In this document: piece after piece, positions 1-64,000 of the stretch
How the letters are laid out: each line of letters begins with the position of its first letter
How positions within the stretch are numbered: position 1 is the stretch's first letter
NCBI RefSeq assembly: GCF_018141545.1
Contig: NZ_CP064357.1
Location: forward strand, 744,001-808,000
Origin: Miltoncostaea oceani
Lineage (GTDB): Bacteria; Actinomycetota; Thermoleophilia; Miltoncostaeales; Miltoncostaeaceae
DNA: 64,000 nt
Direction of reading: 5' to 3'
Position numbers and translations under genes: made by a program
The notes under the pieces: model-generated
What the model was told of the DNA's origin: nothing
The model's input: the letters and a program-made list of their open reading frames with translations, nothing else
The model's database searches: none

Positions 1-444
1 AGCAACTCCTCGACACGCCGCCGCCTCACCCTTGCCAGCGCCGGTGGTGCCGGCGCGCTCCTGCTCGCCCCCGCCCTCGCCGCCGCTCAGGCGCCGGCCG
101 CTCCGGGCGGCGCCACCGGCGGCTGTAGCGCCGGTGGCGCGAGCACCGACGGCCTCACCAAGCTGATCCAGCAGGGCGCCAACTTCCTGATCATCATCGG
201 CGGCGCCTTCGCGGTGCTGATGTTCGCCATCGGCGGCTTCATGATCATGGGCCTCGGCGGCACCCGCAAGTCGAAGAAGGGCATGGACATCGTGAAGAAC
301 GCCCTGATCGGTCTCGCCATCATGGTCGCCGGCCTCTTCGTCCGCGAGGTGCTCGTGAAGTTCATCGCCGGCGCCACGGGCGCGGGCAAGAACTCCGCGG
401 ACTGCCTGAACAACGACGTCTTCGGCAACCCGAACCGCCCCTAG
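1..444 (+). CDS. VirB2/TrbC-like pilin subunit (5' end missing)
   Basis: The reading frame is open from base 1, so the true start lies before the window. The visible 147 residues begin with a basic stretch (TRRRL), a hydrophobic signal-peptide core and an AAA-Q cleavage-like site. A short Gly/Ser linker and two strongly hydrophobic segments follow (about residues 60-83 and 97-118), separated by a basic KSKKG loop. Signal peptide plus two membrane spans in a very short protein is the architecture of VirB2/TrbC conjugative pilins. That would place it in the membrane as the pilus subunit of a type IV secretion system. No other secretion genes lie downstream, so the rest of such a locus would be to the left. 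The family call is by architecture only. Confidence 0.6.
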   Translation, partial: SNSSTRRRLTLASAGGAGALLLAPALAAAQAPAAPGGATGGCSAGGASTDGLTKLIQQGANFLIIIGGAFAVLMFAIGGFMIMGLGGTRKSKKGMDIVKNALIGLAIMVAGLFVREVLVKFIAGATGAGKNSADCLNNDVFGNPNRP

Positions 445-465
445 CCCGACGGGCGTGATCTGAAT

Positions 466-499
466 CGAGGGGCCTCGACCACCCGGTCGGGGCCCCTCG
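466..499 (+). terminator. Hairpin terminator after the VirB2-like gene
   Basis: CGAGGGGCC at 466-474 pairs with GGCCCCTCG at 491-499. The stem extends inward to about 15 bp with one G-U pair and an ACCC loop. It lies 22 bp after the stop codon. The T-tract is weak, as is common at high GC. Confidence 0.6.
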
Positions 500-687
500 T
501 CGTACCGGGGGGCATCTGATCGCGGTGTCCATTCGATCGGACCGTCGTGTAGCTGCGAGGGCGGCCGGCCCGCAGAGCGCCACTCCTCTTTCGGATTCTG
601 GAATCCGGGATGTCCGCGGTGGGTGCGGCGGGAGCATCCACTGAACGTGTGAGCGCACGATCCTCACAGTCCGGCGCGACGCTCACC

Positions 688-693
688 TACCCT
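688..693 (+). promoter_or_regulatory. -10-like hexamer TACCCT before the flippase gene
   Basis: TANNNT hexamer ending 11 nt before the ATG at 705, with no Shine-Dalgarno in between. No clear -35 is visible. Confidence 0.35.
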
Positions 694-704
694 CGCTCGC
701 GCCG

Positions 705-1703
705 ATGCCATCACCGCTCCCCCGCCTCGGCCGCCCGTGGCCTCGGCCTGTCCGCTACCTCCTGGCTCTCCTGGGTGGCGCCGGCCTTGTCGCCCTCGCC
801 CTGGGCCTCGGGTGGATCGACTTCTCATCGGCCGCGCGCACCGCCCGGCAGATGGCCGGCCTGGATCCGTGGTTCGCCGCCGGTGTCGTACTCCTGTTCA
901 CCTGCGCCGGGGCGCTCCGGGGCCTTGTCTTCTGGCTGGTGCTCCGGTCCAGCGGATCTGGGATCCGCCTTCGCCGGGTGCTCCTGGCCCAGGGTGTCGG
1001 CTCCACCGCGGGGGCGGGCCTTCCCGGCCCGGTAACGGACTCCCTGAGGGTCTTCCTGATCCGCGACGAGCACACGCCCATCCCGCAGATCGTCGGGGCG
1101 CTCGGGCTCCAGAAGGTCCTCGAGGCCCTCTGCGGGTTCTTCTTCATCGGGGCGCTCGCGCCGATGCTCCCGCTGCCCTCCGGGCTTGCCCACCTCAGCT
1201 GGTTCCCGGTCGTCCTGCTGGGCGCCGGCCTCCTCGCGGCTTTGGTCGCCCGCCGCGGCTGGTCGCCCGCTCCCCGCTCGGGCCGCATCGCCCTGAGACT
1301 ACGGAGGGTCGCGACCGAGCTGATGACCGGCGCTCACGCACTTCGCTCGGCCCGGACCGTCGTCGGCCTCTGCCTGATCGAGCTCATGGCGATCTTCCTG
1401 AACGTCCTCGGGCTCTGGCTCCTGCTGAACGCCTTCTGGTCGACCGGACCGGCGCTGGCGCTCTGTGTCTTCCTCCTGGTGAAGGTCAGCTCCCTCGTGC
1501 CGACGATCGGTGGACTCGGCACCCGGGAGGCGGCCCTCATCCCGGTCATCTCCAGCGTCCTCGCCGCGGGACTGTCGGATGCCCTGGCCTTCTCGCTGAG
1601 CATCCATGTCGCCGGCCTGATGTCCGGGGTGGTCCTGGTCCTCGCCCTCACGCCGCTCCTTGCCGGCTCCGCCGCGCGCGCTTCGCTCAGAACCCGCATC
1701 TGA
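705..1703 (+). CDS. LPG synthase-type/flippase-like integral membrane protein (UPF0104)
   Basis: 332 residues, mostly hydrophobic, with about eight transmembrane stretches. The pattern matches the lysylphosphatidylglycerol-synthase transmembrane (AglD/UPF0104) family: a GVGSTAGAGLPGPVTDSLRV stretch after the third helix, and a GGLGTREAALI motif near residue 270 typical of its last third. Members act in the cytoplasmic membrane in lipid modification or flipping. The catalytic C-terminal lysyl-transfer domain of full MprF is absent, so this is the stand-alone membrane domain and its substrate is unknown. The length is usual for the stand-alone family. It is a single gene, with hairpins just after its stop. 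Confidence 0.7.
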   Translation: MPSPLPRLGRPWPRPVRYLLALLGGAGLVALALGLGWIDFSSAARTARQMAGLDPWFAAGVVLLFTCAGALRGLVFWLVLRSSGSGIRLRRVLLAQGVGSTAGAGLPGPVTDSLRVFLIRDEHTPIPQIVGALGLQKVLEALCGFFFIGALAPMLPLPSGLAHLSWFPVVLLGAGLLAALVARRGWSPAPRSGRIALRLRRVATELMTGAHALRSARTVVGLCLIELMAIFLNVLGLWLLLNAFWSTGPALALCVFLLVKVSSLVPTIGGLGTREAALIPVISSVLAAGLSDALAFSLSIHVAGLMSGVVLVLALTPLLAGSAARASLRTRI

Positions 1704-1853
1704 GCGGGATCTGCGTCTGCCGCAGGTTTGCCAGCAAACAGACAGCGGAGAGCCGCAGGGGCGCATGCCGACCTGTGGCAAATCGCATTCGGTCTGCTCT
1801 GACATTGCCGCACCTGCGCATGCGAGAAAGCAGCAGTGGGGGTGCGTCACACT

Positions 1854-1859
1854 TACCTT
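1854..1859 (+). promoter_or_regulatory. -10-like hexamer TACCTT, leaderless GTG start
   Basis: TACCTT ends exactly 6 nt before the GTG at 1866 and no ribosome-binding site is present, which fits a leaderless transcript. A GTTTGC-CA-GCAAAC palindrome at 1726-1739 lies upstream and could be an operator. Confidence 0.45.
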
Positions 1860-1865
1860 TGATGG

Positions 1866-2213
1866 GTGCCTGCTCCCGATACGCGCATCGATCTGCGCAG
1901 ATTCCAGCTCCTCCCCGACGACGAGAGATCAGGTCGCGTGCGACCACTCTCCGCCCGCCTGTCAGTGGGCAAGTGGAGGGAGCACGCTGAGGCCGCGGCC
2001 ATCATCGATGACAAGGTGCGCGTCCACGGGGAAGGCGTCGACACGATCGTCCGTGCCCTCCTGCTCTACGCCAACTTCCAGGAGATCGTCGCCCGCGCCG
2101 AAGCCGGCGAGGAGATCGCCCCTGAAGAGCAGCTGATCCTCGATGCCGGCATGGCCGGCGAGAGCGCCGCCCCGGCATCGCGCGCGCCGGCCACGCGCCG
2201 GAGCTCCCGATGA
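1866..2213 (+). CDS. Hypothetical protein, first gene of the kinase operon
   Basis: 115 residues from a GTG start placed 6 nt after a TANNNT hexamer. No family recognised. The middle is helical and charged (residues about 35-90, including VDTIVRALLLYANFQEIVARA) and the tail is Ala/Arg-rich and probably disordered. Its stop overlaps the ATG of the kinase-like gene (ATGA at 2210), so the two are translationally coupled and probably act together. The coding call rests on this overlap and on frame-consistent codon use. Confidence 0.6.
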   Translation: MPAPDTRIDLRRFQLLPDDERSGRVRPLSARLSVGKWREHAEAAAIIDDKVRVHGEGVDTIVRALLLYANFQEIVARAEAGEEIAPEEQLILDAGMAGESAAPASRAPATRRSSR

Positions 2214-2917
2214 GCGGGACGCGCCTGATGATGACCGGCCAGATGGGCAGCGGCAAGACCAGCGCCGCCGCGCGCCTGGAGACCCGCTACGGAGCCAAGA
2301 TCTGGGTCCGCACGGAGAGCATGAAGCGCCTCAGCCACGCGCTCGCCGATCAGGTGGGCGACGTCGAGGCTCTCCTGACCTCCCTGCTGCCCGATAAGTC
2401 CGAGCGCCACCAGGCTCGCGACTCCCTGCTGCGCTACATCAGCGCCTACGAGCCGGAGTCCGGAAAGAAGCGCCGGCTCTACCAGGACGTCACCCAGATC
2501 GTCATGGACGTCGACCCGCTCGCGTTCGAGCGCGAGCTCTACGTCCGGATCCTCGAGGCGGAGCGCGACAGCAGCGTCTTCTCCCTGGTCGAGGACGTGC
2601 GCAGCGTCGCTGCGTATGAGTTCTTCCACTCCCATGGCTACCCGAGCCTGCGGATCCAGGCGAGCGAGACGGTCCGCCGCTCCCGGATGCTCGCCCGCGA
2701 CGAATACCTGCCGGCGCCTGAGACCTTCTCGCATTCCTCGGAGACCGCGCTCGATGCGATCGCGCACGACCACACACTCGTGAACGACGGCAGCGACGTC
2801 GGCGCCTTCTACCAGCGCCTCGACGAGTTCGTTGAGCAAGAGCTCGGCATCCAGCCGGTCCCTTACGCCACAACCGGCGTAACCCCTCCGAGTGCGACCG
2901 ACGAAAGGAACTCGTAG
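2210..2917 (+). CDS. P-loop nucleotide kinase-like protein
   Basis: 235 residues. The N-terminus has a clear Walker A, GQMGSGKTS (about residues 9-17). The C-terminal half has a lid-like stretch rich in arginine, ASETVRRSRMLARD, and the final helix AFYQRLDEFVEQEL. This arrangement resembles the phage deoxynucleoside-monophosphate kinase/dephospho-CoA kinase superfamily, which phosphorylates small nucleotides in the cytoplasm. No substrate can be named. It overlaps the upstream gene by 4 nt and is followed 6 nt later by a GTG-started HTH gene, so all three are likely one operon. In an accessory replicon a dNMP kinase would fit nucleotide supply for replication, but that is inference. Confidence 0.6.
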   Translation: MSGTRLMMTGQMGSGKTSAAARLETRYGAKIWVRTESMKRLSHALADQVGDVEALLTSLLPDKSERHQARDSLLRYISAYEPESGKKRRLYQDVTQIVMDVDPLAFERELYVRILEAERDSSVFSLVEDVRSVAAYEFFHSHGYPSLRIQASETVRRSRMLARDEYLPAPETFSHSSETALDAIAHDHTLVNDGSDVGAFYQRLDEFVEQELGIQPVPYATTGVTPPSATDERNS

Positions 2918-2923
2918 ATCTCC

Positions 2924-3775
2924 GTGCCGACAGCCACCTCACGCCGCACCCAGTACACCGAGGACCAGAAGGCCATCGTCCGCGCCAAGTACCCCCAGTG
3001 CCGGACGGTCGCCGACAAGGAGCGCCTGGCGGAGGAGGTGGGCGTCACGTCGGTCCACAAGCTCTACAACCTGGCCTCCCGCCTGGGTGTAACCCGCAGC
3101 AACGACGAGTGGGCGCGCCGGCCGGATGAGATCATCGAGGCGGCGGCGAACGACCCGATCCTCAGCCCCAAGCGCCTCGCCGCGCGGGATCCGTTCTTCG
3201 AGACGAGCTTCGACGCCGACTCGGATGACTTCCTTCGTCGGAACTTCGGGCGCCAGACGATCGAGAAGATCGCCTTCCACCTCGACAAGACCGTGTCGGC
3301 GATGCTCTACCGGGCCCGCCACCTCGGCCTTCGCAAGCCGAACAAGTACTGGGAGGGCGATCAGGTCTCGGCGTGGCTCTGCCTCGATGAGGAGGACTGG
3401 ACCGCACTCGCCGATCAGGGCCTCGTCCGGCATCAGCTGACCGACCGCAACGGCCGGGTCAAGATGAGCGTGATCGCGACGATCGCCATCGCCCGCTGGC
3501 TGGTGCGGGGCAACCGATGGCAGCGGCTGGTCGCCGAGCGCGGCGCCGACGAGTTCTTCTGCCGCGAGATCATCGAGTCGGTCGCCGACCTCCAGCAGCG
3601 CCAGACCAGCTGGGAGCCCTGCTCCCACCTGTCCGCCAGCCACACCTGCCAGAACAGCTACGCCGCGACGAGCTTCAGCCTCTTCTGCGCCGACAACGAC
3701 CGCTACATGGCCGGCTGCGACCCCAAGTGCGGCGTCCGCCAGCTGCGCCCAGAGGACCTGCGCCCCGAGTCCTGA
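2924..3775 (+). CDS. HTH plus four-cysteine protein, copy A of an unrecognised family
   Basis: 283 residues from GTG, 6 nt after the kinase stop. The N-terminus (residues 8-60) looks like a Myb/SANT-type or other helix-turn-helix segment. A second helical repeat lies near 110-145 (FGRQTIEKIAFHL, then LYRARHLGLRKP). The C-terminus carries a cysteine cluster, C-x8-C-x12-C-x13-C, ending AGCDPKC. A metal or Fe-S site plus DNA binding is the natural reading, but I do not recognise the family. The protein encoded at 3922 is a clear paralogue: the REI-ES-ADLQ helix, the cysteine spacing, the C(A/T)DN motif and the DPKC end are shared. Copy A has an extra N-terminal HTH of about 90 residues that copy B lacks. 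Confidence 0.65.
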   Translation: MPTATSRRTQYTEDQKAIVRAKYPQCRTVADKERLAEEVGVTSVHKLYNLASRLGVTRSNDEWARRPDEIIEAAANDPILSPKRLAARDPFFETSFDADSDDFLRRNFGRQTIEKIAFHLDKTVSAMLYRARHLGLRKPNKYWEGDQVSAWLCLDEEDWTALADQGLVRHQLTDRNGRVKMSVIATIAIARWLVRGNRWQRLVAERGADEFFCREIIESVADLQQRQTSWEPCSHLSASHTCQNSYAATSFSLFCADNDRYMAGCDPKCGVRQLRPEDLRPES

Positions 3776-3921
3776 GGTCCGGCAGGTCACTCTGTCGCAC
3801 CGAGATGGAGTGACGGCGCCAGGAGAACGCTCCGGCCCGTCGTGCGCGGGGGCAGCATCGGAAGCGAACCCAGGACCGCTCTGTCCCCCCGAGGGGCACG
3901 CGCGGATGATCGTGAGAGCAC

Positions 3922-4575
3922 GTGCCCACACTCTCTGCGGAAAGGCCCGCCCGCGCGGCGGCTCGCGCTGAACCACTGAACGCCACCCAGGTGAGCTATC
4001 TGCGCGCCCATCTGGGACGCCAGCGGGTCGAGGCGATCGCCGAGCATCTCGGGCTTGATGTGCACCTGCTGATCCATCAGGCGCGGATCCTCGGCATCCG
4101 GCGTCCCGTGCGCCTCTGGCCCGCGGAGCTGGTCGAAGCGGGTCTGCGGCTGCCGCGTGGCGGCTGGCCCCAGGTCGAGGCCGAGGGGATCGACCGCTTC
4201 CGGATCACCGACCGCCAGGGCGCCCTCGTGGCGGACCTGGTCTCGAGTACCTCCCTCGCGCGCTGGCTCGAGGACCGGAACGCTGAACACCTGGAGGCGG
4301 AGGGGAGGATCAACCCTTGGTTCCGGCGGGAGATCATGGAGTCGATGGCGGACCTGCAGCGCCGCCTGACCCACTGGGAGGGCTGTCGCTTCCTCTCCCC
4401 CGGCCACGTCTGCGAGAGCCCGCTCTCCAATTCTCACGGGTGCTTCTGCACCGACAACGGCCAGCACGCCGCCGGCGCCGACCCGAAGTGCCTGGTCCGT
4501 CACCTGTCGGTCCACGAGACGATCGATCAGGCCCGCAGGGGCGCAGAGCGTGGACGGGGTCGCCCACCCGCCTAG
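3922..4575 (+). CDS. HTH plus four-cysteine protein, copy B (paralogue of the 2924 gene)
   Basis: 217 residues from a GTG start; other starts are possible. It aligns with copy A from the LGRQ-VE-IAEHL helical repeat to the C-terminus: ARILGIRRP, RFRITDRQG, REIMESMADLQRR, then C-x8-C, FCTDNGQ and ADPKC. The fifth cysteine of copy A (AGCDPKC) is Ala here, so the four conserved cysteines are likely the functional ligands. It lacks copy A's first HTH. The two genes are adjacent and co-directional, which fits tandem duplication followed by divergence. Function is unknown; DNA-binding with a metal site is inferred. Confidence 0.6.
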   Translation: MPTLSAERPARAAARAEPLNATQVSYLRAHLGRQRVEAIAEHLGLDVHLLIHQARILGIRRPVRLWPAELVEAGLRLPRGGWPQVEAEGIDRFRITDRQGALVADLVSSTSLARWLEDRNAEHLEAEGRINPWFRREIMESMADLQRRLTHWEGCRFLSPGHVCESPLSNSHGCFCTDNGQHAAGADPKCLVRHLSVHETIDQARRGAERGRGRPPA

Positions 4576-4732
4576 AGGGCACCTGGGTCCGCTGGAGATC
4601 ACGGGCGCCGTGGCGTCCGTGGAGGAATGGACGATTGGATTGCGACAGCTCGAGCTCGGACCCGCAGAGCGGGAGATGCTGCGCCTCGTCGCCGAGGCCC
4701 AGGATCTCACCCATCGCGCCTGGCCCGGCTGA
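4550..4732 (+). CDS. Possible small hypothetical protein
   Basis: 60 residues from a GTG start that overlaps the end of copy B by 26 nt. The C-terminal half (TIGLRQLELGPAEREMLRLV) has an amphipathic-helix pattern, while the N-terminal part looks non-coding in character. No ribosome-binding site or family is visible. It is retained only because the 4576-4831 gap is otherwise empty. Confidence 0.25.
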   Translation: MDGVAHPPRGHLGPLEITGAVASVEEWTIGLRQLELGPAEREMLRLVAEAQDLTHRAWPG

Positions 4733-4831
4733 TCCTCTGGCAACAGACGACCGCCCATCTGCCGCGGCCGCGCTTCGAGCGGACGCCACGGCACCCGCCG
4801 GGCTTTCGCCGCGCGGGGAGGTGAGGACGGC

Positions 4832-5530
4832 CTACCCCCTCCAGCGGCGGGGGCCGATCTTCCCGTCGCGGACCGACAGGGACGGATAGGGCGAGGCGGC
4901 GTCGTCAGCGATCAGGGCCGCGATCCGCTCCTGGGGCACCGCGAGCTCGCCGGCGACCGTCTCCGGGAGGATCGGATACCGAGCGCCGACCAGCTCATGG
5001 AAGGCGTCAGCGAGCGGGCACGTCATCACCGCCAGACCGAGGAGGGAGCCGGTGTCGTCGCGCGCGACGCTCACCCGGGGCGCGAAGTCCCCGCCGAGGT
5101 CCGCGACGATCACATCGTCGGTGACCGCGATGAACCGCTCCGGGTCGCGCTCTGCGGCAAGGCCCCGCCGGGTGAGGTAGGTCTCCTCGTCGATCGGCAG
5201 GCGGGCGGTGCTGAAGGTGATCTGGCCGACCTCCATCATGAACGAGCCGTCGGGCTGCCAGGGCCCTCGCAGCGGCTCCTCGACGCCGGCGGGGGCGAGC
5301 ACCACCCCGACGGGGAAGGCGCGCGCGGGGGAGCGCAGCCGCCACACCCACCACGAGGCGCCGGCCGTGACCGGGTAGGCGCGCTCCAGCGGGCTCCAGC
5401 CATCCGCGTCGTTGGAGTTCATGGCGTAGCAAGAGTCCCCGACACCGAGGACTGGCCCCGGCATCGTGAAGTCCTCGACGAGCTCGGGCACTCCGTAGAG
5501 CGCGTGCCAAGTCCTGGTGTGGTCGATCAT
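4832..5530 (-). CDS. Hypothetical protein
   Basis: 232 residues from the ATG at 5530. The frame is open further upstream, but that extension is arginine-rich with atypical composition. The chosen ATG lies 6 nt after a TATGTT hexamer, typical of leaderless starts here. The protein is globular, with Trp-rich stretches (SWWVWRL) and beta-strand-like segments; no signal peptide or membrane span. No family recognised. Confidence 0.6.
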   Translation of the reverse strand: MIDHTRTWHALYGVPELVEDFTMPGPVLGVGDSCYAMNSNDADGWSPLERAYPVTAGASWWVWRLRSPARAFPVGVVLAPAGVEEPLRGPWQPDGSFMMEVGQITFSTARLPIDEETYLTRRGLAAERDPERFIAVTDDVIVADLGGDFAPRVSVARDDTGSLLGLAVMTCPLADAFHELVGARYPILPETVAGELAVPQERIAALIADDAASPYPSLSVRDGKIGPRRWRG

Positions 5531-5536
5531 GGACCC

Positions 5537-5542
5537 AACATA
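5537..5542 (-). promoter_or_regulatory. -10-like hexamer TATGTT, leaderless
   Basis: On the minus strand TATGTT is followed by 6 nt and then the ATG at 5530. No Shine-Dalgarno is present, so a leaderless mRNA is likely. Confidence 0.45.
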
Positions 5543-5618
5543 GGACCCCGGGCCGCTCCCGCCGCTGCGGCCGTGGGGCGGGGCCGGCCGGCTGGCGGCG
5601 CGACCCGCCCGCCTCGGG

Positions 5619-6524
5619 CTAGAAGTTCTGGATCTCCATGCTCGACGCGCCGGCCATCCGGCGGAGGCGCGCGACGCGCTCCTCCATCGGCGGGTGGGTC
5701 GAGAACAGCCTGCCGATGCCGCCTCCGCCCCCGCCACGGGCGTTCGCCGCCAGCGGGTTCACGATGAACAGCGGGGCTGCCGACGGGTTGACCCGCATCG
5801 GGATCGCCGCCGCGCCGCGGTGCAGCGTCTCCAGGGCGTCGGCGAGCGGGTTCGGGTCGCCGATCAGCTCGGCGCCGGTCGCGTCCGCCACGAACTCGCG
5901 CTGACGGGACACGGCGAGCTGGATGATGACCGCGGCGATCGGCGCGAGGATGATCGTCGCGAGCGTGCCGATCAGGCCGAGCGGGTTGTCGTCGTCGCCA
6001 CCGAAGAACAGGGAGAACTGCAGGAAGTTCGCGATCGCGGAGATCGCGCCCGCCACCATCGCCGCGATGCTCGCGATGAGGATGTCCCGGTTCTTGATGT
6101 GCGCCATCTCGTGGGCGAGGACGCCCTCGAGCTCACGCTGACTCAGGGCCCGCTGGATGCCGGCCGTCACGGCGATCGACGCGTGCGACGGGTTCCGGCC
6201 GGTCGCGAAGGCGTTCGGCTGCTCGGCGGGCGTCACGTAGACGCCGGGCTTCGGCACGCCGGCGCGCTCGGCGAGCTGCGCGATCATGCGGTGCAGCTCC
6301 GGCTCCTCGGCCTCGCTGACCTCCACCGCACGGCTCATCTTCAGCGCCATCTTGCCGCTGAACCAGTACATGACGAAGTTGAAGACGATCGCGATGGCGG
6401 CGAACACCACGAGGCCGCCGGCCCCGCCGATCAGGAAGCCGATCGCCAGCAGCAGACCCGTGAGGGCCGCAAGCAGCAGGAAGGTCTTGACGATGTTGGA
6501 GGTGACACCCATCTCTCTTTGCAT
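5619..6524 (-). CDS. htpX: HtpX-type M48 membrane zinc metalloprotease
   Basis: 301 residues, the usual length for HtpX. Two N-terminal membrane spans (about 12-32 and 37-54) are followed by the M48 catalytic domain. The zinc-binding HEMAH motif is at residues 138-142, and the third ligand region SRQREFVADATGA is near 215. A second membrane-spanning hairpin lies between them and the C-terminal FSTHPPMEERVARL motif is intact. HtpX degrades damaged or misassembled membrane proteins with the active site facing the cytoplasm. The ATG at 6524 sits 6 nt after a TAGTGT hexamer, so the transcript is probably leaderless. A glycine-rich loop (GGGGGG) near residue 275 is a small oddity. It is a single gene, convergent with nothing related. 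Confidence 0.93.
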   Translation of the reverse strand: MQREMGVTSNIVKTFLLLAALTGLLLAIGFLIGGAGGLVVFAAIAIVFNFVMYWFSGKMALKMSRAVEVSEAEEPELHRMIAQLAERAGVPKPGVYVTPAEQPNAFATGRNPSHASIAVTAGIQRALSQRELEGVLAHEMAHIKNRDILIASIAAMVAGAISAIANFLQFSLFFGGDDDNPLGLIGTLATIILAPIAAVIIQLAVSRQREFVADATGAELIGDPNPLADALETLHRGAAAIPMRVNPSAAPLFIVNPLAANARGGGGGGIGRLFSTHPPMEERVARLRRMAGASSMEIQNF

Positions 6525-6530
6525 GCCTCG

Positions 6531-6536
6531 ACACTA
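6531..6536 (-). promoter_or_regulatory. -10-like hexamer TAGTGT before htpX
   Basis: Minus-strand TAGTGT, 6-nt gap, then the ATG at 6524. This supports that start over the in-frame ATG four codons later. Confidence 0.45.
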
Positions 6537-6650
6537 GGTCGGTGCCTCTCGCCTCCGCGCGCTTTCCTGATGACGTCGGACCCCGCCGCGTGAGACCATC
6601 GTCCGGCCCGGTGGCGGGCTCTATGTCCATCCTTCCAGGGCAGGGAACCG

Positions 6651-6932
6651 ATGGCGGCTTTCGAGCTGGTCAGCGACGATGGACACCGTCTCCTCTTCGA
6701 CCTGTCCGATGAAGGCGTCATCGTCAATCTCGCGTGCGACCGCCCGCTGAAGCCGGGAGAGCTCGTCTCCTTCCGCGGCCCGGTGCCCGATCACCTCGAG
6801 CCGACTGGACTGCCCGCCCATATCGTCGCCCTGGCGGAGAGGCGAGGCCGGCGCGTCTGCGCCTACACCTCCGACGGCGTCGTCTGCTGGTGCAACGGCG
6901 AAGGCGGGATGACCTGCGAGGCCCGTCGCTGA
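6651..6932 (+). CDS. Small hypothetical protein
   Basis: 93 residues; the ATG is preceded by an AGGGA ribosome-binding sequence at a good distance. Predicted strand-rich (FELVSDDGHRLLFDL, VVCWCNGEGGMTC), with three cysteines near the C-terminus that could bind metal. No membrane span, no recognised family. Divergent from htpX. Confidence 0.5.
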   Translation: MAAFELVSDDGHRLLFDLSDEGVIVNLACDRPLKPGELVSFRGPVPDHLEPTGLPAHIVALAERRGRRVCAYTSDGVVCWCNGEGGMTCEARR

Positions 6933-6970
6933 ACGACCGGGGGTGGAGGGCCCGCCGGATGTCTCTCGGC

Positions 6971-7429
6971 CTAGGTCCGCTCGACGAGGATCGATGACCA
7001 GCTGGATGCACGCACGCAGCTGTTCGGGCGTCCGAACCTGCGGGCTTCCGCGGGGTCGGTCGGACCAAGCTCGATTAGCTCCGCGATCACCTGTTCGATC
7101 GGCGCGTTGATCGCCGTGATGGGCGCCGATAGCGACATGCCGACAGCGCCGTAGCGGTTGCCCCGGATGAGGGCGCGGAGAGCCTCGGGAACCGCCGGCC
7201 AGAGCATTCCGACGCAGACGTCCTCACCTTCGGCGCGCAGGCGCTCGGCCATAGCCATGCAGGCGCGGCGTGAGCTCGGATGGAACGGGAGGGAGCGGAC
7301 GGTCACACGGGCGAGGCCCGGCCGGATGGAGAGCTTCGAGAAGGTCGCGAGATCCCGCTCGAGATCCTCGCTCAGCGCCGCTTCGATATCGGCGGTGGGG
7401 GTCAGGGGAGCGGTCGCAAGAGGATCCAT
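6971..7429 (-). CDS. Hypothetical protein
   Basis: 152 residues from the ATG at 7429, which lies 6 nt after a TACGTT hexamer; a longer version from 7477 is rejected for that reason. Soluble and helical, with no recognised domain. It lies downstream of the 7655 and 7506 genes on the same strand but has its own promoter-like element. Confidence 0.55.
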   Translation of the reverse strand: MDPLATAPLTPTADIEAALSEDLERDLATFSKLSIRPGLARVTVRSLPFHPSSRRACMAMAERLRAEGEDVCVGMLWPAVPEALRALIRGNRYGAVGMSLSAPITAINAPIEQVIAELIELGPTDPAEARRFGRPNSCVRASSWSSILVERT

Positions 7430-7435
7430 GACGTG

Positions 7436-7441
7436 AACGTA
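7436..7441 (-). promoter_or_regulatory. -10-like hexamer TACGTT, leaderless
   Basis: Minus-strand TACGTT followed by 6 nt and the ATG at 7429. Confidence 0.45.
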
Positions 7442-7505
7442 GACCCGGCGGCCGCGGATGCATGCCCGTTCGCGCATGAAGGCTGAACACCGCTCCGCCG
7501 GCCCC

Positions 7506-7658
7506 TCAGCGGGCGTTCACGGCCTCCCGGGCCAACTGACGCCGGACGGCGCGTCGGGTCAGGCGAACATAGTCGGCGGCGCTGATCGCCCCGGCCATGT
7601 AGAGGTCGATCGGTGAGCGACCGCGCCAGAGAGCGACCCGCGCCAACGGCCTGATCAC
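7506..7658 (-). CDS. Small basic protein, translationally coupled
   Basis: 50 residues from a GTG whose last bases overlap the stop of the upstream gene (GTGA at 7658-7655), a classic coupling arrangement. The product is strongly basic, with an IRPLARVALWRGRSP start, a central DLYMAGAISAADYVRL helix and an arginine-rich C-terminal helix. It reads as one amphipathic basic helical pair, possibly nucleic-acid or partner binding. It is easily missed because of its length and GTG start. No family recognised. The overlap and clean composition are the evidence that it is real. Confidence 0.55.
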   Translation of the reverse strand: MIRPLARVALWRGRSPIDLYMAGAISAADYVRLTRRAVRRQLAREAVNAR

Positions 7659-8317
7659 GAGCCCGCCCCGGCCGTCTCGGGTGCCGGGATGACCGAGCGG
7701 ACGAAGAGCAGCTCCGTCTCACGGATCAGGCGCTCGACATCGGGGACGAGGCCCTCCTCGCGGATCGTGATCCTGAGGTCGAAGCCACTCCGGTCCTGCA
7801 CCGAAACCTGCGCGGAGACGATCCCCGCATCCTGGAGACGCGCGACCAGCTCGCGGGCGAAGTCGGAGTTTCCAAGGCCATCCACGTAGCCGCGCCAATC
7901 GGTCGTGGCGATCCAGATGTCGTCGCCGACCTTCCAGAAGCGACGAGCCCGGCTGTAGGCCATCTGCGTCGCCTGTCCGGTGAGGCAGGCCTCGAGGTGC
8001 TCGGCGCCTGCGTAGAAGTGGGCCGGGTCGAAGTGGCAGGTACCGTTGATCTCGACGCCTTGCGCCGCCAGGGCCTGCTGGGTCGCACCGGTGGCCGGAA
8101 CGCCACGCGGATGGCGCGGCCGGAGGCTCGAGATCGGGGCGTCGCTCTCATGGGCGACGGCACTCAGCACCAGCATCCGCCGAAGCTGCTCGGCCGTGTT
8201 GTCGAACCCGGGCGCCAGGGACGCGGTCATCAGATCTCCGACGGTCTCCACTTCGGTGAGACCGAGGGCGCGCTCTGCCATAGCGCGCTCACGTCGGCTC
8301 AGTGAGATCTCGCTCAT
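7655..8317 (-). CDS. Hypothetical protein upstream of the small coupled gene
   Basis: 220 residues from the ATG at 8317 (MSEISLSRRERAMAERALG); an in-frame start four codons upstream is possible. Globular and mixed alpha/beta, with an N-terminal helical segment and a C-terminal strand-rich part (VSAQVSVQDRSGFDLRITI). No signal peptide or membrane span. It overlaps the 50-residue gene by 4 nt. Function unknown. Confidence 0.6.
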   Translation of the reverse strand: MSEISLSRRERAMAERALGLTEVETVGDLMTASLAPGFDNTAEQLRRMLVLSAVAHESDAPISSLRPRHPRGVPATGATQQALAAQGVEINGTCHFDPAHFYAGAEHLEACLTGQATQMAYSRARRFWKVGDDIWIATTDWRGYVDGLGNSDFARELVARLQDAGIVSAQVSVQDRSGFDLRITIREEGLVPDVERLIRETELLFVRSVIPAPETAGAGS

Positions 8318-8447
8318 CGGTCGGGTCACTCGTCGCCCCTCATCGCTCGCTGTCTGCGTCTCACATTCCTCACGATACGACGAGCTCCAGACTCCGCCGC
8401 TCCCGGTGCCCGGCTCAGAGAACCGAACCTTCGGGGCGCCCTTCGGC

Positions 8448-9143
8448 TCAGTAGATCGGCGGTGCCTCGGGCTCGCTCAGGACGACGGGGGCCGACCCGG
8501 GACCGAGGGGTTCGAGGTAGTCGGTCATCCAGGCGAGGGTGCTGTCGCGGACCCGCGCGGCCCGGGGGCCGGGGGCGAGGTGGCTGCTCGTGATGACGAG
8601 GCTCGAGCCGCGGATCATCAGCGGCGAGGGCCCGAGGTGGCGGGTCTCCTCGGTGAAGCCGGCGGCGGCCTCGGTGAAGCGCGTCGCGCTGGCCTCATCG
8701 CGGAAGACCCGCATCAAGAGGTGCGGGTGGTCTCCGCGCTCATCGGCCTGCCAGACGGCGACGAGATCCGCGGCCTCGGCGAGCGGATAGATGCTCAGGT
8801 AGCCCGCGTTCGCCTCACGGAAGCCCCAGCCGTAGCCGAAGGCGCACAGGGCGGCGCTGAGGGCATCGACGGGTGCGCGGCGAGCGCGCCGGTTGCAGCG
8901 ACGCAGCTGCCGCGCGCGCCGCAGCCTGCCTCGGAGGCTGACGGCATCCGCCGCCCGCTCGCGCTCAGGGCCGGAGGAGAAGGCCGCGGTGATCCGCAGG
9001 GACCGGTTGATCGAGCCGGCGGGGTACTGCGCGCAGAGGGCCGTCACCAGGCGCGACCTCTCTCGAAGCCCGACCTCGTGGAACGGCGCCCCGAAGGTCG
9101 AGGTCAGGAGAAGGCGCTGCTCGTACACCCGTGGGTCGCTCAT
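8448..9143 (-). CDS. Hypothetical protein
   Basis: 231 residues. A basic patch rich in Arg (about residues 65-90, RGRLRRARQLRRCNRRARR) separates an N-terminal and a C-terminal globular part. The basic stretch suggests nucleic-acid or membrane-surface contact, but no family is recognised. Monocistronic, with a 373-bp gap upstream. Confidence 0.6.
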   Translation of the reverse strand: MSDPRVYEQRLLLTSTFGAPFHEVGLRERSRLVTALCAQYPAGSINRSLRITAAFSSGPERERAADAVSLRGRLRRARQLRRCNRRARRAPVDALSAALCAFGYGWGFREANAGYLSIYPLAEAADLVAVWQADERGDHPHLLMRVFRDEASATRFTEAAAGFTEETRHLGPSPLMIRGSSLVITSSHLAPGPRAARVRDSTLAWMTDYLEPLGPGSAPVVLSEPEAPPIY

Positions 9144-9516
9144 AAGTCCCGGGTACCGATGCCGACTGACCTCTTCTCACTCCACTGCCCCATCTTCCAT
9201 GCCCCTCGCCGAGATGTCCGTCGCAACCGCTGGCACGATCACGATACGACGGCCCTGACGGGGCGACGGACATGTAAGGAGACAGGCCTCAGGACGTCGA
9301 AGTGGGTTCTGGGCGTCGCCGACGATCGGCGATACTGAAGAATGCTTCACGTCGAGCGAGCCTCGAAACGCCAGCCGCGGGTCCAGGAGCAAGCCTTGCG
9401 GACTGCACAGGTCCTGACGCCGGGTTCGAGACCTGCGCGTAGGAGCCCGGCTGTCGCAGTAGAGCCGGGGGGCGACGTGCCACAACGGCGCGTCGCCCCC
9501 CTTGAGCATCTTCCCT
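9144..9516. other. Non-coding gap between two minus-strand genes
   Basis: About 370 bp without a credible gene. It contains the strong hairpin at 9467-9501 next to the FG-GAP gene end. The rest should hold the promoter of the 8448-9143 gene, but no clear hexamers are seen. Confidence 0.5.
9467..9501 (-). terminator. Strong hairpin terminator after the FG-GAP gene
   Basis: GGGGGGCGACG (9467-9477) pairs perfectly with CGTCGCCCCCC (9491-9501). The stem continues inward to 15 bp with an ACAAC loop. It lies 15 bp past the stop of the minus-strand gene. Confidence 0.65.
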
Positions 9517-11802
9517 CTAGGTGAACTGGAAGATGGCGAACCCTCCCGTCTGGCCACCGGCGAGGTTGAGCCGCATCACGCGGCACTGGCCGGCGTAGCT
9601 GTTGGGGGTCTTCCAGTTGAACTTCCAGGCCCCGTTGCCCAGGTACTGGAGGCCCCCGTTGGCGATCTCCGTCTCGACCGCGTCAGCCGGATCGGCGGCG
9701 CCGCACTGGGTGACTCCGCTGGTGATGCTGACGAACGAGGCCGGGTCGCTGACGGGCTGCCCGTTCTCGTCCTGGAGGGTCCACTGCAGCGGGATCGCCC
9801 GGCCCGCCTTCGCCGTGTTGATGGTCGGCGGGAGCGACACGTTGGCGGCCGAGAACAGGCTGGAGATCGCGAACCCGGTCGCCGTGACCGTGTAGCTGCA
9901 GGTTGCGACGGCGGTGTTGCCCGCGAGGTCCTCGGCATTCAGCTGGACGGTGAAGGTCCCCGGGGCTGAGGTGTCGGGCGTCGCGGTGGCACTCGAGGAG
10001 AGCGCGCCGCTCAGCCCGTCCGTGACCGTTCCGACGAGGACCGTCTCCTGGTCGACGGCGTACTCGGGCGTCGCCGGGCAGACGATCTGAGGCGGCGTCA
10101 GGTCGATGCTGACGGCGGCCTCGACCGAGGCGGTGTTGCCGGCCGCATCCTCGGCGGTTCCGGTGACGGTCTGCTCCGCCCCCTCATCGCTGAGCGTCGT
10201 CGACGGCGAGCAGAAGACGAGCTGGGTCTCGTCATCACAGGAGAAGCCGACGGTCACGGGGGTGTTGTTCCAGCCCGCGGCGTTCGGCGACGGGTCGATC
10301 TCGGCGCTGATGGTGGGCGGCTCGAGGTCCTCGGGCACAGTGGCGAGGCCTGCCCCGCTGACCGTGACCAGGTGCGCCGGCGAGACGCTCGACCCGGAGT
10401 CGGTGATGGTGAGCAGGATGTCCCGCACCCCGTCGCCGGTCACGTCCGGAACGCCGTAGGCGCTCAGACCGAGGAACGCGTAGTTGAAGCTCCCCCGGAT
10501 CAGGAACGCCCGCCCGTCCAGAGAGTCGTCGTAGAGGTCGTATCCGGCGCCGAAGTCGGCGTTGGTGACGACCAGGTAGGAACCCGGCTGCGGCCCGGTG
10601 CTCCAGTCGGGGCTGGCGAAGCCGACGTCGCCACGCCCGTCACCGTTCACGTCGCCGAGCCGGTGTGGCCGTGAGAGCGACCCGTAGTCACCGGAGATCG
10701 TCCAGCCGCGGCTGCCGATCTGGGCGATGTTCACGGTGGCGTTCGAGGATGAGCCGAGGACGACGGCGCCTGTGGAGCAGGACAGGCACGTGAAGGCGAT
10801 GTCGTCGCGCCCGTCGCCGTTCAGGTCCCCGATGCCGGTGACCGACCGGGGGTCGTCGCCGCCGAGCCGGCCCGGACCGTCGATGCGCATGCCGGCAGCG
10901 CCCAAGGTGGCGGTGTCGATCGTGGTCGCGGTGGCCTTGCCGTAGATGACGTAGATCGAGCCGAGGTTCGCGCCCCGGGCCCGTGGTGCGGAGACGGCGA
11001 TGTCGTCACGCCCGTCGCCGTTCACGTCGCCGGCGGCAGCCAGCGCGAAGCCGAACTCGGCGCTCTGGCGGGAGCCATCCATCCGGTAGCCGCCGGAGCC
11101 GAGGGCGTCCAGGTCGATGAGTGCCGGCCAGCCCGTGCTGCTGCCGAAGACCACCCATGCGGATCCGCTCAGGTTGCCCTTCGGCTCCGAGCTGAGGTTC
11201 GAGAAGGCGAGGTCGGTGACCCCGTCGCCGTTTGCGTCGCCGACCCGGGCCGCCTGCAGGTAGATGGGGTTGTTCGGGTTGGTGTGGCGGATGCGGACGC
11301 CATCGGCCGTGCTGAAGGACGCGAGGTCGAGGTCGCCGTTGTCGCGGCCGTAGACGATGAAGGACTCCGCGGTCGCGGTCACCGACGTCGTCGGGACGAA
11401 CAGGTCATCGCGACCATCACCGTTCAGGTCGCCGAGGTTGGCGATGAATCGCTCCTGGGCGCTGCGGGTCGGATCGGAGTCGGTGATCGTGAGACCCTGG
11501 CCCTCGCCGATCAGGTCCTCGGCGGCCTCACCGTCAACGGGACCGAAGACGACCAGGATGCTCGCGACGTTGTTGTTGTTCTTGTCGACGACGTAGTCGC
11601 GCTGGCCGTCGCCGTTGAAGTCGCCGATGGCGCTGGCTCCGTTGCCGACGTTCCCCGGTCCGTTCTCCGGGGCCGCCCATGACAGGACGGGGGTGGCCGG
11701 CGTCTGGGCGAGATCGATGGTCTCTATCCCGAGCGCAGGCGACGCACCCGCCAGGCAGGTGGCAGCAACGAGCAGGGTGCGCAAGAGCGAGGGTGGACTC
11801 AC
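9517..11802 (-). CDS. Secreted FG-GAP beta-propeller protein with PxKF domain
   Basis: 761 residues from GTG. An N-terminal signal peptide (LLRTLLVAATCLAGASPALG) is followed by about seven FG-GAP repeats over residues 35-470, each with a calcium-binding DxNGDGxxD motif (DFNGDGQRD, DLNGDGRDD, DANGDGVTD and others). Two Ig-like segments follow, with DEGAEQTVTGTAEDAAGN and a DLTPP hinge. The last 110 residues match the PxKF domain found in exported actinobacterial proteins. The protein should be exported and form an extracellular calcium-stabilised propeller, perhaps for adhesion. There is no sortase motif or C-terminal anchor, so release or non-covalent attachment is likely. Domain assignment is confident; the ligand is unknown. 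Confidence 0.88.
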   Translation of the reverse strand: MSPPSLLRTLLVAATCLAGASPALGIETIDLAQTPATPVLSWAAPENGPGNVGNGASAIGDFNGDGQRDYVVDKNNNNVASILVVFGPVDGEAAEDLIGEGQGLTITDSDPTRSAQERFIANLGDLNGDGRDDLFVPTTSVTATAESFIVYGRDNGDLDLASFSTADGVRIRHTNPNNPIYLQAARVGDANGDGVTDLAFSNLSSEPKGNLSGSAWVVFGSSTGWPALIDLDALGSGGYRMDGSRQSAEFGFALAAAGDVNGDGRDDIAVSAPRARGANLGSIYVIYGKATATTIDTATLGAAGMRIDGPGRLGGDDPRSVTGIGDLNGDGRDDIAFTCLSCSTGAVVLGSSSNATVNIAQIGSRGWTISGDYGSLSRPHRLGDVNGDGRGDVGFASPDWSTGPQPGSYLVVTNADFGAGYDLYDDSLDGRAFLIRGSFNYAFLGLSAYGVPDVTGDGVRDILLTITDSGSSVSPAHLVTVSGAGLATVPEDLEPPTISAEIDPSPNAAGWNNTPVTVGFSCDDETQLVFCSPSTTLSDEGAEQTVTGTAEDAAGNTASVEAAVSIDLTPPQIVCPATPEYAVDQETVLVGTVTDGLSGALSSSATATPDTSAPGTFTVQLNAEDLAGNTAVATCSYTVTATGFAISSLFSAANVSLPPTINTAKAGRAIPLQWTLQDENGQPVSDPASFVSITSGVTQCGAADPADAVETEIANGGLQYLGNGAWKFNWKTPNSYAGQCRVMRLNLAGGQTGGFAIFQFT

Positions 11803-12028
11803 GGGCGTCTCACAGTCTCGGGGAAGGGCGGATGAACCTAGCAGCGGGGGGTGACGTCACAGGACTCCTGGGAGGCTCACCCCCGTGGCATGCGTCGGGG
11901 CCGCTCCCCACCATCGATAGATCGCCAGACATCTCGGGACCCGGTCGGCCCTGCGATCGGCGCCGGGCCTCCAGAGGCGGCAGGTCCGAGTGTGGCCTGC
12001 CGACGCGCGGTGAACGCCGACGGCGTTC

Positions 12029-12034
12029 TAGACT
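12029..12034 (+). promoter_or_regulatory. -10-like hexamer TAGACT, leaderless
   Basis: TAGACT ends 6 nt before the ATG at 12041; no ribosome-binding site. Confidence 0.45.
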
Positions 12035-12040
12035 CACGGA

Positions 12041-12586
12041 ATGCCTGACCAGTTCGATGAGGCGTTGGAGCGTGCGAAGCAGGCGGTCGATGAGATGGAG
12101 GCCGCGGAGCAGGAGGAGGCCGCCCGCCAGGCGAGGCTCGCAGCTGAGGCGGACGCCCAACGAGCGCGGGCACTTGCGCGTCTTCCTGCCCTGGAGCGAG
12201 CAGTCCAGGAGCTGCTCAGGACAGACCCGCCGCCGGACCAGGAGACCGTCGAGCGAGAAGGCAGCCGGTCTACGGGGGAGGACTTCAAGAGCGGCCACCC
12301 AACGACAGGGCCCCCTAGAGGCGACATGGCCAGGCTGTATCGCCCGGGACGCGAGGGAGGCATCTTCAAGGGTCGTCCGCCCAGGTTCGTCGGGTGGCGG
12401 GTCTTGTCCACCGGGATGACCATCGCGGCCGACGGCAGTATCGATTTGCTGCCGTCCCTCCTGGCTGGGGAGGGCCTGAGGATCTCTCGGCCCGACGACT
12501 ACCCTCTGGTGTACTCACCTGAGGCGGTGATCGGTCGCGCGATCGAAGCGATCGCCGTCTACCTGACTCACCTCGCTCGAGAGTGA
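12041..12586 (+). CDS. Hypothetical coiled-coil protein
   Basis: 181 residues. The N-terminal 60 are a charged Ala/Glu/Arg helix (EALERAKQAVDEMEAAEQEE), likely coiled coil. The remainder is a small globular part ending in a helix (VIGRAIEAIAVYLTHLA). No recognised family, no export signal. Confidence 0.6.
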   Translation: MPDQFDEALERAKQAVDEMEAAEQEEAARQARLAAEADAQRARALARLPALERAVQELLRTDPPPDQETVEREGSRSTGEDFKSGHPTTGPPRGDMARLYRPGREGGIFKGRPPRFVGWRVLSTGMTIAADGSIDLLPSLLAGEGLRISRPDDYPLVYSPEAVIGRAIEAIAVYLTHLARE

Positions 12587-12812
12587 CCGCCCCGACGAGA
12601 AGAGAGGCCTGATGATGTGGGGCAGGCAAGGGTCTCCCGACCAGAGCCGTCCCCCGACGCGCGGCACCTCGCGCCGGTCGTATCTTCAACATCTGCCGCC
12701 CATCCCGGTGAGCCCCCACAGAGCGCCAGAGAACTGACACGGCTCCACAGGGGCGGGCTAGGGTTGGGCGGTAATGGGACGAGGCAAGGCGACACACGGA
12801 TCGGGAGCGCCC

Positions 12813-13337
12813 ATGAGGGACGTGCGCACGCCGGCACCCCTGTGGGAGTCCTCGACCGAGGATGAGCGCGTCGAGTACCTGAGCCATGCGCTCGCCTACG
12901 AGGCGAGCGTCCTCAAGGCCCACGTGGAGGGCTTCGGGCGCGTCCCGAAGGGGGTCGCCGACGCCATCAACGGGGCGATCGACCGTCTGCGTCGCGCCGC
13001 ACTCGGGGAGGCGGAGGCCGTTTACCTGCACGGAGTCATATCGAGCCGGGCCTCGTCATCACTGAACCTGGTCCTCGAGGAGGATCCGGACGTCGCCCCG
13101 CTCGTGCGGTTCACCGACCGCGAGAATGCGCTGCGCCTCGCGCTCGCCGCGGAGGCCGGCGAGCTCGCACAGGCGCTCGACTACGCGGGGTTCCCCGCGA
13201 GCCGGCGGCGCTTCGCCGAGGCCCAGCTGGTGCGGATGCGCGAGGCCGCCGCCGGCCACTACGAGCGCCCCTACGCCGGGACGAACTCCCGCAGTTTCCG
13301 CGGCGCCCTCACCGACCTGCGCCGCGACTCCGCCTGA
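12813..13337 (+). CDS. Hypothetical helical protein
   Basis: 174 residues from the ATG at 12813, chosen because GGGAG lies 5 nt upstream; an ATG at 12774 would add 13 residues. Almost entirely helical, with two long segments (residues about 15-60 and 85-140) rich in Ala/Glu/Arg. No recognised family. Confidence 0.55.
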   Translation: MRDVRTPAPLWESSTEDERVEYLSHALAYEASVLKAHVEGFGRVPKGVADAINGAIDRLRRAALGEAEAVYLHGVISSRASSSLNLVLEEDPDVAPLVRFTDRENALRLALAAEAGELAQALDYAGFPASRRRFAEAQLVRMREAAAGHYERPYAGTNSRSFRGALTDLRRDSA

Positions 13338-13430
13338 GCCTGCGGGAGGGTCTGGCCTGACCGTGATCGCACTGGCGCCTCGTGGGGAACGATCAGGAAA
13401 CCGCCCCGCGACAAGCGCCTCGTCGTGCGC

Positions 13431-14015
13431 TCATCCTGCGCGCCGTCCGGTGACGGTGAAGCTTTTGTCGCGTCCGCCAGCACCCTTCACGTCCACCTGG
13501 AGTGTTTCGCCAAGCCTCGCCTGGACGACGACGACACCGTTAGGAGCGCGGAGCGGGGTGCCGTCCACGAGGGACTGCCGGATACCGGAGAGATCCCGAT
13601 AGGCGGCGATGCTCCCACCACCCGGGGCGTCGTACTGGATCAGCTGACCACGTGCAGCTGCTCGCGCCTGCGGATCGCAGCCAAGTGCGGTTGACCTGTT
13701 GGGCCCGGCCGGCGTGATCCCGAGGCAGACGAACCCGGTCTCGGCGTCCACGCCGGTAAACGCGACGGCGCGTGTCGACGCGCCGCCGTAGCGAAGGCTT
13801 TCCCGGTCGAGTGCCCCGCCTTCGATCTCGACTGTTCCTGTGGGAGTCGCCAGTGTGACCGCGATCTCCGTCGCGACAGCCGGCCGGACCTCGGTCGCGG
13901 CCCCGGAAGGCGTTGCGCCCTGGTGGTCTGACGGCATGAGCAGGCCGGCGCTTACGCCTGACACCGCGGCGCATACTCCTACCGCAATCACTCGCCGCCG
14001 CGTCACGAATCCCAT
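13431..14015 (-). CDS. Exported or membrane-anchored hypothetical protein
   Basis: 194 residues with an N-terminal RRR plus hydrophobic segment (VIAVGVCAAVSGVSAGLLM), a signal peptide or anchor. The mature part is strand-rich with a pair of cysteines (FVCLGI and ALGCD). The same two-cysteine arrangement occurs in the exported protein at 15165, and the two look like distant paralogues. An AAGGGG ribosome-binding site precedes the start. Function unknown. Confidence 0.55.
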   Translation of the reverse strand: MGFVTRRRVIAVGVCAAVSGVSAGLLMPSDHQGATPSGAATEVRPAVATEIAVTLATPTGTVEIEGGALDRESLRYGGASTRAVAFTGVDAETGFVCLGITPAGPNRSTALGCDPQARAAARGQLIQYDAPGGGSIAAYRDLSGIRQSLVDGTPLRAPNGVVVVQARLGETLQVDVKGAGGRDKSFTVTGRRAG

Positions 14016-14138
14016 CGCGAATCCCCTTCGATCGAAGTGCAGTCGGAGACGCCCGAGACAGCATAATCTGCCTTAGCCTAATCCGGATTGGGCTCTGGTC
14101 GGGTCGCTGCTCCTGGCGGGCGGGCTACGGCCTCTGAA

Positions 14139-14930
14139 TCAGGACGGTCGCTCGCCCTTCCATCGCAGGACCTGCTGCGCGATGCACTCGAGCTGGCTAT
14201 CAGTGACCTCACTCATGTACTGGGCACTCAGCGGGGTGTCGATCGACCTCGGCGGGCTATCGACATCGCCGGTCTCGGCCCGGTAGACGTGCCCTTCGGT
14301 TGTCACAAGGATCCACACCTTGCGCTTAGGCGTGTAGCTCTCACGGTCGAAGCGTGACCCGACGGTGAACCACCAGCCCTGAGCTTTCTTGGCCTTCGGT
14401 CGGCCCGTCGTGAAGCCAAAGATCCTGAGGCGCTCCTTCCAGGACCCGGCGTGCTCGCTCAGCGCCGCAGCGAGGTCCGGGCCGGCGCGTGCGTCAGGAC
14501 GCAGGCCGGGGAGTGACGTCGCGAGCAGATCGGCCAGGGCGCGGGACTGCTCCTCCTCCCTTCTTCGGGCCGCCTCCCGCGCCGCGTCCTCGGACTGGCG
14601 CACGGCCGTGGCGCGGGCCTCGGCAATGTGCTCCGCGCACACGAAGACGCCTTCGGCGTTGTGGGTCCCATGGATGCCGCAACGCTCCAGTCCGCATGTC
14701 TGGCATTTCCCGATGGCGAACATCCCGCAGAGGCACATCGATCCTCCCGAGACCGGCGCCGCCTGGTACAGGTGCCCACATGGTCCGTGGACCGGCATCG
14801 GGACACCGGAGAGGTTTCCGTGTAGCCCGGCTGGGGCCGCGCCGACGATGACCGGCGACAGGCACTCGAAGTAGCCCGCCTCGAGCATCCGGATCTGCGT
14901 ACCACCACACTTAGGGCACGGCACCGCCAT
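14139..14930 (-). CDS. Zinc-ribbon hypothetical protein
   Basis: 263 residues. The N-terminus starts with CPKCG (residues 5-9), with further cysteines in CLCGMFAIGKCQTC and CGIH, so two or more zinc ribbons occupy residues 1-105. A charged coiled coil (residues 106-140, EAARRREEEQSRALAD) leads to a C-terminal globular domain with WWFTVGSRFDRE and YTPKRKVWILV. The layout suggests a soluble adaptor with zinc-binding N-terminus. No family recognised. The ATG lies 6 nt after a TAGTAT hexamer. Confidence 0.6.
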   Translation of the reverse strand: MAVPCPKCGGTQIRMLEAGYFECLSPVIVGAAPAGLHGNLSGVPMPVHGPCGHLYQAAPVSGGSMCLCGMFAIGKCQTCGLERCGIHGTHNAEGVFVCAEHIAEARATAVRQSEDAAREAARRREEEQSRALADLLATSLPGLRPDARAGPDLAAALSEHAGSWKERLRIFGFTTGRPKAKKAQGWWFTVGSRFDRESYTPKRKVWILVTTEGHVYRAETGDVDSPPRSIDTPLSAQYMSEVTDSQLECIAQQVLRWKGERPS

Positions 14931-14936
14931 AGCGGG

Positions 14937-14942
14937 ATACTA
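14937..14942 (-). promoter_or_regulatory. -10-like hexamer TAGTAT, leaderless
   Basis: Minus-strand TAGTAT, 6-nt gap, then the ATG at 14930. Confidence 0.45.
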
Positions 14943-15164
14943 CGGGTCCACCTGTGCTGGCGCCGGCGGCCGCCCGGCCCGCTCTGTCAATGAGGTAGCC
15001 AGCTCCAGGACCCCGCCACTTCTGCAGCCCGCGCGGTGGTCAAGTCTGCTCTGCCGCATGGCCTGGCGGGGCTGCTCCGCCTCGCTCGCGTTGGGCCGGG
15101 CTGACCGCGACGACCTGACGTCAGATAGTCAGCAACGATCGCGCGACCACAGCATCCGAGGATC

Positions 15165-15755
15165 TCAGGGAACCGCGACGCGACGGCCATCGCTCCGAAC
15201 GTACGTCAGAACGCCCTGCGGCTTATTGCTGTCCGGACGGGGAAGCACCGCCACGTTATCGACCACCGGCGCTCGACCGTTCGCGCTGGCGACCTCCTCG
15301 TAACCATCGGGAACGAGGTAGAAGTCGAACCCGCTTCCTCCACTCCCGTCCTTGGAGGGCTCGCTTACCACGAGAGTGCCGAAGCTCTTGCCGTCGGCGA
15401 CGTTGGAGCGCGGCCCGCACAACACCGAGATCACGGCGCTACTCCTCGCTGGCACCAGACACACCTCGCCCTCGTCATCGGCGGCAGCGAGGTAGAGCGT
15501 GTACCCCTCGTGCTCGGCTGCCTCCACTGCCCGGCCGGCGTTCACGCCGAGACCCGCGCGGCCGATGGCGTCCGCTGCGCGACCCGGCAGAGGCCTTGGA
15601 GCCGCATCCAGACGCAGGAAGGCCGACACCTGAGTGGTGCCCAGACCCGCGGGCGCCTCCTCGTTCCCCTGGTTGGCAGCGACCGCGAGGCCAGTGCCGA
15701 CGGCGACTAACACCACGACGATCAGCACGCGGCTCTGGACCCGAACTGCTCGCAA
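15165..15755 (-). CDS. Exported hypothetical protein, distant paralogue of the 13431 gene
   Basis: 196 residues from a TTG start preceded by AAGGG at a normal distance. A hydrophobic N-terminal segment (VLIVVVLVAVGTGLAVAA) acts as anchor or signal. The extracytoplasmic part has a cysteine pair (EVCLVP and VLCGP) spaced as in the 13431 protein, and a similar strand-rich tail. Function unknown. Confidence 0.5.
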   Translation of the reverse strand: MRAVRVQSRVLIVVVLVAVGTGLAVAANQGNEEAPAGLGTTQVSAFLRLDAAPRPLPGRAADAIGRAGLGVNAGRAVEAAEHEGYTLYLAAADDEGEVCLVPARSSAVISVLCGPRSNVADGKSFGTLVVSEPSKDGSGGSGFDFYLVPDGYEEVASANGRAPVVDNVAVLPRPDSNKPQGVLTYVRSDGRRVAVP

Positions 15756-16215
15756 AGCTCGACCCTTCAGCGTGGACGGCGGACGACCACCGTGCCACTC
15801 CCAGCCACCCAGGGAAAGAGCTCTTGAGCAATTCCCAGCCGATACACAGGCTCCTCGGCGGCACTCATAGTCCGCGCCGCCCGCCCCAGGCGAATCAGCC
15901 CAGAAGCGGGCCTGGCAGGCCCCCGGCCTCCGACTGCGCTGAGCGAAGGGCTATCCGTTCACCGGCACCTCTACCCTTCCGGGCGCCGCCGGGAGAGGGC
16001 CTGGACCCTCTCGATCAGTCGATCCAGCTCATCGTCATCAGTGGGAAGTCGACTCCGGAAGCCCTCAGCGGAGTCGGAGAACCGCCCGCGGGCCGGTGGC
16101 TCGATACCCCTGTCCGCACTTCGGGGATTGGGCCGAGACGATGAGGGATCAGGGAACACGGCCGAGCCTTCCTCAAAGGGCTGGAGTGGAAACAAGCCCT
16201 AACACTGGCCTCTCA
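15756..16215. other. Non-coding gap upstream of an exported-protein gene
   Basis: About 460 bp lying between the 15165 gene and the tRNA. A 74-codon minus-strand frame (15971-16195) starts with TTG and lacks support. No repeats or hairpins stand out. Confidence 0.4.
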
Positions 16216-16289
16216 TAACGGGGGCCGGATTCGAACCGACGACCTCCAGGTAATGAGCCTGGCGAGCTACCAAACTGCTCTACCCCGTG
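16216..16289 (-). tRNA. tRNA-Met (CAT), initiator-like
   Basis: A 74-nt cloverleaf folds cleanly: acceptor 7 bp, D-arm GAGC/GCTC, anticodon stem CCAGG/CCTGG with loop CTCATTA (anticodon CAT), T-loop TTCGAAT, and no encoded CCA. Two initiator hallmarks are visible: the first acceptor pair is mismatched (C1 against U72) and the D-stem has A11-U24. The anticodon stem deviates from the canonical initiator because the expected GGG/CCC run is AGG/CCT. It is therefore a diverged initiator-type tRNA, isolated from any other RNA gene. Confidence 0.88.
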
Positions 16290-16481
16290 GGGGTATCAGT
16301 GACCATACACCGGCCGTCAATAGGCGCATGTCTCCTCATCTCCGGCTCCGTGTGAGCGCCGCCGCGATCCTTCCTGACAGACACCGAGGCGATGGCATCC
16401 GCGGCCGCTGACATCGCCGCTTGCGGCACTGATAGGAGGGCGTTTGGGCGAGAGAGTTCCGGCAGGGCCGGACTTTCCGCC

Positions 16482-16487
16482 TAGAGT
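16482..16487 (+). promoter_or_regulatory. -10-like hexamer TAGAGT
   Basis: TAGAGT lies 8 nt before the ATG at 16496 (5 nt before an in-frame GTG at 16493). Supports a leaderless start there. Confidence 0.4.
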
Positions 16488-16495
16488 GATCGGTG

Positions 16496-19009
16496 ATGGC
16501 GCGAGGGCGAGGACAGAAGGGTGCCAGCGGCACTCCGGAGATGAGAGGCGCGATGCGCAGCCTTCGTCGACCCGGTGCGAAGATCGGCGGGACCAACTTC
16601 ACCCTGCGTGCCCGTGAGCGCATCGACCCGATTTACAACGAGACTTTCCGGCGCCGTATCGAGGTCTGGTGTCGCGCCCGCGCCGGCGACAGGAACATCC
16701 GGATCGAGTTCGGCTCCTCGGGCTCCTACACCGACATGGCCGGGAACATCACCGTGGACAAGACCGTCCCCAAGGACGGGCGCCCCGGGGACAAGGCCCT
16801 CGCCACCTGGGGCCTGACCAGCCACGAGCTCTGCCACCACCGCTGGACCGCGGCGGATGTCTTCAATGAGTTCATCGCGAAGATGAAGGACGACGTCGCC
16901 GAGAGCGGCGAGAAGATCAAGAAGATCCGCGGCAGGTTCGCGAAGCTCCCCGACTGGGCGAAGATCGTCGAGGCGGAGAAGGAGCAGCGGGCCGCCTCCT
17001 TCCAGCACGGACAGATCGCCTCGATCGTCGCCGGGATGGAGAAGGAGATCCCGAACATGGCGCCGGCCGATGCCAAGGAGGCCAAGAAGCAGCTCACGCT
17101 GATGAAGGCCGAGATGGTCCGCCTGGAGGCTGAGGCGACCGCCGCCGGCCAGCGCCGCGACGCGCTGATCGCTCCGAACCAGAAGGCCTTCGACAAGCTC
17201 ACCGCCGAGCTTCACGCCGAGCAGCGCAAGCAGATCGCCGCGGTGGAGGGCAAGGACGTCTGGAACATCATCGAGGACGGGCGGATCGAGACCCACCTGC
17301 GCGTCCACGAGCCGAACGAGTACCGCCAGATCAGCATGCTCAACCACGTCTACCCGCGGGTCCCGAAGGTCTACAAGTCGGATCAGGACGCCTTGGTGCC
17401 CTGCCCCGACGGCTACGTGCCCGTGGATGTGGACGGCAACCCGCTCGAGGTCGTGGTCTCGCCGGACGGGACGAAGATGGTGAAGATCCCGGCGGGCGTC
17501 GACATTCCGGTCCTCGGCGACAAGCCGCTCGACTACAAGCGCCAGATGCGGGCCGCTCTCCTGTGTGAGTCGGTCCCGGAGTTCACCCTCGACGGGGAGC
17601 TGCTGCACCCGAAGGTCCAGGCCTGCCTGGACGAGTGCCGGCCGCTGATCGACGAGGGCGTGCGCGGCAACACCCGCGAGTGCATGGAGGCAAGCGCCAA
17701 GGTCACCGAGATCCTCGCCCGGCACGGGATGCTTCCCGACCCCGAGGACGAGAAGTCCAACAACGGCGGCCAGCAGCAGCAGGGCCAGGGCGGCGAGAGC
17801 GGAGGAGATCCCGGACAGGGTGGCGGCCAGGGCCAGCCCGGCCAGGGCCAGCCCGGTCAGGGCGGCGGCCAGGGCGGAGACGAGGAGCAGTCCGGGGGCG
17901 ACTCGGGCCTCGACACCGGTTCCCCCTTCGACACCGGTGATGAGTGGGATGAGCGCGGAGACGCCGGTAAGGCCGGCGACGGCACCTCCGACACGACCGG
18001 CAGCGCCAAGGAGGGTGACGACGGTGGTGGCATCAGCGACGCCGACCGCAAGGACGCCGAGGAGAAGAAGGCCGGGTCCGCGTCGGGCGATGAGGCCAAG
18101 GAGGCCGCCAAGCAGGCCGAGAAGGACGCGGCAGCCGACGTCGCCAAGGAGAGCGGCCGGGGCAACGCGGCTGACAAGGCGGGCGACATCGACGGAAAGT
18201 CCTGGGGTCCGCCCGCCAACCAGAAGATCACCGGGATCGAGAAGATCGCCCCGCAGGCACCGACTCCCCCCTCGGGCCACCTGACCCGCTACGGCAACCA
18301 GCTCGCCGCACAGCTCGAGCTCGTCCGCACCCAGGCGACTGCGCCTCGTCGCCGCCAGGAGAGCGGCCGCCTTGACCGGCGCCGGATCACCTCCGCCGCG
18401 ATCGGCAAGCCGGACGTCTTCGTCCAGCCCGGCCGGGACTTCGATGTCGACCTCGCCGTGGACACGGTCGTCGATCTTTCCGGGTCGATGAACTCGGCCC
18501 GCAAGCAGCTGCAGGACTCCGCGCAGACGATGGTGATCGCGATGGAGAAGTTGAAGGTCCCCCACAGCGTTTACGGCTTCGACTCGGGCGGGTCGAGCGC
18601 CCACCACTATGAGCTCGTCGGGTACGGATCCCGCGCGAACGGCCTCGGCGCCATCGCCGGCTCCCACATGGTCGGCGGCGGCGGGACGCCGACCGCCGAA
18701 GCGGTCGAGTTCGCCAACGCCCGCCTCTCACAGCGTCGTGAGCAGGCCCGGGTCATGGTCATCTTCACCGACGGCATGCCGAACGACATCGAGGGGACCA
18801 GGCGTCAGATCGAGGCGGCCCGCAGCCAGGGCATCACGGTCGTGGGCGCCTACTACAACACGGCCCCTGCGAGTCACCGCGGCCAGGAGGTCGAGGGGAT
18901 GAAGAAGCTCTTCGGATCCGACTTCGTCCACCTGGAGGCGATCGGCGACCTCCCCAAGCACGTCGGCAAGCTGATGATGAAGCTCATCAAGCCGCGCCGG
19001 CGCCACTGA
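16496..19009 (+). CDS. HExxH plus VWA-domain protein (CobT/DUF2201-like)
   Basis: 837 residues. An N-terminal metallopeptidase-like region carries HELCHH with HExxH at residues 110-114. A long helical segment follows (about 130-260), then a low-complexity Gly/Gln/Asp/Glu linker (about 425-610). The C-terminal von Willebrand A domain has a MIDAS DLSGSMNS near residue 660, a GGGGTPT loop and the IFTDGMPND strand. Putative peptidase plus VWA is the layout of the DUF2201/CobT-type proteins that work with MoxR/CobS AAA ATPases as metal-dependent remodelling pairs. The ATPase beginning at 63815 is a possible partner. In-frame ATGs at 16541 and 16553 are alternative starts. The substrate is unknown. 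Confidence 0.78.
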   Translation: MARGRGQKGASGTPEMRGAMRSLRRPGAKIGGTNFTLRARERIDPIYNETFRRRIEVWCRARAGDRNIRIEFGSSGSYTDMAGNITVDKTVPKDGRPGDKALATWGLTSHELCHHRWTAADVFNEFIAKMKDDVAESGEKIKKIRGRFAKLPDWAKIVEAEKEQRAASFQHGQIASIVAGMEKEIPNMAPADAKEAKKQLTLMKAEMVRLEAEATAAGQRRDALIAPNQKAFDKLTAELHAEQRKQIAAVEGKDVWNIIEDGRIETHLRVHEPNEYRQISMLNHVYPRVPKVYKSDQDALVPCPDGYVPVDVDGNPLEVVVSPDGTKMVKIPAGVDIPVLGDKPLDYKRQMRAALLCESVPEFTLDGELLHPKVQACLDECRPLIDEGVRGNTRECMEASAKVTEILARHGMLPDPEDEKSNNGGQQQQGQGGESGGDPGQGGGQGQPGQGQPGQGGGQGGDEEQSGGDSGLDTGSPFDTGDEWDERGDAGKAGDGTSDTTGSAKEGDDGGGISDADRKDAEEKKAGSASGDEAKEAAKQAEKDAAADVAKESGRGNAADKAGDIDGKSWGPPANQKITGIEKIAPQAPTPPSGHLTRYGNQLAAQLELVRTQATAPRRRQESGRLDRRRITSAAIGKPDVFVQPGRDFDVDLAVDTVVDLSGSMNSARKQLQDSAQTMVIAMEKLKVPHSVYGFDSGGSSAHHYELVGYGSRANGLGAIAGSHMVGGGGTPTAEAVEFANARLSQRREQARVMVIFTDGMPNDIEGTRRQIEAARSQGITVVGAYYNTAPASHRGQEVEGMKKLFGSDFVHLEAIGDLPKHVGKLMMKLIKPRRRH

Positions 19010-19063
19010 CCGGCTAGCCCCGCGACCTTGTGACAGATGCGGTCGGCGCTTGTTCCCCGCACC

Positions 19064-19069
19064 TAGGAT
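19064..19069 (+). promoter_or_regulatory. -10-like hexamer TAGGAT, leaderless GTG start
   Basis: TAGGAT ends exactly 6 nt before the GTG at 19076. Confidence 0.45.
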
Positions 19070-19075
19070 CACGGC

Positions 19076-19936
19076 GTGGCCTACAGCATCACCCCCGACG
19101 GGGACCTCGTCGAGACCGTGTGCGTCCGCACCGACTGGCGTTGTCCCTGCGGAGAGCAGGCCGTCTCGCGCCGTGAGCTGCCCCGGCGCGCAGGCAGCGT
19201 CAGCATGGCGGTCCTGATGGCCTGTTGCCTCGAGGAGGCACGACGCATCTGTGAGTGCGGCGCGCCTCTCGACCATGGGACAGGTCGCACCCAGGCCATC
19301 TATCAGCTCCCGGGGCGCGCCCCTGTCCTGTCCGCCGTTCTGCGCGGCCGGCCCGGTGTGGCGCGGTATGCGGACTACCTGGTCTCGTCGAGCCGTGATG
19401 AGGCGGAAGCCCTCGGCGGCACTCCGCTTCCCTCCGGCGCCAGCGACTACGAGCTCGCGCACCGTGCCGGCAAGCCGGCGAGCATCGACGCCGCCTGGCA
19501 GGACGCCGTGGTGATGCACCGGCTCGGAGCCGGTGGGTTGATCAGCTTCCCCTGCGGGCCCGGGGTGGCGCTGATCGCCGCCTCGGATCCACGGCGCGCC
19601 TGCGCGGCGGCTGAGGTCCTCGGACTGCCCTCCCCGGCCTGCCTGGACGGCGCCGTCGGCGTGGGCGCCCCCGCTCTCTGGCTCTCGGTGGACGTGCCGG
19701 CGATCACAAGCGAGCTCGCCGTCGCGGCCTCGTACTGCGGGGTCCGGATCGAGGAGGACCGCGGCCGCCTGCGTCTCTGGTTCCGCAACCGGCGGGTCCA
19801 CGAGCACATCGACGTCCGCGCCCTGGTCGAGAACGGGGTCAGGGCCTCCCGTGATCCGGTCCTCGAGAGCATCCGCTGGTTCCTGGATGCACGGCCGGCA
19901 CTCGAGCGCAGGGAGCGCGAGACCCGCCACCGCTAG
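19076..19936 (+). CDS. Hypothetical protein with cysteine-rich N-terminus
   Basis: 286 residues from GTG. The first 65 residues hold seven cysteines (RCPCGEQ, CCLEEARRICECG) that could form a zinc site. The rest is a globular alpha/beta domain with no recognised motif. A leaderless promoter element is placed right before the start. Function unknown. Confidence 0.58.
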   Translation: MAYSITPDGDLVETVCVRTDWRCPCGEQAVSRRELPRRAGSVSMAVLMACCLEEARRICECGAPLDHGTGRTQAIYQLPGRAPVLSAVLRGRPGVARYADYLVSSSRDEAEALGGTPLPSGASDYELAHRAGKPASIDAAWQDAVVMHRLGAGGLISFPCGPGVALIAASDPRRACAAAEVLGLPSPACLDGAVGVGAPALWLSVDVPAITSELAVAASYCGVRIEEDRGRLRLWFRNRRVHEHIDVRALVENGVRASRDPVLESIRWFLDARPALERRERETRHR

Positions 19937-19989
19937 CCCCGGCCCGCCGGGGAGAACAGAAAAAGGCGCGCAGCCCAAGAGGCCCGTCC

Positions 19990-19995
19990 TAGCAT
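19990..19995 (+). promoter_or_regulatory. -10-like hexamer TAGCAT, leaderless GTG start
   Basis: TAGCAT lies 7 nt before the GTG at 20003. Confidence 0.42.
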
Positions 19996-20002
19996 CAGCC
20001 TC

Positions 20003-20662
20003 GTGGACGTCATCCGCTACCAGGAACTTCGAGAGGGCACCGGCTTCGCGATCGAAGAGGACGGCCGCAGGGTCGCGCTCTACGCCGATCACGCCCGGGT
20101 CGCCGAGCGGGCCCTCGGGTCCGCGCGCAGCCTCGACCAGCTGATCAGCGGCTACCGGATCCTCCGCGAGTTCCCGCATCAGGACTTCTCCCTGAGCGAC
20201 CCCTTCACCGGTCGCAGGCTCGTGATCCGCTTCGATCACCGCCTGGCCCGTGCCGATGAGATCGCCGGAGAGATCATCGAGGCCGACTCGGGGGAGATCT
20301 ACCCGTGGATCGCCGCGAAGGTCGCGTCCCCGGTGTTCGCGGATCGCACGAACCTGCGCAGCTGGCTGTCGCCGGGGATCGCCCCGCGCGCCGAGGCCGG
20401 CTGGGCCTACCGCGTCCCCGGGCAGCTGACCGGCGACGACCCGGTCTATGCCGCCCGGATCCGCGGCGCCATCCAGACCTTCGTGCTCGCGATCGAGGAC
20501 CCGGACAGCTCCTCGCTGCCGGCTGACTGGTCGCTCGGCAACGTCTTCAGCCTCACGAACCCTCCCCCGCCTCCGACGCTCGCTCCGGACCTGGACGCGA
20601 TCGACCTTCCTGGGGACACCGACTTCGTCGGGGTCCCCGCGCTGGTCTCCACCCCCTCCTGA
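20003..20662 (+). CDS. Hypothetical protein
   Basis: 219 residues from GTG. Strand-rich N-terminus (GTGFAIEEDGRRVALYAD), a central helical part, and a proline/aspartate-rich tail. No family recognised. It precedes the ParB-like gene by 53 bp on the same strand and may be co-transcribed with it. Confidence 0.58.
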   Translation: MDVIRYQELREGTGFAIEEDGRRVALYADHARVAERALGSARSLDQLISGYRILREFPHQDFSLSDPFTGRRLVIRFDHRLARADEIAGEIIEADSGEIYPWIAAKVASPVFADRTNLRSWLSPGIAPRAEAGWAYRVPGQLTGDDPVYAARIRGAIQTFVLAIEDPDSSSLPADWSLGNVFSLTNPPPPPTLAPDLDAIDLPGDTDFVGVPALVSTPS

Positions 20663-20715
20663 GGGCAGTGGAAGATCGCTCGTTGACGGGGCGGTAACGG
20701 ACATCATCGGCGGCG

Positions 20716-22773
20716 ATGGACGAGCCCCCGAACACTGACCAGCTGCCGGTCCCGGCCACCGGAGAGGGCACCGAGATCACCCCGGTCTCCCAGTATCCGA
20801 CCGGAGTCGAGAGCCTGATGCCGGTCGGCGCCGACGGCGTGGTCGCGACCATTGACGAGGAGGACGAGGAGAACCTTCCCGATCGCCAGCAGCCGGCCGA
20901 GGCGCCGCCGGATGTACGCGACATCCCGATCGAGGACCTGTTCGAGATCGCCAACATCCGCCCCCAGTACTACGGGGTGGAGGAGCTGAGCGAGTCGATG
21001 CGGGTCCAGGGGCAGCTCGAGCCGGCGATGGTCCGCCCCGCTCCCCCGGGCGCGACCCACGACCGGCCCTTCGAGCTCGTCTTCGGCTACCGACGGAAGC
21101 GCGGCGCCGAGATGCTCGGATGGAACTGCCTGCGCTGCGAGGTCCGCGACCTGAGCGACGCGGGGATCCTCGACGTCATGATCACCGAGAACCTCCAGCG
21201 CGAGGACCTCTCGGCGATCGCCGAGGCGAAGGCGATGAAGGCCCTCGTCGAGCTCGGGGGGCTGAGCCAGGCAGCGGTCGCGCGCCGGCTGGGCGTCTCG
21301 GCCTCGCATGTCTCGCACCGGTTGCAGCTGCTGACGCTGTCGGCGCCGGTGATCGAACAGATCGACAAGGGCGAGATCTCGGCCAGCCACGGCGAGGCGC
21401 TCGCGTGCCTGCCGGCGGCCAAGCAGGAGGCCTTCGCCAACCGCGCGGCCTCCGGCGGAGTCAGCGTCACCAAGCTCTCATCCTGGATCCGCACCGCCAA
21501 GCAGGAGCTCGAGGAGGAGGCGCCGCCTGATCCCGAGGACCTCGAGCCGGTGGGGCCCGAGGACGCCACCCAGATCCCCCACGTGGTGCTTCGCGCGGAC
21601 CTCGATGAGGACGATCAGACACGCATGCTCGTCTATGTCCTGCTGCGCAGCTGCAACGACCAGGAGATGCTCGAGTACCTCTTCGAGACCGAGGGTCTCG
21701 GCTACGAGCAGATCTGGGACTGGGTCCGCGGCCTGGACGCCGAGGACGCCCGGACGCTGACCGGGCGCCTCGTCCGCCGCTACCTGGAGGCCGGGCACCG
21801 CTTCTCATCGCTCGAGTCCAGCCTGGTCTCCGACCTCGGCGACGGGGCCGACCCCGAGCGCCGCGAGTCGTACGCCCTCACCGATCTCCCTGCGGTGAGC
21901 GCCGACCGCTCCGGGCTGGGGGACCTGCCCGACATGGGCGCCCTCCCGCCGGCGCCGGAGGCCGATGACTCATGGCTGCCGCCGGCCGCCCTCGGCCCCG
22001 CTGCAGAGTCCTGGGGTGGCGACACCTCCTGGACCGATGAGCTGCGCGTGGATGAGGCCGCGGGCGAGATCGTCGAGCCGGAGATCGTCGAGGCCGAGAC
22101 CGACGACGATGGCAACTTCGCGCTCGCTGCCGAGGACGAGGAGCCCGACGCGGACGAGACCGGGACCGACGAGGGCGTAGAGGCCGATGAGGACGATGGC
22201 TCGATGCCCCTGTCCCTCGCCGAGGAGCTCTCCGACGCCCTCGCCGAGCGCCAGGGACTCGACCCGGAAAAGGCCCTCGACCTCGGCCAGCGGGTCGAAA
22301 ACGCCGGTGCTCCGCTCGTTGCGATCGCCGAGCAGTGGATCGCGTCCGGTTCGCTGCCGGCAGCACCGCTGGTCGCCGGCTTCTCACCCGCGGGCCTGCT
22401 CACCCAGCTGGGCAAGCCCTCGCTGGTTTTCAGCTCGCTGATCGCGTTGGTCGAGTCGACCGAGGCCGCCCGAGCCCGCCTGGAGGGCCTCGGGGTCCTC
22501 ACCGGTGAGGCGCAGATCGTGGCTGCCCTGGTCTCACGCCAGCAGGTGGAGCCCGAGAAGGCCCGTGGCCTCGTCTCCCGGGTGGCTGAGCACGACCAGA
22601 TCCTCGAGGCCGCCCTCGAGTGGGTCGAGCACGAGGCCTTCGGCTCCGAGCCGGTGATCGCGGGCCTCAACCCGACCAGCCTCGAGGCCCGCCTCGGCAA
22701 GCCGAGTCTCGTCCTGAGCGCCCTGGTCGCCCTCGAGCGCGACCCGGAAGCCGCCCTCGCACGCCTCGGTTAG
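20716..22773 (+). CDS. ParB-like partition/nucleoid protein with duplicated C-terminal module
   Basis: 685 residues. After an acidic N-terminus, the ParB N-terminal domain is clear (about residues 70-175): NIRPQY, VEELSESMRVQGQLEP, the box GYRRKRGAEMLG and ENLQREDLSAIAEA. The HTH follows (SQAAVARRLGVSASHVSHRL). Residues about 280-490 are less conserved and very acidic. The last 190 residues are two tandem copies of a ~90-residue module, each ending with a (Q/R)LGKPSLV motif and ALVALE-like helix. ParB proteins bind centromere sites and load DNA-sliding clamps using CTP. This one is about twice the normal length, and no parA sits next to it. Its stop overlaps the convergent release-factor gene. 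Confidence 0.82.
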   Translation: MDEPPNTDQLPVPATGEGTEITPVSQYPTGVESLMPVGADGVVATIDEEDEENLPDRQQPAEAPPDVRDIPIEDLFEIANIRPQYYGVEELSESMRVQGQLEPAMVRPAPPGATHDRPFELVFGYRRKRGAEMLGWNCLRCEVRDLSDAGILDVMITENLQREDLSAIAEAKAMKALVELGGLSQAAVARRLGVSASHVSHRLQLLTLSAPVIEQIDKGEISASHGEALACLPAAKQEAFANRAASGGVSVTKLSSWIRTAKQELEEEAPPDPEDLEPVGPEDATQIPHVVLRADLDEDDQTRMLVYVLLRSCNDQEMLEYLFETEGLGYEQIWDWVRGLDAEDARTLTGRLVRRYLEAGHRFSSLESSLVSDLGDGADPERRESYALTDLPAVSADRSGLGDLPDMGALPPAPEADDSWLPPAALGPAAESWGGDTSWTDELRVDEAAGEIVEPEIVEAETDDDGNFALAAEDEEPDADETGTDEGVEADEDDGSMPLSLAEELSDALAERQGLDPEKALDLGQRVENAGAPLVAIAEQWIASGSLPAAPLVAGFSPAGLLTQLGKPSLVFSSLIALVESTEAARARLEGLGVLTGEAQIVAALVSRQQVEPEKARGLVSRVAEHDQILEAALEWVEHEAFGSEPVIAGLNPTSLEARLGKPSLVLSALVALERDPEAALARLG

Positions 22774-23778
22774 TCCGCCTGGGCGAGCTCCAGGACGCGC
22801 TGATGGGCCTGCGCGCGCAGGAAGGGGTCGAGGTTCCCGCTCTGGAGCGCCGCGTCGTTCATGACCTTCAACCCGGACTCGTGGTCGCTGACCGCGCGGT
22901 AGGGATGAAGGATGTAGGAACGCTTGCGCTGCCCGAAGCCGGCGCTCGCCGGCGCCCCGCGCATCGTGGCGAGCATCCTCTCGTGCTCCACGCGCTCGCG
23001 CTCGGCCAGGCGGGAGCTGAGCAGTGCCATGGCGATCTTTCGGTTGGCCTGCTGTGAGCGGTCCGAGCTCGCCTGGGCGCTGATACCGCTCGGCGTGTGG
23101 GTGATCCTGATCGCGGAGTCGGTCTTGTTGCGGTGCTGGCCCCCGGGGCCCGAGGCCCGGTAGGCCTCAACACGCAGGTCCTGGGCGGAGACCTGGAGGC
23201 CCTTGACTCCGTCGATGCGGGGGATCACCTCGACCGCGGCGAAGCTCGTCTGACGCTTGCCCTGCTGGCCGAAGCGCGAGAGATGAGAGACGCGGTGGAC
23301 GCCGGACTCCCCCCGGAGCAGGCCGTAGGCATTCGGGCCGCCGATCTCGATGACGACCTGACGGATGCCCTCATCCTGGGCGTAGGAGAAGTCGATCTCG
23401 CTGACGCGCCGGCGTGAGCCCTCGGCCCAGAGCAGGTACATCCGCAGCAGCTGTCCGGCCCAGTCGCGCGCGTCGGCGCCGCCTGCCCCTGCCCGGATGC
23501 TGAGGATCGCCGGCCGGTTGTCGTGAGTGCCCCCGAAGGCACATGAGAGCGTCAGGGCGTCGAGGCGTGCCAGGGTCTCGGATTCGAGGACATCGAGTTC
23601 GTCCTGGCCGGGTCCGTCGGCGTCGCCGCGGAGTTGATCGATGACTGACAGGTCAGAGGCGAGGCGGTCCGCCTCGGCGTGACCCTCGCGATCTCCTGCC
23701 CGGCTAAAGGCAGCGCCCAGCAGCTGCGGCGAGATGCAGCACCTGCGAGCGCGGATGTCCGGGGGCGAGTTCAGTCAT
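22770..23778 (-). CDS. prfB: RF2-like peptide chain release factor with +1 programmed frameshift
   Basis: Translation should start at the ATG at 23778 (AGGTG upstream) and read 24 codons to CTT followed by an in-frame TAG at 23706-23704. Shifting +1 (AGC at 23705) opens a frame to the TAA at 22770, giving about 335 residues. No ATG, GTG or TTG exists in the long frame before the conserved IRAGAGGADARDW region, so frameshifting is needed for a full protein. The body is RF2-like: GVHR, RQTSFAAVEV, the GGQ motif in YRASGPGGQHRNKTDS and FGQRKRSYILHPY. Two oddities stand out. The stop-recognition tripeptide is SRF instead of SPF, and the recoding stop is TAG, which RF2 does not normally read. Domain 1 is about 30 residues short. 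The upstream zero frame is MTELAPGHPR and so on. Confidence 0.8.
23704..23709 (-). promoter_or_regulatory. +1 frameshift site CTT TAG in the release-factor gene
   Basis: On the minus strand CTT (23709-23707) precedes TAG (23706-23704) and C. The position, after codon 24, matches the canonical RF2 site (CUU UGA C after codon 25 in E. coli), but the stop is TAG. The stimulatory AGGGGG element just upstream in E. coli is absent; only a GGG is seen. Confidence 0.65.
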
Positions 23779-23819
23779 GACACCTGGTGACGATACAACG
23801 CCGGTGAGGCACGACGTGT

Positions 23820-25157
23820 TCATCTCGCGTCGGCCTCGGCCTCCGCCTGGGCGAGTCCGTGAAGCGTGGCCGCAAGACCGCGGCGGAAGGCGACCTGCGT
23901 CGCCGCCGCTCCGACCTCGAGCACCAGCGGCACCCCCAGCCCGAGACTGAGGCTGCGCAGGTCATGGAAGACCCGCTGGTAGTCCTCGTCCCGCCACCCG
24001 AGCTCGCTGATCCCATCGAGCTCGTGCGCGTCGAAGCTCGCCTCGACGAGGATGAGACCGGGTCGGTGCGCGACGAGAGCGCCGAGGACGGCCGTCCACT
24101 CCTCGGCGAAGGACTGGCCGGCGTCGGTGCGCACCGGTCGGTTGAGGATCCCGGGGTCTGCGCTCTGCAGCCCGGTACCCGGGTAGAACGGGAACTGATG
24201 GATGCTCGCGGCGAGGACCCGCGGGTCGGCGCAGAAGATCTCCTGGGTCCCGTTACCGTGGTGGGCATCGACGTCGACGATGGCGACGCGCTCCACCCCT
24301 TGAGAGAGAGCCTCCGTGGCGCCTACCGCGAGGTTGTTGATCAGGCAGGTCCCCATCGGGCGGTCCACGCCGGCGTGGTGGGAGCCGGGACGTGCAAGGC
24401 AGATCCCGACCCGCTTTCCCCTGTCCCCGAGGCCGTCCCGGACGGCCTTCGCGATCGCGCCGGCGGCCGCCCTGATCGCCGCCGGCGTCTCACGGATCAC
24501 GGGGGTCTCGGGATCGAAGTGACCTCCTCCGGAGGCGGCGAAGCGGTCGATGTCGCGGAGGAGACGCAAAGGGTGGACCCGGGCGATCTGCTCATCTGTC
24601 GCCGGGGTGCACTCCCCCTGCGGGCGCCCTTCCAGCATCTCCCGTGCCCATCCGAGCTCGGGCGGAGCGAGGGGGTAGTCGAGGCACGCAGACGGGGCGT
24701 AGACACGAGCGCGCGAGCTCGTGGGTCCGGGAGCGAGCCATATGGCCGGGACCTGGGCCATGGGCCACGAGCCCGCCGGCCGATGGGCGTCGGGTGTGAT
24801 CATCGACCGCTCACAGACGAGGGAGCTGTCGAGCTCGCGCTGCCAGGTGGCGATGTCGCCGACGGCGGCGCAGAGGAGTAGAGGCAGGTCGATCTCCGGC
24901 AGCCCCTCGCAGTAGTGGAGGAAGGCCAGATCGTCGGCCTGGGCGGGTCGCCATCTCGGGTCGGCCGACTTGAACCGCCGCCAGAGGGCCGGGTCGAGGT
25001 GACGCAGGAGGCAGCCGAGCTCGGGCGCGTAGGCGAACGCCTCGCTCAACGGCCCGAGGCGAGCGAGTTCCCTCATGCGCTCGAGCGTGTCCCAGTTCTG
25101 CCTCACGCGGCGAGCATGGGCGCGCAGGGAGGCGACGCAAGCGAAGTTCGCGCTCAC
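23820..25157 (-). CDS. Histone-deacetylase-fold protein with extra N-terminal domain
   Basis: 445 residues from GTG. Residues about 1-140 form an unrecognised helical domain. Residues 150-440 match the arginase/deacetylase fold: RPGSHHAG (256-263) and CLINNLAVGA, followed by DVDAHHGNGT with zinc ligands D297 and H299, and ASFDAHELDG with D376 as third ligand. The tyrosine that stabilises the transition state in the usual LEGGY motif is missing: the equivalent stretch is LEVGA with Ala at 417. It may still bind zinc and an acyl substrate, but with altered or reduced activity. The acetyltransferase gene at 25186 is divergently transcribed from the same 28-bp gap, so the two may act on the same target. 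Confidence 0.8.
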   Translation of the reverse strand: MSANFACVASLRAHARRVRQNWDTLERMRELARLGPLSEAFAYAPELGCLLRHLDPALWRRFKSADPRWRPAQADDLAFLHYCEGLPEIDLPLLLCAAVGDIATWQRELDSSLVCERSMITPDAHRPAGSWPMAQVPAIWLAPGPTSSRARVYAPSACLDYPLAPPELGWAREMLEGRPQGECTPATDEQIARVHPLRLLRDIDRFAASGGGHFDPETPVIRETPAAIRAAAGAIAKAVRDGLGDRGKRVGICLARPGSHHAGVDRPMGTCLINNLAVGATEALSQGVERVAIVDVDAHHGNGTQEIFCADPRVLAASIHQFPFYPGTGLQSADPGILNRPVRTDAGQSFAEEWTAVLGALVAHRPGLILVEASFDAHELDGISELGWRDEDYQRVFHDLRSLSLGLGVPLVLEVGAAATQVAFRRGLAATLHGLAQAEAEADAR

Positions 25158-25185
25158 AGCATCACCGCGGCCTGACTCTCAGTCG

Positions 25186-25998
25186 ATGGAGAGCCTCCCC
25201 GTCATCCGCCCGGGCGCCGCGGCCGACGCCGACGCCGCTCATGAGATCGAGAACCTCGTCTGGGCCCCGTTCCACTACGAGGGCGATGAGGTGATCGAGT
25301 GGGACTACGACACCGCGCTGTGGGTGGTAGCCGAGGACACCCGGCAGATCATCGCGACCGCCGACGGCTGCCTGGTCGACTGGGACGGGGATCCCCGGAA
25401 CCTCCCGCCCTCATGGATGGAGGTCCTGCGCCGGTCCTCGACCGCCGATCCGGCCGGTCGCTGGGCGAGCGCCCTCGGAACGAGCATCCTGCCCGAGCAC
25501 CGCGGCGGAGGCCTGGGTGCGCGGATGCTGGTCGGGCTCAAGGATCAGGCCACCCAGCGCGGGATGCGCGGGATGCTGGCGCCGGCGCGCCCGTCCGCGC
25601 GCCACAGCTGGCCACAGATGACGCTTGCCGACTACGCGGCCTTGCGCCTCGATGACGGCCGGCATGCCGATCCCTGGATCCGCGCGCACGAGGCGATCGG
25701 TGGGCACATCATCGGCTGGTGCGAACGGTCACTCGAGGTCCACGCGGCGCACGAGGTCTGGGAGCGGTGGGCCGGCTACCGGCTGCCATCCGAGGGACGC
25801 TGCCTGTTCCCCCGCTCGATCGGCTGGCTCGAGCTCTCGGGCGGACAGGGATGTCTCACCGAGGACTCCATCTGGATCCTGCATCCGATCGACCCGGACC
25901 TAGTGGAGCTTCTCTCACGGACCCGGCCGGACGAGATCGAGGAGCGGCGCTCCCTCCTCTCCCCCGCCGAGCCTCAGCCGAGCGGCAGCGCCATCTGA
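25186..25998 (+). CDS. GNAT-family N-acetyltransferase
   Basis: 270 residues from the ATG at 25186. The N-terminal half has the GNAT core, with the acetyl-CoA-binding motif ILPEHRGGGLGARML near residue 110 preceded by a beta strand and followed by a helix. The C-terminal half (about 150-270) is an extra alpha/beta region. Upstream in-frame residues from 25075 are rejected because they overlap the divergent gene and look non-coding. The protein should transfer an acetyl group to an amine in the cytoplasm; substrate unknown. The divergent gene encodes a deacetylase-fold protein. Its 3' end overlaps the convergent 25974 gene by 25 nt. Confidence 0.78.
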   Translation: MESLPVIRPGAAADADAAHEIENLVWAPFHYEGDEVIEWDYDTALWVVAEDTRQIIATADGCLVDWDGDPRNLPPSWMEVLRRSSTADPAGRWASALGTSILPEHRGGGLGARMLVGLKDQATQRGMRGMLAPARPSARHSWPQMTLADYAALRLDDGRHADPWIRAHEAIGGHIIGWCERSLEVHAAHEVWERWAGYRLPSEGRCLFPRSIGWLELSGGQGCLTEDSIWILHPIDPDLVELLSRTRPDEIEERRSLLSPAEPQPSGSAI

Positions 25999-26882
25999 TG
26001 CTCGGCGGCCGGGGCAGAGGCCTCGGCTTCGGGCTGGATCGCGTAGCCGACCAGGGAGACCAGCTCGAGGGCCTCTCTCGCTCCGAAGCGGTCGATGACG
26101 ACCCACTGGCCGGCGGTGGCGATCACCTCGGCCTCGAAGACGTCCTGATCGCGAGGGTGGACCCATGGTGCCGGTGAGGCGATCTGGGTGATCGGAGGGA
26201 GGTCGACGATCTCCGGCCGCGGCAGCCAGGCGGTGTTCGTCAGGCGCCGGCGAAGCCCCTCGGCCAGCAGCCCGAGCTCGCTGCGCATCGAGGCGATGTC
26301 GTCGGCACACCACATGGCACTGAGGCGCTCGGTGTTGCTCGCGCGGTCCGCCACGCCGAAGGCCCGGATCGTCGCCTCGAGGCGCCGGGCGAGCAGGCCG
26401 TCATCGCGGGCGACGATCAGGGCGGCGGCCGCGCCCTGCTCCACCAGGCGCTCGCGGCGGCGGTGCCAGCGGGCGACTCCGACCTTCATCATCCCCGGGC
26501 CGAAGCTGGCCAGGTAGACGGCGTGGTTCTCGGGCTGGACGCACTCGGCGCGACGGGCGGGGTTCGAGCAACGCAGACCGGTGCAGCGAAGACAGGGGAT
26601 CAGCTGGGCGCGCTCGACGCAGGCCTCGCATTGGTTGCCCCGCAGCAGCTCCGAGCTCTCGGGGCAGGGGACAAGGCGCGGGGAGTCGGGTGCCCGGTAG
26701 CCGATGCAGCGGCGCGGCCCGAAGACCCGGAATGACAGGTGGGAGCCGATCGTCTCGATCCGCTTCTCGCTCGCGCTGACCAGGGACCGCAGCTCGAGGG
26801 CCGGTCGGGTGCCGTCATGTCCGACACCCGTGACCAGCCATGAGCCGCTCAGGGGCTCGGGACCGTGGAGTTCTTCATCCAT
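25974..26882 (-). CDS. DUF2797-like cysteine-rich protein
   Basis: 302 residues from the ATG at 26882, preceded by GAGG 5 nt away. A longer version from a TTG at 26948 is rejected because it would run into an inverted repeat. The central part has C-x2-C pairs (NQCEACVER, PCLRC) and the stretch VYLASFGPGMMKVGVARWHRR followed by EQGAAAAL, characteristic of the uncharacterised DUF2797 family. That family has a zinc-binding region next to a GIY-YIG-like segment. Function is unknown. The C-terminal 100 residues are variable. Confidence 0.65.
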   Translation of the reverse strand: MDEELHGPEPLSGSWLVTGVGHDGTRPALELRSLVSASEKRIETIGSHLSFRVFGPRRCIGYRAPDSPRLVPCPESSELLRGNQCEACVERAQLIPCLRCTGLRCSNPARRAECVQPENHAVYLASFGPGMMKVGVARWHRRRERLVEQGAAAALIVARDDGLLARRLEATIRAFGVADRASNTERLSAMWCADDIASMRSELGLLAEGLRRRLTNTAWLPRPEIVDLPPITQIASPAPWVHPRDQDVFEAEVIATAGQWVVIDRFGAREALELVSLVGYAIQPEAEASAPAAEHQMALPLG

Positions 26883-26940
26883 CACGACCTCGATCGTAGG
26901 CCCCGAGCGGTCCGTACCCGCTGGATCCTCGGACTCCCAT

Positions 26941-26995
26941 GAGGTCAAGCAGGGTGCGCACCGCGTGTGGGGGGCGCTTGACCTCGGCCCCGGCG
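26941..26995. repeat. Inverted repeat GAGGTCAAGC / GCTTGACCTC
   Basis: GAGGTCAAGC at 26941-26950 and GCTTGACCTC at 26986-26995 are perfect 10-bp arms with a 35-nt spacer. The same AGGTCAAGC/GCTTGACCT arms recur at 28873-28915 on the other side of the parA pair. Confidence 0.7.
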
Positions 26996-27100
26996 CGGGC
27001 GACTCGAGGCGCCGGGTCTCGTACCCACCTCTTCCCTCTCTCCCCCACCTTCCGCGTTGAGTCAGACTGCCCCGAACCCGGAGCCTGTGGGCTTTCCGAC

Positions 27101-27168
27101 CGTGATCACTGCGTGATCACCACACGATCAGACCTGGGGTGCTCACGGTCCGATCACGGCGTGATCAC
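27101..27168. repeat. Phased GATC array, GTGATCAC x3 plus variants
   Basis: GTGATCAC occurs at 27102, 27113 and 27161, with degenerate copies centred on GATC at 27126 and 27152. Within each group the GATC centres are exactly 11 bp apart (27104, 27115, 27126; and 27152, 27163). One helical turn of spacing and palindromic units indicate cooperative binding by a dimeric protein, most likely the ribbon-helix-helix product of 28397. Confidence 0.65.
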
Positions 27169-27596
27169 GCCGCGGGCCGGCTCCGCTCAGGGCCCGCCCG
27201 CGCACCGGGGCTGTTGCTGGCCATGGCTGCTCACGGCTGCGACTCGCTCCGGGCCGTGTCCGCTCGTTGCCCTGGTCTTGTCGGGGGCCGCCGGGGGCCA
27301 TCATGCGGCCGCGACCTGGCCGTGGCCGTGGAGGTGCCGGGCCATGCCCGCGGCGTGTCGTGACCGTCATGAACCATGGCCCGCGGTTGCTCCAGCCCCA
27401 GTCCGCTCTCTGCCCTGGCTCGGGCTCCGGGTGGCCCGAGGCAATGCCAGGCCGGACCCGGGCCCGGTCCGCTGACTGACCACGGCCTGGGCGCTCCGTG
27501 CCCGGTGGGGGAGAGGGCATGGCCGGGCGCGCGCCCGGACACGGGGGCGCCCGCGTGCATGGAAGGAGTCGCCCCTGCCGCGGCGAACAGCGCACC

Positions 27597-28397
27597 ATGA
27601 TTGCTCACGGAACAGACTCAGCCCGCGCCCTGCTCGAGCCCCCTGCGGCCACTGAGCGGGCGGCCATCATCGCCGTCGCCGCCGAGAAGGGCGGAGTGGG
27701 GAAGACCACCATCAGCTTCGAGCTCGCAGCCCAGCTCGACGCGGTCCTCCTCGATCTGGATCACCACGGGGGAGGGGCCACCTCCATGTGGGGCTACCGC
27801 CAGGAGCGGTTCAAGCGCGCCCCGCTCCTCGAGGCCCTCGAGGCCGGCCCGGACGGACGGGCTCCGACGCCGCGGCGGGCTTCGCGCCGCCCGCGACTCG
27901 TCCCGAGCCACCCGGACCTCGCTGTCCTCGAGCTCACCGACTCGGACATCGCCGACTGCATCTCCGCCTGGTCGCGCACATGGGACACCGACTACGTGGT
28001 CATCGACACCCCGCCGGGGGACAACCTCCTTGCCGACGCGGCGATCAGCGTCGCGGATCTCGTCCTCGTGCCGGTCCCGCTGCGCTCCCGAGAGCTCGAC
28101 GCCCTCGAGCGGATGGCCGACCTCTTCAGCGCGTACCGACTCGTGCTGGTGCCGAACATGGTGCCGCGCACCCCGCCGCGGGGCTTCATCGAACGCCTGC
28201 GGAAGCTCGCCCTGGCGCGCGCCGACCAGATCGACGTCGCACCCGCGATCTCCGACCACCTGGTGCTGTCGCGCCGTGTCCTTCGGACCGCCCTCAGCTC
28301 GCAGGAGAGGGGATCGGCCCGCACCGTGGCGGCCCAGCAGGAGCTTGCGCGCCTGGCCGACCATGTCCGTTCCCTGCTTGTGGAGGTGCGTCGCTGA
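27597..28397 (+). CDS. parA: ParA-type partition ATPase
   Basis: 266 residues from the ATG at 27597; longer in-frame starts exist upstream but the extra residues look non-coding. Deviant Walker A KGGVGKTT at residues 31-38, Walker A' LLDLDHHGGG near 55, and Walker B VVIDTPPGD around residue 138. It is short, with no N-terminal HTH, so it is the type Ib plasmid class in which a separate small protein binds the centromere. It forms an ATP-dependent gradient on the nucleoid to segregate the replicon. The stop overlaps the ATG of the next gene (TGATG). Upstream phased GATC sites are the likely centromere and operator. Confidence 0.88.
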   Translation: MIAHGTDSARALLEPPAATERAAIIAVAAEKGGVGKTTISFELAAQLDAVLLDLDHHGGGATSMWGYRQERFKRAPLLEALEAGPDGRAPTPRRASRRPRLVPSHPDLAVLELTDSDIADCISAWSRTWDTDYVVIDTPPGDNLLADAAISVADLVLVPVPLRSRELDALERMADLFSAYRLVLVPNMVPRTPPRGFIERLRKLALARADQIDVAPAISDHLVLSRRVLRTALSSQERGSARTVAAQQELARLADHVRSLLVEVRR

Positions 28398-28861
28398 TGG
28401 CTGACTCGGTCGGAGTACTCGACGAGCTCGCGCAGCGCGGGCGCGCGCGGCGGACGGCTCCGCCCCGGCGTGCGGTCCCCGGGTCGCCGCGCATCGGCGA
28501 GAACGCGGCGCCCGCGCCTCCCGCCGCCTCCCAGGTCGCGGACGCCCCCGTCTCGACTGCGCCGGCGCCCGCCCCGGCCTCCGAGCAGGCGCCGGCGATC
28601 GCCGAGCCCTCGATCCCGCGCCGCGCGCGCGAGTCGGTCCTGCGCGAGCCCGAGCGGATGGTGAACGTCCACGCGCGCCTCGGACTCTCCCAGCACGAGC
28701 GGCTCGATCGGTTCATCGCCCTGATCGAGCGGGAGGGGTGGGGTACCACCTCGAAGATCGAGCTGATCCAGATGCTCGTGCACGAACTGCCGGAGGTGCC
28801 CGACGAGTCCTTCGGCGAGCGTCTTCGGGTGTTCCGTCAGGCCCAGGCGCGCGGGTACTGA
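28397..28861 (+). CDS. Ribbon-helix-helix centromere-binding partner of ParA
   Basis: 154 residues, overlapping parA by one base. The N-terminal 85 residues are Ala/Pro/Arg-rich and probably disordered. Residues about 90-135 have the strand-helix-helix shape of ribbon-helix-helix proteins: a VNVHARL strand, then an SQHERLDRFIALI helix and a SKIELIQMLVHEL helix. In type Ib systems (ParG, omega) such a protein binds short repeated sites upstream of parA and stimulates ParA. The GATC array fits that role. No sequence match to a specific family can be made without a search. Confidence 0.7.
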   Translation: MADSVGVLDELAQRGRARRTAPPRRAVPGSPRIGENAAPAPPAASQVADAPVSTAPAPAPASEQAPAIAEPSIPRRARESVLREPERMVNVHARLGLSQHERLDRFIALIEREGWGTTSKIELIQMLVHELPEVPDESFGERLRVFRQAQARGY

Positions 28862-28869
28862 GCGGCGCG

Positions 28870-28918
28870 CTCAGGTCAAGCAGACCCGGCAGCGGGTGCG
28901 GGGTCTGCTTGACCTGAG
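28870..28918. terminator. Perfect 18-bp hairpin after the par genes
   Basis: CTCAGGTCAAGCAGACCC (28870-28887) and its exact complement at 28901-28918 with a 13-nt loop. It sits between the par genes and the convergent 28876 gene, whose last codons lie inside it, so it can end both. It repeats the arms of the 26941 inverted repeat. Confidence 0.7.
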
Positions 28919-29604
28919 ATGCCGAGCAGGGCGGAGAAGGCGGGCGGGGGCCCGATCTTCAGGTCGGCGAACTCGGTGCGGCTGAAGAAGACCCACTGCA
29001 GGAGCGGGTAGAGCCGCAGATCACCCGGGGCGACGTCGATCATCTCGCGGAAGATCTCCGCCGCCAGGTCGCGGTCGCCGCCGGCCATGGAGGTGAAGTG
29101 GTCGGCCCGGTCCGGGTGCGCGCGGTGAACCCACGAGCCCGGCTCCTGACGCGAGGTGCCCGGAGGGTAGCGCCGCTCGGCCCGGTCGTACCAGTCGGCG
29201 AGCAGTGACCAGAGAGCTTCGTCCGAGAGCTCGTTGAGGCGGCGCAGGAGCATCGCCGGCTGACCGATCTCGACCGCGTCGAGGCTGAGGCCGTACTCGC
29301 CGAGGAGAAGGTCGAGGCTCGCGCGCGGCTCGGGGGTGCAGGCGAGGTGAACCGAGAACTGCGGGTCGGCCTCGAAGTGGAGCTTCAGGACCTCCTGATC
29401 GCTCTCCACGTGGCGCAGGGCGCTGGCGGCCCGCTCCTCGAAGGGGCGGCTGAGGTCGAAGACGGGATCGCCCTCCGCACCGGGAGGGATGTCGTCGAGG
29501 CGGAAGTGTGCGAGGGCGACCGCGCGGTCCTGATCGATCACCAGCACGTCCGGTCGCTCGGGCCAGGTGCGCACCTCGACGTGCCGGAGGACGACGGAGC
29601 TCAT
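28876..29604 (-). CDS. Hypothetical protein, last gene of the radA operon
   Basis: 242 residues. Its ATG overlaps the stop of the preceding gene (ATGA at 29604), so it is co-translated in the radA operon. Globular and mostly alpha/beta, with no motif recognised, no signal and no membrane span. The C-terminal codons lie within the strong terminator hairpin. Confidence 0.62.
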   Translation of the reverse strand: MSSVVLRHVEVRTWPERPDVLVIDQDRAVALAHFRLDDIPPGAEGDPVFDLSRPFEERAASALRHVESDQEVLKLHFEADPQFSVHLACTPEPRASLDLLLGEYGLSLDAVEIGQPAMLLRRLNELSDEALWSLLADWYDRAERRYPPGTSRQEPGSWVHRAHPDRADHFTSMAGGDRDLAAEIFREMIDVAPGDLRLYPLLQWVFFSRTEFADLKIGPPPAFSALLGISGQADPAPAAGSA

Positions 29605-30272
29605 GCGGGCAGACTCTCACGGGAAGGGGTGTCCGTCATCTGCGCCCGGATCACGGCGATGAGCTGGCGCGCGGCGCAGTCGTCGGCGACCAGCTCGGGA
29701 TGCCCCTCCTGGTTCATGGTGACCAGGGTGTCCCCGCCGGGGCGCGACAGGGCGAAGCCTGTCTCGCAGCGGTTCGCGACGTATGCGCCCCCGAGAAGCG
29801 GACCCTCGGAGGAGGGGCGTGAGACGAGGTGGGAGATCAGAGCCAGGTCGGCCGGCAGCATCAGACGCGCGCAGAGCAGCCCGACCGCTCGCGCGGGGGC
29901 TCCGACCGCCCGGGTCCGCGCCGCCGCCGCCGCTTCGAAGGGCTGCTCCGAGCTGACGACAGGCAGTCCGAGTGCGATCGCATAGCCGATCTCGAACATC
30001 GCACTGCCGCCGATGTAGCCGCCGGGGTTGACGACGTAGAGGAGGTTGCTCGACCGGATCGCTGTGAGCTGGTGGTCGGCCGCCCGGCGGGGATCCTCAG
30101 GATCACCCTCGAGCCGCACGAAGTTGCCGGCGTCCTCGATGACCCGGCCGGATGTCGGACGCAGCACCGAGATCCCGAGCTCGATGAACTCCTCGCGAGC
30201 CCTGAGGATTGCCGACAGGTGCTTGCGGTAGCTGCCGGAGATGGTCACGGTCGCGTTCACGGCGTCGATCAT
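29601..30272 (-). CDS. Nucleoside 2-deoxyribosyltransferase-like protein
   Basis: 223 residues. The first 120 follow a deoxyribosyltransferase-like Rossmann pattern: VTISGSYRKHLSAI at the N-terminus, then DHQLTAIRSSNLLYVVNPGGYIGGSAMFEIGYAIALGLPV. Related enzymes exchange bases on deoxynucleosides or cleave nucleotides; several defence proteins use the fold. Residues after 130 are a separate, unrecognised part. It overlaps radA by 4 nt and the next gene by 4 nt, so the three are one coupled unit. The reaction is not certain. Confidence 0.68.
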   Translation of the reverse strand: MIDAVNATVTISGSYRKHLSAILRAREEFIELGISVLRPTSGRVIEDAGNFVRLEGDPEDPRRAADHQLTAIRSSNLLYVVNPGGYIGGSAMFEIGYAIALGLPVVSSEQPFEAAAAARTRAVGAPARAVGLLCARLMLPADLALISHLVSRPSSEGPLLGGAYVANRCETGFALSRPGGDTLVTMNQEGHPELVADDCAARQLIAVIRAQMTDTPSRESLPA

Positions 30273-31639
30273 GGGCCCTCTTCGCCAGGCCCTGTGGAAA
30301 GTTGCCGATTGCCTCCGAGTACCGCCTCCAGACAGGCCACCACGCTGGTGTGGGCCGGCGCCTGGATGACCGAGGAGTAGCCGAGCCGCGATGCCTCGGA
30401 GAGGCGCCGCTCGGACTGGGGGGCCGGACGGATCTCACCGAGCAGGCTCACCTCCCCGAAGGCGGCGACCGACAGGGGCACCTCCGACTCGTTGTAGGAG
30501 GATGCGATCGCTAGGCAGCAGGCAAGGTCGAGGGCCGGGTCGTCGACCCGGATGCCGCCGGCGAGCTGGAGGAAGACGTCGTGGCTGCCAAGGCGCATCT
30601 GGCCGTGGCGGCTGAGGACCGCGAGCAGCATCTGGAACCGCTTCTGATCGATGCCGCGGCAGGCACGGATCGGCTGGTTGGCGCTGGTGGGGGAGACGAG
30701 TGCCTGGACCTCCACCATCATCGGCCGGGCCCCTTCGATCACGGGGCAGGTCGCGGCGCCGATCGGCGCGCTCTGGCGCCGGGTGCCGAGAGCGGCGGAG
30801 GGGTCGTCGACGCCGATCAGGCCGGCGCCGGTCATCTCGAAGAGGCCGATCTCATCGGTCGAGCCGAAGCGGTTCTTGACGGCGCGGAGGATCCGCAGCT
30901 GCTGGTCGCGGTCGCCTTCGAGCTGCATGACCACGTCGACCATGTGCTCGAGGGTCCGGGGGCCGGCGAGGCTGCCGTCCTTTGTCACCTGACCGATCAG
31001 CAGGACGCTGGTGCCGCCCTCCTTGGCGAGACGCATCAGGGCCTGGCCGCACTCGCGCACCTGGGTGATCGATCCGGGCGTGCCCGAGGACTCGAGGCTG
31101 AAGACGGTCTGGATGGAGTCGACGACGATCAGGTCGTAGGCACCGGCGAGAGCTGCGTCGATCACCCGCTCGACCGCGGTTTCGGAGGTGATCTGCACAT
31201 CGCGTCCGTTGTGGCCGAGGCGGTCGAAACGCATCTTCACCTGCGCGGCCGACTCCTCCGCGGCGACCAGGCCGACCCGTGCGCCCTTACCGGCGAGGCC
31301 GGCGAGCAGCTGGGAGGCGAGCGTGCTCTTTCCGTGGCCGGGCTCGGCGGAGAGGGCCATGTAGCTGCCGGGCACGATCCCGCCCCCGAGAACCCTGTCC
31401 AGTTCGGCGATCGTGGAGGAGCTGCGGGTGTGCGCATCGGGACTGACATCGCCCAGGTCACCGAAGCTCGCCGCCACCCCACCACTGCTCAGAGGGCGCG
31501 CGGCACGCGGCGCGCTGTCAGGGACCGAATCGAACTCCATCGCTGTCCCCGCTTCATTGCAGCTGGGGCAGAAGCCGAAGAACCGAACCTGTGTGAACTG
31601 ACAGGCGGTGCAGCGATACGATCTCTTTGTCTTTGCCAT
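30269..31639 (-). CDS. radA: RadA DNA recombination/repair ATPase
   Basis: 456 residues, the family's usual length. N-terminal zinc finger C10-x2-C13 and C24-x2-C27, RecA-like ATPase with Walker A AEPGHGKST near residue 100, the RadA signature KNRFGST near 255, and the C-terminal Lon-protease-like domain (ALDLACCLAIASS, EVSLLGEIRP). RadA is a DnaB-like helicase that drives branch migration during recombination. It is the promoter-proximal gene of a coupled unit with the 29601 and 28876 genes. A chromosomal copy would be expected elsewhere; its presence here next to accessory genes suggests a replicon-borne copy or an unusual chromosomal locus. Confidence 0.93.
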   Translation of the reverse strand: MAKTKRSYRCTACQFTQVRFFGFCPSCNEAGTAMEFDSVPDSAPRAARPLSSGGVAASFGDLGDVSPDAHTRSSSTIAELDRVLGGGIVPGSYMALSAEPGHGKSTLASQLLAGLAGKGARVGLVAAEESAAQVKMRFDRLGHNGRDVQITSETAVERVIDAALAGAYDLIVVDSIQTVFSLESSGTPGSITQVRECGQALMRLAKEGGTSVLLIGQVTKDGSLAGPRTLEHMVDVVMQLEGDRDQQLRILRAVKNRFGSTDEIGLFEMTGAGLIGVDDPSAALGTRRQSAPIGAATCPVIEGARPMMVEVQALVSPTSANQPIRACRGIDQKRFQMLLAVLSRHGQMRLGSHDVFLQLAGGIRVDDPALDLACCLAIASSYNESEVPLSVAAFGEVSLLGEIRPAPQSERRLSEASRLGYSSVIQAPAHTSVVACLEAVLGGNRQLSTGPGEEGP

Positions 31640-31694
31640 TGCAGGTAACAGACTAGATGCCCCGGTGGGCGGCCCCGCTGTAATCTTCGTACCG

Positions 31695-31946
31695 TCAGCG
31701 GATGATGAGCACGGCGATCTCGAGGCAGACCGCTGCCAGGCCGATCCGTATCCACGGACTGTGGAAGGCTTCCCTCACACGCTCACCAACCTCCTCCATG
31801 CGGCCAGCACCCTCATCTCCGGCTCGGGTGAGCGGACGCCGCAGACCGGCGACCGAGTCCCCGGCCCGGAGCTTGATGCGCTGGATCACCGAGGGGCCGG
31901 AGTCGTTATGCCCCGACTGCCATCCGCCGCCGGTCGGCTTGCTCAT
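31695..31946 (-). CDS. Small C-terminally anchored membrane protein
   Basis: 83 residues. Hydrophilic for the first 60, then one hydrophobic segment at the very end (IRIGLAAVCLEIAVLII). Such a tail-anchored layout places the body in the cytoplasm. The ATG at 31946 overlaps the stop of the 31943 gene (ATGA), so translation is coupled. No family recognised. Confidence 0.62.
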   Translation of the reverse strand: MSKPTGGGWQSGHNDSGPSVIQRIKLRAGDSVAGLRRPLTRAGDEGAGRMEEVGERVREAFHSPWIRIGLAAVCLEIAVLIIR

Positions 31947-32428
31947 GCCGTTGCCGCCTCGGGCGCCTCGGCCGGCCGGTCCTGGTCGACGATCTGCTTG
32001 GCCAGGTCGGCGAGGACGTCGGTCGGAGGGGTGGTGATCTCGGCGAGGCCGCCGAACACCTGCCCGAGGCCGCGCTTGATCATCATCAGGTGCTCCGGCG
32101 GGCAGTAGATGAGGCAGCTGATCTCCGGCGAGCTGCGGTTCTTGGGGATGTGCGCGAGCCATACGACCGAGACGATCCCCTCCCCGGTGCGCCGCAGGTT
32201 CGCGTCGGTCATGACCGCCTGGTTCAGCTTGCGGTAGAAGCGGTCCATCCGCGCGAGGGAGTCGTTCATGTCCTTGGGCAGCCGGACCATGAAGCAGGCC
32301 TTCTCAGGCGGGTTGTCGCGCAGTCGCTGTTCCCGGGCACGCTTGATGTAGGCCTTGGCGATCATCCAGCCGCCGACGCAGACGACGATGACAGAGAGAA
32401 AGAGCTGGAACGACATCGGACCGATCAT
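31943..32428 (-). CDS. Membrane-anchored hypothetical protein
   Basis: 161 residues from the ATG at 32428 (an ATG at 32416 is equally possible). One N-terminal membrane span (SFQLFLSVIVVCVGGWMIA) followed by a basic stop-transfer region and a cytoplasmic alpha/beta domain of about 130 residues (MVRLPKDMNDSLARMDRFYRKL). No family recognised. It forms a coupled pair with the 31695 gene, upstream of radA. Confidence 0.6.
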   Translation of the reverse strand: MIGPMSFQLFLSVIVVCVGGWMIAKAYIKRAREQRLRDNPPEKACFMVRLPKDMNDSLARMDRFYRKLNQAVMTDANLRRTGEGIVSVVWLAHIPKNRSSPEISCLIYCPPEHLMMIKRGLGQVFGGLAEITTPPTDVLADLAKQIVDQDRPAEAPEAATA

Positions 32429-32531
32429 GCCCCGCCAGGACGGGCCGCTCCGAGAATTACTCAAGCCGGCCGCGGGGCAGCAGCGGGGGTTCATGTGCCA
32501 GCGTCGGCGAGATGGCTACCGTCAGCGCCTG

Positions 32532-33614
32532 ATGACGCGCCTTCCCCCTGATCCACTTCCCGCCCTGCTCGAACCCGACGGACGACTCGGTATGTACGCC
32601 GCCTCGCCTCTTCGCTCGATCACCGGGACCCGGATCAACCCCGAGGCCCGCTACTGGTATGACCGGCGCGGCCTCTGCACGGCCGTTGACTCACCTGTGA
32701 GGACGGGCGCCCACCCGGACCTGGTCGCCTGGATCGGCAATGTCGCCGGCTTCGACTCGCGGCTGCGGATGACCCAGCCCGCGATCGAGGAGTGGCCGAT
32801 GTCGCGCCTCATCCCCCGCGTGCACGTCTACAAGAGCTTCCCTCACTTCGAGCTCATGCCCGGGACCTACTCGATCGACTACGTCAGCCTCACCAAGGCC
32901 CGGGATCGCCTGCCCGGGCAGGAATGGGTCGAGGACATCCGCGGCATGTTCCCCGAGGGTTCCACCCTGCTGCTGAACTTCATCGGCAACAACGCCCAGA
33001 CTCACTACATCTGGAGCCTCGGCCCCGAGTTCTGGGCGGCGCCGTTCCTGCGCAACTTCGACGGGATCGTCAGCCCCGAGTTCAGCACCTTCATCGACGA
33101 CCCGAAGCCCCAGTTCCTGATCGGCGAGCGCCAGAAGCAGATCTTCTGCCAGGAGGGCGCCGAGGCCGGTTTCACCACGATCCCCTCGATCGCCTGGTCG
33201 AGCGAGTCGTCCCTGCGCCGCCAGCTCGACCTGGTCATGTCGCTGTACCCGCGGGTGAACACCGTCTGGCTCGACTGCCTGGGCGCCGGCGTCGACCCGA
33301 CCGCCTGGACCTGGAGCCGGATCGAGATGCTCGAGAAGCACATCCCGCCGGACTTCCCGATGCGCTGGCTGGTCGCCGGCGCGGTGTCGGGGTGGGCGAT
33401 CGTCGAGCTCCACAGGATCTTCCCCCAGGGCAACTTCCACTCGGTCAATATCCGTCCCTTCGCGGCGACGATGGGCAAGGCCGGGACGCGGGGGGAGCGG
33501 GTCGCCCGGTTCCAAACCCACTGCCGCCGAATCGAGGGGTGGCTGCGCCGCGAGGACCTGCCGCCGGCCCAGCCGCGGCCGGAGTCGCTGCCGGGTATGC
33601 GCACGATCCTCTGA
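32532..33614 (+). CDS. DUF4417-like protein
   Basis: 360 residues from the ATG at 32532, 9 nt after a TACCGT hexamer; a longer frame from 32355 overlaps the divergent gene. The middle (about 145-290) follows the DUF4417 pattern: LNFIGNNAQTHYIWSLG, the FDGIVSPEFSTF signature, then QEGAEAGFTTIPSIAW and a terminal NIRPFAATMGKAG. The family is common on phages and mobile elements and has no assigned function. Soluble. Confidence 0.6.
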   Translation: MTRLPPDPLPALLEPDGRLGMYAASPLRSITGTRINPEARYWYDRRGLCTAVDSPVRTGAHPDLVAWIGNVAGFDSRLRMTQPAIEEWPMSRLIPRVHVYKSFPHFELMPGTYSIDYVSLTKARDRLPGQEWVEDIRGMFPEGSTLLLNFIGNNAQTHYIWSLGPEFWAAPFLRNFDGIVSPEFSTFIDDPKPQFLIGERQKQIFCQEGAEAGFTTIPSIAWSSESSLRRQLDLVMSLYPRVNTVWLDCLGAGVDPTAWTWSRIEMLEKHIPPDFPMRWLVAGAVSGWAIVELHRIFPQGNFHSVNIRPFAATMGKAGTRGERVARFQTHCRRIEGWLRREDLPPAQPRPESLPGMRTIL

Positions 33615-33749
33615 TCCGGGACCCAGAAGCGAAAAAGGGAACGGCCCAGGGCCGCCAGCGCATAGTCGCTGCGTCGGGCCCGGACATGGCGTACCACCAG
33701 CCACGGAGCCCCGAACGTGCAACTTCGATGAGACGAGGGAGGTGAGAAA

Positions 33750-33944
33750 GTGATCTCAAGACTGAACGGCGCATTCCTTCGCCTCGCGACCCCGCGGGCC
33801 TCTCGTCGCGGCCTGGAGACCGTGGAGTGGGTTCTCGTCGGCGTCGCCGTCGTGCTCGTGGCCTTCTTCGCCTACCAGCTCCTCGGCCAGGAGATGGTCG
33901 ACTTCATCGGTCGTCTGACCGACGGCGTCTCCGAGGGCAACTAG
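33750..33944 (+). CDS. Flp-like pilin or small pilus-like membrane protein
   Basis: 64 residues from GTG, with a strong GGGAGGTGAG ribosome-binding site. A basic N-terminal leader (about 1-20) ends before GLETVEWVLVGVAVVLVAFF, one hydrophobic segment containing the glutamate at about position 5 after the leader cleavage point. This resembles class III signal peptides of Flp and type IV pilins (cleavage after G, E at +2 to +5). It could be a pilin substrate of the PilB/PilT/PilC machine in this window. A strong hairpin follows. Confidence 0.6.
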   Translation: MISRLNGAFLRLATPRASRRGLETVEWVLVGVAVVLVAFFAYQLLGQEMVDFIGRLTDGVSEGN

Positions 33945-33963
33945 CTCCGGAACCCGGATCTTT

Positions 33964-33998
33964 GAGTGAGGGCCGTCGGCTTCCGGCGGCCCTCACTC
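33964..33998 (+). terminator. Hairpin terminator after the pilin-like gene
   Basis: GAGTGAGGGCCG (33964-33975) pairs perfectly with CGGCCCTCACTC (33987-33998), 20 bp past the stop. Confidence 0.65.
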
Positions 33999-34036
33999 GG
34001 TACGCGAGGCCCCTGCGTCCGATCTCCCGGGCCGCG

Positions 34037-34042
34037 TAATGT
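34037..34042 (+). promoter_or_regulatory. -10-like hexamer TAATGT, leaderless
   Basis: TAATGT followed by 7 nt and the ATG at 34050; no ribosome-binding site. Confidence 0.42.
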
Positions 34043-34049
34043 CAGTGGC

Positions 34050-34550
34050 ATGACAACGACGCCCGCCTACACCCCCCTCGCCGTCCCTCCAAGCGTCGAG
34101 GCGCTCCTCGCCGAGTTCATGACCGAGCAGCTCGCGCCGGAGCTGCGCACCATCAAGGAGAAGCTCGCCCCAGGCGGGCACAAGGCGGATCTGTTCGAGG
34201 TCGGCCAGCGGGCGATTGCGCTGCGCTTCCAGATCTCCGAGTGGCTCGCCCGTGCCGAGCGTGAGCTCGACCGGCAGATGTCAGAGCGGTACCAGGCGAT
34301 CTGGGAGTCGAGCAAGGCGACTGCGACCGAGCAGGGGCTGCGCACGATGCCCGCCGAGCTGATCAAGATCAAGGCGCGTGAGGCCTGTGGTGACATGGCG
34401 GAGGCAGTCAAGCTGCTGGCCTATCACCGCAACGACCTGGACTCGCTCCAGAGCTTCGTCCAGACCGGGGTCCGCGTCATGCGCGACGAGGAGATGGGCC
34501 CGGCGGACGGCATCGGCGCAGCCGCGGGGCTCTGGCGGGGACCCGCCTAA
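34050..34550 (+). CDS. Hypothetical helical protein
   Basis: 166 residues from the ATG at 34050, supported by the leaderless promoter element. Almost entirely helical and charged (residues 20-130, including EFMTEQLAPELRTIKEKL and LARAERELDRQMSERYQ), with a Gly/Ala tail. The shape resembles phage-type recombination or packaging accessory proteins, but no family is recognised. Confidence 0.58.
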   Translation: MTTTPAYTPLAVPPSVEALLAEFMTEQLAPELRTIKEKLAPGGHKADLFEVGQRAIALRFQISEWLARAERELDRQMSERYQAIWESSKATATEQGLRTMPAELIKIKAREACGDMAEAVKLLAYHRNDLDSLQSFVQTGVRVMRDEEMGPADGIGAAAGLWRGPA

Positions 34551-34573
34551 GCCCCGCGGCGGTCCGCTCGACC

Positions 34574-35746
34574 TCAGGCCTTGAGCTGGCGCGAGAGGGA
34601 GGCCTCGGCCTTGATGGTTGCGCCGGCGAGGAAGCCGAGCACGCCGCGTAGGCGCGCCTCCTGACGACGGGCATCGGGCTGGAGGCGCGCGCGCCCCTGC
34701 TCTGACAGGTAGCCAGTCCGGGCGCAGAGCACCCGGGTGCGGTCGACCCAGGTTGCGTCATCGGGGGCGTTGGCGACCTGGCGCTGCTCTTCGCTGACAT
34801 GGTCGCAGTGCGGGCTGGCCATCCAGGCGCGGCATGCGTCGGCGACCAGGCGGGCGTGGGGCGTCGTCGCCCCGAGGATCGGAAGTCCGTGCTCGGCGTC
34901 GGAGGAGACGGTGAGCTGGTCGCGGATCCGGCGGATCTCGGCCACCTCGGACTCGTCGAGGGTGCTCCCTCCCCACTCACGCCCCTCGGAGACGGGGCGC
35001 CCGTAGCTCGGCGCCCAGGCCGCGGCCATGCAGACGCGGCCGCTGGTGAGGGGATCGAGCCCGGCGGCCTCACAGAGATCCTGGGCGGCCTCGAAGGCGA
35101 TCCGGCGCTCGGCGGGGAGGGCGTCGAGGTGGGAGGCGAGCGCCGCGGCAGCGCCCGGCCGGGGGCGGTCCGCATCCGTGATGGGGCGGCCGCTCCGGAT
35201 TGCGCTGACGGCCATCACGGCGCTCGGGCGCTCGCGGATCAGGGTGGAGAAGCACCCGTCGGCGCGACGCATGCTGGCGGCGATCGCCTCGGGCAGGCCC
35301 GCCGAGACCAGTCCTCCGTCCTCGTCGCTCGGGAGGCCGTAGTACGCGCGCGCCGCCTGCCCCATGCCCACGGTCCAGTATCCGGGCTCGACGCTGTCCT
35401 GGTAGAAGAAGGTGTGCTTGGCCTTGTGGTCGCCGTCGAGCATCAGGACGAAGGCGATGTCATCGCGCCAGCGATCGAGCGCCGGTTTGTAGCCCTCATG
35501 TCCGGGGTAGGCCTCGGGGAACCAGGCCATCATGGCGTTGTGAGCGAGGGCGAAGGCATCGACCTTGCGGGGGTCGGTCGCCTTGCCGGTCTCCAGGTCC
35601 GCCAGTAGCCATTGCCGGTCGATGCCGGCGCCGGCCAGCAGCGCGTAGGTCTCCCGGGCGCGTGCGGATCGTCCGGGGGTGTCAGCGTCAGCTCTACCCA
35701 CCGCGGCGGCGGGTCGGGATGCACTCGTGCTCTGACCTCGTCCCAT
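34574..35746 (-). CDS. Hypothetical protein
   Basis: 390 residues. Ala/Arg-rich and disordered at the start, then a mostly helical globular protein with WLLADLETGKAT near residue 46 and ILGATTPHARLVADACRAW near 290. No catalytic motif recognised. The ATG lies 8 nt after a TACATT hexamer. Convergent with the 34050 gene. Confidence 0.62.
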   Translation of the reverse strand: MGRGQSTSASRPAAAVGRADADTPGRSARARETYALLAGAGIDRQWLLADLETGKATDPRKVDAFALAHNAMMAWFPEAYPGHEGYKPALDRWRDDIAFVLMLDGDHKAKHTFFYQDSVEPGYWTVGMGQAARAYYGLPSDEDGGLVSAGLPEAIAASMRRADGCFSTLIRERPSAVMAVSAIRSGRPITDADRPRPGAAAALASHLDALPAERRIAFEAAQDLCEAAGLDPLTSGRVCMAAAWAPSYGRPVSEGREWGGSTLDESEVAEIRRIRDQLTVSSDAEHGLPILGATTPHARLVADACRAWMASPHCDHVSEEQRQVANAPDDATWVDRTRVLCARTGYLSEQGRARLQPDARRQEARLRGVLGFLAGATIKAEASLSRQLKA

Positions 35747-35754
35747 CGCGCTCG

Positions 35755-35760
35755 AATGTA
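35755..35760 (-). promoter_or_regulatory. -10-like hexamer TACATT, leaderless
   Basis: Minus-strand TACATT, 8-nt gap, then the ATG at 35746. Confidence 0.4.
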
Positions 35761-35776
35761 GGCGAGGGACCGGGGA

Positions 35777-36106
35777 TCACCCGCTTTTCGGGCCGAGGTG
35801 GCTCGCCAGCCACCGGCGGACCAGATCCTCGACCCGCGCGGAGACGTAGGGGTCGTGGGGGCGGCCGGCGATCTCCTTCAAGGACTCGACGACAGCGTCG
35901 ACCGGGGTCCCATGGTGAGCGGCGAACTCGAGGATGGCACAGGGGTGGAGCCGGAGATCGCGTACGGGGCCGGCGAGGCGCCGTGGCGGGACGCCCAGCA
36001 GGAGCTCGGCCTCGGCCAGGGTGGGCCACCCCGCCCACGGGTCCGACCAGACACATGACGCAGGATCGCTCACGGTCACGACCGTAGGTGCGCGCACGGG
36101 AGTCAT
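35777..36106 (-). CDS. Small hypothetical protein after the aminotransferase gene
   Basis: 109 residues from the ATG at 36106, 7 nt beyond the aminotransferase stop, so both are probably one operon. Helical C-terminal half (VVESLKEIAG, RVEDLVRRWLAS). A winged-helix-like N-terminal segment (LAEAELLLGVPPRRLAG) is possible. No family recognised. Confidence 0.5.
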   Translation of the reverse strand: MTPVRAPTVVTVSDPASCVWSDPWAGWPTLAEAELLLGVPPRRLAGPVRDLRLHPCAILEFAAHHGTPVDAVVESLKEIAGRPHDPYVSARVEDLVRRWLASHLGPKSG

Positions 36107-36113
36107 CCCATGC

Positions 36114-37475
36114 CTAGGGGCGCGCGGTCGCGACGAGGGCGGCGAACGCCTCGAGAGCCGCGAGCACGTGGTCGATGTCCGCGTCGGTGTGAGCGACCGA
36201 GACCGTCCACTGCTCATCCTGGCCGGGGGAGAGCAGGACTCCGTGGTTGACCATGACCAGCCACCAGAGGAACCCCAGCTCGTGATCGGGGAGGGTCTCG
36301 TATTCGCGGTAGTCCCGGAGCGGATCGCCCCAGAAGACCACCGTCCCCTTCAGGCCGATGCCGACGATGCGCGCCGGGATCCCCGCGGCATCGAGGATCG
36401 GGGGGCCCTCGATCCTCAGCCTCTCGTTGAGCCGGCTGGCACGCTCCACCGCTCCCCGGGTCAGGACCGACTCGAGGGCGGCGCTGCCGGCGGCGCAGGC
36501 GAGCGGGTTGGCAGCGAAGGTCGAGTAGTGGGGCGCCTCACCCGAGGCGACCACCGACAGGATCTCCGTCGATCCGAGTACCGCCCCCATCGGGATGCCG
36601 CCACCGATCCCCTTGCCCAGGCAGATCAGGTCCGGGTGCACGCCGAAGTGCCCGCTCGCTCCCCGCGGGCCGATCGTGCAGCCGGTCTTCACCTCGTCGA
36701 AGATCAGCAGCACGTCCTCATCGCGGCAGAGCTCGGCGAGCCCCTCCAGATATCCCGGCTCCGGTGAGATGAAGCTGACGTTCAGAAGGACCGGCTCGAT
36801 GATCAGGGCGCCGGGACGCCAGACCCTGATCAGGTGGCGTGCGGCGTCGAGGTCGTTGAAGGGGATGACCCGCGTCTGAGCCAGCGACCCGCTCGCATGG
36901 CAGGAGCCCCAGGGCACCGGGTCCGGCGTGCGGTCGGCACCGGCCCGTGAGAGAGCCGGGTGGGTCGAGATCATCAGCGGCTCGGTCGTACCGTGGTAGC
37001 CACCCTCGACCTTCAGCAGCCACGGGTTCCCGGTGAACGCGCGCGCCACCCGGACAGCCAGCGCGGTGGCCTCACTCCCCGAGTTGGTCAGCTGCGCCTG
37101 CTCGAAGCCGAACCGGGCGGTGAGGGTCTCGAGGTACTCGCGCGCCTCGGTGCTCGCCGTCCCGAAGTGGACCCCCAGCTCGGCCCGGCGGCTGATGGCC
37201 TCGGTGATGGTGGGGTGGGCGTGGCCGCTGACCATGGTCCCGAAGCCGAGGCTGAGGTCGACGTACTCGTTGCCGTCGAGATCGAGCACCCGGGAGCCGG
37301 CGCCCGAGGCGATCGCCAGCGGGTACGGGTCGTGGCTGTGGAGCTGGGTGCCGACACCCGCCGGTGCGAGCGAGGGCGTCGCCCCTGCCAGGCGGGCCGA
37401 AGCGGGGGTTCTCTGGACGAAGACCTCGAGCTGGTTCGCGATGAGCCGGTCGAGCCACGGGCGCGGATGAGACAT
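36114..37475 (-). CDS. Class III aminotransferase (glutamate-1-semialdehyde aminomutase-like)
   Basis: 453 residues from the ATG at 37475. The fold-type I PLP pattern is complete: LDLDGNEYVDLSLGFG, SGHAHPTITEAI, the TNSGSEATALAVRVARA cofactor loop, LLIFDEVKTG with the aspartate contacting PLP, and the Schiff-base lysine in LICLGKGIGGGIPMGA. The overall sequence is nearest to the HemL-like branch, but such enzymes on accessory replicons often work in other pathways, and no heme genes are nearby. It transfers or moves an amino group in the cytoplasm. The M14 peptidase gene is divergent, with only about 90 bp between starts. Confidence 0.85.
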   Translation of the reverse strand: MSHPRPWLDRLIANQLEVFVQRTPASARLAGATPSLAPAGVGTQLHSHDPYPLAIASGAGSRVLDLDGNEYVDLSLGFGTMVSGHAHPTITEAISRRAELGVHFGTASTEAREYLETLTARFGFEQAQLTNSGSEATALAVRVARAFTGNPWLLKVEGGYHGTTEPLMISTHPALSRAGADRTPDPVPWGSCHASGSLAQTRVIPFNDLDAARHLIRVWRPGALIIEPVLLNVSFISPEPGYLEGLAELCRDEDVLLIFDEVKTGCTIGPRGASGHFGVHPDLICLGKGIGGGIPMGAVLGSTEILSVVASGEAPHYSTFAANPLACAAGSAALESVLTRGAVERASRLNERLRIEGPPILDAAGIPARIVGIGLKGTVVFWGDPLRDYREYETLPDHELGFLWWLVMVNHGVLLSPGQDEQWTVSVAHTDADIDHVLAALEAFAALVATARP

Positions 37476-37563
37476 CCGCCGATACTGCGCCGCGGCGCCG
37501 GGGCGTCGATGGACCTTTCGCGTCGGCCTCAGAGATTGGCGCGGCCCCGGCGCCGGGGCGCAC

Positions 37564-39213
37564 ATGATCCGGCGCGTGCAGGCTGGAGATCACGAGCTCA
37601 CGCGCCTGATCGGCGCAGGCCCCGCCCGGGCGATCGCGGGTCTGGCGGAGAGCGGAGCACTACCGAGCGGCGATCCTGATCACCTCGATGCGCTGATCGG
37701 CCGTCTGGCCGGGGCACCGGGGAACGTGGCCCGCCTCGTGGGTTCCTCCTCCGCCGGCCGGCCGATCACGATGCTGAGCACGGGGACCGGGAGCCGGTCG
37801 GTGCTCGCCTGGGGCTATCCGCACCCTGATGAGCCCCTCGGCGCGATGGCCCTGGCCTGGCTCGCGGAGCGCGTCAGTGAGGGCGACCCGGCGCTCTCAG
37901 CTCTCGCTCGCTTCCACCTGGTCTTCTGCGCCGATCCCGACGGCGCCCGTATCAACCGGGCATGGGCGGAGTCGCCGAGCCTCGAGAACCTGCTCTCGAC
38001 TATCCGGCCGGAACATCTCGCGCGGGAGGCGGACTACGGCTTCCCGGTGCGCTACGGGCCGTTCGAGCAGCCAGATGATCTGGATGGCGCCCGCGCCTGC
38101 CATGAGGCGGCGAGATGCGTCGAGCCCTGGATCTGCGGGGTGATCTGCCGGCGTCACGGCCTCCCCGCCGGCCCGAGCGCCGAGTCGCTCGCACTCGCCA
38201 ACGCGATCCGGATCACACGACCGGATCTGGTCGCCTCCTGCCACGACACCGTGGTCGGGGGCTGCTTCACCTTCATCCTCCACCCGCCGGGGCACGAGGC
38301 TCTGGATGCACTCCGCGATATCCCGGGAGCTCTCGGCCTGGCACGACAGCTCGGCCAGAAGATCGATCACGGGCGCCCATGGCGCCCCGGTGAGATCGAC
38401 CTGATCCGGGAGCCGCGGATCGAGGGCGAGGCGCTCCGGTTCCTGAGGCGCCCGGGCATCGATCCCCAGCTGACCTACCTCGGTTGTGTCTCGGCGGCCC
38501 AGCACCTCCAGAGCGTCCTGCCCACCTCGCAGTTCATCGTGCCCGAGGCTCCTCACCTCTCGACGCCCGCCTTCGGCGACACCACGCCGCTCACACAGAC
38601 CCGCGAGCTCCGACTCAGCCATGAGGCGCGGCGGCGGGGGATGCGCTGGTGTCTTCGCGGCGTGCATCTCCTGCCGGATGGCACGGCCGCCGAGATCCTC
38701 TACCGGATGAGCGAGAGCGCGCCGGCCTACCTGCCGGTCCGCCGGCGCGTTGGCCCGTTGAGTCTGCCGGTCAGCGTCGGGATGCTCGGCATGGAGGCGG
38801 TCGCGGATCGGCGCTGGGCGTTGTCCCAGGTCGACGCGCTCTACCGGGGCCTGCCGGCGTGGCTGCGTGACAGCGATCACCCGATCGCGGCGGAGCGCCG
38901 GGCTCTGCGGACTCCGGCAGCCCACGTCAACGACCGCTCGCAGCAGATCTTCCGCCTGTCGCCCTACACCGACCGGGCCGCGAGCGTCGCTCACCAGGCC
39001 GACTTCACCTGGAGGTGGTCGATCGAGACCGCCCGCTGGGCCGGCCAGCTCGCACGCCTGATCGACGACGAGGGCGGGCCCCAGGACGCGCGCGAGCGGC
39101 TCGGTCGGCTGATCGGCCAGCTGACCGGCCCGCTGCCACAGACCATGCGCCGCTCAGAGGTCCGTCCTGCTGGCGCGGCCAGTCAGCTGGCGCGCATCGT
39201 CGCGATGATCTAG
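37564..39213 (+). CDS. M14-type zinc carboxypeptidase-like protein
   Basis: 549 residues. Residues about 55-330 resemble M14 metallocarboxypeptidases: GYPHPDEPLGAMAL gives the HxxE zinc pair (near residue 86), FCADPDGAR is the following conserved loop, and SCHDTVVGGCF near 225 supplies the third histidine. The expected catalytic glutamate could be in FIVPEAPHL. No signal peptide, so the protein is cytoplasmic. The C-terminal 200 residues are unrecognised and helical. It is divergent from an aminotransferase, and the pair may belong to one small-molecule or peptide pathway. Its 3' end overlaps the convergent exonuclease gene. Confidence 0.68.
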   Translation: MIRRVQAGDHELTRLIGAGPARAIAGLAESGALPSGDPDHLDALIGRLAGAPGNVARLVGSSSAGRPITMLSTGTGSRSVLAWGYPHPDEPLGAMALAWLAERVSEGDPALSALARFHLVFCADPDGARINRAWAESPSLENLLSTIRPEHLAREADYGFPVRYGPFEQPDDLDGARACHEAARCVEPWICGVICRRHGLPAGPSAESLALANAIRITRPDLVASCHDTVVGGCFTFILHPPGHEALDALRDIPGALGLARQLGQKIDHGRPWRPGEIDLIREPRIEGEALRFLRRPGIDPQLTYLGCVSAAQHLQSVLPTSQFIVPEAPHLSTPAFGDTTPLTQTRELRLSHEARRRGMRWCLRGVHLLPDGTAAEILYRMSESAPAYLPVRRRVGPLSLPVSVGMLGMEAVADRRWALSQVDALYRGLPAWLRDSDHPIAAERRALRTPAAHVNDRSQQIFRLSPYTDRAASVAHQADFTWRWSIETARWAGQLARLIDDEGGPQDARERLGRLIGQLTGPLPQTMRRSEVRPAGAASQLARIVAMI

Positions 39214-40145
39214 GCGGCTGCGGAGCGGGCGCTCGCCAGCTCACCGCGGCGCTCGCGCATGACGTCGGCCAGGCGCTCACGTGCGGCGTGGTGGAGGGCC
39301 ACCTGACGGCTGGCGGTCCAGATCCGATCGAGCTCGCCGACGCTCCGGGCGTGCTCGATCGCCATCTGGAGCCGGCCGCTGTCGTCCTTGCGGGCACGGT
39401 CCTTGGACAGACGCTTGAGGGAACCGCTGATGCGCGTCCGCACCGAGTCGCACGAGGACGCGATCTGCTCCTGCAGGCCGAGCTCCTCGGCGATGCGGGC
39501 GGTCTCGCGGGCGACCGGGTGGAGGATGGCGACGTCCAGGGCGGCGTACTCGATCTGGGAGGGGAGCAGGTCGCGCCGGCCCCAGTAGGAGGCCTGCTCT
39601 TCCTTGGCCAGCCCGGAGCCGAACAGCTCATCGCAGACCGCTGTGAGGGTCGCCGGCCGCTTGCCGTATTCAGGGTCGGCCTTCAGGCGCGCCTTGTGGA
39701 TCTCCTTCCAGGCGATGCAGGTGTCGAGCGTGTTCGGGAGCATCAGCCCGTGGTGGAAGGCGAACCACTCGATCTCGAAGGGGGAGTGGTGGATGACGGC
39801 CTGGCGGTCCGGGTCACCGAGGAAGCCCATCAGAGGCGCCGGGTTCACGCGGAAGCAGTCGATGACCGCCTGCTCGCGGCCGACCTCGGGGTCGTCCACG
39901 CCGATCTGGATCAGCCGGATCGCGCCCTTCCAGGCACCGAAGCCGTAGTTGGAGGCCGTCTCGATGTCGAGGGCGACGCTCGGGACGTCCCGGTAGCGAT
40001 TGATCATCTGCCGCAGCCCTGCCGCGCTGTCGATCGTCTCGAACCGGAGCAGGTCCTTCATCGGGCCGGGGGTGCTCGCCGTCTTCAGGCGACCTGCGTC
40101 ACTCGACTCGACGGGCCCTGCGGGCGCAGCTGTTCTCAGAGACAT
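39210..40145 (-). CDS. DEDD-family 3'-5' exonuclease (RNase D-like)
   Basis: 311 residues from the ATG at 40145, chosen because AGGGGG lies just upstream; starts at 40187 and 40061 are alternatives. The exonuclease motifs are in order: Exo I ALDIETAS near residue 58, Exo II with HHSPFEIEW near 121, and Exo III YAALDVAILHPV (YxxxD) near 200, the DEDDy type. The C-terminal 100 residues are helical but lack a recognisable HRDC. It should remove nucleotides from 3' ends of RNA or DNA using two metal ions. Confidence 0.82.
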   Translation of the reverse strand: MSLRTAAPAGPVESSDAGRLKTASTPGPMKDLLRFETIDSAAGLRQMINRYRDVPSVALDIETASNYGFGAWKGAIRLIQIGVDDPEVGREQAVIDCFRVNPAPLMGFLGDPDRQAVIHHSPFEIEWFAFHHGLMLPNTLDTCIAWKEIHKARLKADPEYGKRPATLTAVCDELFGSGLAKEEQASYWGRRDLLPSQIEYAALDVAILHPVARETARIAEELGLQEQIASSCDSVRTRISGSLKRLSKDRARKDDSGRLQMAIEHARSVGELDRIWTASRQVALHHAARERLADVMRERRGELASARSAAA

Positions 40146-40316
40146 GGTCCCCCTGGTCGCCTGAGCTGCTCTTCCCCGTGCCATCACAGATCACCATGCC
40201 AGCGATTCCGGGGGAGCTGCTCTTTTCACGACCCACCGTAGGACGTCAGGACGCGGCTGCATCACCGACCTGGATCCCGCCCTCTGTGACACGCGACCCT
40301 CCTGTGGAGATTGGCC

Positions 40317-41855
40317 ATGCTGATCGGGCGGGATGCCACAACTTCACTCGTGACTGATCACGAAGATGTCATCGGACTCGACCTCGGATCCGGGGTCATC
40401 AAGGTCGCCCTCGTCCGCGACGGCGTGCCGCTGGTTACCACCAGCCAGCCGCTGCCTGCCGGTGTGTTCGACCGCGGCCACCTCAAGAGCCCGGAGGTGC
40501 TGACCGCGGCCCTGCGCCAGATCTGGAAGGCGGCGAATCTCCAGAGCAAGAAGGTCCGCATCGCGATCGCAGACCCGACCCTCCAGGTGCGCACCTTCAA
40601 GATGCCGGACCCGGGCGATCGCGAGGAGCTGCGTTCGCTGCTCCAGCTGAACGCCTCGAGCCACTTCGACGGTCTGCCGCTCGGCAGCAACAATTTCGAC
40701 TTCGAAGAGGTCTGGCGCGAGGGCAAGCAGGTCGAGGTGGCGGTCGTCGCTTCTCCCCGCAGCCTGGTGGACAGCATCGTCGAAGTCGTCAAGAAGAGCG
40801 GACTCGAGCCGGTCGGCCTGGAGAGCCCCGCGACGGCGCTCGCCCGGGTGATCGACCCTCCCGCGGTCGGCGCCCCGTTCCTGGCGGTGATGGTCGACGC
40901 CGACATCACCCACCTGATCCTCGCCGAGAACGGCGCGGCCGTGTACACCCGCTCGTTCCCGTTCGGCAGCAACGACTTCGCGGGGGCCCTCGTCACCGGC
41001 GAGCGGTCGATCACCGCGGCTCGCGATCTCGTTCGACGGGTCGGTATCGGCTCCGACTACGACCGCGCGGTGGCACCAGATGTCGTCAGCGACGTCCAGA
41101 GTCGCCTGCTGGCGGTGTTCGACCGCTTCATCAAGGACCTCGACGACACGATCAACCTGGTCAGGGCCCTCGGGCGCCAGCCGGTGGACCACCTGATCGT
41201 CCTCGGGGAGGAAGCTCAGATCCTCGGCCTCAGCCAGGCGCTCACGGAGTACCTGCCCTCCGCCGGCACTCTCGCGCCGGTCGAGCTGGTCGAGGAGATC
41301 ACCTCGTCCCGGAGCGCAAGTCGCTTCGCCGTGGCGCTCGCGCTCTCACACCGCGGCGGGCCGAACCTGCTTGTCGTCGACCGGGCGCTGAGCAAGAAGG
41401 CCCGCTCCGAACTGGTGCGCGAGATCGAGGAAGGATCGCGCGTGAAGAAGAAGCGGGGCTCATCGATCCCGAAGCCCTACCTGATCGTGATCTGCGTCTG
41501 CTCGGCCGCGTTCCTGGCCGCATCCTTCCTCGGTAAGCCCGTCCAGGAGAAGGCAGAGCGCCTCGACTCCCAGGCCGGGCAGCTCGAGCTCGAGATCGCC
41601 GGCGGGGTGCCGGAGGGCAGGGACAGCGGACTCGACCTCGCCCTGGATGGGCGGCGCAACGCCGCCGATGCCCTCGCGGCGGCGGCGTCGCTTCCCCGGG
41701 CCCGCCAGGTCACCCTTGACGCGCAGGGCCTCCTTGTCGCCGTGCCGACCGGCTCGGCGCCGGCGGCGGTGGCCGCGCTCTCCGCGAAGGGCGTCACGGG
41801 CCAGATCCTTCCGGGCGACCAGATCCGCATCAACCTCCCCGGAGGGGACCGATGA
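40317..41855 (+). CDS. PilM-PilN fusion, type IV pilus assembly
   Basis: 512 residues. The ATG at 40317 is chosen over a TTG six bases earlier because GGAG lies 7 nt before it. Residues about 15-370 are an actin-like PilM fold (GLDLGSGVIKVAL at the start, VAVVASPRSLVDSI, and LIVLGEEAQILGLSQAL near residue 300). A basic segment (KKKRGSS), one membrane span (YLIVICVCSAAFLAASFLG) and a PilN-like outer domain follow. In most bacteria PilM and PilN are separate proteins that bind each other; here they are one polypeptide. The gene for the partner PilO overlaps by 4 nt. Together they form the inner-membrane alignment complex of the pilus. Confidence 0.82.
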   Translation: MLIGRDATTSLVTDHEDVIGLDLGSGVIKVALVRDGVPLVTTSQPLPAGVFDRGHLKSPEVLTAALRQIWKAANLQSKKVRIAIADPTLQVRTFKMPDPGDREELRSLLQLNASSHFDGLPLGSNNFDFEEVWREGKQVEVAVVASPRSLVDSIVEVVKKSGLEPVGLESPATALARVIDPPAVGAPFLAVMVDADITHLILAENGAAVYTRSFPFGSNDFAGALVTGERSITAARDLVRRVGIGSDYDRAVAPDVVSDVQSRLLAVFDRFIKDLDDTINLVRALGRQPVDHLIVLGEEAQILGLSQALTEYLPSAGTLAPVELVEEITSSRSASRFAVALALSHRGGPNLLVVDRALSKKARSELVREIEEGSRVKKKRGSSIPKPYLIVICVCSAAFLAASFLGKPVQEKAERLDSQAGQLELEIAGGVPEGRDSGLDLALDGRRNAADALAAAASLPRARQVTLDAQGLLVAVPTGSAPAAVAALSAKGVTGQILPGDQIRINLPGGDR

Positions 41856-42352
41856 CCCGCAAGACCGCACGCCAGAGTATCGTCGCCGCCGTCGTCGGGT
41901 TGATCGCCCTCTTCGGGATCGCCTACCTGACGGTCCTGCCGAGCTACTCGCAGATCAGCGACGCCGAGCGACGGATCGAGATCGTCCAGGCCGAGAAGCA
42001 GTCGCTGATCGACCCCTTGCTCGCCGTCCCCACCAAGCGGAACTCCGACAAGGACCAGGCCGCCATCCTCGCCGCCCGTGGTGACCTGACGATCGAGTCG
42101 ATCACCCCCGAGCCGGGGGTCCCCTTCAAGCAGCTCGTGCGCAATCCCTACACCGTCGTGGTCTCCGGATCCTCCGAGCAGCTCGCGGAGTTCGTCGCGG
42201 CGCTCGAGGAGACCGTCTTCGTCGAGGACGAAGCCCCCACGGGGACCAGGGGTGCCGTCGTGCTGAACCTCTCATCGCTCTCACTGACGCCCGCAAGCAG
42301 CGGCGCGGCGGTCACCGGGACCCTCGTCGTCGATTCCTTCTCGCGCAGCTGA
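41852..42352 (+). CDS. pilO: PilO-like pilus alignment protein
   Basis: 166 residues. One N-terminal membrane span (IVAAVVGLIALFGIAYLTVL), a short coiled coil (SDAERRIEIVQAEKQSL), then a ferredoxin-like outer domain with strands in YTVVVSGSSEQLAEFVAALE. This is the PilO layout. The ATGA overlap with the PilM-PilN gene indicates stoichiometric synthesis. It is followed 12 bp later by a strong hairpin. Confidence 0.78.
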   Translation: MTRKTARQSIVAAVVGLIALFGIAYLTVLPSYSQISDAERRIEIVQAEKQSLIDPLLAVPTKRNSDKDQAAILAARGDLTIESITPEPGVPFKQLVRNPYTVVVSGSSEQLAEFVAALEETVFVEDEAPTGTRGAVVLNLSSLSLTPASSGAAVTGTLVVDSFSRS

Positions 42353-42363
42353 GGCCGGTACGA

Positions 42364-42390
42364 CCGGGGGCCCCGATTCGGGGCCCCCGG
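42364..42390. terminator. Bidirectional hairpin between pilO and ssb-like gene
   Basis: CCGGGGGCCCCG (42364-42375) and its perfect complement at 42379-42390 with an ATT loop. It serves the convergent genes ending at 42352 and 42412. Confidence 0.7.
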
Positions 42391-42411
42391 ACGATCCCGA
42401 TCACACACGGA

Positions 42412-42891
42412 TCAGAACGGGATGTCCTCCTCGTCCGCCGCCCCGCCGATCTGGGGGGAGGCCTCGGCCGGCGCGTCGCGCCGCTCGAGGATCTCGGTGA
42501 CGTTGACGTAGGACTTGCCCTCCTTCTTGCGGGTCTCCACCTTGACCTTGAAGATGCCCGAGCGCAGGGCCTCGTTGAAGAGCGTGGTGTCGACACGACC
42601 GCCGTCGTCCAGGTTGATCCCGGTGATCATCGAGACGTCGCGACGGAAGTAGAAGTTCGCCGGGTCCATCGTGAGCATCAGCGACAGCCAGCGACCGTCG
42701 AACTCGCCGCCGTGGACGGCGAAGGAGTAGCTGGACCAGGGCTTGCCGTTGCGACCCGTGCCGGTGCGCGGCTCGATCTCACCGTCGTCGTTCAGGCGGA
42801 TGCGGACCTCGACCTCGGTGCCGTCGGGGATGTCGGCGTACTGCGACTCGGACTGGGCCTCACTCGCCGGGGGGAAGTTCATGTCCATCAT
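42412..42891 (-). CDS. Divergent single-stranded-DNA-binding protein
   Basis: 159 residues. The body is strand-rich (VEVRIRLNDDGEIE, SSYSFAVHGGEFDGRWLSLML) and ends in an acidic tail terminating DEEDIPF, the SSB-Ct peptide that recruits replication and repair proteins. The body does not match the classical bacterial SSB sequence, so it looks like a diverged OB-fold SSB of the phage/plasmid kind. The start at 42891 has AGGAG about 10 nt upstream. It lies next to iterons and the initiator gene on the opposite strand, so it belongs to the replication module. Confidence 0.72.
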   Translation of the reverse strand: MMDMNFPPASEAQSESQYADIPDGTEVEVRIRLNDDGEIEPRTGTGRNGKPWSSYSFAVHGGEFDGRWLSLMLTMDPANFYFRRDVSMITGINLDDGGRVDTTLFNEALRSGIFKVKVETRKKEGKSYVNVTEILERRDAPAEASPQIGGAADEEDIPF

Positions 42892-42967
42892 TGTCTGGGT
42901 TTCTCCTGTCTCTGGGTTGCGCCGTTGCTCGGCACTGACAAAAGTAGGCGCGGCGTCCAAGGGCGCG

Positions 42968-43011
42968 CTGATTCCTCGCTGACGCCTCACTGACGCCTCA
43001 CTCACCCCACG
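42968..43011. repeat. Tandem 11-bp iterons upstream of the initiator gene
   Basis: CTGACGCCTCA is repeated exactly at 42979-42989 and 42990-43000. A degenerate copy precedes it (CTGATTCCTCG, 42968-42978) and another follows (CTCACCCCACG, 43001-43011). The 11-bp period matches one helical turn. They lie in the intergenic region between the SSB-like and initiator genes. Confidence 0.65.
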
Positions 43012-43065
43012 GGACGAAAGAGATGCCCCTGATCCGAGGCGGACGGTTACCCTCGGGAGGCTCTG

Positions 43066-44265
43066 ATGTCAGAACCGACCGCCAACGCCCCTCGGGGGCG
43101 TCAGCCTCACACCCAGGTGCCGAACCTCCTGGCGGACTTCGTCATCCCTCTCCTGTCGGGCGCAGAGGTCTCGTGCCTGCTCTACATCGTGCGTCGCACC
43201 TACGGGTTCGCCTCGCCCGATGGCGAGCGAAAGACCCGGGACCGGATCTCACTCAGCCAGTTCGAGAACGGCATCCAGACAGGCCCCTACATCCTCGATC
43301 TGGGCACCGGCCTGACGCGGAACTCGGTCCGAGGCGCCTTGAAGAAGCTCGCCGACAAGGGTCTCGTCCGTCTCGACAAGCACTGCTCACGGTGCCTGTG
43401 GGAGCCCGACCAGGAGCGCCCGGACGCACCGGCGCCCGGCAAGGAGTGCCCGCGCTGCCTTCGGACGCTCGATCACAGCTACGGCCTCGTGGACCTGACC
43501 CCGCGAATCCTCGTCGGGTTCCTCAACGCGAACGACCCAGCCGGTAGGAGCTGGCAGTTCGACGCCGACCTGCGGCGGCTCCGCCTCGCCGACGATCAGG
43601 CGCCGGCCGCGCCGGCCGACGCGACGCCGCTCTCGGAGTACATCGAACGTCTCTGGTATCCGGACCTCGCCGAGCAGGTGATCGGCCAGCTGAGCGCGTC
43701 GCGAGGTGGCAGGCGCCCGGCCGACGCCCAGCTGGTCAAGCACGTCTATCAGCCGATCCTCGAGCTCCAGGACCTCTCCGCGCGTCGGCCGGCGGCGCTC
43801 AGGCACGCCCTGACCGAGACCATCAGCAGGTCGATCCCCTCCCAGGCACGCGCCACCGGCGGCAAGACGGCCTCGCGGCGGACCAACTGGGGATGGGCGG
43901 CCTACGCCAAGGCGGTCCTCGCGCGCAGCCTCGCCGACCCCGCCTTCTCCGGGGATAGGGCAGCCGCGCCGGTCGACCCCGCCCAGAAGGCGCGCGATGC
44001 CGAACAGGGAGCTCGGGACCTGCTTGGTCGCGCCCGCGAGCTGAACGCCGCCGGGGAACTCGAGGCTGCGCGCGCGGTCCTTTCGGAGCTGCTCGGCATG
44101 ACCGAGGCCCTCTCCACCCTGCTCGGGGGCGCGGAGCGGGCCGACGCCCACCTGCGCTGTGCCTTCAAGAAGGGTGTCCGCGACCTCGCGAGCGCGCCGC
44201 GCGCCGCGGCGCTCGCTGACTACTACCCCGAGTGGCAGTGGCCGGATGCTCTGCCACTGACGTGA
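43066..44265 (+). CDS. Phage replication-O-like initiator protein
   Basis: 399 residues; GGGAGG precedes the ATG. The N-terminus (about 15-110) matches the replication-O winged-helix pattern: HTQVPNLLADFVIPLLSGAE, LLYIVRRTYGF, DRISLSQFENG, then TGLTRNSVRGALKKLADKGL. A zinc-ribbon-like insert with CSRC and CPRC follows (about residues 106-130). The C-terminal 250 residues are helical. In lambda-like systems O binds origin iterons and recruits the helicase through its loader. The next two genes encode a loader and a helicase, which supports the role. It is likely the replicon initiator. Confidence 0.78.
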   Translation: MSEPTANAPRGRQPHTQVPNLLADFVIPLLSGAEVSCLLYIVRRTYGFASPDGERKTRDRISLSQFENGIQTGPYILDLGTGLTRNSVRGALKKLADKGLVRLDKHCSRCLWEPDQERPDAPAPGKECPRCLRTLDHSYGLVDLTPRILVGFLNANDPAGRSWQFDADLRRLRLADDQAPAAPADATPLSEYIERLWYPDLAEQVIGQLSASRGGRRPADAQLVKHVYQPILELQDLSARRPAALRHALTETISRSIPSQARATGGKTASRRTNWGWAAYAKAVLARSLADPAFSGDRAAAPVDPAQKARDAEQGARDLLGRARELNAAGELEAARAVLSELLGMTEALSTLLGGAERADAHLRCAFKKGVRDLASAPRAAALADYYPEWQWPDALPLT

Positions 44266-44326
44266 TCGAGAGAGGGCGAGACTTCGCTCTCGGCGCATGT
44301 GCTCACCGCTACGGTCGAGACCGTTC

Positions 44327-45175
44327 ATGAGCCCGCCCGAGACTGACAGCCCTGACATCGACGAGCCGGTTCGCGAAGGTGGACTCGACTCACAGGCGAT
44401 GGCACGCCCCGGCTGCCCGGCCTGCAAGGGCAAGGGCACCGTGGAGCGGCCGCGCGAGGACGGAAGCATCGACTATCGCGTCTGCCTGTGCGTCCTCCAC
44501 ACCCAGCGCCGCGCCACGGCCCGCCTGATGATCGCGCGCCGCTTCGACCCGCTGATGCGACGGATGACCTTCGCCGCCTATGACCCCGGCTCAGCGCCGG
44601 AGAACCTGATGGCGCTGCGCGTCGCCCGGAACTTCTGCGACTCCTGGGTGCAGGCCCGCAGGGAGGGCTGGGTCCTCGGGCTCTGGGGGACCCCCGGGTG
44701 TGGCAAGACCCACCTCGCCACGGCGATGGCGCTCGAGCTCACCCGCCGCTTCCTCGCCAAGAGCCTCGTCGTGACCGTGCCGAACCTGCTGCGCGATCAG
44801 CGGCGCACCTTCGGAGCCTCGGAGCGGTCGGATGTCGCCAGCCCGATCGAGCGTGCGATCAACGCCGACTTCCTCGTACTCGACGACCTCGGCGCGGAGT
44901 ACCTGCGGAGCCGAGAGGGTGCCCGGAGTGAGGTCGACTGGGTCAGCGAGCAGCTGTACCTGCTCCTGGACGAGCGTCTCCGCCATGACCGCCCGACCGT
45001 CTTCACGACCAACTACTCACCGACCGATCTCCAGCGCGTCCTCCAGGAGCGGGTGTCCTCGCGCCTCGAGCGCGCTGAGGTCATGCCGGCCCTCGAGATG
45101 ACCAAGGTCTCGGCGCGCGTGCGGACGAACGCCGGCGCCCAGAACCTCCTGACCAAGGACCGTCCCAGCTCATGA
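44327..45175 (+). CDS. DnaC/IstB-type AAA+ helicase loader
   Basis: 282 residues from the ATG at 44327; a GTG at 44297 is an alternative. A cysteine cluster (C30-x2-C33 and C53-x-C55) precedes the AAA+ domain. Walker A GTPGCGKTH is at about 121-129, Walker B DFLVLDDLGAE follows near 180, sensor FTTNYSP near 226 and the arginine SSRLERAE near 243. DnaC-family proteins open the replicative helicase ring and load it at the origin. The gene sits between the initiator and the primase-helicase, and its stop overlaps the latter's ATG. The zinc-like N-terminus probably contacts the helicase or initiator. Confidence 0.88.
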   Translation: MSPPETDSPDIDEPVREGGLDSQAMARPGCPACKGKGTVERPREDGSIDYRVCLCVLHTQRRATARLMIARRFDPLMRRMTFAAYDPGSAPENLMALRVARNFCDSWVQARREGWVLGLWGTPGCGKTHLATAMALELTRRFLAKSLVVTVPNLLRDQRRTFGASERSDVASPIERAINADFLVLDDLGAEYLRSREGARSEVDWVSEQLYLLLDERLRHDRPTVFTTNYSPTDLQRVLQERVSSRLERAEVMPALEMTKVSARVRTNAGAQNLLTKDRPSS

Positions 45176-47868
45176 GCGAGACGACGACCAGCGTCTTCGA
45201 CGAGATCAAGAACCGCGTCGACCTCGCCGACTACCTGAGCAACCACGCCGGCGTCGAGCTGGTCAGCGGCGGCCCCGGCACCCTCGAGGCCCTCTGCCCC
45301 TTCCACGCCGAGGACACCCCGAGCTTCAAGGTGACGGACGCCCGCTCTGGTGAGCCCTGGAAGACGTGGCGCTGCTACGGATCTTGCTCGACCGGTGGGA
45401 CGGTCATCGACGCGGTCATGCAGCGCGAGGGCTTCGAAACCGCTTTCGAGGCGATCGAGCTGCTCAACGAGCTCTACGGACTCGGCCTCGAGAACAACAC
45501 CAAGCGGTTCGAGAAGTTCAAGCGGACCGTCGCCGAGGCGACCACCCAGATCGAGAAGGCCGACGCGGAGATGCGCTCGGGCTCCGAGCGCGCGACCCGC
45601 GCCCGCAGCTTCCTCCACGCCCGCGGCTACACCGATGAGACGATCGAGCACTTCGGCCTCGCCGTCCACACCGCCTTCTCCTCCGCGGGGCGTCTAGCGA
45701 TCCCGATCTTCGACCGCGCCAACCACCCGATCTCGATGAGCCACCGGGCTCTGTTCGACCGCTACCCGTGCGCGAGCTGTGGCGTCGAGGTCGCGGCCAA
45801 GGACATCGCGGGCCGCCGCCACAAGTCCGAGGCGGCGCGCAAGAAGGGTCTGGAGGAGATCGACTGGCAGACATGCCCGCACTGTGAGGCCCCCAAGGAC
45901 GAGGCCCGGATCGCTTGGCTGGTGCGCCAGCACCCCAAGTACATGAACGAGGCGGATTACGAGAAGTCGAAGCTGCTCTACAACGAGCCGTCCTCCCGGC
46001 GCGCCCTGCGCAAGGACGAGGATGTCATCGGCTACTTCATCATGGAGGGATACGCAGATGTCTGGGCCTGTCATCAGGCCGGGCAGCGCGCTTGCTCCTC
46101 CTACAACGGCGCGAGCATCTCCTCCTGGCAGGCGGCTGAGGCCGCGAAGCTCTGCGGGGCCTCGGACCCGGACCGGCCGCTGATCCTGATCCCGGACTTC
46201 GACCAGACCGGAATCCCGAAGGTGCGAACGAACATCGAGGAGATCCGCCGGGCGGACCCGAACGTCGAGATCCAGGTGGTCGCGAACCTGAGCACCTCAG
46301 GGGACTCCGACTCCTACAAGGACCTCGGCGAGCTCCTGTCGCGTCGCGGTGCAGATGCGGTCGCCCAGGTCCTCGAGGAGAACCGGATCTCCGCCGACGA
46401 GTGGCTTCTGCGCGAGGTCCTCGACGCCCGCAACCCCAAGACCGGCAAGCCGTTCCACTCGAAGACCCGCCAGATGGAGCTCTGCTCCCAGATTCTCTCC
46501 GGCGTCCACCACCGCGTGGCGATCGATCATCTCGTGCCGGTGCTTGCCGGGCAGTGGGGTATCCAGGAGCCCCAGGCGCGCGACTTCGTCTACGCGAACA
46601 TCACCGGGCGCGAGTCCCTGCCGGCCGAGCACCTGATGAAGGACGTCCACCAGGCCCAGGCCGAGGCCATCGCCTACCTGCGCGACGACTTCGTCATCCC
46701 ACACGGCTTCGAGAGCCTCGACCGCTGCTTCCCCGGCGGCGGAGCGCGCATCGCCCAGCTGTCGCTCTGGCTGGGCAAGTCCGGCGTGGGCAAGACCGCC
46801 CTGATGCTCCAGGTCCTCGCCAACATGGCGCGCCGGGGGGTGCGGTGCATCTTCTTCTCACTCGAGCAGCCGGCGGCCCAGCTGTTCATGCGGATGACCT
46901 GCCAGGTGCTGGCGATCCCCATGGACGAGGCGATCGAGCTGATCAAGAACGAGGACCCGCGGCTGGCCGAGGTGCGCGAGACCTTCGAGCGCCTCGTGAT
47001 CATCGACAACGTCCCCGGTGAGGGTCAGACCGAGATGGTCGACATGAGCGCCGGGCGGATCCACAAGATCATCCACGACGTCAACCTGACGCGCTTCCCC
47101 GAGCCTGCTCAGGTCGTCGCCGTCGACCACCTGGGCATCCTGAAGGTCGGCTCTGACGCCCCGCGCAACGTCCAGAACGACGAGCTCCAGGCGGCCGGCT
47201 ACATCATGCAGGAGCTCTTCAGCGTCTGTAAGGCGACCAAGACCTACTTCATGGTCCTCCAGCAGCTGCCGAAGGACGTCAAGCAGGGTGAGCCGATCAT
47301 GTCCGGTGACATGGGTCGCGGTGGCGCCAAGCAGCAGGACTTCGCCGACTACGTCATGGGCATCTGGCGCCCTGAGCAGCGTGCCGACCTCGATGACGAG
47401 GAGCGGATCGCGCTCGAGGGGCAGTACAAGCTCTACCCGGCGAAGAACCGCCACGGCGCCCAGCAGCTCTGCCACCTGTACTTCGATCGCAAGAACCTCC
47501 GGATCATGGAGGCGCTCGACATGATGCCCTCACACTCGGCCGTCGGGTCACTCGATTCTGCCGACGGCGCTCCGGTGCGCATCGGCTCCGGCGATGGTGA
47601 GGACGACTTCCTCGCCATCGAGCAGGCGCAGCTGGAGCGCGCACAGAACCCACCATCCGATGATCCGCCCCCGGAACGTGCACAGAGCGCACCGGCCGCC
47701 GCGGCCTCCCCCCAGATCGACCTGCGTGTCTCGCCGCCGCCGCCGCTGCCGGTCGCCGACCCGAACCAGAGCGACCCTCACGTGCCACTCGACAGTGACG
47801 CGATCCTCGGGTTGCTCGGAGTCGCTGACGACTCGGAGCACGCGCTCGAGGAGGAGTTCTTCGAGTGA
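45172..47868 (+). CDS. Fused primase-helicase (CHC2, Toprim, DnaB-type)
   Basis: 898 residues. CHC2 zinc finger (C42, H45, C68, C72), then an extra zinc-ribbon insert C200-x2-C203 and C235-x2-C238, a Toprim core (EGYAD at 292-296 and DFDQTG near 342), and a RecA-type DnaB helicase with Walker A GKSGVGKT (535-542), Walker B VDHLGIL near 650 and QQLPKDVKQG. The last 120 residues are low-complexity and proline-rich. It makes RNA primers and unwinds DNA in one polypeptide, like phage T7 gp4. The preceding gene is its loader, coupled by ATGA. The additional zinc ribbon is not typical of the family. Confidence 0.92.
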   Translation: MSETTTSVFDEIKNRVDLADYLSNHAGVELVSGGPGTLEALCPFHAEDTPSFKVTDARSGEPWKTWRCYGSCSTGGTVIDAVMQREGFETAFEAIELLNELYGLGLENNTKRFEKFKRTVAEATTQIEKADAEMRSGSERATRARSFLHARGYTDETIEHFGLAVHTAFSSAGRLAIPIFDRANHPISMSHRALFDRYPCASCGVEVAAKDIAGRRHKSEAARKKGLEEIDWQTCPHCEAPKDEARIAWLVRQHPKYMNEADYEKSKLLYNEPSSRRALRKDEDVIGYFIMEGYADVWACHQAGQRACSSYNGASISSWQAAEAAKLCGASDPDRPLILIPDFDQTGIPKVRTNIEEIRRADPNVEIQVVANLSTSGDSDSYKDLGELLSRRGADAVAQVLEENRISADEWLLREVLDARNPKTGKPFHSKTRQMELCSQILSGVHHRVAIDHLVPVLAGQWGIQEPQARDFVYANITGRESLPAEHLMKDVHQAQAEAIAYLRDDFVIPHGFESLDRCFPGGGARIAQLSLWLGKSGVGKTALMLQVLANMARRGVRCIFFSLEQPAAQLFMRMTCQVLAIPMDEAIELIKNEDPRLAEVRETFERLVIIDNVPGEGQTEMVDMSAGRIHKIIHDVNLTRFPEPAQVVAVDHLGILKVGSDAPRNVQNDELQAAGYIMQELFSVCKATKTYFMVLQQLPKDVKQGEPIMSGDMGRGGAKQQDFADYVMGIWRPEQRADLDDEERIALEGQYKLYPAKNRHGAQQLCHLYFDRKNLRIMEALDMMPSHSAVGSLDSADGAPVRIGSGDGEDDFLAIEQAQLERAQNPPSDDPPPERAQSAPAAAASPQIDLRVSPPPPLPVADPNQSDPHVPLDSDAILGLLGVADDSEHALEEEFFE

Positions 47869-47931
47869 GCGCCGATCGTCTCGCTTCCCGCTCGGGAAGA
47901 GAGATCCAGGCCCGTGTAACAGGTCGTCCTT

Positions 47932-48738
47932 ATGCTCACGAGCGCGATGTCACTGCTGCGACGGCTCGTCCGCCTCAATAACAAGCTCGGCTTCGGCAAC
48001 GCGCCCCCTGCCGTCAAGACGGCAGCACTCGCGGTCCAGGTCGGCGGGGCCCTGATCGTCGCCCTGGTTCTCGCCTACTACCTGGTGCGGGTGCTCCTGT
48101 CCCTGGCCGTTCCCGGCGATGCCCAGGCGATCCTCGAGAGCTCCCAGTCCCCATCCTCCTACGTCGCCGAGGTCGAGATGGTCCGCACGAGCGAGGTCCG
48201 GGGTGAGCCGGTCGAGGGACAGTCCCTGAAGGTGATCGCCATCGACACGAAGGCCGGCGCCTTCCAGGCGCGGATGACCCGGGTGTTCCCGGGGTCCAAC
48301 GTGGTCCTGTTGGGGGGCGATGCCGCCGGCGCCCGGGTCAAGCGCGGCGACGCCCCCGTGGAGTCCCTCCCGGCGATCGCGCTCGAGACGCTCACACCTC
48401 CCTCGGCGCCTGAGATCGCCGGTCTCTCACCTCAGGTGATCAGCGACGCATTCACCGTCCGGCAGGTCCGGGCCTGGCAGATCTCGTTCGTCCCAACCCC
48501 GCAGGTCATCTCGCGTCTCTTCGCCGCGGAGGCGATCGGGCTCGACGGACCTGAGATCACCGCGATCCGTGAGGGCCGCTTCGTGACCGACCAGGCCTAC
48601 GCGGTCGTCACCCGCCGTGATCGGGCGCTGGTCCTGATCGACATCAGCCTCAGGATCGAGGGCGGCGCCGGCTATCGCCTGCTGGTCAAGTTCCGCGACT
48701 TCGATCGCCTTGACCTGAGCGGGGAACCCGTCCAGTGA
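47932..48738 (+). CDS. Membrane-anchored hypothetical protein
   Basis: 268 residues. One N-terminal span (about 36-60, VGGALIVALVLAYYLVRVLL) then a strand-rich extracytoplasmic or cytoplasmic domain of about 200 residues. An ATG at 47947 is an alternative start. The stop overlaps the GTG of the next gene (GTGA), so the two are coupled. No family recognised. Confidence 0.6.
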   Translation: MLTSAMSLLRRLVRLNNKLGFGNAPPAVKTAALAVQVGGALIVALVLAYYLVRVLLSLAVPGDAQAILESSQSPSSYVAEVEMVRTSEVRGEPVEGQSLKVIAIDTKAGAFQARMTRVFPGSNVVLLGGDAAGARVKRGDAPVESLPAIALETLTPPSAPEIAGLSPQVISDAFTVRQVRAWQISFVPTPQVISRLFAAEAIGLDGPEITAIREGRFVTDQAYAVVTRRDRALVLIDISLRIEGGAGYRLLVKFRDFDRLDLSGEPVQ

Positions 48739-49568
48739 CGCAGGCCTCGGGGGTGGCTGATCCGGCGCGGGAGGCCAAGAGCGAGGCGGTGCTCGCTGCA
48801 GTGCGAGCGATCGCTCGAGAATCGAGGACCCCTCGGGTCTCGGTTCAGGAGTATCTGCGGTACCGACGCGAGAACGACAGCTCCCTCCCCGCGGTCAACT
48901 CTGTCTACTCCCTCTTTCCGGGAGGCTGGAGCGAGGTGCTCGAGCGTGCCGGCCTCGGCGCCGAGAGCGACGAGGGGTCACGCCGGACCTCGGAGGCCTC
49001 GCTGCTCGAGGCCCTTCGCACCGTCGCGAGCGCCCTCTCGACCGAGGTCCTGAGCTCTCACGCCTATGACGAGTACCGCGCCCGGTGTGGCTTGTCCCTC
49101 CCGAGCTCCTCCGTGATCCGCAAGTGGCTCGACTCCTGGGAGCAGGCCGTCATCAAGGCCGGGCTGCAGGCTCCTCGCCGGTCGGGTGTCCGGCGGCCGA
49201 GCGCGGCCTTGGTGATCGAGTCCGTCCGTGCCGCGATCCGCGCGCACGGCAGCGCCATCACACCCGCCCAATACGAGGACTGGTGCCTCGAATGCACCGC
49301 GAACGGCGAGGATCCGCCTCGTCTCAGCAGCGTCCTCCAGGTGTTCCCGAGCTTCGAGATCGCCGTCCGATCCGCCGACATCGAGCGCAGCGACGATCTC
49401 CACCCCCATTCGCTCTGGACGGCCGACGAGGCCCGTCGGATCAGCCGTCTCTCCGAGATGATCGTCGGCGCCCCCCTCACCGAGGAGTCCTACGAACTGC
49501 TCCGGGCCCGGGCGACACGGCCGATGCCCACCTGGCGGACCATGCGCCAGCTGCTCGACACCCCCTGA
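48735..49568 (+). CDS. Protein of homing-endonuclease-associated repeats
   Basis: 277 residues from GTG, overlapping the previous stop. Three repeats of about 60 residues (starting near residues 22, 92 and 160) follow the HEAR pattern: RTP-like turn, YxxYR, a PSSSVIRK helix, then W-x2-A-x3-AGL. HEAR units are HTH-like and bind DNA, usually attached to a nuclease. Here no nuclease domain is present, so it is probably a DNA-binding protein. A degenerate fourth unit may lie at the end. Confidence 0.68.
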   Translation: MTQASGVADPAREAKSEAVLAAVRAIARESRTPRVSVQEYLRYRRENDSSLPAVNSVYSLFPGGWSEVLERAGLGAESDEGSRRTSEASLLEALRTVASALSTEVLSSHAYDEYRARCGLSLPSSSVIRKWLDSWEQAVIKAGLQAPRRSGVRRPSAALVIESVRAAIRAHGSAITPAQYEDWCLECTANGEDPPRLSSVLQVFPSFEIAVRSADIERSDDLHPHSLWTADEARRISRLSEMIVGAPLTEESYELLRARATRPMPTWRTMRQLLDTP

Positions 49569-49581
49569 GCGCGAGGCGGCC

Positions 49582-50583
49582 TCAGGCGGGGGTCTCGACG
49601 CTGACGCGCCCTGGACCGATGCGTACCGTGTGACCATCCGCGTCGAGGATGAGCTCGCCCTCTCTCATCACCGCGGGCACGCCCTGAGCGACCAGCTGGG
49701 CGCAGAGCAGGGACAGGGTCTCGAGCTCATCAGCGGCCGCGGTCATCGAGACCGCCTCCTCGCCGGCGAGCCTGGCGAGCTGACGCGCGGCCTGAGCCTC
49801 GAATCCGCGATAGAGGGAGAAGTACTCCTCGCAGCGGCGCATCAGCTCACCCGCCTGCGCACGACCCTGCTCGGCGACCACCCGCTCACCGAGAGCGCGG
49901 CCGCGCTCGCCGGCGGCATCGGCCACCGCGGCGAGGCTCGTCGTCGCCCGCTGCGCGCGCCGGTGGGCCGCCCAGACCGCCTCCGCCCGCTCGGCGAGGC
50001 GGTGGAGGTCGAGGGTGATGCCGCGGCTGGAGGCCGCCATCGTCTGCTCGGCGAAGCGCGCGGCTTCCTCGAGCTCGGCTCTGGACTCCTCGAGCTGGGA
50101 GAGGGCCGCGTCGACGTCGGGGAGGGCGGGGGCGATCTGCTGGACCCGCCCTCCGGCCGCCCGGGCCCGGCCGGCGAAGATCTTCGCATCCTCGATGCTG
50201 AGGGAGAACCGCACTCCGGCGAGGATCGGCTCCTCCAGGGTCTTGCCCTCGTGATCGCAGACGGTCAGGCCGTCGAGGAAGGTCGTCGCCTCGAGCTCCT
50301 CGAGGGCGCGCACTCCTCGCAGGAAGACCAGCCTGCGCCCCTCGATGGCGCCCGCCCACCCCGACCAGACCAGGCCGCCGCTCGCGCCCTGGAGCTCCTG
50401 CCGTCCCGCCGGCCGCCAGCCGGTCTCGCCGGGGGTGCGCTGGTCGACGTGGTTCTCGACGACCGCGCTGACATGAGCGGACAGGCGTGAGCGCACCCGC
50501 AGCGTGGCCTCCGGGCTCTCCTCGACCTGCCACCCCGAACCCGGGACCCAGAAGTGGATCGCCTGTTGGCGCCTGATCTCCAC
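49582..50583 (-). CDS. Coiled-coil hypothetical protein downstream of pilB
   Basis: 333 residues. N-terminal 140 residues are strand-rich (MEIRRQQAIHFWVPGSGWQ), then a long Ala/Glu/Arg coiled coil (about 145-290), and a small strand-rich end (GELILDADGHTVRIG). It starts 9 nt past the PilB stop on the same strand, so both are one operon, and it may be a pilus accessory protein. No family recognised. Confidence 0.6.
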   Translation of the reverse strand: MEIRRQQAIHFWVPGSGWQVEESPEATLRVRSRLSAHVSAVVENHVDQRTPGETGWRPAGRQELQGASGGLVWSGWAGAIEGRRLVFLRGVRALEELEATTFLDGLTVCDHEGKTLEEPILAGVRFSLSIEDAKIFAGRARAAGGRVQQIAPALPDVDAALSQLEESRAELEEAARFAEQTMAASSRGITLDLHRLAERAEAVWAAHRRAQRATTSLAAVADAAGERGRALGERVVAEQGRAQAGELMRRCEEYFSLYRGFEAQAARQLARLAGEEAVSMTAAADELETLSLLCAQLVAQGVPAVMREGELILDADGHTVRIGPGRVSVETPA

Positions 50584-50592
50584 AGTGGCCGC

Positions 50593-52395
50593 CTAGTTGA
50601 CCACTCGAGAGATCTCCTCGAGTGAGGTGGTGCCGTTGAAGACCTTCTCGTAGCCGTCGTCGCGGAGAGTGGTCATCCCCTTGGCCACCGCGGCGTCCTG
50701 GAGCTCGTCGGCACTCGCGACGCGCATGACCATCTCCTTGAGCTCGGGGTCGAGGGCCATGACCTCGTGGACCCCCATCCGCCCCGAGTAGCCGGTGTTG
50801 CGGCAGCGCGGGCAACCGCCGTCCTTGGCCCGGAAGCTGGGGATCATGCCCTCCGCCTCGGCCTTCTCGAGTGCCCAGACCGGGGCGCGCCCTGCCTGGA
50901 GCATGCTCAGGTCGGTCGCGCGCTCCTCACGGCAGAAACGGCAGAGGACCCGGGCGAGGCGCTGGGCCATGATCAGGTGGCAGGCGTCGGAGATCAGGTA
51001 GGGCTCGACCCCCATCTCCATCAGGCGCGTGACGGCGGCCGCGGCCGAGTTGGTGTGCAGGGTGGAGAGCACGAGGTGGCCGGTCATCGCCGACTCCACG
51101 GCGATCCGGGCCGTCTCCTGGTCGCGGATCTCACCGATCATGATGACGTCGGGGTCAGAGCGCAGGATCGAGCGCAGGGCGCTCGCGAAGGTCATGTTGG
51201 CCCGCTCGTTGGTCTGGACCTGGTTGAGGCCGTCGACCCGCTGCTCGACGGGGTCCTCGACCGTGATCACGTTGCGGATCCGGTCGTTGAGGATGTGGAG
51301 CATCGCGTAGAGGGTCGTGGACTTGCCCGAGCCGGTCGGGCCCGTCGTGATGCACAGTCCGTGGGGGCGGCCGACGGCGTCCCGCACGCGGGCGAGGTTC
51401 GCGCCGGCCAGGCCGAGCTCGACAAGGCCGAGCTGGGACTGTGAGGGGTCGAGCAGACGCATGGTCACACGCTCGCCGTGGACGGTCGGGAGGGTCGCGA
51501 CGCGTAGGTCCACCGGGCCGCGCGGGGTCTTGAAGGTGGTGCGGCCGTCCTGGGGGGCTCGGCGCTCATCGATCTTCAGGTCCGCGATCACCTTGATGCG
51601 GGTCACCAGCTGGTCATGGCTGTTGCGCGGCACCGAGCGGACATCGGCGAGCACGCCGTCGATCCGGAAGCGGATCCGCGTCGGGCCGGCACTCGGCTCG
51701 ATGTGGATGTCCGAGGCGTCCTGCTCGCGCGCCTGGATGATCGTCTGGTTCGCGAGGGCCACGATCGCCGAGTCGGCGGCGCTCCCGCTGGTGCGGAAGT
51801 CCACCTGGGCGGTGTCGTTGGAGGAGGATTCGCGCTCGAGACGCTCCTCGGAGGCGTCCCCGGTCTGGGTCAGATCGACGAAGGCGTCGCGCAGCTCGGC
51901 CGATGACGCCACTCGCAGGCTGATCTCGGCCCCGCTGAGCCGGACGAGCTCGGTGACGAGGCCGGGGTCGCCGGGATCCGAGCAGGCGACCACCAGGGTC
52001 TCCTGGGCGTCCTCGCCGGTGATCTCGATCGGCAGGACGTTCAGTCGCGATCTTGCCGACTCGTCGAGGCGATTCGCGACTGCGGGGTCGATCTCCAGAT
52101 CGGCGAGCTTGACGAGCGGGACCTGGTGGACGCGGGAGAGGATCCGAGCGAGGTCGTCCTCGGTCACCAGGCGCGCGATCAGGGCCTGGGCGGCGAGGCT
52201 CGACCCGGAGGCCTCGGCGCGCTCCACGAACTCCTTCAGCTTGCCCAGGCCCACGATCCCGTCGACGACGAGGATCTCGAGCAGCTTGATGTCAGTGATG
52301 CTCTTGACCCCGGACGCGCGCACCCTGTTGCGCAGCTCGACCGCTGTCAGTTCCTCACCACTTCTCAGAGTGATTGGGCGCGGTCCGTCAGTCAT
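50593..52395 (-). CDS. pilB: PilB/GspE-type pilus extension ATPase
   Basis: 600 residues. An N-terminal T2SSE_N-type domain (residues about 30-180) precedes the GspE core. Asp/His-rich ASDIHIEP is near 227. Walker A GPTGSGKST is at 352-360, Walker B DPDVIMIGEIRD begins near 415, the His box is HLVLSTLHTN and the zinc tetracysteine is C485, C488, C528, C531. The arginine-rich RFRIDG strand is present. It powers pilin polymerisation from the cytoplasmic face of the inner membrane. The transcript is probably leaderless (TAGAGT 8 nt before ATG). Confidence 0.94.
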   Translation of the reverse strand: MTDGPRPITLRSGEELTAVELRNRVRASGVKSITDIKLLEILVVDGIVGLGKLKEFVERAEASGSSLAAQALIARLVTEDDLARILSRVHQVPLVKLADLEIDPAVANRLDESARSRLNVLPIEITGEDAQETLVVACSDPGDPGLVTELVRLSGAEISLRVASSAELRDAFVDLTQTGDASEERLERESSSNDTAQVDFRTSGSAADSAIVALANQTIIQAREQDASDIHIEPSAGPTRIRFRIDGVLADVRSVPRNSHDQLVTRIKVIADLKIDERRAPQDGRTTFKTPRGPVDLRVATLPTVHGERVTMRLLDPSQSQLGLVELGLAGANLARVRDAVGRPHGLCITTGPTGSGKSTTLYAMLHILNDRIRNVITVEDPVEQRVDGLNQVQTNERANMTFASALRSILRSDPDVIMIGEIRDQETARIAVESAMTGHLVLSTLHTNSAAAAVTRLMEMGVEPYLISDACHLIMAQRLARVLCRFCREERATDLSMLQAGRAPVWALEKAEAEGMIPSFRAKDGGCPRCRNTGYSGRMGVHEVMALDPELKEMVMRVASADELQDAAVAKGMTTLRDDGYEKVFNGTTSLEEISRVVN

Positions 52396-52403
52396 GTCCC
52401 GCG

Positions 52404-52409
52404 ACTCTA
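52404..52409 (-). promoter_or_regulatory. -10-like hexamer TAGAGT before pilB
   Basis: Minus-strand TAGAGT, 8-nt gap, then the ATG at 52395. It faces the pilT gene, so the pilB and pilT promoters are divergent. Confidence 0.4.
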
Positions 52410-52501
52410 GAGACGCGCCGTCACGCTGAGAGTGAATCGGTGTTTGGGCCGTGGCGAACTTCCATGCCCGCCCTGTTGCGCTAGCGCATCATCGGGCGCT
52501 A

Positions 52502-53695
52502 ATGGCCATCGAATACCCATACAACATCGATCAGCTCCTGCAGGAGATGGTCGATCAGGACGCCTCCGACCTCCACCTTCGAGTCGGACAGCCGGCGATG
52601 CTGCGGGTCAAGGGGGACCTGATCCCCGTCCACGCCCGCCATGTGATCGACGCGGACGCCATGAAGGAGCTCTTCCGAGGCCTGCTGACACAGACCCAGT
52701 CGTCCGCCAAGATCGAGACGCTGCGCCAGGAGAAGGAGCTCGACCTCGCCTACGCCCTCGAGGGACAGGCGCGCTTCCGCGTCAACGTCTTCTTCGAGAG
52801 GGGCATGCTCTCGGCCGTCCTCCGGAAGATCCCGGAGGTCATCCCCTTGCCCGAGGAGATCGGACTCCCCGAGGTGATGAACAGGATGGCGGAGCTCCAG
52901 CGCGGTCTCGTGCTTGTCACCGGGCCGACCGGCTCGGGCAAGAGCACCAGCCTCGCGGCGGTGATCCGCCGCATCAACGAGACCCGTCCGGTCAGCATCC
53001 TCACCCTCGAGGACCCGGTCGAGTTCATCCACCAGCCGGCCAAGGCGGTCATCCGCCAGCGCGAGGTCGGCAAGGACATGCACTCGTTCGCGCGCGGTCT
53101 GCGCGCTGCACTGCGCCAGGACCCGGATGTGATCCTCGTCGGCGAGATGCGAGACCTCGAGACGATCGAGATCGCGATCACCGCAGCCGAGACCGGCCAC
53201 CTCGTCTTCGGCACCCTCCACACCCGCTCGGCGGAGGCGACGATCGACCGCGTCATCGACGTCTTCCCCTCCGCCCAGCAGGACCAGATCCGAACCCAGC
53301 TCTCGAACTCACTCGCCGCGATCATGTGCCAGGCACTTCTTCCCACCGCCGACATGAGGGGCCGCTGCGCCGCGCACGAGGTCCTCGTGATGACGCCGGC
53401 GGTGCGGCATCTGATCCGCGGCCACAAGCCGTCGCAGATCCGCTCGACCATGCAGACCCAGGCCGGGATCGGCATGCAGACCATGGACAAGTCCCTCGCG
53501 GACCTGGTCATCTCCGGCCGGGCCGACGAGCAGGTCGCCCGCGAGAGGGCGCAGGACCCTGCCGAGTTCGACAAGCTGATCGCCAGCGCCAACCAGACGG
53601 CCGCGCCCGCGCCCGCCCAGAAGAGGAGCCGGCGCGGGCGCGGCGGTGATGATTCGCCCGAGGTCGGGGCCGGTGTCAGCATGGGCGGCTCGTAG
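52502..53695 (+). CDS. pilT: PilT-type pilus retraction ATPase
   Basis: 397 residues from the ATG at 52502; an in-frame start at 52451 adds 17 residues. N-terminal PAS-like ASDLHLRVGQPAMLRV, Walker A GPTGSGKST (141-149), Walker B DPDVILVGEMRD, the His box ETGHLVFGTLHT and the PilT-signature RGHKPSQIRS near 315 (canonically AIRNLIRE). The C-terminus is basic and low in complexity. PilT retracts pili. It sits next to and overlaps pilC. Confidence 0.92.
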   Translation: MAIEYPYNIDQLLQEMVDQDASDLHLRVGQPAMLRVKGDLIPVHARHVIDADAMKELFRGLLTQTQSSAKIETLRQEKELDLAYALEGQARFRVNVFFERGMLSAVLRKIPEVIPLPEEIGLPEVMNRMAELQRGLVLVTGPTGSGKSTSLAAVIRRINETRPVSILTLEDPVEFIHQPAKAVIRQREVGKDMHSFARGLRAALRQDPDVILVGEMRDLETIEIAITAAETGHLVFGTLHTRSAEATIDRVIDVFPSAQQDQIRTQLSNSLAAIMCQALLPTADMRGRCAAHEVLVMTPAVRHLIRGHKPSQIRSTMQTQAGIGMQTMDKSLADLVISGRADEQVARERAQDPAEFDKLIASANQTAAPAPAQKRSRRGRGGDDSPEVGAGVSMGGS

Positions 53696-55215
53696 TGCCC
53701 CTGTTCGTCTACAAGGGCCAGAACGAGGATGGCGCCCGGCGCAACGGCCGAGTCGAGGCGCCGGACGAGCAGGCGGCACTCGAGCAGCTTCGCACCAACG
53801 GCATCTTCGCCTCGAAGATCGCGCCGGTGAAGGAGCCGATCAAGATCGAGGACCTGCTCTCACGGCGCCGGCGGGTGCCCCAGGACCAGCTGGTCCTCTT
53901 CACCCGTCAGATGGCGACCCTGATCGACGCGGGCGTCGCGATCCTCCAGGCCCTGAACATCCTCGAGAAGCAGATCGAGAACGCCCGCTTCAAGGACGTT
54001 GTCCGCGATGTCATCGACCAGGTCGAGTCCGGTCAGCAGCTGGCGGAGGCGCTGCGCAAGCACCCCGACGTCTTCTCATCGCTCTTCATCTCGATGGTCG
54101 ACGCCGGCGAGAACTCGGGAACGCTGGACGAGTCGCTGTCCCAGCTGGCGCTCCAGCTCGAGCAGGCCTCCCGTCTCCAGAAGCAGATCAAGGCAGCGAT
54201 GCGGTACCCGCTGATCATCCTCGGGGTCGCGGTGATGGTCCTCGTCCTGCTGCTCGTCTTCGTCGTGCCGCGCTTCCGGAGCCTGTTCTCGTCCCTCGGC
54301 GGCGACCTGCCCATCCCGACCAAGGTCGTGATCTCACTCAGCCAGGTTCTCGTGCCACCGGACGGCAAGCTCCTGCCGGTGGTCCCCGCGATCGTGATCC
54401 TGATCCTGGCCGCCGCCTTCGCCATGATCCTGTTCGCCTTCCGCCGTTTCCGGCTCCCCCCGATGCCGGCCTTCGGCCTCGGAGCATCGGTCGGCCTGTT
54501 CCTCGGCGGGCTGCTCTACCTGTTCCAGTTCGAGCCGGCCTTCCTGACGACCAGTCCCCTCGTCGCGATACCCGGCGGGGTGAGTCTGATCACCTTCTTC
54601 TACGACCACGACTTCCCGAGCGCCTTCGTCGGGGTGCCCCAGATCGTCGCGATCTTCGGTCGGGTGGCGCTCCTGTACGTCGTCTTCATGATCCTGCGCT
54701 CGTTCTGGCGCCGCTTCATCGGTACCCCTGAGGGCCGCCGCGCCTGGGATGCGTTCCGCCTGAAGGCGCCCCTGAAGATCGGCAGCCTGGTCCAGAAGAT
54801 CTCGATGGCACGGTTCACGCGCACGCTCGCGACACTGATCAAGTCGGGCGTCCCGATCCTCACCGCCTTCGACATCGTCCGCGAGACCGCTGGCAACGTC
54901 CTGATCGAGGAAGCGGCCGACGAGGCCCGCCAGCGGGTCGCCGTCGGCTCGACGATCTACAGCGCCCTCGACGACTCACCGGCCTTCCCATCCCTTGTGA
55001 CCCGCATGGTCCAAGTGGGGGAGGAGACCGGTGCGCTCGACGAGATGCTGCTCAAGTGCGCCGAGTACTACGAGGAAGAGGTCGACATCGCGATGAAGAA
55101 CATCGCCTCCCTGATCGAGCCGGTGATGGTGATCCTGATCGGCCTGATCGTGGGATCAATCGTAATCGCGCTCTACCTGCCGATCTTCGGCATCTTCCAA
55201 CTCCTTGAAGCCTGA
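53695..55215 (+). CDS. pilC: PilC/GspF-type pilus membrane platform, enlarged
   Basis: 506 residues from a GTG overlapping the pilT stop (TAGTG). Two GspF domains are visible: residues about 65-185 (FTRQMATLIDAGVAI, MVDAGENSGTLDE) and about 375-500 (FTRTLATLIKSGVPILTAF, MVQVGEETGALDEML). Between them the normal linker and membrane helix are expanded by about 100 residues, with three additional hydrophobic segments (VVPAIVILILAAAFAMILF, LGASVGLFLGGLLYLF and IVAIFGRVALLYVVFMIL). The platform connects PilB/PilT to the alignment complex. The insertion is unusual. Confidence 0.9.
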   Translation: MPLFVYKGQNEDGARRNGRVEAPDEQAALEQLRTNGIFASKIAPVKEPIKIEDLLSRRRRVPQDQLVLFTRQMATLIDAGVAILQALNILEKQIENARFKDVVRDVIDQVESGQQLAEALRKHPDVFSSLFISMVDAGENSGTLDESLSQLALQLEQASRLQKQIKAAMRYPLIILGVAVMVLVLLLVFVVPRFRSLFSSLGGDLPIPTKVVISLSQVLVPPDGKLLPVVPAIVILILAAAFAMILFAFRRFRLPPMPAFGLGASVGLFLGGLLYLFQFEPAFLTTSPLVAIPGGVSLITFFYDHDFPSAFVGVPQIVAIFGRVALLYVVFMILRSFWRRFIGTPEGRRAWDAFRLKAPLKIGSLVQKISMARFTRTLATLIKSGVPILTAFDIVRETAGNVLIEEAADEARQRVAVGSTIYSALDDSPAFPSLVTRMVQVGEETGALDEMLLKCAEYYEEEVDIAMKNIASLIEPVMVILIGLIVGSIVIALYLPIFGIFQLLEA

Positions 55216-55235
55216 CCTGACTGACGGAGAAAGTC

Positions 55236-55269
55236 GCAAACGGGAGCATGCGTTCGTTTGCTTCTTTAT
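55236..55269 (+). terminator. Rho-independent terminator after pilC
   Basis: GCAAACG (55236-55242) pairs with CGTTTGC (55255-55261), followed by TTCTTTATT. It is the clearest U-tract terminator in the window and lies 20 bp after the pilC stop. Confidence 0.7.
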
Positions 55270-55273
55270 TGCC
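55247..55273. repeat. Left copy of imperfect inverted repeat around the AlbA_2 gene
   Basis: The 23 bases beginning GCATGCGTTCGTTTGCT match those beginning GCATGCGCTGGTTTGCT on the minus strand at 57286-57264 in about 19 places. The two copies point inward, with the AlbA_2 gene between them. Confidence 0.5.
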
Positions 55274-55515
55274 TTCGGCGGAGCGTCTTTTGTCGGTACG
55301 CCGTGGCGCTTGGCGCCGCTAACTGCGCCTTTCCTCCGTGGGAGGCGCCTTACGGGCTGCCCTTGCTCCATTCCGGGCGCGCATTGACCCGCTAACCCCC
55401 TCTTTCCTCCGAGGGCATCTTCGCGCGAGAGGCCCGCATCTGGATGAGGGGCCCGGTGAACCTCCCTGATCAGGAGCCTGCCCCCGGCAGGGCAGGCGAC
55501 CCGGAGTCCTCCCGT

Positions 55516-57255
55516 TCAGACCTTTCGGTATCGGACCCCGGCGCCCCGGCTGTTTGCGACGGGGGTGATGACCTGCGCATCGCGCAGCTTCGCGAGGATC
55601 CCCGTGGCTGTGATCGGGGCGACGCCGAGGAGGTCCGCAGCGTCGTCGCGACCGATCTCGGGGTTGGCGTCGAGGTAGGCGATCACGAGTGCCTTGTGAT
55701 TCTCGATCGCCTTGTGTGAGCGGTAGGACAGCTGCCCTGCGAGGCGTGCGCGAGCTGTCTCGCTGAGACGGAATGAACGCGCCCGGTTCACGAGTCTCGT
55801 GAGGGCCCCGAGCCGCTCGAGTTGCTCGAGGGTGAGGAACGCCTCGTCGACGGTGCACTGCGCCGCGCCTGCGAGCTGCTCTGGCCGGAGAACCGACTGC
55901 TCGAGCAGCAGGCTGATGGCGATCGTGATCCGGACGTCCTCTTCTCCCGGGCGCAGGCCGGCGGTGCGATAGAGGTCGTCGAAGAAGGAACGGAGGACGA
56001 GATTCGGGTTCCCTCCGCTCAGGAGCACCACGACATCGCCACCGTCTTCTGCGATCGAGGGGGCGGGGTGGCCGTCGCGGAGCATCACCTCGTACATGGC
56101 GTCGATCCCGATCCCCTCACCCTCGGCGAGACCGAGGACGCGCGACGCGTTCGTGAGGGCCGGGTTCCTCGGGTTCGACGGGGTGGAGATGAGCCGATCC
56201 GCGGGAACCCCACTCGGAAAGCCTCCCGGGGACCGGACCTTGAACAGGTCAGCGGGATCGCCGACCGCGGTGGCGACGACGGTGGAGCGGGGCAGGCGGT
56301 AGTCGCGGTGCACCAGGGCGTTGACGAGCGCCTCACGGAGGGCCCTCTCGCTGACGGGCCGTGTCTCGACGCGATGAGCCCCCTGGAAACGGAAGGTCGC
56401 CGGGAAGGCGCTGTCGATGAGCGCCAACGCCTTATCGAACAGCGGCAGGAGCGGCGCGGCTCCCCGCAGACTGTCGCGCGAGGGGGCGCTCTCGTTCACC
56501 GTGATCAGGACACGCAGCTGCTCGACGTTCGGCTCGAAGGGGCAGAGCAGCAGCGCGCCGGCGCGATTCAGCTCGGGATCGGCGTCGTCGGGGGAGCCCA
56601 GCGTAACCCCCATGCGCCGCGCCAACTCCTGATCGCTCGGCGGCGCGGTGCTGCGTGCGGCGCGGTAGTGGGCGCGAGCCGATTTGAGGGCCTCCTCGGT
56701 CGCGGAGGACAGCCGCAGCCCCGAGGGCTCGCCGGACCAGTCGTATCCGCGCCGGCGCTCGAGGAACTCGCGCGCCTGGTCGCCGGTGAGCTCGACGCAG
56801 TCCTTTCCGAATCGGGTCCGCAGCTTGCCGCCGACCCGGATCTCCTCGAGCGCGGGGGCGACGTTGATCAGGTAGAGCCGCGCGCCGTGCTCGTGGACGA
56901 CCTCGATCTCGTCGATCGAGAAGTTCGGCTGGGTGAGGGCGTGGATGCGTTTGCGCAGCCACTCGACATCCAGGTACGTCCCGACGAACGCGGCTGGCCC
57001 GGTGGCTCGGTCGTTGACGCCGACGACGAGAACGCCTCCACTATCGGTGTTCGCGAAGCAGGCGACCTCGCCCGCCAGAGCTTGTGCCGCCGGTTCGTGT
57101 CGTGGCGAGATCGCCACCCGAACGCCGTTGCGGTCGACCGTGCCGGATTCCTCTTTGAAATCGACCAGCTCGGATTCGAGGTCGTCCGGCTTCCCACCTG
57201 CGGCCACTGCGGCGATGGCCGCAAGGGCCTTGTCCCGGCGAAGGTTTGCGCTCAT
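55516..57255 (-). CDS. AlbA_2 (Schlafen AAA_4-like) and winged-helix regulator
   Basis: 579 residues from the ATG at 57255 (8 nt after a TACTTT hexamer). Residues about 30-150 form the AlbA_2 domain: ESELVDFKEESG then CFANTDSGGVLVVGVND and the RTRFGKD strand. Residues 150-420 are the C-terminal part of ATP-dependent helicase-related proteins, with LREALVNALVHRDY and an HATPase_c_4-like region. Two winged-helix segments end the protein. Such proteins are transcription regulators or parts of defence loci. The flanks are AT-richer and contain inverted repeats, which suggests it was acquired. Confidence 0.75.
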   Translation of the reverse strand: MSANLRRDKALAAIAAVAAGGKPDDLESELVDFKEESGTVDRNGVRVAISPRHEPAAQALAGEVACFANTDSGGVLVVGVNDRATGPAAFVGTYLDVEWLRKRIHALTQPNFSIDEIEVVHEHGARLYLINVAPALEEIRVGGKLRTRFGKDCVELTGDQAREFLERRRGYDWSGEPSGLRLSSATEEALKSARAHYRAARSTAPPSDQELARRMGVTLGSPDDADPELNRAGALLLCPFEPNVEQLRVLITVNESAPSRDSLRGAAPLLPLFDKALALIDSAFPATFRFQGAHRVETRPVSERALREALVNALVHRDYRLPRSTVVATAVGDPADLFKVRSPGGFPSGVPADRLISTPSNPRNPALTNASRVLGLAEGEGIGIDAMYEVMLRDGHPAPSIAEDGGDVVVLLSGGNPNLVLRSFFDDLYRTAGLRPGEEDVRITIAISLLLEQSVLRPEQLAGAAQCTVDEAFLTLEQLERLGALTRLVNRARSFRLSETARARLAGQLSYRSHKAIENHKALVIAYLDANPEIGRDDAADLLGVAPITATGILAKLRDAQVITPVANSRGAGVRYRKV

Positions 57256-57259
57256 GGCC

Positions 57260-57288
57260 GGATAAAGTAGCAAACCAGCGCATGCGCT
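57260..57288. repeat. Right copy of the inverted repeat and 12-bp palindrome
   Basis: Contains AGCGCATGCGCT at 57277-57288 and the TTTGCTACTTTAT stretch, the counterpart of the left copy at 55247-55273. Confidence 0.5.
57264..57269 (-). promoter_or_regulatory. -10-like hexamer TACTTT inside the right inverted repeat
   Basis: TACTTT with an 8-nt gap to the ATG at 57255. A perfect palindrome AGCGCATGCGCT lies at 57277-57288, just upstream, and is a likely operator. Confidence 0.45.
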
Positions 57289-57481
57289 AATTTCCTTCTT
57301 TTTGGTGGACAGCAGAGCTTCTTTCCCGCCTTTGCGCCGTGTGCGCTCGCATCGGGGCCGAACCTGCCGCCCCGCCGGAAAGGGGACGCCGCGGGCTGGT
57401 CGCCCCACCAGGCTTCGCCAGCAGGGAAAGGGCCTCGGCCGGCGCCTGGCCTCGGGGTAGGAAGAAGGCCTGTTCCGGTCC

Positions 57482-58018
57482 TCAGATGCGGATGTCGTGC
57501 CGCGACATGAAGGTGGCCAGCGTGTCCCTCACTGAGAGGTCCGACACCTCGATCCTGGTCTGGCGCGAGCGGTGGGCTCCGCCCCTCTGACTCAGTTCCT
57601 GGAGACTGACCTCACGCAGCGCCTTCCGGGTGGTCGCATCAATGCCTTCGCTGAGCTCGGTCCTCTGTTCATACACGCAGAAGAAGAGGCCGGATGCGAA
57701 CGCGACGGTCCCGAACCGAAGAGCTCCCCCTGAGCCGAACGGCACCTTCCACGTACCCAGTTGGCGTTCCACCGCGACCGGCGGCGGCCGGCGCCCCAGC
57801 CACCCGGTCCTCTGGGGTTGAACCATCTCCGTGGTGGTCTCCCCGCGCACCCCGGCCACCGAGGCGGCCATCGCCACACGATGTGCGAGCTCGCTGAGAG
57901 ACCGTTCCAGGGCCGCCCATTCCTCAGACTCGCGCTGCGCGCTCTGGTTGCGGGCCCGCTCCGCCTCTCTCCGAGAGGACGCGAACGCGTCAGCCATCGA
58001 GTTCAGATCATCATCCAC
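57482..58018 (-). CDS. Hypothetical protein with helical N-terminus
   Basis: 178 residues from a GTG at 58018, with GGAGG about 10 nt upstream; an ATG at 57997 is an alternative. Residues 1-50 are a charged helix (FASSRREAERARNQSA), then a hydrophobic-poor globular part with GTVAFASGLFFCVYEQRTE. The last 40 residues are helical and basic. No family recognised. Longer upstream starts are rejected by composition. Confidence 0.55.
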   Translation of the reverse strand: MDDDLNSMADAFASSRREAERARNQSAQRESEEWAALERSLSELAHRVAMAASVAGVRGETTTEMVQPQRTGWLGRRPPPVAVERQLGTWKVPFGSGGALRFGTVAFASGLFFCVYEQRTELSEGIDATTRKALREVSLQELSQRGGAHRSRQTRIEVSDLSVRDTLATFMSRHDIRI

Positions 58019-58301
58019 GCGCACATCACCTCCTCGGGACTGATCCCAAGCGTAACTGCAAGGCGCGCCCCCCAGGGGCCGGGCCTTCCCGGGCGCAGGA
58101 GAGGTGAGTCCCATTCCGGCGATCTCCGACGCTGGACGGCTGTCCTTACCGGAATCGAAGGCGGCGCCGGTCGATCGCACCAGCGGCCCTGCGCGCCGAC
58201 CGATGCGCGCACCGGCGCCCGCCCTGCACCATGGACGGCTCGCCGTATCTTGGATGTGAGAGACCGGCTGCCTTGCCGGCTTCGACAACGAAAGGACCCG
58301 C

Positions 58302-58541
58302 GTGCCCCGACGCCTGGTTCGTCAGATCATCCAGATCGAGATCCTCCGCGAGGATGAGCCGCTGCCCGAGGACCTCGTGGCGATCGCCGACGAGATCACC
58401 ACGGGCGACTCGAGCGGAAACGTGCGGACGTTGAGCGTCGAGGACCTGACGGGCCCGCAGATGGCCGCGGCCCTGATCGCCCAGGGGTCAGACCCGGAGT
58501 TCCTCGGCCTCGACGCCGACGGCAAGGACCTCACCCCCTGA
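58302..58541 (+). CDS. Small hypothetical protein
   Basis: 79 residues from GTG, preceded by AAAGGA at a normal distance. An acidic, alpha/beta protein (EILREDEPLPEDLVAIADEI, GPQMAAALIAQGSD). No family recognised. Confidence 0.58.
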   Translation: MPRRLVRQIIQIEILREDEPLPEDLVAIADEITTGDSSGNVRTLSVEDLTGPQMAAALIAQGSDPEFLGLDADGKDLTP

Positions 58542-58647
58542 TCCATGGCCGGCGCCGCCCGGGCGCCTGAGCCCGCGGGCGGGAGTCCCTGCCTCGGTAA
58601 CAGGGAGAAACACCCTCCCACCTTGACCCCGGGCCGAGACTCGGCGG

Positions 58648-59166
58648 ATGGCGACTGATGTCTGGATGGCGCTCCGCTCCATCGTCGCCGCCCGGGACGG
58701 CATGCGCTGCATCTACTGCAAGGTGCCGACCGCTGCCACTCTCGAGCATGTCGACGCCCGATCTCGGCACGGGGGCCATCACGCGGAGAATCTGCGGCTC
58801 GCCTGCCCCTCCTGCAACTCACGCAAGCGTGATGAGGAGATCAACACCTGGATGGCGCGCGAGGGCTGGCGCCTGCCAGCGCCGCCGCCGCTGCCTGCGA
58901 CGGTCAGTGAGATGGTCCGCACGCTCTACATCCCCACCTTCAAGGCTCCGGGGTATGCGAACAGCGGCTCGACCAACTCACGTCTGCGGATCGATGATCA
59001 GCGGGTCTGCCTGCTCGAGGTGAGACCCGGGCGCCCCTACCCGTGGGAGATCATCCGGCTCGGTCTGGAGGATCACCCCCGCGTCGTGCTCGGGAGCTAC
59101 GATTTTCTGCGCCGTCACAACACCGCCAAGGCGGGTGGCAAGCGGCGCCAAAGGACAACACGCTGA
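58648..59166 (+). CDS. HNH endonuclease-like protein
   Basis: 172 residues. The N-terminal 70 residues form an HNH motif: CIYCKVP (C-x2-C), EHVDARSRHGGHHAENL (histidines and asparagine) and ACPSCNSRKRD (second C-x2-C). This zinc-stabilised HNH module cuts DNA with one metal ion. The C-terminal 100 residues are unrecognised. The frame ends just at the possible CTG start of the next gene (CTGA). Confidence 0.75.
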   Translation: MATDVWMALRSIVAARDGMRCIYCKVPTAATLEHVDARSRHGGHHAENLRLACPSCNSRKRDEEINTWMAREGWRLPAPPPLPATVSEMVRTLYIPTFKAPGYANSGSTNSRLRIDDQRVCLLEVRPGRPYPWEIIRLGLEDHPRVVLGSYDFLRRHNTAKAGGKRRQRTTR

Positions 59167-59219
59167 AGCTGCGACGCAACACCACGAGTGCCCTCAAGAG
59201 CCGCCGGGTCTCACCGGTG

Positions 59220-61760
59220 ATGCGCGCGCGCCTGCTTCTCGGTGTGATCGCCGTCCTGCCGATGATCCTGTTGGGTCTGCTGATCCCGCTCCTCGCTGTC
59301 GCCTGGCTCGTCCTTCTCGCGGCGATCGCGATGGTGTCACTCCTCGCCGATCGGCTTCTGCTCCGGACCTGGATCCGTGACACCCAGCCGGCACCCGCCT
59401 GGATGACGCAGGAGCTGGCAGCACTCGGCCGCGATGACATCCCCGTTCTGATCAAGGGGTCCGGCGCGCCGAGTGCCATGATCCTCGGATCCTCGGACTC
59501 GCCGACGATCATCATCAGCCGGGCTCTCACATGGGACATGGACCCCATGGAGCGCAGCGTCCTCTGGAAGCGACTGCTGGCGGGTGTCGGTGCGGAATCG
59601 CAGCGGCGCCAGCGCCTGCGGGGCGCGTGCCATCCCGTGGGTACGGTCCTCGACGCGGCGGGCGTCCACCCGGGCAAGCACTTCGGCTCCCTCCTTGGCG
59701 TCGTGCACCGGCGGTGGAGCTCCGTCATCGTCGCAGCTGCAGACCTCGACGCGCTGGTCGTGGCGAACGACCGGGGCTGCACCGAGGGCACGCAGGAGGA
59801 CGGCGCGCTCGCCTCGGTTCTGAGGCGCTGCGACATCCCCGAGCTCGCCATGAAGGGTTCCGAGCTGATCGAGATCGCAGGACCTCTGGCGCAGACGACC
59901 GGACGCGCCGTGCGCCTGGAGGCCCGGATCGGCGCCTATCGTCACAAGCACCGCTCGGGAAGCGGCGAGATCACCCATTCTCTGTTCGATGAGGGGGTCG
60001 ACTTCGACCTCGTCTCCCGGCCCTTCGGGCGTCCGGAGCCGGTCACGATCGCGCTCCCCGAAGCTCCGCCGGCCCTCTGGGGCTCGGCGGTGGCGACCCA
60101 GGCCGCCGAGGTGGAGGACGCGCACGACGACGCTGCGGACGAGGGGTTCGACATCACACCCGGAGACGTTCCCGCGGTCGCCGATCCGGGTGGTTACGGG
60201 CCCTCGGATGGGAGCGATGAGGACGAGGCCGGGTCGCGGGCCTCCGCAGACGCCGTGGGCGACCTTGATGAGGCCCCGCCCTCCGAGGGTGAGATCACCG
60301 AGGAGCCTGAGCTCGAGCAGGAGATCGTTCTCCCCGAGCCCGAGGTCTTCATCGAGCCCGAGGTCAGCCCTGGGGAGGAGGAGATCGTTCTCCCCGAGCC
60401 CGAGGTCTTCCTGGAGGAGGATCTGATCAAGGCCGACGAGAGCCCGGCGGAGGAGGCCGACGCCGATCTCGGAGTGCCGGACACGGACAGGGTGCCTGTG
60501 AGGGTGGTGCGGCGGCGGCGTTGGTGGTGGCCGTTCGGATCCCGTGCCGTCGCGCAGGAGGACGATGCCCCGGTCCTCGATGAGCCGGCCGATGAGTCTC
60601 ACGAGGCCTCCCCCCTCGACGACCCGCAGCAGCCGGATGGGACTGGTCTCCCCGAGGTCGACCTGACGCCCGTTCCCTATGAGGAGCTGACCGGCGCCGA
60701 GGAGCAGATCATCGATCTGGACTTCGTCGATGCCCCCGAAGGCGACGTCGACGAGCCGCTCGAGGAACCCGCACCCGGAGCGATCGACGCCGAGTTCTCA
60801 GACGACGAGGGTGAGGAGCCCGCCGACGAGGACGCAATCGTCCCGCGCCGACGGCGCGGCCTGCGGCGCCGACGCGCGCTCGCGGCCACGCCTGCCGTGC
60901 CGGTTGAGATCGAGGAGTCGCTCCGCGACCTCAACGCCGAGCCCGCCGCCGATGCCGAGGCATATGCCGACGCCGACGCCGACGCCGAGCACGAGCCTGA
61001 GCTGGACGCCGAGGACGACGCCGAGGACCAGGAGGACGAGCCGAACACCAGTGCCGAGGACCGGGAGGGCGAAGATGAAGTCGCGGTCGCCGGTCGCCGG
61101 CGTCGGGGTCTGTGGAGCCGCCTGTTCGGGCCCCGCCGCCGGGACGATTCGGTTGTCGAGGAGGTCGACGAGCAGCCGGGTGAGCCGATGTCCGATCTCG
61201 CCCCTGTCGATGAGGCGGGTGCGCAGGAGATCCAGGAGCCGATCGTCCTCGAGCTCCCGGAGCCCGAGGTCTGGAGCGATGAGACCGCCCTCCCGTCCCT
61301 CGACGCGCTTCCCGCGGCCGAGCCGGCCGACCTCGTCTCACCCGAGCCCGAGGAGGAGGCCCCCGTCGTCGCGGCCGAGCCGGAGGAGATCATCGCCCGC
61401 GAGCCCGAGGAGGTGAGCCCGCCGGAGCCGGAGGCGCTCATCTCCGAGCGGACGCCCATCCTCCAGCCGACACGTCTCGCGGCCCCAGAGGACGTGGCCG
61501 TCGAGCCGATCCCGGTCGCCGCTCCGACGCTCGAGCCGTTGACGCCGGACGTCCCTCCGGTCCTGGCCTCGGCCCCTGACCTCCAGCCGCCGCTCGAGCT
61601 GACCGTGCGAGTCCGTCCGGGGACGGAGGTGCATGTGAGCCAGCCGTGGGATCCCGAGCGCCGGGCGAACGAGTACCAGGTCGAGGAGGACGAGGCGGAT
61701 CACGAGCGGTTCCGCGATCCCCTCGGAGACTTCTTCTCACGGCGACGCCGCAAGTCCTGA
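59220..61760 (+). CDS. Large acidic membrane protein with repeated arginine patches
   Basis: 846 residues from the ATG at 59220; a CTG at 59163 overlapping the HNH stop (CTGA), 8 nt after AAAGG, could add 19 residues. Two hydrophobic segments at the start (VIAVLPMILLGLLIPLLAVA and LVLLAAIAMVSLLADRLLL) anchor the protein. A domain of about 280 residues follows with a strand IIISRALTW, similar in position to the M48 strand before HExxH but lacking HExxH. The rest is extremely acidic, with repeated EIVLPEPEVF units and three arginine-tryptophan patches (RRRRWWWPFGSR, RRRRGLRRRR, RRRRGLWSRLFG). Function unknown. Confidence 0.68.
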   Translation: MRARLLLGVIAVLPMILLGLLIPLLAVAWLVLLAAIAMVSLLADRLLLRTWIRDTQPAPAWMTQELAALGRDDIPVLIKGSGAPSAMILGSSDSPTIIISRALTWDMDPMERSVLWKRLLAGVGAESQRRQRLRGACHPVGTVLDAAGVHPGKHFGSLLGVVHRRWSSVIVAAADLDALVVANDRGCTEGTQEDGALASVLRRCDIPELAMKGSELIEIAGPLAQTTGRAVRLEARIGAYRHKHRSGSGEITHSLFDEGVDFDLVSRPFGRPEPVTIALPEAPPALWGSAVATQAAEVEDAHDDAADEGFDITPGDVPAVADPGGYGPSDGSDEDEAGSRASADAVGDLDEAPPSEGEITEEPELEQEIVLPEPEVFIEPEVSPGEEEIVLPEPEVFLEEDLIKADESPAEEADADLGVPDTDRVPVRVVRRRRWWWPFGSRAVAQEDDAPVLDEPADESHEASPLDDPQQPDGTGLPEVDLTPVPYEELTGAEEQIIDLDFVDAPEGDVDEPLEEPAPGAIDAEFSDDEGEEPADEDAIVPRRRRGLRRRRALAATPAVPVEIEESLRDLNAEPAADAEAYADADADAEHEPELDAEDDAEDQEDEPNTSAEDREGEDEVAVAGRRRRGLWSRLFGPRRRDDSVVEEVDEQPGEPMSDLAPVDEAGAQEIQEPIVLELPEPEVWSDETALPSLDALPAAEPADLVSPEPEEEAPVVAAEPEEIIAREPEEVSPPEPEALISERTPILQPTRLAAPEDVAVEPIPVAAPTLEPLTPDVPPVLASAPDLQPPLELTVRVRPGTEVHVSQPWDPERRANEYQVEEDEADHERFRDPLGDFFSRRRRKS

Positions 61761-61787
61761 GAGGCCCCTGGGAGCCTCAGCCGGTGC

Positions 61788-62078
61788 CTACTGGGACCGG
61801 CGAGTGGACGCGGGTGCCTTGGCGCGCTTTCGCGGTCGCCAGCCGAGCATGGTGGCGAGGCCGGCGGCGATGATGGCGAGGGTGATGAGGGAGCTCGCGC
61901 TCTCGGTGGCGAGGGCGGAGCCGAGGTTCTGCGCGCCCGTGGCTGAGGCCTCAGGGAGCGCGAGCACGAGGGCGAGGGCGCCAAGGCCGACCGCCCGAAG
62001 GTGCGTCCCCTGGCCCCACGCCCAGACCGCGGCGCCAGCGAGGATGAGACCGATCAGGATCTGCGTCGTCATACCCAT
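61788..62078 (-). CDS. Small membrane protein
   Basis: 96 residues from the ATG at 62078. Two to three hydrophobic segments (ILIGLILAGAAVWAW, AVGLGALALVLALP, SSLITLAIIAAGLATMLGW) and a basic tail. The pattern is that of short TrbC/VirB2-type or holin-like membrane proteins, without a firm match. It is co-directional with the M50 protease but on its far side. Confidence 0.55.
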   Translation of the reverse strand: MGMTTQILIGLILAGAAVWAWGQGTHLRAVGLGALALVLALPEASATGAQNLGSALATESASSLITLAIIAAGLATMLGWRPRKRAKAPASTRRSQ

Positions 62079-62109
62079 CACGCTACGACGACAAGGCCCT
62101 GCTGCAGCC

Positions 62110-63150
62110 CTACTCGAGCTGGAAGCCCTCTCCGGTGATCCGGCCGATGTCGTTGCTGATGCCGAACACCATCCCGAGCATCATGATCGCGATCCCGACC
62201 AGCGCGGCGCCCGTGTAGACACGGGCGGAGAACGGACCCCCGCGCACCTTCTCGACGACGGCGATGACGATGTGGCCGCCGTCGAGTGGCAGGAGGGGGA
62301 TCAGGTTGAAGAGCCCGAGCAGGAAGCTGATCGAGGCGATGTAGAAGAGGGCGAGCCCGAGGATCTCGGCCTCTTCGTAGTAGGCGGTGATGCCGACGAT
62401 CGTCGTCAGCTGCTCACGAGCCTCGGATGAGTGGAGGAGCTCGGCCATCGAGGCACCGATGATCTTCGTCTGCTCGATCATCGTCAGCCCGGAGGCGCTG
62501 AGGGACCTCGTGAAGCCGAGCGACTGGTTCCTCGTAGCGAAGACGACGCCGAGAGCGGGCTGGCCCTCCCCTCCATCAAGGACCACATCGAGGCTGCGCT
62601 CACTGCCATCGCGAAGGATCGTGATGGTCGCCTCGGCCCCGGCGCTCTCGACCAGCTCCTGCTGGAGGCTGCGAGGGTCGTTGCCGGACACCTGTGCCTC
62701 GTTGACGGCGATCAGAAGGTCCCCCTCCATGATGCCGACGCTCGCCGCGGCGCTGGCGGGGGTCACCTCGGCGATCCGGTTCTCGACGCGGGGGACCCCG
62801 TCCATGTAGAACGCGAAGAAGAGGGCGAAGGCGCAGACGATGTTGACCGCGGGGCCGGCGAAGATCACCACCAGGCGCTTCCAGGTCGGGGCCGCGTAGT
62901 AGGCCTTGCCGCGCAGCTCCTCCGGGATCTCCTCATCCCGGGTCATCCCGCTGATCTTCACGAAACCGCCCGCGGGCAGCCAGCCGATCCCGTACTGGGT
63001 CTCACCGATCGTCTTGGAGATCAGCGGCCGGCCGAAGAAGAGGAAGAACTTCTCGACCCGCATTCCACAGAGCTTGGCGGCGACGAAGTGCCCGCACTCG
63101 TGGAGGATGATCATTGTCATCAGGGCGAAGATGAAGATGGCGATCTGCAT
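62110..63150 (-). CDS. Site-2 protease (M50, RseP-like)
   Basis: 346 residues from the ATG at 63150; longer in-frame starts are rejected because the hydrophobic protease start is at MQIAIFIF. HExxH (HECGH) at residues 17-21 in the first membrane span, a PDZ domain near 120-200 (GIMEGDLLIAVNEAQ), the LLPLDGGH motif near residue 291 in a later span and a C-terminal span. M50 proteases cut regulatory membrane proteins inside the bilayer, releasing sigma factors. The sequence is intact. It does not sit next to the isoprenoid genes that often flank rseP. Confidence 0.9.
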   Translation of the reverse strand: MQIAIFIFALMTMIILHECGHFVAAKLCGMRVEKFFLFFGRPLISKTIGETQYGIGWLPAGGFVKISGMTRDEEIPEELRGKAYYAAPTWKRLVVIFAGPAVNIVCAFALFFAFYMDGVPRVENRIAEVTPASAAASVGIMEGDLLIAVNEAQVSGNDPRSLQQELVESAGAEATITILRDGSERSLDVVLDGGEGQPALGVVFATRNQSLGFTRSLSASGLTMIEQTKIIGASMAELLHSSEAREQLTTIVGITAYYEEAEILGLALFYIASISFLLGLFNLIPLLPLDGGHIVIAVVEKVRGGPFSARVYTGAALVGIAIMMLGMVFGISNDIGRITGEGFQLE

Positions 63151-63246
63151 GCGCACACTCTGGGTGATCCGGATGCCGGTCCCGCTCTTTCTCGCCTGCC
63201 GGTGAATCTGGCGCGCTGCCTCATGCGTCTGCCAGGATGAGCAGCC

Positions 63247-63744
63247 ATGACAGACCCGATCGCCGAAGCGCGCGACAACGGACGTGAGTGGGCCCTCGAT
63301 GAGATCGAGCGGTTCCTCGCACTCGTCGCTGATGCAAGCGACCGGGAATGGATCGGCGACCTGGCCTCGGTGCTGATCGCCCGCAACCTCGAGGACCCGG
63401 CCTCGGCGTTCGCACTCCGCTCTCTGAGTTCCTGGATCGAGGATCCCACCTATGCCGCGGCCCATGGGCTCGGTGAGAGCCCGGTCACCGGCGCGGACGC
63501 CGGCCCGGAGCGTCTCCGGCGCCTGGACCTCCTTCGGCGGGCGATCGGCTTGTACGAGCGCGATCAGGTGATCTCCCGTCAGCGGGAGGACATCGAGCGA
63601 CGCGAGCAGACCCTCAGCTCCAGCGGCGGGGTGAAACTCGGGATGCGCATGCGATCGACCCGGCCTGAGCCCCGGACCCCGCCTCCTACTCGCCCGGCGC
63701 GGTCCCCGCTCCGCCCCGAGAAGCGGCCGGCGCCGGAGGCCTGA
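63247..63744 (+). CDS. Hypothetical protein
   Basis: 165 residues. A helical N-terminus (AEARDNGREWALDEIERFLAL), a mid part with coiled-coil character (DQVISRQREDIERREQ), and a proline/arginine-rich disordered tail. No family recognised. Confidence 0.58.
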   Translation: MTDPIAEARDNGREWALDEIERFLALVADASDREWIGDLASVLIARNLEDPASAFALRSLSSWIEDPTYAAAHGLGESPVTGADAGPERLRRLDLLRRAIGLYERDQVISRQREDIERREQTLSSSGGVKLGMRMRSTRPEPRTPPPTRPARSPLRPEKRPAPEA

Positions 63745-63814
63745 ACCGACCCTTCTCGGGTCGTACCGTCAGAGAACCGAGCCGAGACCCCATGCGCGCC
63801 AGAGGATTGGGGCC

Positions 63815-64000
63815 ATGGTCCCGTTGTGCGGCCCGCCGCTCCTCTTCCAGCTCCTCGATTGGGCCCGCCAGCACCGCCTGGCCTCCAACCGTGTCCTGCC
63901 GATCTGCGTCTGGGGCGAACGCGGTGTGGGGAAGACCCAGATCATCGCCGAGTACGCCCGCTCCCGGGCTCTCGAGTTCCGGGTCTACCACCCGGCCCAC
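63815..64000 (+). CDS. P-loop ATPase, MoxR/CobS-like N-terminus (3' end missing)
   Basis: 62 codons visible before the window edge. After a leader helix (PPLLFQLLDWARQHRL) the Walker A WGERGVGKT appears at about residues 33-41, followed by the helix TQIIAEYARS and the strand LEFRVYH. A P-loop preceded by a helical segment and followed by a membrane-lacking AAA core is the MoxR/CobS type, which usually works with VWA proteins like the one at 16496. Only the start is seen, so the call is tentative. Confidence 0.6.
   Translation, partial: MVPLCGPPLLFQLLDWARQHRLASNRVLPICVWGERGVGKTQIIAEYARSRALEFRVYHPAH

Follow-up and report, generated by a model that had tools for sequence, protein, structure and literature searches.

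A solitary, highly diverged RF2 paralogue with an SRF tripeptide and a candidate CTT TAG C shift site on a secondary replicon

The gene described here is a genuine, solitary and highly diverged paralogue of release factor RF2, present in a single copy on an 816-kb secondary replicon, and we put at roughly one half the probability that it encodes an RF2-derived class-I release factor with an accessory role. It lies in the window (the whole 64,000-base stretch of DNA that was analysed), which comprises bases 744001–808000 of the replicon C2, a contig of 815,643 bases found alongside a 3.68-Mb chromosome. Such a factor would still enter the ribosomal A site and hydrolyse peptidyl-tRNA, would keep RF2-type reading of the second base through its Ser and Phe while its codon discrimination is weakened or relaxed, and would act as an auxiliary factor for UGA/UAA or in a rescue-like role, not as one specific to UAG. 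The fold is predicted to be that of RF2, the GGQ motif is intact, the body is coding-like, and an ordinary RF1/RF2 pair is encoded on the chromosome. Against a functional factor stands the loss of roughly one in three conserved positions, among them an Arg whose counterpart in RF1 is important, and because the body has no in-frame start the paralogue may be an unexpressed, decaying gene; no homologue under purifying selection turned up in the collections searched.

Table 1. Features of the paralogue locus, in window coordinates
Feature	Position	Strand	Remarks
Body of the RF2-family paralogue	22770..23705	-	311 codons after the putative shift, plus TAA; +1 frame
ATG-started 24-codon ORF ending in CTT TAG, candidate zero-frame leader	23704..23778	-	AGGTG upstream, dG -6.3
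CTTTAGC, candidate +1 shift site	23703..23709	-	Body frame reads GCC TTT AGC (A-F-S)
C5 run in the ATG frame, candidate spot of a one-base indel or assembly error	23761..23765	-	From sequence only
CTG, candidate non-canonical start in the body frame	23772..23774	-	6 nt past AGGTG; SD dG -6.3
39-codon longer form of the ATG-frame ORF	23704..23823	-	Start overlaps the upstream gene's stop codon (ATGA)
SRF tripeptide (TCG CGC TTC), followed by Gly	23271..23279	-	V-S-H-L before SRF; RF2 has L-V-R-x
GGQ catalytic motif, intact	23136..23144	-	
Histone-deacetylase superfamily gene, upstream and co-directional	23820..25157	-	PF00850, 161 bits
Convergent ParB-family gene	20716..22773	+	4-base overlap with the paralogue stop codon; HTH_ParB, ParB_N, TIGR00180

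Identity and genomic setting of the paralogue

The protein matches both domains of the superfamily (RF-1, PF00472, 100.9 bits; PCRF, PF03462, 64.5 bits), and the best curated family is prfB (TIGR00020) at 292 bits, under its cut-off of 370, with prfA and PrfH following in that order. AlphaFold2 models of the paralogue have pLDDT values of 83–85, and their best structural matches are RF2 (2ihr/1gqe). It shares with RF2 domains 2/4 and 3, the GGQ and the Ser and Phe of the tripeptide; it differs from RF2 in the SRF itself, in the V202S and R203H changes, in a shortened domain 1 (whose helices are present in the models), and in 40 of 116 conserved columns, defined as those shared by 90% or more of 99 RF2s, where the compared set shows at most 10 alterations and E. 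coli RF2 shows 16. SPF is found in 99 of the 99 RF2 sequences extracted for comparison, and viral RF2s also carry SPF, with one SPY. The sequence-only reading had proposed an accessory RF2-like factor with an altered codon-reading loop, in which SRF followed by Gly replaces SPF, and both parts of the proposal are supported. The codons of the body score as coding-like, with ordinary codon bias.

The divergence is also apparent in the RF2 tree, in which the paralogue has a branch length of 1.92 changes per column and falls outside the RF2 clade of the host class (support 99/97), so that it is not a recent copy of the host's own prfB; the host class itself is placed beside named Actinomycetota with weak support, and searches for 16S and for WhiB as phylum markers gave no match. 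At E ≤ 1e-73, 396 genomes of the phylum and 399 of the class yielded no relative closer than ordinary RF2, nor did phages, plasmids or viral contigs. The tblastn searches of phages and plasmids returned ordinary RF1, RF2 and PrfH only, all below 60% identity apart from one plasmid match at 60–80%, which we rejected as a 37-residue fragment of PrfH. What is new here is a so far solitary RF2 variant.

Two other members of the superfamily invite comparison. PrfH/RFH (TIGR03072) is likewise RF2-related, accessory to RF1 and RF2, and altered in its tripeptide (SxY in RFH, SRF in the paralogue), but the paralogue retains a remnant of domain 1, is far nearer to RF2 and reaches 99 of the 166.65 bits required for that family; its immediate neighbours (HDAC-like and ParB) include no rtcB-like gene. 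RF1 (prfA) shares the superfamily, but the paralogue lacks PxT and the Gln at the third-base position, and it scores 183–196 bits against the prfA profile, compared with 292 for prfB.

The replicon has a G+C content of 70% (vs. about 74–75%); among its genes are those for ParA/ParB, for type IV pili and for a primase-helicase fusion of phage type. On the chromosome lie an ordinary prfA and a likewise ordinary prfB, which has SPF and an in-frame ATG, so that the second, chromosomal prfB for which the sequence-only reading had suggested a search does exist, without a frameshift. Several further genes of C2 may be recorded here. In addition to the chromosomal set there are 40 tRNA genes for most amino acids, a near-full set, clustered at 351–363 kb, 489–502 kb and 671 kb, with one at 16216–16289 of the window. 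The phage-like fusion of a Zn-ribbon/Toprim primase to a DnaB-type helicase (PHROG 19, 239) occupies 45172–47868 of the window, and no counterpart of its N-terminus turned up in 41 further genomes from the family of the host. Two near-identical genes for a small membrane protein (MGMTTQILIGLILAGAAVWAWGQGT...) lie at 61788–62078 of the window and at 362865–363140 of C2, the latter adjoining a tRNA cluster. A tmRNA call at 48887 was rejected, having an implausible tag and no Rfam counterpart.

Codon pocket and stop specificity

RF2 releases at UGA and UAA, and the residues through which it does so can be aligned with the paralogue, whose pocket V-S-H-L-S-R-F corresponds to L201-V202-R203-x-S205-P206-F207 of RF2. 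The residue numbers follow E. coli RF2, whose sequence serves for numbering only. Ser205, Phe207, Arg213 and the next Thr are retained, while Val202 is replaced by Ser, the invariant Arg203 by His and Pro206 by Arg. The Val202 position corresponds to Gln185 of RF1 (Gln181 in Thermus), which makes a third-base bond, and Arg203 corresponds to Arg186, for which the R186A substitution raises the KD more than 400-fold (PMC3974865). Neither the Gln nor the PxT of RF1 has been acquired. Retention of Ser, Phe and Thr together with loss of Val202, Arg203 and Pro206 suggests that codon reading was weakened rather than switched, and from the pocket residues we infer a weakened or relaxed reading with no switch to UAG.

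It had been proposed earlier that the factor senses UAG and autoregulates by it. The presence of UAG at the putative shift site and the SRF tripeptide would fit such a proposal, and Ser at the position of Val202, where RF1 has its third-base Gln181/185, might tolerate G in the third position (PMC3974865). The pocket points the other way, however, since the second- and third-base residues Ser, Phe and Thr are RF2-like, the Gln and PxT of RF1 are absent and the invariant Arg is His. A prfB gene of a Lachnospiraceae genome (L034, described below) has CTT TAG C ahead of a normal SPF factor, so UAG at such a site need not mean altered specificity, and with prfA present UAG requires no additional factor. 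We therefore consider it very improbable that this RF2 derivative has come to recognise UAG, whether in place of its original codons or in addition to them, and regulates itself by way of a corresponding UAG in its transcript, and we regard as similarly far-fetched a pocket changed to read UAG or all three stops with the stop of the shift site changing from UGA to UAG alongside.

The use of TAG elsewhere in the genome is that of an ordinary stop. In the window TAG terminates 17 of 63 called genes and on C2 it terminates 246 of 792 (31%), and at a common threshold it closes 173/570 genes on C2 vs. 54/179 in samples of the chromosome (30%). Its frequency as a terminator on both replicons means that UAG is an ordinary stop, as the sequence-only reading had concluded from a hand count, and reassignment is ruled out. 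A UAG suppressor tRNA is ruled out likewise, the CUA anticodon occurring in 0 of the 40 tRNAs of C2. The replicon also carries a complete selenocysteine operon, selD-selA-selB-selC (C2 602580–606825; L146 2579–6825), with the only selA of the genome, so that on the replicon of the paralogue UGA is both the Sec codon and the main stop.

The 5' end and the candidate shift site

On the minus strand the 5' end reads ATG at 23778–23776, CTT at 23709–23707, TAG at 23706–23704 and C at 23703, which agrees with the earlier description of a 24-codon ATG frame ending in CTT TAG C with the body in the +1 frame. Also as described there, the long frame has no ATG, GTG or TTG ahead of the IRAGAGG region, its earliest such start being an ATG at 23441, downstream of that region. 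At a canonical prfB frameshift site the stop is one that RF2 can read, TGA and rarely TAA, an internal Shine-Dalgarno sequence AGGGGG stands 3 nt before the CTT, and the leader is homologous to helix 1 of RF2, with the site about 110 residues ahead of GxGG. The paralogue resembles this arrangement in its CTT-T slippery codon, its stop followed by C, the 24-codon leader and the putative +1 shift; it departs from it in having the RF1-specific TAG, in lacking the internal Shine-Dalgarno, in its spacing and in its codon usage.

That the gene is expressed through a programmed +1 frameshift at CUU UAG C, as at a prfB-type site in which UGA has become UAG, we regard as a tentative reading with somewhat less than an even chance; it implies nothing about the specificity of the factor. 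CTT precedes just 0.28% of all stop triplets on C2 (a homonucleotide or CTT-like slippery codon precedes 7.8%), so the pattern is no common accident, and the 24-codon leader with its SD-like AGGTG, the C that follows the stop and the relation of the two frames (+1) are as in prfB. Six relatives in the host class have prfB genes that use CTT TGA C with homologous leaders and without AGGGGG, the Lachnospiraceae prfB has CTT TAG C in the canonical position, and CUU UAG constructs featured in the largest survey and assays of shift sites (PMC5009743). The fused N-terminus is modelled by AlphaFold2 as a single helix (residues 9–26), with pLDDT values for the first two blocks of 50/82 vs. 34/68 for the body-frame N-terminus, and it scores 4.3 vs. 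0.8 bits for the body frame in a register ten residues beyond the canonical one.

Several observations argue against a shift at this site. At the canonical register it is the body frame that scores better (+3.1 vs. -5.3 bits for the fused form), and the codon-usage posterior for a switch at codon 24 is only 0.001–0.009; in the frameshifted relatives the same comparison favors the leader frame in 5 of 6. There is no internal Shine-Dalgarno; GGGCGC stands in its place, with a dG of -2.4 kcal/mol, compared with -10.7 in E. coli and a median of -2.9 for random sequence. From the site to GxGG there are 73 residues, vs. 105–118 in 50 frameshifted prfBs, so simple positional homology with the canonical frameshift site fails. 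TAG is used at 0 of 8,164 published prfB shift sites (PMC12421855), and the host's chromosomal prfB has no frameshift. Neither N-terminus adds to the score of the 99-RF2 profile, and a right-anchored profile alignment does not separate the two. The evidence on the recoding proposed by the sequence-only reading pulls both ways: the rare slippery codon, the fused fold and the CTT TGA C of the relatives favor it, and the codon usage, the lack of an internal Shine-Dalgarno and the spacing tell against it. A broken or unusual start accounts for the gene about equally well.

The same codon usage lends some weight to a broken 5' end, in which one extra base, either real or an artefact of assembly, as might have arisen in the C5 run of Table 1, splits the ATG from the body frame, and CTTTAGC is a mere out-of-frame stop that may descend from an ancestral CTTTGAC. 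The 18 codons ahead of the site prefer the body frame by approximately 8:1, a switch of frame at codons 5–6, beside the C5 run, has a posterior of 0.13–0.26, and the body frame reads QLLGAAF-SR, which parallels QLLGDYL-DP of the relatives. A gene that is single-copy and strongly diverged fits such damage as well. The remainder of the body is free of stops with good codon bias, however, a short C5 run is not notorious for errors, and the body-frame N-terminus is modelled less well by AlphaFold2, so that on balance we consider this explanation somewhat unlikely.

A non-AUG start in the body frame, at the CUG of Table 1, would dispense with recoding altogether. The SD-like AGGTG lies 6 nt ahead of it, the body frame is open from this codon onward, and the codon-usage posterior for the body frame all through is 0.29–0.62. 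Such starts are rare, though, the ATG four bases upstream contests the same Shine-Dalgarno, and the first 12 residues are of low confidence in the model, which leaves this start quite unlikely. That translation begins by some other route we consider improbable.

Shift sites in relatives and what they imply

CTT TGA C is found in prfB of three members of the host family (L086, L098, L111) and of three further genomes of the host class (L100, L104, L114), which means that such sites exist in the lineage of the host. The leaders in these six genes are homologous to helix 1 of RF2 (+3.8 to +31.8 bits vs. -11 to -22 for the other frame), and the AGGGGG Shine-Dalgarno is absent at all six. Most of the remaining members of the host family have lost the site, and the loss within the family is a repeated one. 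The natural CTT TAG C mentioned above belongs to Lachnospiraceae B55_55_CC_H (CAJTCV010000005.1, near 4678), where prfB reads AGGGATTCA CTT TAG C at the canonical position, lacks an in-frame start and encodes an SPF protein. The sequence upstream of this site is CTGAGGGATTCA, and the RF2 that follows is an ordinary one. TAA stands at 11 of 49 other prfB shift sites in the compared set.

The prfB frameshift motif has been reported as absent from Actinomycetota (PMC12421855); if the host is an actinomycetote, the CTT TGA C sites of its class contradict this report. Together with the natural CTT TAG C, the AGGGGG-free sites bear on the claims that TAG is never used and that whole lineages lack the motif, and for specialists these side finds, including the repeated loss of the site, may be weightier than the paralogue itself. 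As for the paralogue, SPF is near-invariant in RF2, and a natural factor combining SRF with V202S and R203H would reveal how much change the codon pocket can tolerate. Should the shift at CUU UAG C prove real, it would test whether the prfB circuit is a matter of RF2 autoregulation only or can also be tied to RF1.
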